Assembly: GCF_000313135.1 (NCBI RefSeq)
Contig: NW_004457343.1
Coordinates: 242,280 to 286,013 of the forward strand
DNA: 43,734 bases
Reading direction: 5' to 3'
Source of the DNA: Acanthamoeba castellanii str. Neff
Lineage: Eukaryota; Discosea; Longamoebia; Acanthamoebidae
In this document: positions 1 to 43,734 of the stretch, piece after piece
How the letters are laid out: each line of letters begins with the position of its first letter
How positions within the stretch are numbered: position 1 is the first letter of the stretch
Notes under the pieces: generated by a model
Database searches by the model: none
What the model saw: the letters and a program-made list of their open reading frames with translations, nothing else
What the model was told of the DNA's origin: nothing
Translations under genes and position numbers: made by a program

Positions 1-33
1 ATTTTATTTTATCTTTTGTTCGTCCCTCTGCAG

Positions 34-3000
34 CGATCAAGATCTTCCCGTTCTCACACGTGGCGAGCCGCTTCGTGTGCATACTCGGCGTGAGCGACGA
101 CCGACCCGAGGTACGTACGGCCAAGCCGGGGCGAACTGTTGGCTTTGTTCGCTTGTTAACTCCAATGAACGCTCGTCCAGGTGCGGGATGAGGCCAAGCG
201 AGGCCTGCGTCCGTTCGTGCATCACCATGTCGACATCATCTCCGACAGCGCCCAGCCCTATCCGTCGTTCGTCGATCTGGTCCAGTTCGTCTCCAAGCAG
301 GTTGCCAAGCGCATGGAGGGCGTGAACGACAAAAACGCCCTGCCGTTCCCGGCCGCGAGCTACGAGGAGGCGCTCAGTTTCCTCCTCAAGTGCCTGCGCA
401 ACAACATCCAACGGAGCGGCCGCACGTGGCCCGAGTACCTGGCCGACCTCAGCAGCGCAGGTGATTGCCTCACGCTCTACCGGTACGTACCTGTGCGTGT
501 GTGCGTGTGCGTGTGTGTGCGTGCGTGGTCGTGTGCTGCGGTGCCTCACACTTGCGATGCAGAGATCTGCTGGAGCTGGGCTTGGGTACGCGCGGTGGGC
601 CAACCCTGCACCACGTCGCCGCCAAGTCGCTCTACGTCACGCTCTACCACATGAGCGACCAGCAGCTGGCCGAGTACTACACGGCCAAGATCGGCCTGTT
701 CCTGGGCAACAGCAACCTGCTCTACACCGGCGCCCACGAGTCGCGCGAGATCATCGCCCGCATTATCGGCTTCTCCGCTCCGCATCTGCCGGCCGAGCGA
801 GTCCTCGCCATCATGCAGACCTACCTGCCACAGCTCGACGCCAACGAGATCAACGTCGATAAGGTCGAAGCGGCCATCAACACCCTCGCGTACGTTCTTT
901 GCATTCCTGCCCGTGCAGGCGTGATCTCTTGAGGCCTAACCTGGTTTATTTTTTGTGGTCTCTCAGCTTTTTGATCTGCCGAAGCCTCCAGTCCGGCTCC
1001 ATGCCTCCGCAGTGCAAGCAGCCCTTCGAGGCCGCCGTCGGCAAGCTGGTCGACGTGCTCGCCCACCGCTCCACCCAGATCAAGGTTCGATTCCCAGTCC
1101 GCTCGCTCGGGCAATGATTGCAACGGTGCGCTGACCACTCGTATGCGCGCCGTGGCCCCAAAAAACAGGTCTACGCCGTGCGCGCTCTCGGTATCATCGG
1201 CCGGTACTCGCCGCTGCCTCTGCCGGAGGGACCCGCCGAAGGCCAGAGCGCCACCGGTGAAGGTGACGCCACTGCGCCCAAGGTGCTCACCAAGGGCGAC
1301 CTCGTGAAGAAGCTCACCACCTTGCTGGGCTCGACCACGGAGGCCAAGCTCATCGAAAAGCTTGCTCTCGCCCTCGGCTACATGTGCGTCGGCGAGCCGG
1401 GCATTGCCCACAAGGTACCCATCAGTCCCCCCTTGCCGGGGCTCACTCGACTCACGACTCACGACCGCCCCAAATCCCTCCGCACACAGACGGACATTCT
1501 CAATGCGCTGTACGGCCTGGACAAGACCAAGAGCGAGGAGATCCACTTCAGCGTGGGCGAGGCCCTGTCGTGCGTCGCGTCGGGTGCAGCGTCGGCCGCT
1601 GCCAAGGATCCCCTGCACCCGGAGATCGACGACCCGCTGGACGATGACGACGACCACCACGACGTCAGCAAGAAGCGTGCGGCCGAGAAGAAGGCCCAGC
1701 AGCAGCAGCAGCAGAACGAGGCAGAAGGCGACGACAAGGGCAAGCAGAAGCCGGACGTGCCGGCGCCGGTGGAGGTGCCGTACCCGGAGGTCATGGCCGG
1801 CATGCTGGCCAAGCTCTTCTCGTTGGTGCAATCGGGGGCCAACCTGAGCCGCAACGCGGCCGCGATCTGGCTGCTGTCGCTCCTGCAGCACTCCTCCACG
1901 CACCCCGAGCTCCGCTCCAAGCTGGCCCTCATCCAGGCCTACTTCTCACGCCTGCTTGCCGGTAATCCCCCCACCCTCCGTCTCTACGCAGTGCTCTGTG
2001 GAATGCATGTTATGCGCTCAGAAGCCACATTCGTGTTCGCCTTGATGATGACGACGATGATGGTGATGCACAACTCACTAAGCAATCAACAACGACAGAC
2101 AACAACGAAGTGACGCAGGAGGTGGCCTCCAAGGGCTTGGTCATGGTCTACGAGCTGGGCGACGCCGGGATGAAGCGGGAGCTGGTAGACAACCTCGTGG
2201 CTACCCTCGCCACCGGCAAGGCCAAGCAGGCCGCCGAAGTCCAGCGCAAGGACGAAACGTACCGCACCACTCATGTGTGGCGTGTGGCGTGTGGCGTGTG
2301 CGTGTGTGTGTGTGGCGAGTGTGTGTGTGTGTAACATGTAAATTTTTGTGCGCAGGGAGGTGATCCCCGAGGGCGCGTTGGGCGCAGTTCCCAAGGCGAT
2401 GGGCACCGGCGGCCTGTCGACCTACAAGGAGCTCTGCTCGGTCGCCAACGAACTGGGCCAGCCCGACCTGATCTACCGCTTCCTGAACCTGGCGAGCCAC
2501 CACAGCCTGTGGAACTCGCGCAAGGGCGCGGCCTTTGCTGCGACGGCCCTGGCGTCGCGCGAGGGCATGGAGTACCTCAAGCCGTTCCTCCCGACGCTCG
2601 TGCCCCTCCTCTACCGCTCGTCCTACGATCCCAACCCGCGCGTGGCCCAGTCGATGAGGAATATTCTGAATTCCATCACCGACGCGCGCAAAGCGGCGGA
2701 CGAGTTCTTCGAGCCCATCATGAAGGAGCTGCTCAAGGGCCTGGTGTCCAACGTGTGGCGTACGCGCGAGTCCTCATGCTACGCCATCTCCGACGCACTC
2801 CAGAGCAAGATCTACAGTACGCCCATCACCATACAGCACCGCACACACCGCACACACGCACACACGCACATACAATCGCACGCACCCGATTGTGGCTCAT
2901 GTGTCGGCTTGCAGGTCACGTGGAGCCGTTCTTGAAGGAACTGTGGTTCTGCTGTTTCCGGGTGATCGACGACATCAAGGAGTCGGTGCGCAAGGCGGCC

Positions 3001-6000
3001 ATGTCCATGTTCCGCACCCTCTCCTCGCTCTCGGTGCGGCTGTGCGATCCGGTCTACACCAACCCCGACCAGGGCAAGGAGGCGATCGCGATCATCATGC
3101 CCTTCCTCCTCACCGACGGCCTGCACAGCCCTGTCAAGGAAGTCCTCGGCCTGACCATCGACCAGATCCAAAAGATCTGCAAAGGTTTGTGTGTCGTGTG
3201 TGTCGTGTCGTGTGTCGTGTGTCGTGTCGTGTCAGTGTATGCGGTGCGTTTGCATAGTGGCATCGTTAGTGGCGTACTGAACACCTGGCGGCGTACAGTT
3301 GCGGGGCCGTTGCTGAAGCCTCACGTGCCGGAGATCGTGCACGTTCTCGTCGATTCGCTCACGCAGCTGGAGCCGCAGGATTTCAACTACCTGGCGCTCC
3401 ACGCCGACAAGGACTCGCAGCGAGTTCTCGAGGTGAAGTTTTTTGAATTTAATTTATTTCTCGCTGCGCACACGCTGCTCGCAACAAGCTGCATTGCATG
3501 AATATCTCATTATAACGTTCTCCACAAATCGTGCAGCAAGCGCGCGTGAGCCTGAGCCGACTTTCACCACTCAACGACACGGTACGATGTTCGCGCGGCT
3601 ACGGCCACTCGCTTTTCGTTCGCTCCTAACGAATGTATGTCGCGTGTGTCGTGGGTGTGTGTCGTGTGTCGTGTGTGTCGTGTTTGTGTCATCAGCTGGA
3701 CCTGTGCGTGAAGTACGTCGACGAATCCAACATCGGTCCGTTGGCCAAGGCCCTGCAGGAGCTGTTCGCGCGCGGCGTCGGTCTGCCCACCAAGTGCGGC
3801 ACCGCACACATGATATCCTCCCTCACCATGGTGGTACGCATTGGGACCCAATCCTCTGCACAAATTCTGCTGTGAGTGGTGTCGCGCGTGCGGTTGTGCG
3901 TGTGCGGTGGCGCGTGTGCGGCTAATGGTGTCGGGTGCGTGTGCGGTTTGCAGTGTCCGCATGTGGTGAAGGGCGAGGCGCCCGCGCTGCTCAAGGCGCT
4001 GCGTGCTGCGCTCAAGGACAAATCGCCCATCGTGCGGTCGACCTACGCCACCGCGGCCGCCGGTCTGGCCCCGTTGACCACCCACGCCTCGCTCAAGCAC
4101 TACGTCCTCCACCTCAAGGTACGCTCGCCACCCGCCACCACCACCACCACCACCACCACCACCACGCGCTGCTCACTGGTGGTGGTGATCTGCAGAAACT
4201 GTACACGGAGGGCGACGAGGTGGCGCATGTCACCAGCGCGCAGTGCCTGCAGGCGCTGGCACGCAAGGACGCCATCAAAGAGCACTTCAAGGTCGTCATC
4301 CCGCTGGTCCTGCTGGGCAAGTACGTGAACTCCCTCGCCTTGCATTCTTCGGACACGACACGACCAACGACACGACACGACACGACACGACACGACACGA
4401 CACGACACGACACGACACGACACGACACGACACGACACGACACGCCACGCCACACGACACGACACGACACACACTAAGTCGTGATGGGGCGCAGGAATGA
4501 CGAGTCGGAGGAGACGCGTAAGCTGTTCAAGGGCGTGTGGGAGGAGATCGGCACCAACAGCGTGGTGCAGCTCTACCTGAAGGAGGTGCTGGAAGCCCTC
4601 ACCGAGTCGATCGGCGCGGCTTCGTGGGCGCTCAAGAAGCAGGGCGCGCTCACGCTGGCCGAGGTGGTTGAGAGCCAGTCCAACGTCAACGCCATCACGC
4701 CCTACCTGGAGAGCCTCTTCGCGCTGCTACTCACCGGCCTCAAGGGCAGGACCTGGAACGGTACACACGACACCGACACACGACACACACACACACACAC
4801 ACGCACGACACACACACACGACACACGCATTTTTTTTTCTTCAATAACTCAATGTTTCGGTAGGCAAGAGTGGGCTACTGGTCGCGCTGGCCTCGGTCTG
4901 CCGCGTGTGCAAGGACCTGCTGCTGGGCCAGGCGGCGGCGGGGTCGGCGTCCGGCGGGCCGAAGCTGCCGGCGCCCGCGCAGCTGCTGGCCACGGTGATC
5001 GCCGAGTGCAAGAAGCGCGACAAGGAGTACAAGCTGCAGGCCATCGTCACCCTCTCCGCCCTCCTCACCCTCTTCCCCGACATCGACGTCTACAGCCAGG
5101 TACGTTCACCTGCAACCACTCGCTTCCCCCCCCATTGGTGCTGATCTGTGTGCGGTGCGTGTCGTGCGCGTGTGCGGCGCTGTGTCGTGTGTGCGGCGTG
5201 TGTGTCATCAGGTGAAAGAGGAGATTCAAGATATTGCGGCGGGGGAGATCGAGGAGGACGAGGACGAGGAGGCCAGCAAGGGCAAGGAGCGCGAGGAGGA
5301 GTCGTCGGGAGAGGGCGGCGGCGGCGAGGAGTCGCGCAAGCGGAAGGCCATCCGCGAGAAGCTCCGCGTCGCGGCGGTCACCGCCCTGGGCAACGCCTTC
5401 CCGTCGGCCTCGGCGCCCGCCGCCCAGCGCGCCCACCTCGAGGCCCACGCCCGCTTCCTCGTCGCCCACGCCCGCACCTCCGTCGCCGTGTTCCAGGTGC
5501 CCCTCCTCCACGCCCTCACCCGCTGCGTCCGCGTGCTCGCCGCCCCCGCCAAGCCCGCAGCCGCCGCCACCACCACCGGCGACGACGACGCGGCGTCGGC
5601 GATGGACGTCGAGGGCGAGGAGAGCACGGGCGTGACCCTGAGCCCAGGCCTGGTGCGCGACATTCTGGACCTGTGCTGGCTCATCACCGGCGACACCAAG
5701 TTCCCATCGGTGCGGCAAGCCGCGCTCGAGCTGGTGCGCGAGGTGGTCACCAAGTGCAAACACAGTACGCCCTTTCGCTCCACGCCCGCGCGTGTCGTGT
5801 GTCGTGTGTTGTGCGTTCCTGACGTGTGCGGTGCGGTGCGGTGACAGATACGGAGCTGTTGGACGAGGAGCTGGTGGCCCAGATCAAGGCCGAGCTGGAA
5901 CGCGCGCGAGCGGACACGTCGCAGCTGATCCTCATCCAGACCATCGTCACCCTCCTCCACGAACACTCGACCGCCGCCCCGCCCTCCAAGCGCACTCGCC

Positions 6001-6020
6001 TCTCGCCCGACGCCTCCTAA
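34..6020 (+). CDS. ECM29: ECM29 proteasome adaptor/scaffold, 5' partial
   Basis: HEAT-repeat protein that binds the 26S proteasome, tethers core and regulatory particles and links them to membranes and motors. The window holds 18 exons: 34-110, 181-482, 563-889, 967-1084, 1169-1414, 1490-1961, 2111-2258, 2356-2816, 2915-3184, 3299-3432, 3537-3581, 3696-3833, 3954-4118, 4196-4320, 4495-4760, 4864-5099, 5212-5764 and 5848-6020. All join in frame to a TAA, giving about 1,417 residues. The human protein has about 1,845, so roughly the first 430 lie left of the window. Recognisable family blocks are GLSTYKELCSVANELGQPDL and WNSRKGAAF (exon 8), then DDIKESVRKAA and a repeat ending LKPHVPEIVHVLVDSL. 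Two charged stretches (about 1630-1750 and 5225-5345) look like disordered loops. Most introns begin GTACG. Identity is firm; the exact ends of small exons such as 3537-3581 are less so. Confidence 0.93.
4128..4165. repeat. (CCA)n trinucleotide repeat in ECM29 intron
   Basis: About a dozen CCA/ACC units fill the start of the intron at 4119-4195, just after the GTACG donor. It is a simple microsatellite with no sign of function. The reverse strand reads as polytryptophan, which explains a spurious antisense reading frame here. Confidence 0.9.
4351..4471. repeat. (ACACG)n pentanucleotide microsatellite in ECM29 intron
   Basis: A nearly perfect array of about 20 ACACG units occupies most of the intron at 4321-4494. 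Two imperfect units lie at the 3' end. The same pentamer, or its complement GTGTC, recurs in shorter runs in introns of several other genes in the window. Confidence 0.95.
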
Positions 6021-6188
6021 GCCGTCCCTCTCTCGGCTGTGTACAATTTCGGCGCGCCCAACACAACACGACACGCATGACACGACACGACACGACACAC
6101 AATACGAGGCCGCGTGCGGAAGGGGAAGAAGGACGTGTGCGTGTGTGTTGTATTGGCGTGTGTGCGTGTGCGGGGAAAGAGCTGCTTC

Positions 6189-6910
6189 TCAGGCCTTCCT
6201 CATGAGCAGATAGATCCGGTGGTCCACGGTGATCTTCTCCAGCTGTGCGGCGTCGCCCTTGAGCATCATCAGCAGCCCTCCGAACGACACGAACGTCGAC
6301 CTGGTCCATTTCACCACGCGTAGCGCTCGTGCGGTTGGTCGCACGACACACACGGCACACACCGCACACGCGCGACGGAGAGCGTACACTTTGGAGCCCT
6401 TGTCTTCGAGGCACTTGAAGACCTTGCCGTACATGACGTACTCGTACTCGTCGGCCAGCGATGCTCGGCCGCTCTGGTCGAAGATGCCGTCGTCCATCTC
6501 GTTGTCGGTGAGGCTCTTGGCCAGCGCCACGGTGAGCTTGTCGCCCAGCTCGACCGGGTAGATGTCTGTGTTGACGTCCAGCAGGAGCTGCATGTCGTAG
6601 CTCACGCTGCTGCACTCGAGCCTCGACACTAAAAGGGGGATGGGCGATGAGAATAAAGAGGCAAAAATAAAATAAAGAGTGAAGATTAAACGAATGAGTA
6701 ATTGAAATAAAATATAATAATTAAAAAATCACACCGAAAAAGCAGCGATTTATGCACTCTTTAATCGATCCCAGCCGATCGTGGCAGAAGAAAACGAAAA
6801 TCATGATTCTTAAGAATGCGGGGGGGAGTGGATGGTGTACCCTTGTCGAAAATCTTGCCCTCCGGATCGATGTTCTTCACCTCAAACGTATCTTCGAAGA
6901 AAGACGCCAT
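6189..6910 (-). CDS. RPB8: DNA-directed RNA polymerases I, II and III shared subunit RPB8
   Basis: Small OB-fold subunit common to the three nuclear RNA polymerases. Three exons on the minus strand: 6841-6910 (start), 6388-6628 and 6189-6300 (stop). They join to 140 codons; the human protein has 150 residues. Family blocks are FEDTFEVKNIDPEGKIFDK at the N-terminus, then DVNTDIYPVELGDK, EYEYVMYGKVFK and the C-terminal FVSFGGLLMMLKGD ... IYLLMRKA. The first exon is only 70 bases and sits 212 bases from the second, so it is easy to miss. Both donors are GTAC-type. The gene is convergent with ECM29 (169 bases between stops) and divergent from the next gene (177 bases between starts), so the two probably share a promoter region. 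Confidence 0.94.
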
Positions 6911-7087
6911 TGTGTTTGCAAAGGCAGATGCTATCCCTTCGACGAATCACTCACGCAGTCGTGGCCTCCGCTCCTTCTTCCGATCAAGAAAAAAAGGACG
7001 AAACAAATCTTTCAATTCAGATTTATTTAGTGATCTGCAAAAAGAAAAGCCGAGAAACGCGGCTGATTATATCTTCAGATTGTAAGC

Positions 7088-7807
7088 ATGCTGCGGAGGT
7101 CGATTGCGCCCGTCACCGGTGCTGGCATCCAGCCCGCCACTTCATCCTCTTGCCTGGGTACGCCTATGTGCATTGTACCACATTTCATGCCGGGGCGGCA
7201 TCAATTTAATCACCCGCCCCCCACAATGTTGTTTCCAATTATGCAGTGGCGCGAACGGCATCGGCCTTCGTGTCCAGCGGATCCAGCCAAGGTCAGCCCA
7301 TCCTTTTCAAGCGGAACATTCAAAGTGCGCCTCTTCCATTCACCACAATCGATTTATTTTTATTTTTTTATTTACTTTCTTTTAACGATTGGATGATGAT
7401 TAGAGTACTGGAGCAAGGAGGCGCGGCAGTTCAAGGGCAAGCGACCAGTCAAGGTCATGTCCATCAAGCGCGCCGCTCGCCTGGCAGCCCGCCGTGCTGC
7501 CGAGGAGGCCGAGGCTGCCCATCTCGACTCGAAGTACGGCACCCGCTGCACGTCCGCCTTCCTCGCCGAACGCGTCCGCTGGAACGAAGACTACGGTGCG
7601 GCCTCCCCACCAGTTCTTCTTTTACTTCTTCTTCTTCTGCTTCTTCTGCGCGTACTCACACCAGAGGTGGTTGATGACGCTGCAGAGGGTCCTGTGATCT
7701 CCACCCCGACCGAGGAGCCCAAGAAGACGAAGAGGGAAGTGCCCATCGCCACCGGTGCCCAGGAGGAGAAGCCCTCCTTCTTTGCTCGCCTCTTCGGACG
7801 GTCCTAG
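7088..7807 (+). CDS. Unrecognised 160-residue protein, possible mitochondrial import signal
   Basis: I do not recognise this protein. Four exons (7088-7157, 7247-7324, 7404-7595, 7665-7807) join to 161 codons including the stop. The first 30 residues lack acidic residues, carry Arg and are rich in Ser, Thr and Ala (it opens MLRRSIAPVTGAG), which resembles a mitochondrial presequence. The middle is strongly basic and helical (IKRAARLAARRAAEEAEAAH). The C-terminus is acidic and Pro/Lys-rich, ending in a short aromatic-basic tail FFARLFGRS. No membrane segment is visible. The intron at 7596-7664 is a pyrimidine-rich TTCTTC tract. The coding call rests on three consistent splice joins and an in-frame stop. 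The product could be a mitochondrial ribosome or inner-membrane accessory protein, but nothing seen here shows that. Confidence 0.6.
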
Positions 7808-7929
7808 TCTGTCTTCTCTCCACCGTCGACTGCGAACCAGAAGAACAAGAAAAAGAAAAAGTTGCTCTACATCTTCTTCTTCTTCCTACATCATCTTCTT
7901 CTTTCTTCTTCTTCATCATCTTCTTCATG

Positions 7930-8550
7930 TTAGGCCTCCAGGCAGTTCGAGTAGCGGCGTCCGTGGAGGGTGCCGCCAGAGAGGGCGACCCTCACGTGCT
8001 GCGCGAAGAGGTCCGGCGCGTCGAGCATCTCACGCGCGGCGAGGTCGTTGAGCGGCGACTCGGCGTTGGGGTGGAGCATGAGGAAGAGCATGCCCTGGCA
8101 CATCTGCTCGATGTGGATGGCCGGCGAGAAGTCCTCGCGCAGGATGTTCAAGCAGACGCTGCCCTCTTCGTTGATGTTGGGGTGGTAGACGGGTGTGAGG
8201 CACTTGACGTTGGACCGGCCGAAGGGGTAGTCGGGCGCCACGTCAACGCGGAAGACGAAGCGGCCGCCGGCCCAGAGGCCGCTACGCGGTCGCACCACCA
8301 GGTGAAGGCAGAACAGGTTGTTGTTCAAGGAAGACGAAGAAGGTGAAGGTGAAGGTGAAGGTGAAGAAGATGGAGACGAGTGGGAGTTAGGGTCTTCGGC
8401 GAAAGTGAGGGTCAGCTGACCCTCACTGACGGCCGGCAGGGATTCGATGAGGGTCGGCACCTCACGCATCAAGAGCCTCGCCGCCGCCGAGCCTCCGCCA
8501 GAGCCCGCTGAGGAGGACGCCTGCTTCGCTCGCTGTCGCAACAGGTTCAT
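7930..8550 (-). CDS. UBC12/UBE2M-like NEDD8-conjugating enzyme (E2)
   Basis: E2 of the UBC fold that would carry NEDD8 to cullins, activating cullin-RING ligases. The intronless frame gives 206 residues from the ATG at 8550; UBE2M has 183. The core shows VYHPNINEEGSVCLNILRED, with the HPN motif and the active-site Cys in VCLNIL, followed by LHPNAESPLNDLAA. This fits UBC12 better than ordinary ubiquitin E2s. The N-terminal extension (first about 25 residues, Ala/Ser/Gly-rich and basic) matches the place where UBC12 docks on its E1. An unusual Ser-Pro/Asn insertion, encoded by a hexamer repeat around 8338-8366, enlarges a loop between two early beta strands. An upstream in-frame ATG exists, but the chosen start gives a compact family-like N-terminus. 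UBE2F-type specificity cannot be excluded. It converges on the preceding gene, with 123 bases between stops. Confidence 0.82.
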   Translation of the reverse strand: MNLLRQRAKQASSSAGSGGGSAAARLLMREVPTLIESLPAVSEGQLTLTFAEDPNSHSSPSSSPSPSPSPSSSSLNNNLFCLHLVVRPRSGLWAGGRFVFRVDVAPDYPFGRSNVKCLTPVYHPNINEEGSVCLNILREDFSPAIHIEQMCQGMLFLMLHPNAESPLNDLAAREMLDAPDLFAQHVRVALSGGTLHGRRYSNCLEA

Positions 8551-8749
8551 GTCGATGTCGTGTCTTTGCGTTGATGTGGTCTGGTGTATGATAATTCTCA
8601 TCGCCAGGCCCACACGCAGCTGCCGGCACTGCGCGATTTGTGCGCTTTTCACACAACGCTGCTATGGCCGTCAATTGCGAGAAAGGTGATGATCACCAAT
8701 TAAAATGATCACCTCCACGTGATTGGGGTACAAGGTAGAGACTGCCTGG

Positions 8750-11276
8750 CTAGAGGTCGAGCTTGCCCCGGGGCTTGGCGGGCGGCTCATCGGTGGCGGT
8801 GGCGTTGGCTTTCCGTCGCGTCACCACCCCACGCTGCGGGGTGCCTTGCGCCTTCTTCTTCTTGTACACTTCTTTGTAGTTCTTTCTGCGCTCGGCCACC
8901 ATCACACCAACGACCAGGAGAGCGAAAGTCAGCACATGACGACGACGACGATGTAAAGTTACGACGTAAAGTTAAAGCTCGACCGAGAGGAAGAGGTGGT
9001 GGGGTGGCGTACGTGATGCTCTTCGTCGGCGAGAACGGATCCACCAGCTTGCCGCGGTCCTTCGTCTCACGGAAAAGCGAGGCGCCCTGTGATTGTCGAA
9101 AGGGTGATAGTGAGCACCAAAACAGTGTGTGGGTTGCAATGGAACCACGGCCAGCGCTGGGCGACGCAGGGTGGGTGGGTGGGCGTACGCTGGCTTTGGC
9201 GGTGACGGGTCCCGTGGTGCTTCGGGTGGCTCGGCCGCTCCGTCGCACGGGAGACTCGGCCGGCGGACTCGCCTTCTTGGTGGCGGCGCTGGTGGTGTTC
9301 TTACGTGTCGCGGTCCGCTTGGCCGCCGCCTTCTTCTTTGGCGCCACGTACTCGTTCGTCGTTGTCGTCGTCATCGTCGTCGTCGTCACCCTCCTCAGCG
9401 GTGACACCTTCAATGTCCACGCTCTCCTCCTCGCTGGCCTCGTCGTTGTAGTCCTCATCGTCGCCGCCATCATCGTCGCTGGCCTTGCGACTCTTTGTTT
9501 TCGTTGTTGTCGTCTTCTTGGTCGTTCGCCTCGCCACTCTCTTGGTGGAATTAACCTTCTTTGTCGTCTTGCGCTTGACCACTTCATCGTCATTATCGTT
9601 GAACGCAAAGTCGCCGTCATCGTTTACCTCTTCCTCCTTGGCCTTGCTCGCTTCCTCCTCTTCGTCATCGTCATCTTCTTCCTTGACTGGCTTTCTCCTG
9701 GTGTACTTCTTGGATGGCGGCACCTTCGCCTTTGCCTTCGTAGCAGACGCGCTCCGACCCTTGCTCGACGGCTTCGCTTCCACCGCGTAGTCTTCGTTAT
9801 CATCTTCATCTTCGTCTTCTTTGACTTCGGCGGTCTTCGACGCCGTACGCTTGACGCCCTTGACGGCCGCCACCGTCCGTCGTCCCTTCTGCTTCTTTTC
9901 CTTTTCCTTTTCGCCCCTGTCGCGCTTTTCCTCGTACACCTCTTCTTCATCGTGGTCCACCTCCTCTTCCTCTTCCATCACGATCGTCTTCTTCCTGGTC
10001 GTCGTCTTCGTTTTCGTCGCCTTCTCCGTTTCGCGTTCGTTCTTGCCCGAGGCGGGGGCGTCGCCGGCGATCTTGGATGACGCCGGCGGGAGGAGGTCCT
10101 CGCTTTTGACCGTGCGTCGGGCCACCCGCCTGGCCTTGCGCGGCTGCTTGGGCACGAACGAGCCGAGCGGCAGATAGAGCTCGACCGCGCCCGTGAGCGC
10201 GTTCTCGACCATCAAAGGCTGCATCGTGTCACAAGCGTTAGTGCTCGGTACGAGCAGTCGCACTGCGCGGCGGTCGGTAAGCACCACAATGGCGGCGAGA
10301 TCGGGTCCCGGCACCCAGTCGTAGTTGTTGCGCTGCGGGCCGCTCGAGGTGGCGTAGGCCTTGCCGTCGCACCACTGCTCGAACGACCTGTCGTAGAACT
10401 CCTGCGCGCGCCGTTTGAGAACGATCAACACCGAGACTCACTTTCTCGAGATGCGTTGCAAGCAGGGAGAGTAGTACCTCGCCAAACACGGACTTGATCC
10501 GTTCGGCCAGGTAGTTCATGGGCTCCTCTTCAACCGCCGGACCAACCCTGCTGACCGGCTTGTCCCTGATCTGCTCGACGGCGGCCTCGAGGCTGGCGGA
10601 CATCGAGACGTTCTTTTTGGTGTGCTCGGCCACTGGGAGAATGTGATGGTTGGTTGCGGAGGGAGGCGAGTTCACCACACGCGCATCAACAATGTAAAGG
10701 CACGAAGGCAGGGATTACCGAAACGGAAGCGACGGTTGAAGACCTCGATGACGTCCTCGGGCTGCAGCTGCTGCGGATTGGGTCCGAGCTCCTTCCCGTT
10801 GACGCGGGTGAGGCTCGGCTCGCCGTTTGCTGGGCCGGCGTCGCACACCCACAGCTGCGCACGCAGAGAGCGACACAGCCCGCCGCGGGACGGAGAGATG
10901 AGCCGCGGACCTCGACCGCAGTAGCTCACAAGCGCGGGCGGCGGTGCGCGCGTGCGTGCAGTGGTGCGCTCAGCGTACCTCGCTGTGGTCTACGTAGACT
11001 TTTGTCTGAACCGCGGCGATGTGGGGAGTCTCCAGCACGATATCACACTTGGGGTCTCTGTTCGAGGGGTGATTTGAAGATCAATGTTATGAATTTGAAT
11101 CGGAAATGTTTGCCGCGCAGCAGCGTACTTCAAATTTGAGATTCGAGAGGCGAGAGAGGTTACCTGCCGAAGGTGATGAGGTTGTAGGCATCTGAGAGGG
11201 GCTCGGTGATGAAGGAATTATTGGGATGCAGGTACTCGAGACGACCGTACGTGGCCATTGTCGCCTCACCACTCAT
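8750..11276 (-). CDS. FHA-domain nuclear protein with long acidic/basic region
   Basis: Likely phosphothreonine-reading chromatin or nuclear scaffold protein. Exons on the minus strand: 11164-11276, 10979-11057, 10719-10854, 10478-10632, a long one from 10401 down to about 9421, about 9189-9350, 9013-9086 and 8750-8885; about 611 residues if joined this way. Residues 1-110 form an FHA domain: LITFGRDPKCDIVLETPHIA supplies the GR and the core strands, and TRVNGKEL is the NG loop. The layout resembles the Ki-67 FHA domain. The rest is Lys/Arg-rich with D/E runs and ends in KKKK- and RR-type nuclear signals. The conserved-looking segment KLVDPFSPTKSIT precedes the last exon. One frame change near 9350-9420 is unresolved: a 70-base GT-AG intron (9351-9420) would fix it, as would an indel in the GAC repeat. 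Start could be 11276 or 11258. No specific orthologue recognised. Confidence 0.75.
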
Positions 11277-11778
11277 TGTGTCTTCTTCAAACAGGAACCT
11301 CCTCCCTAGAGAATTCGAATTCACCTCGATTGACGTTGGCTCCGTGTGTTTACTTTCAACGTTCGCCTGCCAACCCGAACGTTCATTTTGGCGGGAAACT
11401 GTTCCGTCGGCAGAAACTGGCCCAACAGCTGGCCAAGCTTGCAAGTGGCAGCGACGGGGGAAGCAAGGGGCAGTGGTTCTCGATCCCTTTGGGTGCATTA
11501 CTCAAGCCCCACCACAACCAGCAGGTAGGTTGTCTTGGCACAATAGCCTGATGGTTCTCACGATGAGTTACAATTGCCAAGCTCTACAGCGTGGTCCAGC
11601 CCCACCCAAGACATTGACCGCTGGTCGTCCCCTTTTTCGGTCTGGGCGTGTGGTTCTCCGGTAACCATCAGTGTGGTGCAACACCCCGGTTGGGTGAAAT
11701 CAATATTAAAATTGTGATACTGTCGTAGGGGAAATAATAAAAGAAAAAGCAAACGAAACGCGAAGAGCAACGCCAGGG
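11277..11778. other. Divergent intergenic region, no gene seen
   Basis: Holds the presumed promoters of the FHA gene (leftward) and the first secreted hydrolase (rightward). Reading frames here are short, overlap on both strands and show no family resemblance. An A/T-rich stretch at about 11729-11760 lies 20-50 bases before the hydrolase ATG. Confidence 0.6.
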
Positions 11779-13652
11779 ATGAAAGATGATCGAAGGGGAG
11801 TGGGCAACCTCGCCCTGATGCTTGCGGCAAGTCTGACCCTTGTTCTTGTTGCCGTTGTTCTCCCATGCCAAGCCCAGAAGCTGAGTACGTCCCTTCACTT
11901 CCTAAATCTAAGCTCCCGCCCCCTAGATTGAGATAAATCCTAAAGAACCCCACCCAACTCACCACCGCGGCCTGAAGATGGCTACAACATCGATGCGAAC
12001 GACCTCAGCGTGGTGGGCATCTCGTCTGGCGGAGCCATGGTACCATCGCCACCTCTCCCCTGTTATGGTGCCCTGCAACTCACGCACCCGCGCACAGGCG
12101 GTACAAATGCACGTGGCCTTCTCGCGTACGGTCAAGGGCGCTGGCATCATCGCCGGAGTGCCCTACTGGTGTACGTGGATCGAGCTCTCCATCCACTCTA
12201 TGTAGCTATGCCCTTTCTTGCTTGCGATCTCTAAGCGTTGGTCGCATGCGGTGCCACTATAGGCGCGCAAGGTGATATGGATATTGCGCTTACCTCTTGC
12301 ATGGCCACGCCCGAGTTGATCGACCTCAGCGTGCTATGGTTTAGCTCCGAACCCTCTGCTGACTGTCACTTTCGCTCATTCTTACTGATTGCCTTACTGA
12401 TTACTCTCGTGCGTGCGCGACGATTATCAATCCAAGGGATGGCACGACGTATGCGTACGACATGGGATCCATCGACAACCCTAAGTACCTGCAGAACTCG
12501 CGTGTGTGGCTCTTCTCGGGCCAAAAGGACACTGTTGTCGACACTGGTGCGCATACATGCCGTCCCCGTGTGGCTCGTTCGTTTTGCTGGTGTAAACCAA
12601 CTTACATTGGCCCATCCCTAGGTGTGGTCAAAAAGGCCAAGATGTACTACGAGTACTACATCACCAACGCCTCGAGCGTGGCCATGGTGACAAACATTTC
12701 GTCCGAACACGCCTGGATCACGAACAAGTACGGGCCGTTAGATTGTAAGATATTCGGCTTACACTGCCTTATCTCACGCACACTTCACATGCTGACAGCT
12801 ACGGGAACGCGTGCGACTACCTGGGTGACCCCTACATCAACAATTGCAACTTCGATGCGAGTGGCGCCATGCTTCGCCACTTCTATCCTCAATCGCTCGT
12901 TAATCCTCGCGCTGCCGCCCTCGCCACCAATGTACGCCCTACCAGCAACTTTTTGTCACTCTGTGCACTGCGTGTTCGTTTGTGAGACCACTCACGCCGC
13001 GGACGGACTGACGGTGTACCACAGATCTTCGCGTTCAGCCAGCAGTACTACACCCCGGCGCCGCCTGCCTCGATCTCTATGGGCCAAACGGGCTACGTCT
13101 ACGTGGCGACCGCCTGTCAGCAAGGCGCTCGTATGCTTTGCCACCACTCACGAACCATCCCAATTGCTTCAACAACTAACCCATTCGAACCCACACTCCA
13201 TTTCGCAGTATGTAAGCTGGTCGTGGCGTTCCACGGTTGCGAAATGAGTATCCCCGACATCAAGAACGCCTACTACGTCCACTCGGGCCTCAACGAGTGG
13301 GCCGAAGCCAACAACGTACCGTTCTCTTACGTGGCGACCATAATGCTTTTTTTTACTCATGATCGGGTTCTGTGTGTGACTGTGGTGCACAGATGGTCGT
13401 GCTCTACCCGCAAGCGATCAAGTCATCGGACTTGCCCTACAATCCAAAGGGCTGCTGGGACTGGTGCGTCCAAACACGCACACCACGCCACACGACACGC
13501 CACACGACGCCACACGACACGGCACGACACGACACAGCGGGTTCACCCTTTGGTGCAGGTGGGGCTACACGGGAGAGGACTACGCCACGCAGGCCGGCCT
13601 GCAGATGGCGACCATCAAAAACATGATCAACGCTCTAGCACGCACCCAGTAG
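11779..13652 (+). CDS. Secreted PHB-depolymerase-family hydrolase, copy 1
   Basis: Predicted extracellular or phagosomal serine esterase of the poly(3-hydroxybutyrate) depolymerase family. Eleven exons join to 347 residues: 11779-11884, 11978-12039, 12098-12170, 12263-12338, 12437-12546, 12622-12727, 12799-12931, 13025-13130, 13209-13315, 13393-13463, 13559-13652. Residues 1-33 form a signal peptide (LMLAASLTLVLVAVV, cleavage near AQA). The lipase box is GISSGG. The likely acid is the Asp of FSGQKDTVV and the likely His is in SEHAW. The oxyanion motif VAFHGC comes after the lipase box, the order of the circularly permuted type-2 catalytic domain known from a fungal PHB depolymerase. CWDWWGYTG near the C-terminus is family-typical. 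No substrate-binding domain follows, so soluble oligomers or native granules are possible substrates. It is a tandem paralogue of the next gene with matching splice phases. Confidence 0.88.
13483..13537. repeat. CACGAC/CACGCC microsatellite in the last intron of hydrolase copy 1
   Basis: Imperfect ACACG-type units fill most of the 95-base intron at 13464-13558. The equivalent intron of copy 2 has no such array, so the repeat arose or was lost after the gene duplication. Confidence 0.8.
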
Positions 13653-13878
13653 AGCGATGCGAGCGCTCGGCGGATATTTATTCTTCTCCTTCTTCGCGGT
13701 ATGAAGGAGGACGATGGAGAGGTGGCCAGAGACACGGATAACCATCAACGCGACTTGCTGCCTCCCTCGACCTGTACCATGTTCTCCCCTCCCTTCTTTT
13801 AATTAATTTAGAAAAGGCGAACGACGAGGCCAGATATTGGGGGATCGTCGGTGGTTTTGTCCGTGGGGCTGTGTGAAG

Positions 13879-15642
13879 ATGATGATGTCGAGTGCATGGC
13901 GTGGCCTTGTGGCCTTCCTGCTTGTCACACTACTAGTGTCTTGTGCCGAGGCTCAAAAACTGCGTGCGTTGCGCCTACGTGACTTTTTTCTTTATCGATG
14001 GATCGACTTACAATCTGAGCTCTGCAGAGGGGTACAACATTGATCCAAATGGCATTAGTGTGGTGGGCATCTCGGCCGGCGGTGCCATGGTACCCTTCTC
14101 TCCCGCCAGAAGCTGTGCCATCCATGAATCGGTGTTGAGTAGTATTATTGGGGGGGGGGTCATACAGGCCGTGCAGATGCACGTGGCGTTCTCGAGCAGC
14201 ATCAGGGGTGCCGGCGTCATTGCTGGCGTACCTTACTGGTGTACGTCCTCTTACTCGCTCTTGCGCTCCCCATCTTGAGAAGCAGCAACCTCAAGTATTC
14301 ACCTGGCGATGCGGTTTGCGTGCGGGGGGGGGGGCAACAGGCGCAATGGACAACGTTCTGCTGGCGACGACCTCTTGCATGAGCGTTCCCGATCTGATCG
14401 ACCTCAACTTGCTCTGGTTCGTATCCGCTTCCTCCACACGCGAGCACCGACTGTTCCGGAAGCTTCACCCACTCATTCAACTTCACAGGGCGGGCACGAC
14501 GTACGCCTATGGTGTAGGGTCCATCGACGACCCGCGCAACTTGCAGAACTCGCGTGTGTGGCTCTTCTCGGGCAAGAAGGACACTGTCGTAGAGACTGGT
14601 ACGCACTGCTGCCTCAAGCACCAAGGCTCGCGGTTAATAGTTGGTGGTGATACAAACAGGTGTGGTCAAGAAGGCCAAGATGTTCTACGAGTACTACATC
14701 ACCGAGGAGTCGCAGGTGACGATGGTGACGAACGTGTCGGCTGAACACTCCTGGGTCTCAGACAGGTTAGTACTTACCTGGTCTGTGTATTTCTCTTTTT
14801 TCTACACTGACGTCGCTGACCGCCCTCGCAGCTATGGCAGTGCGTGTGGGTTCCTGGGCGAGCCCTACATCAACAACTGCAACTTTGACGCGAGTGGCGC
14901 CATGCTACGCCACATCTACGCCCCGACCCCGCTCAACCCGCGCGCAGCCTCCGTCAACCGGGCCAACGTGCGCCTTGCTTTCACTTGCTCGAGATTGGCT
15001 CAGCGCTCAGCGCAGCTAACGCTGGTGTTGACGACCACACAGATCTTTGCCTTCAGCCAGAGGGAGTACACGTCCCTGCTATCTCCCGCTTCGCTTTCCA
15101 TGGGCAACACGGGCTACGTCTACGTCCCGACTGCTTGCCAAAAGGGCGCATGTACGTTTGTGCACAGTGGAGTCCTCGCCTGCCTCAGAACAATGATGTT
15201 GTAAGACGCTCACCGCTCGAGTGGTCTCCCGTCCAGTGTGCAAACTCGTCGTGGCATTCCACGGCTGCGAAATGGACATCCCCACGATCAAGGACGCCTA
15301 CTACGTCCACTCAGGTCTCAACCAATGGGCCGAGACCAACAACGTACCATTCCACCGTGCCTGGCGGATTCACGTCCTCTTGCCATTCTGATACCATCAT
15401 CGCACTCCTACAGATGATCGTGCTCTACCCGCAAGCGATCGTGTCTTCGTTGATTCCCTACAACCCGAAGGCGTGCTGGGACTGGTGCGTGCGCGCCCCT
15501 CCGCGCTCCATTGCTCCTCTGTTCGTGTGGGCCTCACAGCCCTTCGATCAGGTGGGGCTACACCGGCACCGCGTACGCCTCGCAAGCCGGGCTCCAAGTG
15601 GCCGCCATCAAGCGAATGATCAACTCCCTGACGCGGCAGTAG
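13879..15642 (+). CDS. Secreted PHB-depolymerase-family hydrolase, copy 2
   Basis: Tandem paralogue of the preceding gene, 227 bases downstream. Eleven exons join to 338 residues: 13879-13963, 14037-14089, 14168-14240, 14341-14416, 14489-14598, 14660-14765, 14832-14967, 15043-15151, 15237-15343, 15414-15484, 15552-15642. The signal peptide has the hydrophobic core LVAFLLVTLLVS and ends near AEA. The catalytic set is complete: GISAGG lipase box, Asp in FSGKKDTVV, His in SAEHSW, then VAFHGC. CWDWWGYTG is also kept. Exons 3, 4, 5, 6, 9 and 10 have the same length in both copies and splice phases match at every join, so the duplication postdates the introns. An in-frame ATG at 13837 exists, but the start at 13879 gives a cleaner signal peptide. 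A poly-G run ends in the acceptor at 14340. Confidence 0.88.
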
Positions 15643-16020
15643 AGTGCACCCACTCTCACCCCCGACGCTGGGTTTTTCCGTTCCATCTGCGGCTGATGTT
15701 GTACGCAGTTCGAACTGTATTCTACTTCCCTTCTTGTAGCGAAGTAGGGCAATACTGGGCTTCCTACTTTTAACTTTCGCGGAAAGGGCGCCAGCAGCGA
15801 AAATAATTTTCGATTATTTTATTTTTCTAAGCTGGCCGCTGTGGTGTGCACATCACATCCAAACAATCTAAAACCTCATCTGTGTAGACCTGTCCTCGAG
15901 GAGAGAATAGAACGCACTCGAGGAAGAGAGGCAGAGGTCGGCGAGAGATAGAGAAAGGAAGATTCATCGCTTGAGTGCGTTGCGTGATAGAGAGCGCATT
16001 CAGATAAGAACGAAGGAAAT
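15643..16020 (+). other. Intergenic region, probable promoter of the deubiquitinase gene
   Basis: No convincing coding sequence. The A/T-rich block at about 15795-15830 lies roughly 200 bases before the ATG at 16021 and may hold core promoter elements. The last 120 bases are purine-rich (GAGAGA) and probably form the 5' untranslated leader. Confidence 0.5.
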
Positions 16021-19000
16021 ATGAATACATCAAAGGCGCAAGAGGGCGCGCCCAAGCTCGATGACGTGAAGAAGGAGTGCCGGCTCCTCGAGACAGCCCT
16101 CAAGAATGGTACAGCCGTCAATCGCACGCCATAAAATTGGGTCAGCTGAGCTTCTTGGTCAAGAATTTCTCACCTGATGCCGATCTTATGGCGGTGAATT
16201 CGGCAGAGGCCAACCCCACCGAGCAGTTGGAGCGGATCGAGGCCATAATGCGCGCCATTGTGAACAGCGAGTTCGGCCCGGTTGAGAATGTGGAATACTT
16301 TCTGCGCACCATGCTACCCAAATTCATCCTTCTTCTGCTCAAGCGCGGGTACGTGCACGATCCCACCCGCACGGCTGACCTTGCCGGCTGGCGTTCAGAT
16401 CACGTAATCTGCAAGCCGCGCGGCAACCCCCCCCGCCCCGTTGATGCGTTTTGCCGCCATTTATTTCAGAAGTCAGATTTCTTTGGATTTAATGAAATGT
16501 AATGCACCTGCAGGGATCTGGCCGAGGGTGTGGCGCCGAGAGTCAACCGCTTCTTCCAGACCGTTGTCATCGAGTTTACGCTCAAGTGTGTGGAGGCGGA
16601 CACCTACGTCCAGGAGCTGCTGCAGACCCTCTGTCGCCTGTTCACCGTCACACAGAAGCCGTTCTACTCGCGATACGGCTCCAAGGGTGGCGAAGTACAT
16701 GATCCTTCTCTCCTCTCACGCGGCTGCACCAAACCAGCGCAATCAACTTGCAAATCTCGAATCACCTCGATTTTGTAATGCGGCACGTGATGCTAAGTAA
16801 CCGTCATGTACTACTTTTAAACAGGAAACGATGACAGACTCTGATGAGGACAGCGACGACTCAGACGAAGAGGAGACAGAGTCCTTTGTCAACAGGAAGG
16901 TAAAGGAAGGCCACGTGTTCATCCTGTGGTGTGCCCTCGCTCGCGCCTCACTCTTGCTTGCTCGTTTGCTTCACACAGAGCTTGAACTGGGAGCCCACGT
17001 TCTTCACCGCCAACATCACCTTCTTCGGCAAGAAGGACGGCTTCAACTTGTTCATCTCCAAGCTGGCTGACGAGAAGCGCAAACTCGACGCCAACGCGAT
17101 CAAGTGGCTGCTCAAGCCCATCGTCAAGCTGCTTGAGTACCTGCCCCTGCGACTGGTGCGCAAGATTGTGGAGCAGCTGCGACACGTCGTGTTCTCTCGC
17201 TTGCTGGAGATGAGCGACGAGGGTGCGTTCATGAGACTCTTTAGCATCGTGGCGACCATCAACCTTTTCTGTTCTTTTCTCACAATTTCTTGCCTTGTCC
17301 ACACGGCAGATCTCAAGGGCGTCAACCGGAAGGTGTTGGGCGACATCAGCGCCAGCATGGAATCCCTGCTGCGGTAAGTCATGTTTTGCCGTTTGCTCGT
17401 AGTTGACTGGATGACCTCAATGACTCACGCCCTTGTTCATCACTATCAAAATCTGCAGGGTTGTGGCGCCGAAGGAGACCACGCAGCTCGTGGACAAGTT
17501 CGAGCTGGCGATCGCCTACAAGATGTTCATGTCGCCCTACCTGGAGAAGAGGCTGATGGGCCTGAGCGACATCAAGAGATACGTCGACCTCGTCCTGAGG
17601 AAGGAGGACTACCAGCAGCGCATGAGGCAGACGGACCGCGCTTCGCAGGGCAACCTCCCTGCCGCCATCAACGTTTGGATTGATTCCAAGTACGTCGTCT
17701 ACTACTTCTTTTTGACGCCCAACAACAACTACAACGCGTCGCGTTGTTGGGTTCCGACAACCGCTTCTGACTCGTTGGTGTGCTGTGTGCCGTGTGACTC
17801 TCCAGGCAAATGGTGGAGTGGTTGAACAACCAGAAGATAATGGAGCAAATTTATGTACATTCCATCCACCAGGAGCTGCTGAAGAGGGCCGTCGACATCG
17901 CCAAATTCTTCGCCATTCAAAACCAAATCCAGAATCATCACATCGACCTCATGTGGAGCGCAACCATCGTACGCGTCCCCCTTTCCCCCTCTGGTCCGCA
18001 CAGGAATCTAATACTCATTTTCTTTTCTTTTCATTTCTCTTTCAACCTCACAATCTAGGGTAAGCACGAGTCCATCTGCCACATCATCTACAACAGCTTG
18101 GCCGAGCTGAGCACGGTCCTGCCGGCCGAAGCGGTGGAGTATCTGTTCCAAAAGATCAAGACCATCCCCTACGCCAGCTACGACACGCACACGTTCTCCC
18201 TCATCCAGGCCATCTCCGTGCGAGGGATCAATCTGTGTTTCAACCTGCCCGTATGTCTGCTCTCTCCATCATGTAGTGTCATGGGCTCACTGAGTCATCA
18301 CATCACCAGCTGGGACTAACGCTACTGTTGTATGCGGCTGGGTTTGTTTGCTGTTTTGGTCGCGCAGGAGGGCGAGAAGAAGTGGTACGGCGTCGACATC
18401 TGGTGGGAGATCATCCAGGACGAGACCGACGTGCCGCCCGCCACGGCCACTGAGGCCTTCCGCTTCCTGGAGACCTTCCTCACCTGGGTCTACTGCCACG
18501 AGCTCCGGCCCAAGTACATCGGCCTCTGCATGCAGAACCTCAAGGAGGGCAAGTCCGTCCCGTTCTCGCTCAAGCTCCTCCAGAAGCTGCTCGGTACCCC
18601 ACACACCACCCACCACCGCTTCATTCCTGGAATTCCACCACGGTTCGGCGCCTGTAGCTCTGACATGGCGGCGTTTCTTGTGCCAAAATGCAGATTCGTA
18701 CCCGGCGAAGAAGGAGAAGGGCATGGAGGCGCAGGCGCAGATGATCGACCTGCTGGAGGTCAACAGCGGCCTGATGGCCACCTTCTTCGAGGACCTGCAC
18801 CGCTTCAAGAGCAAGGCCAAGGAGGCGGCCAAGGCGCTCGCCGATGCCGGCCAGACCGGCGTGGACCTCAACCAGCAGGCGCTCGTCGGCAAGCAGGCCT
18901 ACATCTTCCAGATCAAGGACCGCCTCGACTTCCTGGAGTACATCCTGTCGCACTCGCCGCTGGTCCTGCAGGCGCCGCAGATCGACGCCTTCTGGGCGTC

Positions 19001-22000
19001 GGTCATCGTCGATGCGCTCACCCTCGAGGAGCGCGACCACGGCTTCCTCTGGGTGCAGAACGTGAGGAACAGCCAGCAGTTCCAGGCCATCACCGAGGAG
19101 TCAACGCAGTACATCTTCGAGCAGAAGGTGCCGCTGATGGACTTCAGCGCGCTCACCCAGAAGGGGTTCCACTTCTTCGAGTACTTCTTCCGCTACGTCA
19201 ACTGGTTCCTCAAGCGGTTCGACCAGGGCGACAACGGCGTGTTCCGTGTGCTCAACTTTGACCTCGTCGGCATCGACAACGCCTGGCGGGCCGCCGTTGA
19301 GCCCAAGGACGACAGCGTGGCGATGCAGGCCATCGAGTTCCTCAACAAGCTCCACAAAACGGTACCGCCTTGCCCCCGGTTCTCCCATTCGACAATCAAT
19401 GATCTTTTTGTTTTGTTTCGTTTCGTTTTGCTGACGTGGCTTGGAATTCCATCGCAGACCTCGGCCGAGCTGCTGCCCAAGCTGGGCGAGTTGCGCGAGA
19501 GGCACGTGGCGACGTGCATGGGCTTCATCGCCGATGCGTTTGCCAAGGTACCTTGACTTTGACGCTGCCACCACACATGCGCCCGTGAGAGCTGATCAGT
19601 CGTACTGACCTAACTTCATCTTTTCCTTTATGTCCAGGCCACCGCCAGCCCCCAGGACGCAGCCTCGCAGCAGCGCATTGTGCGTTGTCTGAACGTGCTC
19701 AAGGCCTTCATCGAGGAGATTGAGGGCGTCGGCAGCAAGTACGCCCGCCTCGCTTGCCACATAATTTATATCCGCCTCCCCCCCCCATGTCCTAACGCTG
19801 CCACGTTGTATTTCCCCTGCCAGGCACGGTGGCCTGAAGGGCAAGCTCATCCGCATTCCCATCCAAATCATCTCCGGGCCCAAGTTCGAGTTGGAGATCT
19901 ACAGCTCGGACACGGTGGCGACGCTGCGCCAGAAGGTGGCCGAGCACATCAAGAAGGACCCCTCGCTCCTGCGTATCATCACCGCGGGCAAGGAGCTTCA
20001 CAACGACAATGACACCCTTCAGCAGGCCCGCATCAACGACGGCCACGCCGTCCACATCATCCACAGAGTCGTCAAGGTACTTTTATTATTATTATTATTT
20101 GATTGGCCTTTGAAATTAATGAACTAATCCATGTTGTGCAAATTTGTGCGCGCAGCCTGGCACCCCTGCTGCCGCGATTCAGAAGCCGAAGCAGGAGGAG
20201 GCCGACAAGCGCGCCCTGCCGAGCTCCATCCTCTCCAAGCAGCAGTACTTCGAGCAGATCTTCCAGCTGCTCGCGCTCGGCGGAAACAGCGCTCAGCTGG
20301 TGCGTTTTTCTTTATTTTGTATCATATTTTGTTATTATTATTATTTGGGTGTTGGTTATATTCATGCTTTTGCGTTGGCGGCGGCTAACCGGTTCGTTAT
20401 GTTGGGTTGTGGTGGTGGAAAAAAACAGGCGTGGGACCTCCTGATGATGCTGCCCACCAACCAGAAGATGCTGACCGCGCTGGCGGACATCCGCACGGGT
20501 GACGCCCAGCTGAACTGGGAGGAGCTGCTCAACCGGTCCTCGACCTTCAACCTCCTCTACACGCTGCAGATCGTCCAGGCCCTCATGCAGCCCACCGAGG
20601 ACTCGGCCGAGAAGAACGCCGAGCGGGCCGAGTGGTGCAACCAGTTCCTGGCCCGCGGCGGCGTCAACTACCTCGTCAACACGCTGCTCACCTGCGACTT
20701 CTTCGACGTCACTCGCGGCAGCAAGCGCAAGGTCTGCCTCTCGCTGCTCTTGAAGATCATCAACTCCTTCACCATCGGTACGTCGTCCTAGCCCAAACCC
20801 TATGCATACCATTCTATCGACTTATGACTCATAAACCGCCGGTGCTCTCCGTTTTCTGTCGTTTCTTACAGAGACCCACACGGTCAACGATGGCATGGAG
20901 ACGGTCAGCAGGCTCCGTGGCGTCGTGCTGCTCAACTGCACCGACGGCAAGCAGCTGGTCGCCCGGCTCATGGAGCTCAGCATGCGCGCCGCCACCGACG
21001 TCGAGAAGCGGGACGAGGCCCTCATCAACCCGCTGGCGCCGCCTCCGGAAATTGTACGCGCCCTCCATCGCAGCTTTTTCTTCCGTTTTCGCGCGGCCTA
21101 CGGTCGAATAGCGTAACTGACTGGGCTGGGGGTGATCAGGATGAGGTGGAGATCGTGGGCCAGATCATGTCGACGCTGCTGGCGTGCTGCCTGTCGTCGG
21201 TCGACCTGCTGCAGGCCTTCCTGGAGAACCCCGCCATGGACGCCTGGCTCGCCGCCATCTTGCTCGGCAGCCCGGAACCCAAGATCAGGGAGAAGACCAT
21301 CTCCACCCTCTACAAACTGTCCACGATCGTGAACGAGGAGTACGTTTTCCGGGTCTTGCAACTCATCGCACACACGCACGCGCACACCACCGCACGCCTC
21401 GTAGTGCTCACGGCCTCTTCCTTTACCTGCGCAGGTTCTTGGCGGGCAGCGGTGTGCAGCTGGCGCCTCAGCCGTACTTCCTGGCGAAGCTGCTGGCCAT
21501 GCTGCGCACCATCGAGCACACCCAGCCGCACTCGGCGCAGTACTTCGACCTGCTCAACCGTCTCCTGCAGATGTCGGCTCGCGTCAACCCGTCTCAGTTT
21601 GCCGAGCTGCTGGACCACCTCATCACCATGCTCAAGGACCACCCCACCGCCGAGGTACCTATGCAGCACTGCCCGACCGACCGACCGGTTGTACAGTTGT
21701 GGCCTAAGCCGTGCGTTTTTGTTTTCCCTCTGCTGCAGCTTCGCAACAGCGAGGCGGTGGACCACGTGCTCTACGGCGTCATGAGCCTCCTCAAGACTCT
21801 GGTCAGCGCCGACCTCGAGTTCAAGAACAAGGCCGGCTCCCAGCACAGGTCCGTTTCACTTCACCCAATGATGAATGATGACGACGATGCCTTGGTACAG
21901 GTTTTTTTCCTTCTTACACGGCGTGAACGTGGTTGTTGTAACAATCATTAGGGGCGGCCTGGTGCACGAGCTGTTCCACAAGTGTCTGTTCAACATCCCG

Positions 22001-25000
22001 ACGATGGAGCGACACGGCCCCGACGCGCCGCCGCAGTGCAAGACGTCCAGCACGCGCAACTGCGCCTTCCGCCTGCTCACCGAGCTGGCCGACTCGACGC
22101 AGGAGAACTACGCCGCGCTGGCCGACCTGCTGGTGCAGCAGCACCGCGACGGCGAAAAGCGCAGCCTGTGGAAGTACCAGCCGTCGGCCTACGAGAAGGC
22201 CGCGTGCGGCTACGTGGGCCTCAAGAACCTGGGCGCCACCTGCTACATGAACTCGCTCATGCAGCAGTTCTTCATGATCCCGGGCTTCCGCTGGGGCATG
22301 CTCGAGGTGCAGGACTCCGAGGAGAAGAAGGAGGAGAGCCTCCTTTGGCAGCTCCAGACCATCTTCGGCTACCTCCAGGAGAGCGAGAAGAAGTACTACG
22401 ACACCCGACCATTCTGCAGCTCCTACAAGGACTGGGAGGGCCAGGTACGCCTTGCTTGCTTATTTTTATTTATTTTTTAAATGATTATTCATTTTTACTT
22501 TTAATTATTATTGTTTTGTTTTTGTTTTATTATTTATTTGCTAACAATAAATTTTTTGTTCGTGACAGCCCATGAATGTGGGCCAGCAGCAGGACGCGGA
22601 CGAGTTCATGAACATGCTCCTGGACCGGCTTGAGAGCATTCTGAAGAAGACGCAAGAGGTAAGCCCACAGAGCCGCTGTGCCAGTTGGCGAAGAAGCCAC
22701 CATGTACTGACGCGTTGCTTGAAACGCTTTGTGGTGTGTGCGTGTGCGTGCGTGTTGCGGACAACGTTGTACAGGAGAAACTGCTCAGCCAGTTCTTCGG
22801 CGGTGCGCTGTCGAACCAGATCATCTCGAAGGACTGCACCCACGTCTCGGAGCGAGAGGAGAACTTCTTCACGCTCAGCCTGGACATCAAGAACAAGAAG
22901 AGCATCCTCGAGAGTCTGGCGCTCTACGTCGAGGGCGACATGCTCGAGGGCGACAACAAGTTCCACTGCTCCGAGTGTAACGCCAAGGTCGACGCGCTCA
23001 AGCGCTGCTGCGTCAAAAACCTGCCGGACAACCTCATCGTGCACCTCAAGCGCTTCGAGTTCGACCTGGAGACCATGAAGCGGATCAAGCTCAACGACTC
23101 GTGCCAGTTCCCCATGATCCTCGACATGGAGCCCTACACGAAGGAGGGCCTCGCCAAGAAGGAAGGCACCTCGCGTACGTCACATTCACTTCGCATCGGC
23201 GCATAGCTCAAATTCCAGATAACTTACATATCTGCGATGTGTGTCGTGTCGTGTGCGTGTGTCGTGTGTCGTGTCGACAGTGGAGGACCTCCCGCAGAGG
23301 GACGAGTCGTACTACAAGTACGAGCTGGCCGGCATTCTCGTGCACACGGGCACGGCGGACTACGGCCACTACTACTCGTTCATCCGCGAGCGCCTGCCCA
23401 AGGTGGCGGGCGAGGCCTGCAAGTGGTACCAGTTCAACGACACGCTGGTGGAGCCGTTCGACCCGGAGGAGATTCCCAAGACCTGCTTCGGCGGCGCCGA
23501 CACCGTCACCGAGTGGGACGAAGTCGCCGGCAAGCACGTCCCCAAGTGGCGCGCCAAGACCTACAACGCCTACATGCTCTTCTACCAGCGGGTCAAGGTA
23601 ACACAACACACACACCACACACGCACACACGACACGGGGCTGGTAGAATTGGTGCTCACTCTCGCCTCGTCGTCCGCCCAGCCCATCCACCCGGTGCGCG
23701 TGCTGGAGGAGAGGCAGGCGGCCCAGCTGGTCCCCGAGCCGATCTACAACGGCATCTGGGAGGAGAACATGGCCTTCTTCCAGGACAAGAACATCTTCGA
23801 CCCGGACTACTTCGACTTCCTCTGGTCCGTCGTCAAGCTCGACCAGTCCGCTCCCGTCACTGGTACGCCCCAGCACTGCAACAAAAATTAACAATAAATA
23901 ATACAAAAAAATAACAACATAATAATAATAATGTTTTGTTGTATATGCAGACGCCACGCTCGCTCCCGACATGGCGCACCCGACGATGCGCGCCATCGAG
24001 CTGGGCACCCGCTTCATCGTGGAGACACTGTCCCACGCCAAGGACAAGGGCAACCTGCCCAGCTACGTCGCCCACCTCAAGACCCTCTTCTCCCGCCACG
24101 TTCCCGCTAGCCGAGTACGTCTCATTCTCTGCGCCGGAGCGACCGTCCAGTGATGCAAAGTGGCTGACATTGTGTCGTGTGTCACCCGCAGTGGCTGTTG
24201 GAGAGGCTCGAGTCCGACATGACGTGGGTCGAGCAGCTGCTGCTCATCTGCCCCGGCCCCGAGGCCCGCGAGCCGTTCGCGTCGCTGCTGGTCCACGCGC
24301 TCACTCTCCTGGCGCCCGCCGAGCGCATCAAGTACAACGAGGAGGAGCCCGTCGAGACTACCCCTATGAAGGTCGAGGAGGACTCCGATGACGACGGGGA
24401 CGACTCCAACGACGACGAGGAGCGGCTGCGTCCCACCTCCATCGTGGTCCGATTCCTCCAGAGCTACCTCTACCTGGTACGTTCGCACCACCTTCTCACC
24501 AACCCACGACCGTGGGGCATTGACTCACCTCACACCACCACCACCGCACACGCGTACCACGGCACACGAGCAGCTGGAAGACGGCATGCAGAAGTACTGG
24601 AAGAACTTCGACCACTACTTCATGGTGCTCCGCGACTTTGCGCTCATCGGCGACGAGGAGCGGCAGCTGCTGCTCGCGAAGCACGTGCCGGGCCTCCTCA
24701 TCGACTTCTACCTGGGCGAGGAGTCGCCCCTGCGGTACCTCCACGGCAAGGTACAAACCCCCACCGCCCATCCACCTCAACCGCCTTCTTAATCCCTCTT
24801 AAAACAAAACTGACGCTTGCGCTGCTGACGCAGCCGAGCAAGAAGAAGAGGGCGAAGATGGGCGAGAAGAAGAACCCGCCGCGGCTGGACTACATGGTGG
24901 GCATGCTCTCGGCCCTGGTCCGAAGCTGCTCCACCGACGCTCAGGCCGATCTCGGCCGTCCGCCCACGCACCTGCCCAACAGCACCCTCCTCCACATGCC

Positions 25001-28000
25001 CGAACAGGACAAGGAGCTCATCTACTCCAACATCTTCTGGAAGGTTCGGCTCGGCGCGCGCGTGTGTCGTGCTGCGTGCGTGCGCGTGTGCTGATGCGTT
25101 CCATTCCTGGAATTGTTGTGTCTACAGAAAATCCTGTCCGATGGCATCAACCCGCAGGGCATGGCGGAGATCGCTGTCCACCTGTGCTGGGAGAACGAGG
25201 ACATGTCGCGCAAGGTGATCAAGGAGATCTGCTCCGGCATCGACCTGGTCGACTCAGACCGCTTCAAGCCCTACTTCGAGGTCCTGTCCCAGGTGCTCGC
25301 GCTCCAGGACTCCCTCCACCCCAAGAGGTACTGTTACCACCATGCGCGTGCGTGTGTGTGGTGGTGCGTGTGCGGTGTGTGTCGTGTCGTGTCGTGCGAC
25401 AAGGGGCTCACGCAACGACCGGTCATAACAGGATCGAGAACGCGATGAGCGAGTTCCTGCGGGTGATCATGTCGAACCTCAAGTTCAAGATGGCCACGCG
25501 CGAGGCCATCCGCTACCTGGTGGACGTGGCGCCCACGAACCCCTCGCTCCGCACGTGGCTCTACGAGCACAAGCATAGCTGGGTCGAGACGTGGCTCATC
25601 GTCAACCCGCACGAGATTGTGCGCGACGCCGCCCAGCAGCTCATCCAGGTCCTCGTGCCGGGCGCCACCCACATCGTGGACCAGAAGGGCGTCCGCATCG
25701 GCGTCAAGATGCCGGACAAGCTCGAGGAGGCCGACGTGCGCGTCCTGCACGACCTCTTCCGCCACCTCCTCTCCCTGCTGCCCGCCGCGCGCCGGAATAC
25801 CAAGGGCGACCAGTCGCTGACCACCAACAAGGCGCCCGAGGACTACCCGCTCGGCTACTGGAAACTCACGCAGTACTTTGACCTCCTCAAGTGGTGCCTC
25901 CGCGGCCCGTCCGAGAAGCTCATCGTACGCGTTCCTCCCTTGCCCGACTGCACACACGACACGCACACACCGCACTCACGACCCACGTGCTAATGATTGA
26001 TGGTCGTCTGTGGTCAACAGTTTGCGGAGTTCTTCGACGATTTTGCCAATGTGTACATTCAACTGGACAAGGCGCGGACGGAGTGTGACGAGAACAAGCG
26101 GAAGCTGATGAGCTTCTGGCTCAAGGTGGCCACGGACTGCGACAAGAACGTGCGCCTCATCACCGACTGCCCGCAGATGCACACGCCCATGTTCGACTTC
26201 TTCGCGTCGCTCAACGCCAAGGAGAAGGTGGTGGCCTTCAACGAGGAGTCGCTCTCCGACTTCTACAACCTCATGCACCTCTGCTGCCTGTCCGACCCCA
26301 ACTTCCTCGAGAAGTGGGCCTTCCACCAGAACCTCGACTGGGCCGTCAAGAACGCGTACCTCCTCTCGCCGGCCTACCCGCGCACCTCGGACTCGATCTT
26401 CCCCACGCTCAAGCTCATCAGCGACTTCTCGGCCGACTACCGCCAGCGCAACCTCCCGCTCGTGCTCAAGGCCGCCAAGCTGCCCCAGAACAGCCGCAAC
26501 ATCATCCGCTACCTCGACGTCCTGGTCAAGAGCCAGGACGACGCCATCTCCTTCATCGAGAAGAAGGGCCTCGAGCAGATCAGCAAGTACCTCCAGGCCA
26601 AGTTCAGCACCGGCGGCGCCGGCGGCAAGGACGGCGAGGAGGCCCCCAAGGAGGAGTTGGAGGCGACGCTGCGTCTGCTGCTCAAGGCGACCGACTTCAT
26701 GGTCAGCGAGCGCAGCGAGAAGTTCGAGCGAGCCATCGAGAAGGTGATGAAGGGCTGGGAGGGCAAGACGGTGGTCCTGAACGCGCTCCTGTCGATCCTG
26801 GAGCAGTACGGCTGGTCCGAGGACAAGCTGGTGCTCGAGTGCTACAAGATGATCAAGCGCTTGTGCGGGTATGCCGAAGCTTGTGCTACTCTTTTTTCTA
26901 CTGTGGTGTGTGTGTGTGTGTGTGCCGTGTGCGGTTTGACACTCACCGCGTGTGTCGACAGACTGGACAAGGAGAGGACTCTGCTGGAGCAGACGCTCGA
27001 GACGCTGTACCTGGAGATCGAGAACATCCTCGAGCCCGAGCCGCAGTCGGCCGGCGGCGACAGGCCGGTCGTGGGCCGGTCGTTCTCCAACTTCGTGCAG
27101 GGCATCTGCAGCCTGGCCTTCCAGTGCTTCACCGCCGAGAACAGGCAGAGGGCCAACAACGCCTGCGGCACCGGTACGAAGCCTCCGACCGCCGTCACTT
27201 TCTTCTCCGTGCGTGTCGTGTCGTGTCGTGTCGTGTTGCAATTTTTAACACGTTTTGCTCGGCGCAGCGCTGATGCTGGCGATCGCGAGCACTCACCTGC
27301 CGCCCCGCGTGGGCGAGACGGAGACCATCGTCGGTCTGCTCCAGCGCATCTGGGACAGCAAGACGCCGATGGCCAGCCTCCTCAAGACCAACGACATGCT
27401 CCCCGAGTACCTGGCCAAGGTCCTGGGCAAGGACACCGAGCAGCTCGGCAGCGACGAGGTCTACTCTTTCGTCAAGGCCGCCTTCCCCGCCGCCGCGCAC
27501 CGGTACGTCTTGCGATGTACCGCACGCGCGCGCATGTGTGGTGTGTGTGGTGTCGTGTTCTTTGTGTCGTGTGTGTCGTGTCGTGCTGACGTGTGTGCGG
27601 CGCTGCAGTATCAACGGACGATCACTGGTGGAGGGCTGCAGCCTCAAGATCGTGGGGCTCCTGGACACCATCACCTCTGGCCTGGCCCTTCCCGCCGAGG
27701 CCCCCGCTCGGATCGCCAACCTCACCTCCGCCTCCATCTCCCTCATCCACGTACGCCGACCCCCCCCCCCTCCCTCCCGACCTTCATCATCACACCCACC
27801 GTCATCATCATCACCGCCGCCATCATGTTCAGTTTCATCTCATCATTTCTTCTTCATCTTCTTTGTCGAGCAGGAACTGAAGGCGCTCAGCGTGCTGGCC
27901 TTTGCGGCGCCGGACCTGCACGGGCTGGTGCTGGGCGACGAGGAGATCCGCGGCCTGCTGGAGCAGCTCAGGGCGCTCTACTTTGGCGCCGGCGAGGCGT

Positions 28001-28116
28001 CGTCGCACGCGGCGACCCTGGCCACGCTCAACCCGTCGACCGAGCAGATCAAGGCCCTCCTCCGCCCGTTCCTCACCGAGGCCTTCCCTGGCTGGGAGGA
28101 GCAGCCGCGCGCCTAA
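16021..28116 (+). CDS. Giant USP9X/USP24/USP34-type ubiquitin-specific protease
   Basis: Peptidase family C19 cysteine deubiquitinase, well over 2,000 residues, with more than 30 exons. The N-terminal half (16207-19550) is all-helical, armadillo-like repeat. A ubiquitin-like domain lies at 19824-20076. The catalytic domain spans about 22200-23597. The Cys box is NLGATCYMNSLMQQFFMIPG (Cys codon 22241-22243), the His box TADYGHYYSFIRE (His codon 23367-23369), and YQFNDTLVEPFD supplies the expected Asn/Asp. The block LDMEPYTKEGLAKKEG closely resembles USP9X. The C-terminal half (23677-28116) is again helical repeat and holds an acidic loop near 24370-24420. The preferred first splice joins 16108 to 16207 (GTACAG donor); an alternative is 16065 to 16146. 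The stop TAA is at 28114. USP9X-type enzymes edit ubiquitin on trafficking, adhesion and survival factors; the amoebal substrate is unknown. Confidence 0.9.
19824..20076 (+). other. Ubiquitin-like domain inside the deubiquitinase
   Basis: One exon encodes a beta-grasp domain: RIPIQIISGPKFELEIYSSD gives the first hairpin, then VATLRQKVAEHIK the helix and AGKELHNDNDTLQQARINDG the strands 3-5 region. There is no C-terminal GlyGly, so it is a fold and not a conjugated modifier. The giant USPs 9X, 24 and 34 carry a similar domain before the catalytic core, which supports the family call. Confidence 0.85.
22200..23597 (+). other. USP catalytic domain (four exons)
   Basis: Starts at GYVGLKNLGATCYMN in the exon 21952-22444, continues through VGQQQDADEFMN and the long exon with FHCSECNAKVDALKRCC, and ends at YNAYMLFYQR. 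The Cys, His and Asn/Asp positions are all intact, so an active enzyme is expected. Only one clear CxxC of the usual zinc-binding pair is seen, so the structural zinc may be lost or completed by the following CC. Confidence 0.88.
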
Positions 28117-28263
28117 GGCCTCAACGAGCAGCCTCTAGGTGTCGTCGTTGATGGCCATCATCATCCCTCTTCTCTCTCTTTCATCTCTCTTTGTCGTTGT
28201 TCCACACCATTTCAAGTCGTGTTTTTGTCATCCATCTTTCTTGTGTGCACGAAGAAGGTGAAG

Positions 28264-28851
28264 ATGGGGCGAGCGGGCGACGCGTTGATGCTGGGCCACA
28301 GCGCGGCGGTGTTTGCGGTGTGCGTGGTACTGGACTGCGAGGACAGGGTGGTGGAGGCGTTGTGCCTGGCCGGCGTGTTCGTCTACGCCGTGCATTCGGC
28401 AATGCTGGTGATCGAGGGCGAGGGCGCCTCGAGCATGCTCGTGCACCATCTGCTGGCGATCGCGATCCAGTCCATCTTCTGGTGGCACGCGGACTCGCCC
28501 GAGCAGCCTCTCGCCCTGTGGAAGACCTTCGCCTGGACCGAATTGGGCTCGACGCTGCACAAATGCTCGCCATTTATCCCCAATTTCCGAACATGGAGGC
28601 TCAAGCGATGGTACCAGGCGCTCTACCTCACGTGCTACCTCGTCACCTACGCCATCATCATCGTCTGGCTCGCGAGCCAGAGCCGGCATCATCCCACAAG
28701 ATCGCATCTGCTGGGAATCGCGACCGAGGTGTGGCACGCGAGCCTGATCTACAGCCTGATCGCCCTCCTCGCCTACTGGTGGTGGCAATCTCTCAACGCC
28801 CTCCGCCACGTCGTTGCTCAAATGCGATTAGGCGCCAAGATCAGAGATTAG
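28264..28851 (+). CDS. Intronless multi-pass membrane protein, TLC-family-like
   Basis: A 195-residue hydrophobic protein with about five membrane segments: near the N-terminus, then CLAGVFVYAVHSAMLVI, MLVHHLLAIAIQSIFWW, LYLTCYLVTYAIIIVWLA and SLIYSLIALLAYWWW. The MLVHHLLAI and AWTELGSTL motifs at matching spacing recall the His-His and Glu-Ser motifs of the TLC (TRAM/LAG1/CLN8) fold, whose members act in lipid sensing or synthesis in the ER or plasma membrane. The match is partial, so the family call is tentative. An in-frame ATG at 28219 would add 15 residues; 28264 is preferred because the added stretch has a cluster of Lys and little else. It is the only membrane gene here without introns. 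It ends 46 bases before the next start codon. Confidence 0.68.
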   Translation: MGRAGDALMLGHSAAVFAVCVVLDCEDRVVEALCLAGVFVYAVHSAMLVIEGEGASSMLVHHLLAIAIQSIFWWHADSPEQPLALWKTFAWTELGSTLHKCSPFIPNFRTWRLKRWYQALYLTCYLVTYAIIIVWLASQSRHHPTRSHLLGIATEVWHASLIYSLIALLAYWWWQSLNALRHVVAQMRLGAKIRD

Positions 28852-28866
28852 CGATCAGAGATTGTA

Positions 28867-28872
28867 AATAAA
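28867..28872 (+). terminator. Possible polyadenylation signal AATAAA
   Basis: AATAAA lies 15 bases after the stop of the membrane protein gene and 25 bases before the ATG of the next gene. A second AATAAA follows directly. If used, the two transcription units are almost touching. Confidence 0.45.
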
Positions 28873-28897
28873 AAATAAAATAGAATATTTATTTGCG

Positions 28898-31542
28898 ATG
28901 GATGCAAGAGAGACGCCTGCAGGCGTGGAAGCCTCCAGCCGCCTCATAGCGGCCGTGATCAAGGGTGATGAAGCAGGGGTGATGGCCCTCCTGGCCCGTA
29001 CGATGCCTCCGTTTCGCATTCCTTCAACCAAAGTAGAGCATAACTTGGGTGTACACGGTGCACCGTGGCGCGCAGAGGAGGGGGTGGATGTGAACGAGAG
29101 GGACGCCACCACGGGTGGGTGGCCGCTGCTGGTCGCAGCCCAACGCCAGGACTTGGCCATCGCGCAACTGCTGGTCGACCACGGCGCCCGCTGCTGCGCC
29201 CACGCAACGACGACAACTACGACAGAGCTGCACGCGTTGGCCGAGGCCGAGAAGGGACCCTTCCCTCGCCAGGTACCTCCCAGGCCGCCGCCGCCGACCA
29301 CCAGCGACCGCGCCGCGAGAGCTTGACCCCTTTTCTTTGCTGGCTCTCGTCCAGGCGGGGACGACAGCGGCACGGCTGATCGGCGGCATCAGGGCGTGGC
29401 TCGCGCCCTCGGCGTCGGTCAAGCTCTGGCAACTGCTCCTCGAGAACGGCGCCAGCGCCACTGAGTACCCCTCCCCTCGCACCACACCTTGGCCAGGGGC
29501 ACGCAGGCCTTTGTAGTGGACCACCACTCACCACGTTACACGTGGCCCTGTGCGTCTGGCCCGGGGCACGCAGGCCTGCATTAGACGGTAGTGGCGCCAC
29601 GCCGCTTCACGTGGCCTGTGCGAACGGCAACTGGCCCGTTGTGCAGTTTCTCCTACGAGGTGGGCTCGCCTCTTGTAACCTTACATGTAGCTCTCTCCAT
29701 CAGCTCATCATGCTCGCGGAATGAGACAGGGAAGTATGTGGACGACTATGGCAAGAACAAGCGCGATGCCCATCGCCGAGAGACGCCGCTCCACTACGCC
29801 GCCCGACACGGGCACGAGATTGTGGTGTCGCTCCTCCTCTCACACGGGGCGAACTCGCTGGCCGTGGGCGCGCACGGCGACGCATCGGAGGTACACCACA
29901 CCCTAACCCGACTCAGAACCGGCCAGACCGAACTGAATCCTGAGCCACCACTATGATGAGAGCAGGTGGCGAGGCAGGCCGGACATGGCGCAATGGCGGA
30001 CATGCTTCAGGTACACGCCTACCGGACGTGCCCACTGTTGTGCCTGCCCGATGAAGTGTTGCTCCGTGTGCTCGAGGCTTTGGATCCCTATGACCTGTGT
30101 ACTGTCGCACAAGTTTGCTCCGTACGCCTCACTACCACCACACGAGGCCCACGACACGCCGACACACGACGACGCACACGCACACGCACACGCATCTAAC
30201 GCGCAGATATATGATGCTGCACTGCAGGTGCTCAACGAGCTGAGCAGTGTCAACTGCCTCTGGCGCCGGTTCTGTGACGCCCGGTGGGTCGACGCCAAAG
30301 ACATACCTTGGAAGAGCAGGTATTTGGCGTGGCTCAAGCCTCGGCTCCGTCGGCGCCTCGCCCGCCGCAGGCAACGTACCGTCCCCTCTCGCATCTTCAA
30401 ATCCCCGTCCACACACCCACGTGCACCTGCACTAATGCCGCCTTGTCTCCTCAACTTGAGCAGAAGAACAAGAACAACAAGATCACGAGGAAGGAAAATG
30501 GTCGCTGGCCGATCGTAAATCATCATCGTCATCGGCGCTGCCAACCTTAAAGTTCATACTACTCGGTGACACGGGTCCGTGTACCACGCCTTATTCGATG
30601 TGCAGAGTGTGTTGGTGTATTTCTTTTTTCGTAGACCAAAGTGGACTGATATGAGGCGCATGTGGTGATCAGGTGTGGGCAAGACCGCGCTCGAACGGCG
30701 CTTTGTCAAGGGGACCTTCGCAACCGGTGAGTACTCGTGCGGGTACTACCTGGGGTTCAAGAAGCTCGACCTCGACGGACTGCGCGTCATGATTGAAGGC
30801 ACCACCCCATAATGACCTGCGGCGTTTACTCTTTCTCATCTGCATGCACGCATATCAACGTGCTGCAGTGTGGGACACACATGGCCAGGAGCGCTACAAC
30901 TCATTTCCGCGTGTATACTACCGCGCGGCGCGGGTAGCGCTGGTGGTCTACGACATTGCCGACCGCGCCTCGTTCGACCACGTCGGACGCTGGGTGAATT
31001 CCGTTCTGGCCAACACCACCGGGGCCGGCAACGATGAACCGCTGGTCATGACACTCGGTACGTGCACTCTGTTCGGTTGCACTTGTGTGGCGTTTGTTTT
31101 GTTTCATTTTGTTTTGTTTGACTAACTCGCCCACCACAGTTGGGGCGAAGAGTGACAAGGAAGCTCACAGGCAGGTGAGCGCGGCCGAAGGTCAGGCACT
31201 GGCTCTCGAGCTCGGTATGGCCTGGGCCGAGGTGAGCAACCTCACCGGCAGCGGAGGTGCGCTCTCGCATCCTGTAATGGATCATCTGGCCCGTCGGCGA
31301 CCTGCTGACGCACGACACACACTAAACGCCCAACACACACACCACACACACACACCACACTGCACATCCCAGTGAACGAGGTGTTTGAGAACTCGGCCCT
31401 GTCCGCCATGGCTGATGAACTGGCGCCACCGATTGCTGCTGGCGGTTTTGTGTGCCACCTCCCAGAGGCGGTTCTCCATCAACTCTCCGTCCAGAAGCCC
31501 ACAACAAACACCACCACTTCCTCGGCTTGCACACTTCAATAA
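28898..31542 (+). CDS. Ankyrin / F-box / Rab-like GTPase fusion protein
   Basis: Predicted 563-residue chimera. Twelve exons: 28898-28997, 29076-29272, 29355-29464, 29574-29659, 29730-29890, 29966-30121, 30207-30375, 30464-30574, 30673-30798, 30869-31057, 31140-31256, 31373-31542; their summed length is exactly 564 codons. Residues 1-235 hold ankyrin repeats (GSGATPLHVACANGNWPVV, ETPLHYAARHGHEIVVSLLL). Residues about 240-300 hold an F-box (LPDEVLLRVLEALDPYDLC ... LWRRFCDARW), which would bind SKP1. After an acidic Gln/Glu linker, a Rab-like G domain starts near residue 354: P-loop GDTGVGKT, switch II VWDTHGQERYNSFPRVYY, then VALVVYDIADRASFD. G4 reads GAKSD instead of NKxD, G5 EVSNLTGSG instead of ETSAK, and the switch I Thr appears replaced. 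No C-terminal prenylation Cys is seen. One intron (30799-30868) begins GC. It could be a GTP-gated or scaffold-type SCF substrate receptor; this is inference. Confidence 0.82.
29491..29557 (+). repeat. Decayed copy of the start of ankyrin exon 4, inside the preceding intron
   Basis: The 67 bases before exon 4 repeat its acceptor and beginning. GGCCAGGGGCACGCAGGCCT at 29491 matches GGCCCGGGGCACGCAGGCCT at 29558. In a shifted frame it reads LTTLHVALCV against ATPLHVACAN of the true exon. In the exon's own frame a TAG appears three codons in, so this copy cannot be used. Confidence 0.7.
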
Positions 31543-31918
31543 TGACAGTCGTGTTGATTGGCGATGAGATTGATTTCACAATGGACAAGACGAAGACAGG
31601 CGCGGATCACGGCGCGGCGGGTGCCCAGGGCGTTGTGGTGTGTGGAGTGACAGATTGTGCGACTGCCGGGCAGCCTGGGCCGTAGGCGTATCGACGCCGT
31701 CCACGCCATAGGCGTATCAACGCTCAACCCTCTGTCGTACGACGAGTTCAGGAAGGCCTACACCCAGCCGAGCCACCTACGCCAAGAGGATTGCCACGAG
31801 CACTACAGCAGCGACTTCAGCGTACGATGAGGACTTTGAGCAGGAGCGCTCGGAAACGGAACAGGAAGATAGCGATGATGATGATGGCACCGACGACAGC
31901 TACGACACCCCTGGCTGA
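31543..31918 (+). other. Possible coding remnant or 3' exons downstream of the GTPase fusion
   Basis: One frame after a possible acceptor at about 31655 reads SLGRRRIDAVHAIGVSTLNP and continues to HEHYSSDFS. A one-base shift at about 31808 then gives YDEDFEQERSETEQEDSDDD and a TGA at 31916-31918. The composition looks protein-like, but no single spliced frame covers it. It may be extra 3' exons of the fusion gene: a donor inside exon 12 at GGC|GTTTTG would join to VVLIGDEIDF. It may also be a small separate gene, or a degraded one. I do not recognise the sequence. Confidence 0.35.
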
Positions 31919-32043
31919 GGAGAAGAAGACGGCGGTGAGGGGCGGAGGAGTTGGTCCACGCACGCTCCAGCGTTGTTGCCGCCAGCGGATAGGTGGCTGC
32001 GACTAGCTTCAGTGAGGACAGTGTACTCCTGCCCATTGGGAGA

Positions 32044-32053
32044 TTTTATAAAA
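32044..32053 (+). promoter_or_regulatory. TATA-like element TTTTATAAAA before the HEAT gene
   Basis: The palindromic decamer TTTTATAAAA lies 67 bases before the ATG at 32121. The identical decamer occurs 70 bases before the proposed ATG of the WDR11 gene. Position and sequence fit a TATA box; no transcription start can be seen. Confidence 0.45.
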
Positions 32054-32120
32054 TATATTCCCCGGTTCAGTGAAAAGAGGCCTCGCCTTTCTTTTTACAA
32101 CCTGCACCAACCAACACGTG

Positions 32121-33502
32121 ATGGAGAAGAGGGGGCCGGACCAAAGTTTGATGGAAGATGCAGCAGCCACGGAGGTGGTTGTGCTCGCTGAGTGGGTGAG
32201 ACATGGCGTGGCGGAGGAAAGAGGCCAGGCAGTACTGGCGGCACTGGTGCCGCACCTGTCCGGCGGCAGCGATGGTGGCGATGATGTCGAACGGTACCAA
32301 GACGACGACAGCCCATCGCCGGCTGAGTTCCAGGCTGTGCAGCGGTTGATGCTGTGGCTCTTTGCCGATACGACTCCGCGCGGCTGCCTGGCCTTTCTTC
32401 TCAAGGAGCTGCCCTGCGCCACCAGCCCCGCACCGGCCCAACTGGGCTGCCACACGGCCACGTCACTGATGATGACGAAGGAGGAGGTGTTCGCGGCGCT
32501 GGCACCGGTCGTGCTTCAGCGCTTCATCGCGGGCGTCCATGCACGCTCATCGCCCCACGGGCATCATCGGCTGTGCGTTGTCAAGCAGGAGTGGGTCACC
32601 GCCATGTGGCAGCTCATCGAGCGCGCTCTGCCCATGGCCGCTGCGCACCGCCACACCCAGCAGCAGCAGCAGCAGCAGCAGTCGCACAGTCGCAGCAGAG
32701 ACCCGAGGTTGCCCGACGACTGCTGGAGTGCTTGAGAGCGATCCAGCGTCTCGCGCCGATCAGGCCTGAAAGCAATGGTAAGTGGCAATCGGGTCCCGAG
32801 TTCAACGGCTATCACTGCGCCATCCTGGTCGAGCGCGTACTACACCAGGACGACCCCGAGCTGATCTATGGTACTGCGCGTCATGCTAACATTGCAATTG
32901 CGGTGCAGCGCGAACTCACGCACATGTGCGTAATCGTATGCGTGCGTGTGCGTGTGCGTGTGCGTGTGCGTGTGCGGTGGTGCGACTATGCAGCTGGCAT
33001 GAGTTGGGTGAAAGCTTTAGACAAGTCTGGCTTCACTGCCCCCAAACCGCTGGCCGACTGCCTGATGCAGCTCACCCACCACGAGAACCAGGACGTGCGC
33101 CAGACCCTGGCGCGCCGCCTTCCCTGGATCGGTCTACCGTTGGAGTCCTATCACAGCGTACCTAGCCTTTGCCTTCCCCATTGTTGGCTGTTTTTCTTTG
33201 GTTGCTGACGTGTCTTCACTGGTGGGGTTCTTCGATCGAAGAGGCTGTGGTCTATGGCGGTAGAGGACCCCGCGCCTGGCGTGCGCTACGAGGCATTTGT
33301 CGCCCTTACTGACGTGCTGCACTCCGAAGAGCACGTCAATCCGCCCCCGGACCGCACTCCACTGCTTCTTCTCGAATGGCTCGAGCGCGAAATCGACGCG
33401 GACGTGCTGGTCGGGGCATCGACTATCTTCTCGTTGATCTTCAACGCCGAGCTGTTCGACGGCTGGCAACACCTTCCTCGGTACGTCAATGAGAACGCAT
33501 AG

Positions 33503-33554
<52 letters not shown>

Positions 33555-36434
33555 AGATGATAGAAGATAGGTGACGGTTATGCAATGTATTTGTGCTCAT
33601 GACGAGGTATTCGACACAGGTTGGCGCGGGCCTTCATCAAGCAGGTCAAGCTCCCAGAGCCGAGCGTGCCGTCTCTGGTGTGGTTGGCCACAGACTGCCT
33701 CTCGAAGCACTGGGACGCGTTGAAGAGCGACGCGCTCGAGCGCTTGCCCAAAGAGCTGCACGGCAGCGTAGCCCAGGCCGTGCGACAGCAGGCACGCAAC
33801 GACGTGAGGAAGCAGGAAGGCGTAACACCGCCGTCGTTTCGGGACGTCTGTTTCAGCTGCCTCGAGTTCTTGAGCGCTCACCCCTCGGGGCTGGCGGAGC
33901 TGCAGGCGAGAGTGTTCGAGATGCTGCTTCCGTCCAACACCTGGAGAGCTCGGTTCGTCATTCCATCACGGCCATCATCTCAGGGGATTGATGGTGGATT
34001 GGTTGGCCTCACCACTTAACGATGTAACCTGTGGAGCAGAGAATGCGCATTGTTCACGCTGTCGATGTTGGCCAGCAGTCAGACCTGCGCCGCGGAGGTT
34101 TGCCAGGTCGCACTCACTGAGGCGATCGCCGGGCTATCCGACCCTCAGGTGCGCTCTCTCTTCCTGCATACATACGTACACAAGATATCCTACTCTCATG
34201 TTCATGAATGACAGATGGAGATCAGGGCGGCCTGCTGCACACTGCTAATCGATGTGCTGCCAAACGCGGGCGACTTCCCAGGCCACCGGATCACCGCGGT
34301 GGCCAACGCCCTGTGCCGCCTCATTCGCGACTCCCACCTGCGGGTGGCCACGCAGGCTCTATGCGCACTGGGCACACTCTTGGATTGCCATGACCAGCAC
34401 CTGGACCAACACCTACAGGCCGAGATCTTTACTGAATGTCTGGACCTGTGGGAAACCCATCCGGTACAGTACTGTATACATAGCACGCGACAGGCGCAAC
34501 ATACTCACTTCCACTCCTCATTCTCTGCATTCCTCACTTTCAAGGGCTGTCAAGTGTCCAGCCTGCTGCATGGCTTGGTTACTCGCTGGAGGCTGCTGAC
34601 ATCCGCGGGCATGGCCCCACTGCTGGCCAGGGGAGTCAAGCTTCTGTCCACCGAAACGCTGTCGGCCGAGGTCACCGGCGTCTATGCCAGGTGTGAGCTG
34701 GTGGAGGATCTCGCCTCGCTCCTCATCCACTCGCGCGGTACTTCTCACCCACTCGCGCAGGCCGGGCTGGATTGCTCACAGCATCGTGATGCAGCTGTCC
34801 TGCCAGCTGCGCTGATCAAGGTCGTTGCGCGGAACTGTGTGACGGTCCTTGCTCGCTCTCTCCCGCTCGACGATGAGTTGCCGGTGCGCACGCTGGCCTG
34901 GAGATTGTTTGGGTTTGAGAGCTGATGATGGTACCAGGTGGCGAAGCCCCTCGTAAGCCTCTTGCTTCTGCTCATCAAGAAAGACAAAGGCGGAGATTTG
35001 GAGTGGCTGCTGGCTCGGGAGGCCGGCTTCGTACCACTTCTGCAAGCCCTCCTTCAGGTTTTCTTCCAACGTTCAGACACACCGTGACAGTAACACTGCG
35101 CTGACTGAAGGCCCGTTTTGCCTGTACAGAACGACCAGTACTGGGACAGGGAGACGGTCATCGGCCTCTTGAGACGGGCCATTGACCAATACCCCGCCCG
35201 CGCAGAGCAGCTCGCACAGGACGTGCTGCCGTCGATCGTCGCTAGACTCCGCGCTGGCCTATCCTCACACGAGTCTGAGCACGGCTTCTTCAAACTCGTC
35301 GGTACCCACAACAAAACGCACGCGCGCGCGCGCACGCACACACACACACACACAACACGACACTCCGACACACACGACACACACACGACACACGGCGCAC
35401 ACGACACAACAACACTCACATGAGCGGGTGCGGATGTTCGGACTCCAGGCCAGCTGGCGCTCAAGTTTCCGACCCCACTGGAGCCGTGGGCGCTACCTCT
35501 GTCGGTTGCGCTGGTGACGGCTGATGGTCGGTCGGGCGCAAAGTTGCGGCACTACCTGCCCTTCGTGCTGCTGCTCGGCCGCGACCACGCGTCGCAGGTC
35601 GACCCGAGCGCGATCGTTGAGCTGACGGAGTGGTTGCCCTTCAACTCCACCACCCATCGGCCCAGGCTCCGGCGAGCCCAGGTACTGGCCAAGGCCGAGA
35701 GCCTGGCCAACCTGCTACTGGTCGCGCTGCAGGCTGAGGCGGTCCCGGGCGTCAACCGGGTGAAGGCCCTGTGCCTGCTGGCTGCATTCGTGAGCGAGCA
35801 CCTGGCCCAGGACGGTGATAAGGAAACGATCGACGCCGACGACACGGAAGATGATGATGGCGAAGATGAAGAAGAAGCCGAAGCGGTGGAGGCTGAGGAG
35901 GATGGTGATGAGGCCAATGATGATGGTGATGCGGATGACGACGCTGCGGGTGAAGGCGACGGTCTTGACGAAGCCGCCAAAGACGAATACGAGGAAGAAG
36001 AGGAAGGCGAAGAAGTCGTAGAGGAAGAGGAAGAGGAAGAGGAAGAGGAAGAGGAAGAGGAAGAGGAAGAAGGCGAAGATGAAGATGAAGATGAAGATGT
36101 AGAGGACGGCGAGTGGTACAACGAGGAGAGCGACGGGGACGACTACTATTTGGCCCGGATGACCGAAGCCGACTTCACAGAGTTCGTGGCGGCCACGCTG
36201 GAGCCTGGACTGCGGGCCAAGGTGGCCGCTGCTGTGACGGCCCTGCTGACCAGCTACGGTCAGTTGAGAGACGCAGAGACGAAGGAGACGGTGGCGGCCC
36301 AGTGGAAGGCCCACACCGCTGGTGCGCCGGGCCGGAGAAATGCCGTGCGGGGGCTGCTGCGCGCCGTCGCTCCCGCAGAGGTGCTCAACGACCGCGACCA
36401 CCCCATGGCCTCAATCTGGGCCGCACAAGATTAA
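32121..36434 (+). CDS. Large HEAT-type helical repeat protein with acidic C-terminal region
   Basis: Unrecognised protein of over 1,000 residues. Clear exons: ... -32870, 32994-33157, 33242-33480, 33620-33952, 34040-34148, 34215-34463, 34545-34737, 34795-34883, 34938-35057, 35130-35301, 35449-36434, all in frame with one another. The sequence is a run of amphipathic helix pairs typical of HEAT repeats, for example IRAACCTLLIDVLPNAGDFP then LRVATQALCALGTLLDCHD. A D/E-rich tract (35815-36115, about 100 residues) precedes a final helical domain ending HPMASIWAAQD. The ATG at 32121 starts MEKRGPDQSLMEDAA; the preceding in-frame start is only a GTG. The frame before the CAG run at 32658-32681 and the frame after it differ and no intron of normal size joins them, so a small indel or missed exon is likely. 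General resemblance to nuclear transport or kinase-scaffold HEAT proteins only; BRAT1-like is possible but unproven. Confidence 0.7.
32658..32681. repeat. (CAG)8 run encoding polyglutamine
   Basis: Eight CAG codons in the HEAT gene. The coding frame appears to change across or just after this run, so it is a likely site of a sequencing or assembly slip or of real length variation. Confidence 0.85.
33503..33554. repeat. (GAT)n microsatellite in HEAT-gene intron
   Basis: About 17 units of GAT/ATG fill the intron at 33481-33619. It carries no coding role in the assigned splice pattern. Confidence 0.92.
36021..36072 (+). repeat. GAGGAA repeat encoding polyglutamate
   Basis: Hexamer GAGGAA repeated about eight times in frame, encoding an uninterrupted Glu run within the acidic region of the HEAT-type protein. 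It is coding, unlike the other microsatellites here. Confidence 0.9.
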
Positions 36435-36544
36435 TAGGAACTGACAGAGTCAACAGCTGCAACAGGGTTTTTACTCCACCTGTCCTTTGCCGACCCCAAG
36501 TGGGCTACTGATGTTGCGTTTTGTGGTTCATTTTGACTTTTTTC

Positions 36545-36554
36545 TTTTATAAAA
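36545..36554 (+). promoter_or_regulatory. TATA-like element TTTTATAAAA before the WDR11 gene
   Basis: Same palindromic decamer as at 32044, in the 190-base gap between the HEAT gene stop and the proposed WDR11 start. Confidence 0.45.
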
Positions 36555-36624
36555 TTGGATTACGAGCGAAGAAGGGGCAGAAGAAGAGTTGGCGGCGAGC
36601 GTCGTCCAACAACAGAAGACTCAG

Positions 36625-39600
36625 ATGAACATGAACATGTCGGGTTCGGGCAGCACTGAGGTGCCGACGCGGCACCGCGGGAGTATTGGCGCAGCAGGAA
36701 GCGGAAGCAGCAATAGTGCCGCCTTCTCCCCCGTCGCAGATGCTCAGGCCGCCCCGTCTCCTCACTCCTCTACGCGCCGGCGGGTCCTCCCTGGCCGCCC
36801 CTCCAAGAGCAACAAGGGTACCCCATCTTTTTCCTCTTCACATCTTTGCTTTGTTTTCTTGTTGAGCGCAGGCGGGAGCTGAGCGAACACGTGTGCGTAC
36901 GTGTGCCGGCAAAAGGGGCGGTGGCGTGGGGCCGACAGGGCCTGGCGGCGTACGGGTGCCAGTGCTGCGTGGTCGTGGTGGACCCGTCCTCGCTCGCCCT
37001 CCTCCAGACGCTCGACGAACACCGCGCACCCGTCACCTGCCTCCAATGGTCCGCTCTCTTTTCTTTTCTTCCTCGCCTCTTCACTTCTCTCGAGGTGCGC
37101 ACCGAGCAGTGGGCTACAACCGGAGTGCTGTTGGCGGCGCTGCGGACAGGGGCCACGAGAGCTGGGAGGACAAGACCTCGGTCGAGTATCCGCTCATCCT
37201 GGCATCGGGCGACGCGGCCGGCAGCGTGATCGTGTGGGACGTACTCAAGGCCGAGATCAAAGCCACCATGGGTGCCTCTCTTTCGTCCATCTGGACCCGC
37301 GCCTTCTCATGAGAGTGATTTTAATTAATCATTAATTTTTTTTATTTATTTCTTTTGGCAGAGAGCGGACAGGAGGATGCGGCGGTGCTGGGGCTGAGCT
37401 GGCATCCGGAGGAGCCCTCGCTGCTGCTGTCTCTGCACCACCCCAGCACGATCATCCAGTGGGACACCGCTACCGGCAACAAGGTCCCACACTCTACCAC
37501 CACACGCCACACACACACCACTCACACGACACACACGACACACACCACACACATGATACACGACATACACTCACACCATCTGTAACGCGGGGTGGGAGAG
37601 CATAGCTGTGGAGCCGAGAGCTGCCCGAGAAGCTCCTCGCTGTCGAATTCGACCGGTTCAATCCCGAGGAGCTGTGGGCGGCCTCGGCCGAAGGGAACAT
37701 GTACCTCATCAACGGTACCGTTGCGCTCCTCGTACTCTTCTCTCCCCAGTTCTCATGGACTCAACGCTCATCTTGACATGGGCCACACGTGTAGTCGGCG
37801 AGCCGCGCTCGGCGCCGGCTGGGGAGGCGGTGCTGCGGAACAGCGCGGGGCAGCACGAGGGCGCCGGCAAGCTGCTCCAGATGGCCTTCTCGCCCACAGC
37901 GCGGCACGTCGTCTACTTCCTCTTTCCGCACCGTGTCCTCGCCTACGATTTCGGCCTACACCAGGCACGCGCCCACCGTTTGCATCGACGGCCTCCCCTC
38001 ATAGACCCCAGAGCAGTGTGACACATTGAGAGAGCTCACGATGGGTTGTGTGCTGTCATATCATGCGGTGCAGGTGGTGGGCACGATCGCGTTAGAGGCC
38101 AGCAAGTCGCCCTTTCGCCACATGATCCTGTCGGGCGCCCCGACGCGCATCTTTTGTCTACAATTCGATGGCTCGTACGCAGCGCTTCTCTATTTCTACC
38201 ATGTGGACCTCGTGCTTTGCTGCTACATCGAAAACCTCTCGTCACCTGTGTGTCGCGTGGTGCGTGTCGCGTGTGGCCGAGTGTAGGCTGATTGTGTACA
38301 AGAAGCACGAGGGCCAGAGCTACACATTTTATCGGGAATGCTTGTGCGAGGCGCCCAAGCAATTCAAGCCGGGCAAGAAGAACCAGCAGACCGGCGCCTA
38401 CGGGATCGCCGTCAGCCCGCTTCAGCCGCACCAGCTCATTGGCCTCATGAGCGACAGCAACCTGTACACTGCCGGTGGTGGTGGTGGTGGTGGTGGTGGT
38501 GGTGGTGGTGGTGTTTGCTGATCGATCTGGACGCAGGTGGCGGTGGGACTTCGTCGAGGGAGGCAGCCCCACGCGGGCCGGCGGTCGCGTTTATGTGAGC
38601 GGGCAGGCCCATCACCTGTCCAACCCGGTGAGCACGGTCACCGTCTCGCCCTTTGCCCAGCGCGGCCACCCCCTGCTCGCCCTCGGCACCTTCAACGGCA
38701 CCATTCAGGCACACACTCCCCTCGCCTTGTGCTCCCCCCCCCCCAAGCCGTCGCTTACAGTCGTGTTGCCCGGGTCGTGTGTCGTGTGGCATAGATTGTG
38801 GATATGGTGAAGCTGCGCACACGGTCGCAGTATCTGGTGCACGGACCCATCGCGCCCTCCAACTTCCCCGTCCGCGGCCTGTACTGGCTCACCGCCTCCA
38901 CGCTCATCTTCTACACCTGTGAAGAGTCCGTCTTCCCACTCCCCCTCTCGCTCTCCCAACTACACCGTAAGGCCCAGACTGACCCCAGTGCATTTTTTTT
39001 TAAAATTACGTTAAAAAAAATTCTTTAGCGTGGGCAAGGGCGAGTTCATGAACAAGGTCTTCCTGCTCGACCTCCACACGGGCCGCTTGCGCGAAATCCG
39101 CAAGGTACGCCTGAACCGGGCGCATACTAGAGAGCCAGACTGGTGGGTGGGTGGGTGGTTGGCGCGCCACTCATTTGGGGAATGCGCGCAGAGCAGCGCG
39201 GCCGAGGCGACGTTCATCCGCGGTCTGCGGGTGTCGCCCTTGCGACAGTACTTTGTGCTGATGCTCAAGGACAAGCCGTTCGAGTTGTGGGACATCGCCT
39301 CCCTCTCCACGATCGCCCTTCTCAAGGCCTCGCAGGTCACCGCGCTCGACTGGTGTCCCACCCAAGGCACTCCTACCGGTGCTCTTTCCTTCCTCTTCCG
39401 CACGCACACACGCCACACGCACCATCGCACCATCGCACATGCCAACGTACGACCCGTCATGCTGACGCTTTTGGTTTGGGCCTGCAGGCGCGGGTGTTCG
39501 GCCCCGCGAACAGTTTATGTTCGTGCTGGCGGACGGCACGACACACCAACACTCGGTGGGCGATGGCGGAGTCACGGTGGTCCCTTTCCAGGGAGAGGTC

Positions 39601-42088
39601 GGAACCGGCATCATCTCCTCCATTGCCTGGTACTACTGCTGTACCCCTCTTTTTCCACCGCACCCACGCCTTGTGCCTCTAAAACACACCGCACACACAT
39701 GTAATGCAGGAAGGACTCGCTGCTTGTGAGTGGTGACACAGCGGGCACCATCCACTGCTACAATTTGGAGACCAAGCGCGCCCTGTACGTTCTGCTTTTC
39801 TTTGTACACGCGCCTCGCCCTTGTCCATAGCTTCTCATTTCTTTTCTTTGTGGGGGGGAACGCGCAGCGTCTTCAACACCAACAAGGGTCTCGTCAGGAA
39901 CATCGTGGTACGACCACACATTTGCACTTGAACTCTTTAAACCGATTCATCAAGTTGCCAGCCATTAATGATGTTTGTTTGTTTGTTTGTTTGTTTGTTT
40001 GTTTGTTTGTTTGTTTGTTTGTTTGTTTGTGGTGATGATCTGAAGTTCGCGCCCGGCGACAAGGGCCACCAAATTCTCGTGAACTTCAGCGAGGGCGAGT
40101 TCGGGGTGTGGGACGTGGACCACGGCGTGCGCATCTCCACCAGCAGCTACCTTAAGAGCCGCGACCTGCGCGCCCTGGACCTCGACTGGCTCACCCCATC
40201 GCACCCCGTCGTCTGTACGCTCTGGAACTCGCCCCCCCCCCTCTTCATCAATCCCACTCACCACCGACGTGTGTCGTCGTGTTCGGCAGCCACGAGTGAT
40301 GGCTGCGTGCGAGTGCTCGACCGGTCTCTTTCGTCTTCGCCGTCGCCCATTTTGTGGGAGCACGTCGCCGAGGAGGCGCCGCTCCACTCGCCCGCCCTCC
40401 TCGGCGGCTTCCTCCCAGCCATGCTCAAGGTACTTTCCGGCGGGCTGGGCTCTTGAGATGTTGGGGCTGACTCGACGCCCGCCCTTCGACAGGTGCACCT
40501 GCTCCATCCGCGGTCCAAGGTACCGCGTGGCCTTGTCGAGGCCCTCGACGCGCTCGACGCCGACACTCTCCAGGTAGCCACCCATCCAGCCTGCACCCCA
40601 TAGGGCTCAGCCCTGACAATCTCCCCGTCGCGCTTCGCTTTGGTTCTTGGTGTGGCCCACCAACAGACGCTGCGAGACCCGTCGCTCTCGATCACCGAGC
40701 GTTGCCGGCGCGTGGCCACCTATTTTGCCGACGAAAACGGTACGCCGCGCCCCCACACCAAGTCTTGTGTCGCGAGCCTCCCTGAACTTGGTGTGTGTGT
40801 CTGCACAGAAATCCGCTTCTGGACGCTGGCCGGCCACTTCCTGGCTGGACCGCCGCAGGGCACCGCCGCCTCGTCGTTGTCGGTGGACGACCTGACATCG
40901 AAGCGGGCGACGCTGCAAGCGACGCCGACGACGGCTTCTGGCGGAGTTGTTGGCGGCGACGGCGGCGATGACCCCAACAGCCGACCTCCGGCGTCGGCGG
41001 CGGCCTCAATCCCAGCTGAGGCGGGCGGAGGAGCACCCAAGCTGGAGTTCGGCGTGCTATGCAGCAGCCGCACGGCGCGCACGCTTGAATGGGAGCGTGC
41101 TCGAGCAAGCGAGCTAGCGAGCGCCAACATCACCTACGACCTCTCCAGAAAGCTCACCGATCTTCGTACGCTCCTCTGTTCTCGTCGTGTCGTGTCGTGT
41201 GCGTGCGTGCGTGCGTGCGTGCCGTGTCAAAAGAAACTGACAGTGGTGTGTGGACACGGTCATGCAGATCTGCTGCTCGGGGAGAGGGACAAGGCCATGC
41301 GTCTCCTGCTGGACACGCCCGCTGCGCACCCCAATTTCTATCCGGACATGCTTAAGGCCTGCGTCGTTGCCGCCTCTCACTCACAGCAGTCCTTCCAGCA
41401 AACCGTGCGTCAACTCATTCCCCACTTGCCTGTGCGCGCACACGCGCGTGTCGTGTCATGTGCGTGTTATGTGCGTGCCGTGTCGTGTTGCGTCTCATCA
41501 TCAACAATGGGCGAAGGTGGGCGAGGTGGCGCACAACATGGTGGCGAGCGGGTGGCTCGAGGACGGAGTGCAGCTGCTGTGCCTGGTCGGGCGCGGCGCG
41601 GAGGCGTGTCGCCACCTGCAGGACCACGCCCGCTGGACCGACGCCGCGTGGCTGGCCAAGATCGTACTGTCCGACGCCGAAGCCGCGGCCGTCCTGCGCC
41701 ACTGGGTCGCGCACCTCGTCACCGCCGGACGCAAGGCCAAGGTACCACTCTCCCCCGCGAGGCCTGCTGACCAATGCTGACGTCACTGCGTGTGTCGTGC
41801 GGTGTGTGTGTGTGTGTGTGGGCGTGTGGCGTGTGCGGCTCGCAGGCGGCCGAGATTTTGCTGTCGCTGGGCGAAGGTGCGGAGGCGGTGGAGTTGCTGT
41901 ACGAGGCCGGGGAGCTCGGGCGCGCGGCGCTGCTGGCCCAGGCCTGCCCGGCCGATCGCAAGCCCGAGCCGGGCCTGCTCACGCGGGTCTACGCCGACTA
42001 CGCAGCGCGCCTCAAGGCCCTCGGCCACCCCGCCATGTCCCACTACCAGGCCCTCCTCTCCACCCTCGTGAACTCCCTGTCCTCCTGA
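36625..42088 (+). CDS. WDR11: WDR11-like WD40 repeat protein
   Basis: Orthologue of WDR11, a two-propeller WD40 protein of a Golgi/endosome vesicle-tethering complex, also tied to cilia signalling in animals. Many short exons, for example 36872-37048, 37150-37271, 37362-37483 and 37606-37714, with the last at 41846-42088. Family matches: AVAWGRQGLAAYGCQCCVVV at the first blade, ASGDAAGSVIVWDVLKAEI, LRQYFVLMLKDKPFELWDIA, EREQF-type block before IAWY, FAPGDKGHQILVNFSEGEFG and DGCVRVLD. The C-terminal helical part has LLLGERDKAMRLLLDTPAAH, VASGWLEDGVQLLCLVGRGA and WTDAAWLAKIVL. TGA stop at 42086. The N-terminal exon is unsettled: the ATG at 36625 has the right position, but its frame does not splice cleanly to 36872 through the obvious GTACCC donor. 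The blade around 37950-38290 has long intron sequence and should be rechecked. Confidence 0.88.
38474..38513. repeat. (GGT)n microsatellite in WDR11 intron
   Basis: Thirteen GGT units directly at the 5' end of an intron, so the GT donor itself lies inside the repeat and its exact position is ambiguous. The exon resumes after the acceptor at about 38537. Confidence 0.9.
39973..40030. repeat. (TTTG)n tetranucleotide microsatellite in WDR11 intron
   Basis: Fourteen perfect TTTG units in the intron between the NKGLVRNIV exon and the FAPGDKGHQILV exon. It is one of the longest uninterrupted simple repeats in the window. Confidence 0.95.
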
Positions 42089-42348
42089 CCTTGTCGTTCC
42101 TGGGGTTGATTTTCTTTTCCTCGTTCATTTCTTCGTTTAATTTCTTTTTTCCTATGTTGGATGGTATATTTTTTGCTCCGAAGCAGTGTCACAGCATGTC
42201 ATTCTTTTCTCCACCCGTCACCGACGCACACGTCTGCACCACTCGAAAACACAGGTATTGGCCAAGAAGCTTGCATTCAAGAACCATCCTGGAGGCCAGT
42301 CACAGTCCTGACAAACAAGAGTACAATGAGCACCAACAATTACCCTAG

Positions 42349-43514
42349 TCGCCCAGCCTGGACCTGCAGGACGCCTCAGCAGCCACCATCTCTCAGCGTC
42401 TCGTGCAGTGTTCCGCCTGCGGCAAGGTTAGCCTCCTCATACTCGACTGTTGTGGTGGTTGATGCTGATGCCTCGACACCGCCATGTAGGAGCCCAAGGA
42501 CGTGGTCGCGTCGCCGTGCTGCGGTGACGTGTGGTGCTGGCAGTGTGCCGTCGAGCGCCCGGCCCTCGACACCCGCTGCCCGTGCGGGCGCGAGCTGGCC
42601 CTCGAGGACTTCCGCCCGGCCAAGGCCATCCAGGCACTGCTCAAGCGGGCCGCCGCCACGACGACGTCTGGTGGTGGTGTGGTTTGGCCCAGGCCCTACG
42701 CCGAGATCGCCCACGACGACCTCCTGCCGTGCCCGGAGAGCTGCGGGGCCGTGGTGCGGGCCGACCGGGTGGAGGACCACCTGAAGGAAAACGTGGCGCT
42801 GCACCTCGAGCAGCTTCACGCCACAGTTGAGGTGCGCTTGGCCTTCCACGATAGACCACCGTCATGGCTATCTTGATCGCATCACATTGTTGATTGTGGT
42901 CCCACAATGCCACAGGCCCAGAAGACTCGGATCGCGCAGCTGGAGAACGAGCGCCAGATGGCCGACCAGGCGCCGCCCAAGCGCCGTAGCTGCATGCCGC
43001 ACTTCGACCGGAGGGTGGTACGACCACCATCCCCAGCAACATTGCTTGTGCTGACAGCAAACCATCAACCAAAAAATAGAAGGGGGCGATGGTAGCGCTG
43101 TACCTGGTGGCTGTGCTGGTGACGGTGCTGGCGGGCATCCCATTGATAGCCAAGCTGGTGGTCGCCGGGCCGATGGCACTGATGGGATTGCTGTACCTGG
43201 TGGCTGTGCTGGTGACAGTAATCGTTCCGTTGATGGCCACTCTGGTGGTGGTCGCCGGGGCGATGATGGGCCTGTACTGGGGCTTCAAGCGCTGGGCGGG
43301 CCGGCTGCGCATGTCGCGGTCTCCCTCGAAAACTGCCGAGTCCAAGGCCGGGGCGATAATGGGCCTGTGCTGGGGCTTCAAGCGCTGGGCGGGCAGGCAC
43401 ACACCGCGGTCTCCCTTCAAAACCACCAAGACCAAGCTCCTCTTCGCCATGCTCTGCACCGCCATCTTCTCCTCCATCTGTACCCTCTTCTTCTTCCTCT
43501 GCTACCTGCACTAG
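42349..43514 (+). CDS. RING / TRAF-type zinc-finger protein with membrane tail, 5' end unsettled
   Basis: Likely membrane-anchored E3 ubiquitin ligase. Exons: 42349-42426, 42490-42831, 42916-43017 and 43080-43514, joined in phase 0 to a TAG. The first two exons build a RING-type finger: CSACGK, then SPCCGDVWCWQC and RCPCG. A second Cys/His finger of TRAF type follows (LPCPESCGAVV ... DHLKENVALHLEQLH), then a short coiled coil (AQKTRIAQLENERQMA). The last exon encodes three or four hydrophobic segments (ALYLVAVLVTVLAGIPLIA, VIVPLMATLVVVAGAM, LLFAMLCTAIFSSICTLFFF) separated by the basic motif WGFKRWAGR, which occurs twice. An in-frame TAG precedes 42349 and serves as an acceptor, so at least one upstream exon is missing; MSFFSPP at 42199 is a candidate, but its phase does not fit. 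Confidence 0.68.
43098..43442 (+). repeat. In-frame tandem repeats with a 93-base spacing in the membrane tail
   Basis: CTGTACCTGGTGGCTGTGCT at 43098 recurs at 43191, and the stretch beginning GGGGCGATGATGGGCCTGTA at 43257 recurs with few changes at 43350. Both offsets are 93 bases (31 codons), so the hydrophobic and basic segments were copied in frame. Confidence 0.85.
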
Positions 43515-43573
43515 TTGCACCAAAGAGATCGATTTGAAAACAACAAGTTTTCGGTCGAAATATTGAGCCCTGT

Positions 43574-43684
43574 ATGGCAGCATCCCAGCCCGCTCTCAGT
43601 ATTGCCCGCCGGCAAGGTCGTGGAGCGTCGTCGAATTCTCTTGTGGGCGAACAACATGACCCTCAACTCTCTTCAGCTTTCTAG
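43574..43684 (+). other. Possible first exon of a gene running off the right edge
   Basis: A short open frame MAASQPALSIARRQGRGASS continues for 36 codons to a TAG. A donor such as AAG|GTCGTG could open it into sequence outside the window. Nothing in it is recognisable. Confidence 0.2.
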
Positions 43685-43734
43685 TCAGTCTCACACAGTG
43701 CCCATTACGAGGTGGACCATGAAGCAGCAGCTCC

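What the first reader, a model, noticed from the sequence alone, without database searches (positions are those of the whole stretch)
28898..31542. Ankyrin-F-box-Rab chimera: a GTPase domain fused to an SCF substrate receptor
Seen: twelve exons sum to 564 codons with one open frame. The exon that carries the P-loop strand (30464-30574) has no in-frame ATG, and its frame hits a TGA just upstream in the intron, so the G domain cannot start by itself and must be spliced to the F-box exon. Known: F-box proteins bring substrates to SKP1-cullin ligases, and Rab-type GTPases switch with nucleotide. Inference: nucleotide state or Rab effectors might control substrate choice, with ankyrin repeats supplying the target site. 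I know of no characterised protein with this domain order.
Basis: partly seen in the sequence, partly recalled or inferred. Interest (0 to 1): 0.78.

Follow-up and report, generated by a model that had tools for sequence, protein, structure and literature searches.

The report
Amoeba ankyrin–F-box–GTPase fusion gene family
In an Acanthamoeba genome, one gene appears to join a protein-destruction receptor (F-box with ankyrin repeats) to a Rab-like GTPase ending in a lipid-anchor signal, and it belongs to a family of about twenty related genes.

Summary
The fusion is real. One correction: a homolog puts exon 7's acceptor at 30228, not 30207 (556 aa); the F-box-like score rises from 29.9 to 45.9 bits.

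It is not a lone chimera. I modelled 21 related loci in the same genome (three contig lengths equal those of A. castellanii Neff proteins). Of 16 loci scanned with Pfam, 12 show all three domains; 16 of 22 models stop right after C-x-[LV]-Q. Neff and Balamuthia records share the order. For paralog C131b, a 1413-bp contig holds the spliced frame across F-box and GTPase; the locus spans 2034 bp with nine introns, whose phases equal the window's last nine.

Best reading: a lipid-anchored SCF substrate receptor. Nucleotide control is open: this copy keeps the P-loop but has AKSD for NKxD and SNL for SAK. RhoBTB (CUL3) and Rab40 (CUL5) are known GTPase–cullin-ligase fusions; this would be the SKP1–CUL1 counterpart. 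SKP1 binding, GTP binding and prenylation are untested.

The parts
28898..28997 (+). exon 1, start ATG, first ankyrin-like helices
   Evidence: aligned with P0001 from 28928
29076..29272 (+). exon 2, ankyrin repeat and ELHALAE motif shared by relatives; P0001 fit prefers another donor (29304)
29355..29464 (+). exon 3, ankyrin region (P0001 fit starts it at 29368)
29574..29659 (+). exon 4, ankyrin repeat (alternative in-frame start at 29517)
29730..29890 (+). exon 5, ankyrin repeat
29966..30121 (+). exon 6, end of ankyrin array and first part of F-box (from about 30038)
   Evidence: Pfam F-box-like at residues 243-286 of the 556-aa product
30376..30463 (+). intron 7 (phase 1) between the F-box exon and the G-domain exon; in-frame TGA 30457-30459; exact ends not fixed by homology (fit: 30367-30493)
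   Evidence: counterpart phase-1 intron of C131b is absent from the P0024 contig
30464..30574 (+). exon 8, linker and first part of P-loop GDTG|VGKT (30565-30574, continued 30673-30686)
30673..30798 (+). exon 9, rest of P-loop, switch I region (SCG for TIG); followed by a GC donor
30869..31057 (+). exon 10, DTHGQER (G3) to the strand before G4
31140..31256 (+). exon 11, G4 motif AKSD (31145-31156) and altered G5 SNL
31373..31542 (+). exon 12, C-terminal tail with CHLPxxxLxxL and stop
31528..31539 (+). CaaX box CTLQ directly before the stop
   Evidence: 16 of 22 family models end C-x-[LV]-Q

Best explanation
The gene encodes a lipid-anchored SCF substrate receptor. The F-box docks SKP1 and through it CUL1; the ankyrin array picks the protein to be ubiquitylated; the Rab-like G domain, tethered by a flexible linker, and the C-terminal farnesylation signal place the ligase on a membrane. 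In family members with intact G motifs the G domain may act as a nucleotide switch. In this copy, with AKSD and SNL in place of NKxD and SAK, it more likely serves as a docking or regulatory (pseudo-GTPase-like) module with weak or altered nucleotide binding. Shown here: one frame, three domains, conserved order, CaaX conservation, a spliced transcript-like contig of one paralog, constraint on both halves of the gene. Inferred: SKP1 binding, prenylation, membrane location, substrate choice by ankyrins.
For: F-box-like 45.9 bits against a cut-off of 24.3 in the corrected product. The family F-box profile finds F-box proteins among solved structures, led by FBXO3 2.9e-11, FBXW7 1.9e-10, FBXO31 2e-9, and FBXL5 at 1.3e-7. 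The LP pair that AnkB needs for SKP1 binding (passages of PMC2790608) is present at residues 245-246. Ankyrin and Ras domains are above cut-off. 16 of 22 models end exactly C-x-[LV]-Q at the first stop of the last exon, and X = Q is a farnesylation class (passage of PMC9141697). SKP1 and cullin matches lie in the same genome, and prenyltransferase-alpha repeats, three above cut-off (that family does not tell farnesyl- from geranylgeranyltransferases). AlphaFold model of homolog P0001: mean pLDDT 79.6, Rab fold in the G domain, linker 312-329 under pLDDT 50. Constraint: window versus C131a dN/dS 0.36, 0.27 before the G domain and 0.53 in it. P0024/C131b splice evidence.
Against: No biochemical data. 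The F-box of the P0001 model has only pLDDT 71-79 per ten-residue block, and pTM is 0.52. dS is about 1.1 in the window comparison, so the ratios are rough. Six of 22 models lack the CaaX end (C235, C190a, C190b, C171, C124a, C133b), and so do the records P0002, P0021, P0035 and Balamuthia P0050. Some F-box proteins act without an SCF (recalled). The window gene has no record of its own among the hits, so its expression is not shown.
Confidence: 0.7

Rival explanations
1. Nucleotide-switched ligase: GTP or GDP on the G domain, or Rab effectors, turns SCF activity or substrate choice on and off in this protein.
For: P-loop GDTGVGKT, Ser in the switch-I Thr position and the DxxGQ glutamine are kept. 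Paralogs C133a, C133c, C133d, C133f and C84a keep P-loop, NKTD and SAK together, and C133d also the DxxGQ glutamine. RhoBTB is a precedent: its GTPase domain is proposed to hold its own cullin ligase inactive (passages of PMC4931677).
Against: NKxD is AKSD and SAK is SNL in this copy. C133a, C133c, C133f, C84a and C124b have lost the DxxGQ glutamine (Ser or Pro instead). P-loop or G4 is lost in C124a, C171, C207 and C79, so nucleotide cycling cannot be a general requirement of the family.
Confidence: 0.25
2. Rab40-like mode: the G domain, not the ankyrins, recruits the substrate, so that its binding partners are what is ubiquitylated.
For: Rab40 is reported to ubiquitylate its effectors (abstract of PMC10509765, shown). 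The G domain has a Rab fold.
Against: The ankyrins would then be spare, yet 13 of 16 Pfam-scanned loci keep them.
Confidence: 0.2
3. The F-box has left SCF duty and works as a binding module in trafficking; the protein is a Rab-like scaffold rather than a ligase part.
For: No SKP1 test exists; three group II F-boxes have only 28, 31 and 26 percent identity to the window segment.
Against: F-box-like reaches its cut-off in 16 of 16 loci scanned, C79 only just, and the profile matches F-boxes solved with SKP1 (the SKP1 complexes are partly recalled).
Confidence: 0.15
4. Two neighbouring genes, Ank-F-box and a Rab, read as one by mistake.
For: At C190 an Ank-F-box piece and a G-domain piece lie about 50 kb apart.
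Against: No start codon for an intact G domain in the window exons, the spliced C131b contig, fused annotated proteins in Neff and Balamuthia, and matched intron phases.
Confidence: 0.02

Closest known systems
RhoBTB1-3 (atypical Rho GTPase + BTB, CUL3 ligase)
   Same: Small GTPase domain and cullin-ligase receptor in one chain; altered G4/G5 motifs in RhoBTB3; RhoBTB3 has a CAAX box (passages of PMC4931677).
   Different: BTB/CUL3 instead of F-box/SKP1/CUL1; G domain ahead of the ligase part; RhoBTB1/2 are Rho-related; no ankyrins.
Rab40 (Rab + SOCS box, CUL5 ligase)
   Same: Rab-type G domain built into a cullin-RING ligase substrate receptor (passages of PMC10509765).
   Different: C-terminal SOCS box, CUL5; F-box and ankyrins not described there.
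FBXL2 (F-box + LRR with CaaX CVIL)
   Same: SCF receptor that is prenylated at a C-terminal CaaX box and so sits on membranes (passages of PMC9141697).
   Different: LRR instead of ankyrin, geranylgeranylated, no GTPase domain (the last recalled).
Legionella AnkB (F-box + ankyrin + CaaX effector)
   Same: F-box, ankyrins and a farnesylated CaaX box (abstract of PMC5506055); binds host SKP1 in co-transfected human cells and matters in amoebae (passages of PMC2790608).
   Different: Bacterial effector with its LP pair at residues 9-10, so the F-box comes first; no GTPase domain (recalled). Only named here; its sequence was not fetched, though PDB entry 5k35 came up among the hits.
EF-hand + Rab proteins (CRACR2A/RASEF type)
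   Same: Long proteins with a Rab-like domain (hits P0003-P0010 and P0012).
   Different: EF-hands, no F-box in their precomputed Pfam lists.

Membership tests
SCF F-box protein | F-box domain | tested here: met
   F-box-like 45.9 bits, cut-off 24.3; profile match to FBXO3, FBXW7 and others
SCF F-box protein | LP pair needed for SKP1 contact | tested here: met
   LPDEV at residues 245-249; requirement as reported in PMC2790608 (passages)
SCF F-box protein | separate substrate-binding domain | tested here: met
   ankyrin repeats above cut-off; that they bind a substrate is inferred
SCF F-box protein | physical binding to SKP1-CUL1 | not testable with these tools
   needs a pull-down; SKP1 and cullin matches are present in the genome
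Ras-superfamily GTPase | P-loop GxxxxGK[ST] | tested here: met
   GDTGVGKT
Ras-superfamily GTPase | DxxG with catalytic Gln | tested here: met
   DTHGQ
Ras-superfamily GTPase | NKxD and SAK guanine motifs | tested here: not met
   AKSD and SNL. The domain matches Pfam Ras at 132.7 bits and is called Rab-like; GTPase function is not claimed for this copy
Rab GTPase | C-terminal CC/CXC for double geranylgeranylation (recalled) | tested here: not met
   ends ...SACTLQ; called Rab-like only
RhoBTB | BTB domains after a Rho domain | tested here: not met
   no BTB in the Pfam lists
Rab40 | SOCS box after a Rab domain | tested here: not met
   no SOCS box in the Pfam lists
Ank-F-box-GTPase family defined here | Ank, F-box and Ras-type domain in one chain | tested here: met
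   12 of 16 Pfam-scanned loci of this genome, window included; 6 further model loci not given to Pfam
Ank-F-box-GTPase family defined here | C-x-[LV]-Q at the very C-terminus | tested here: met
   window CTLQ; 16 of 22 models

The most novel reading that the evidence does not exclude
A lineage-specific family of some twenty membrane-anchored SCF receptors in Acanthamoeba, with an apparent relative in Balamuthia, in which a Rab-like switch decides on which membrane, and when, ubiquitylation happens: a SKP1-CUL1 version of the GTPase-cullin fusion seen in RhoBTB and Rab40, with some members having turned the GTPase into a dead regulatory domain.
Probability: 0.35. Interest if true: 0.85.

Novelty: new variant of a known kind. 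Interest (0 to 1): 0.7.

Why it matters
Small GTPases built into cullin ligases are known as RhoBTB (CUL3) and Rab40 (CUL5). [quoted passage not shown] A SKP1-CUL1 version in amoebae, duplicated to about twenty loci and diverged from near-canonical to damaged G domains, would allow a test of whether coupling a GTPase to a cullin ligase is a repeated design and what the G domain does in it. It also shows host proteins combining F-box, ankyrins and a CaaX box, the combination known from the Legionella effector AnkB that acts in amoebae. Whether AnkB descends from such proteins was not tested.

Tried and rejected
Single-sequence AlphaFold of P0001 gave pLDDT 38.8 and was discarded; a 20-row alignment gave 79.6. 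Viral contigs: 6 loci; a frame-wise refit ends at query residue 206 or 207 in 6 of 6, before the F-box at 219, so they are ankyrin matches only. The viral structure search listed mainly separate Ras-type and ankyrin matches in the 50 rows shown, plus one Pithovirus protein named F-box and ankyrin at rank 49 with TM 0.29/0.38. Foldseek in the PDB lists only Rabs and other Ras-type G domains in the 50 rows shown of 2000, so it says nothing on the F-box. The two-gene reading was rejected (see rivals). Bacterial genomes were not scanned. One origin for all G domains: not rejected for the Acanthamoeba members (p-AU 0.192) and borderline with Balamuthia included (0.0645). The free tree has two Acanthamoeba groups, of 8 rows (99/98) and 12 rows (91/91), and puts Balamuthia beside standalone Rabs with weak support (87/61), so separate fusions are not excluded by the G domain alone. 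Rows dropped before the tree: C79, C235, C124a (too degenerate or partial) and C190a (no G domain); P0020 was dropped. The 21 loci were picked by hand from the match lists, where F-box and G-domain exons lay together, plus the split C190 pair; those lists are capped, so the number is a lower bound. Literature: and one search returned nothing. Searches (17 of 17 listed; 4 of 4; 12 of 57; 8 of 255; 12 of 12) showed no title or abstract start that describes this fusion; the papers themselves were not searched for it.

Full report
1. The exon with the P-loop strand (30464-30574) has no in-frame ATG, and its frame runs into TGA at 30457-30459. In the product there is no Met between residue 231 and the P-loop at 354. 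Pfam reports ankyrin repeats, F-box-like and Ras, all above their cut-offs.

2. One splice site needs correcting. Eight of the 11 introns came out identical. Three differ: intron 2, intron 6 and intron 7. The intron 6 change moves the start of exon 7 from 30207 to 30228 and removes seven residues from the middle of the F-box; the F-box-like score then rises from 29.9 to 45.9 bits. The product is 556 aa. The exact ends of intron 7, the junction at issue, are thus not fixed by homology, but the frame is the same either way.

3. The last four residues are CTLQ, a CaaX box. In models of 21 related loci of the same genome the last exon was read on to its first stop. Counting the window, 16 of 22 end in C-x-[LV]-Q. 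The exceptions are C235, C190a (no G domain), C190b (CLLQ followed by six more residues), C171, C124a and C133b. A review gives glutamine at X as a farnesylation class (PMC9141697, passage). Prenyltransferase-alpha repeats are in the genome, three matches above cut-off; they do not tell one prenyltransferase from another.

4. It is a family, not a lone chimera. Own-genome searches with P0001, the window protein and three paralogs gave exon-by-exon matches. From these I picked 21 further loci by hand, fetched them and modelled them. Pfam was run on 16 of the 22 loci: F-box-like at or above cut-off in 16 of 16 (C79 exactly at it), Ras in 15 of 16 (not C79), ankyrin in 13 of 16 (not C133a, C84b, C124a), all three in 12 of 16. 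Not given to Pfam as models: C93, C133c, C133d, C235, C190a, C190b. Five members lie within about 28 kb on contig C133.

5. The species. Contigs C235, C207 and C190 have lengths 730521, 1456477 and 294834. These equal the contig lengths given for NCBI proteins P0021, P0023 and P0035 of A. castellanii str. Neff. Against an exact match of assemblies, Neff protein P0002, which fits locus C131a, is listed on a contig of 285582, while C131 has 283466. The window's own protein did not turn up. Those searches accept limited length ranges, and score only the candidates sharing most words, so the gene may be unannotated or badly modelled.

6. Fused records elsewhere. Of 488 hits of the family profile, 120 are listed. 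Six of those 120 carry Ank, F-box and Ras domains together: P0001, P0002, P0022, P0023, P0024 and P0050. P0050 is from Balamuthia mandrillaris, another centramoebid, annotated as Rab-10. My Pfam scan confirms ankyrins, F-box-like 42.8 bits at 301-343 and Ras from 413. Its record does not end in a CaaX box. The search cannot exclude relatives in other lineages.

7. Transcript-level evidence, for a paralog. P0024 is a 437-aa protein on a 1413-bp contig. It matches locus C131b at 435 of 437 residues. That locus spans 2034 bp with nine introns, while the frame needs 1314 nt. The contig must therefore come from spliced RNA, or from a processed copy; its source type is not stated. It joins the F-box exon to the G-domain exon. 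The phases of C131b's nine introns (2,1,0,0,1,1,1,1,1) are those of the window's introns 3 to 11. A GC donor also occurs in C131b, at the linker intron. No transcript of the window copy was available.

8. G domain. The window has P-loop GDTGVGKT, SCG where Rabs have TIG, DTHGQ, AKSD for NKxD and SNL for SAK. C133a, C133c, C133d, C133f and C84a keep P-loop, NKTD and SAK, but of these only C133d keeps the DxxGQ glutamine. C124a has lost the P-loop lysine, C171 and C207 the G4 motif, and C79 most of the domain. Fold search of the P0001 model returns Rab structures first (TM 0.93 by target length for rank 1). A precedent for altered G4/G5 in a ligase-linked GTPase is RhoBTB3, reported to bind ATP (PMC4931677, passage).

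9. F-box. The family profile matches 39 distinct PDB sequences at E up to 1, led by FBXO3, FBXW7 and FBXO31; a few weak ones (such as a STAS domain at 0.94) are chance. The genome has 3 SKP1 matches and 21 cullin exon matches.

10. Selection. NG86 estimates on my models: window versus C131a 0.36 overall, 0.27 before and 0.53 in the G domain, dS about 1.1; C133e versus C93 0.27. The tandem pairs C133f/C133c and C133f/C133d give 0.72 and 0.69, with G domains at 0.97 and 0.91. Constraint covers both halves of the window gene; the tandem copies look relaxed or diversifying.

11. Origin. Thirteen models share a phase-0 intron in the F-box and thirteen a phase-1 intron in the G domain; 12 of these are the same models, with C190a having only the first and C190b only the second. 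Another 8 models share their own set. The G-domain tree gives two Acanthamoeba groups; one clade is not rejected. The shared tail (H-[VIL]-P...L..L, then CxLQ) in both groups favours one origin; this is my inference.

12. Comparison. RhoBTB and Rab40 show that small GTPases have been fused to cullin-ligase receptors before, for CUL3 and CUL5. FBXL2 shows a prenylated SCF receptor. The present family combines these features with ankyrins. I saw no such fusion in the titles and abstract starts, of which 64 and 73 showed only part of their lists. By anatomy it works like a membrane-tethered SCF receptor; binding and lipidation are untested.

Noticed in passing
protein P0017: A 295-aa metagenomic protein joins a U-box (57.9 bits) to a Ras-type GTPase (152.2 bits) and ends in CC: another ubiquitin-ligase/GTPase fusion.
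   Followed up: partly
proteins P0077, P0089, P0123, P0125, P0134, P0137, P0124, P0053: Precomputed Pfam accessions pair Ras-type domains with K_tetra-, kelch-, ubiquitin- or ankyrin-type domains (accession names recalled); some may be gene-model artefacts.
   Followed up: no
G000 C190: 121.8-123 kb and 69.6-70.5 kb: An Ank-F-box piece (annotated alone as P0035) and a matching G-domain piece lie about 50 kb apart, as if one member were broken or the assembly were shuffled.
   Followed up: partly
G000 C133: 5-33 kb: Five family members within 28 kb on both strands; the two pairs tested have dN/dS near 0.7.
   Followed up: partly
window 29500-29625: By eye, intron 3 holds a near-copy of the start of exon 4, with an upstream acceptor that would add 19 residues and stay open.
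   Followed up: partly
window introns of this gene: Seven of 11 donors begin GTAC, and five of nine in C131b, unlike the usual GTAAG/GTGAG.
   Followed up: no
window 28264-28848 (+): A 195-aa open frame whose stop lies 46 bp before the start codon of this gene; it looks hydrophobic and has no Pfam match.
   Followed up: partly
G000, whole genome: 150 F-box-like matches among 150 scored of 452 candidates: a large F-box repertoire.
   Followed up: no
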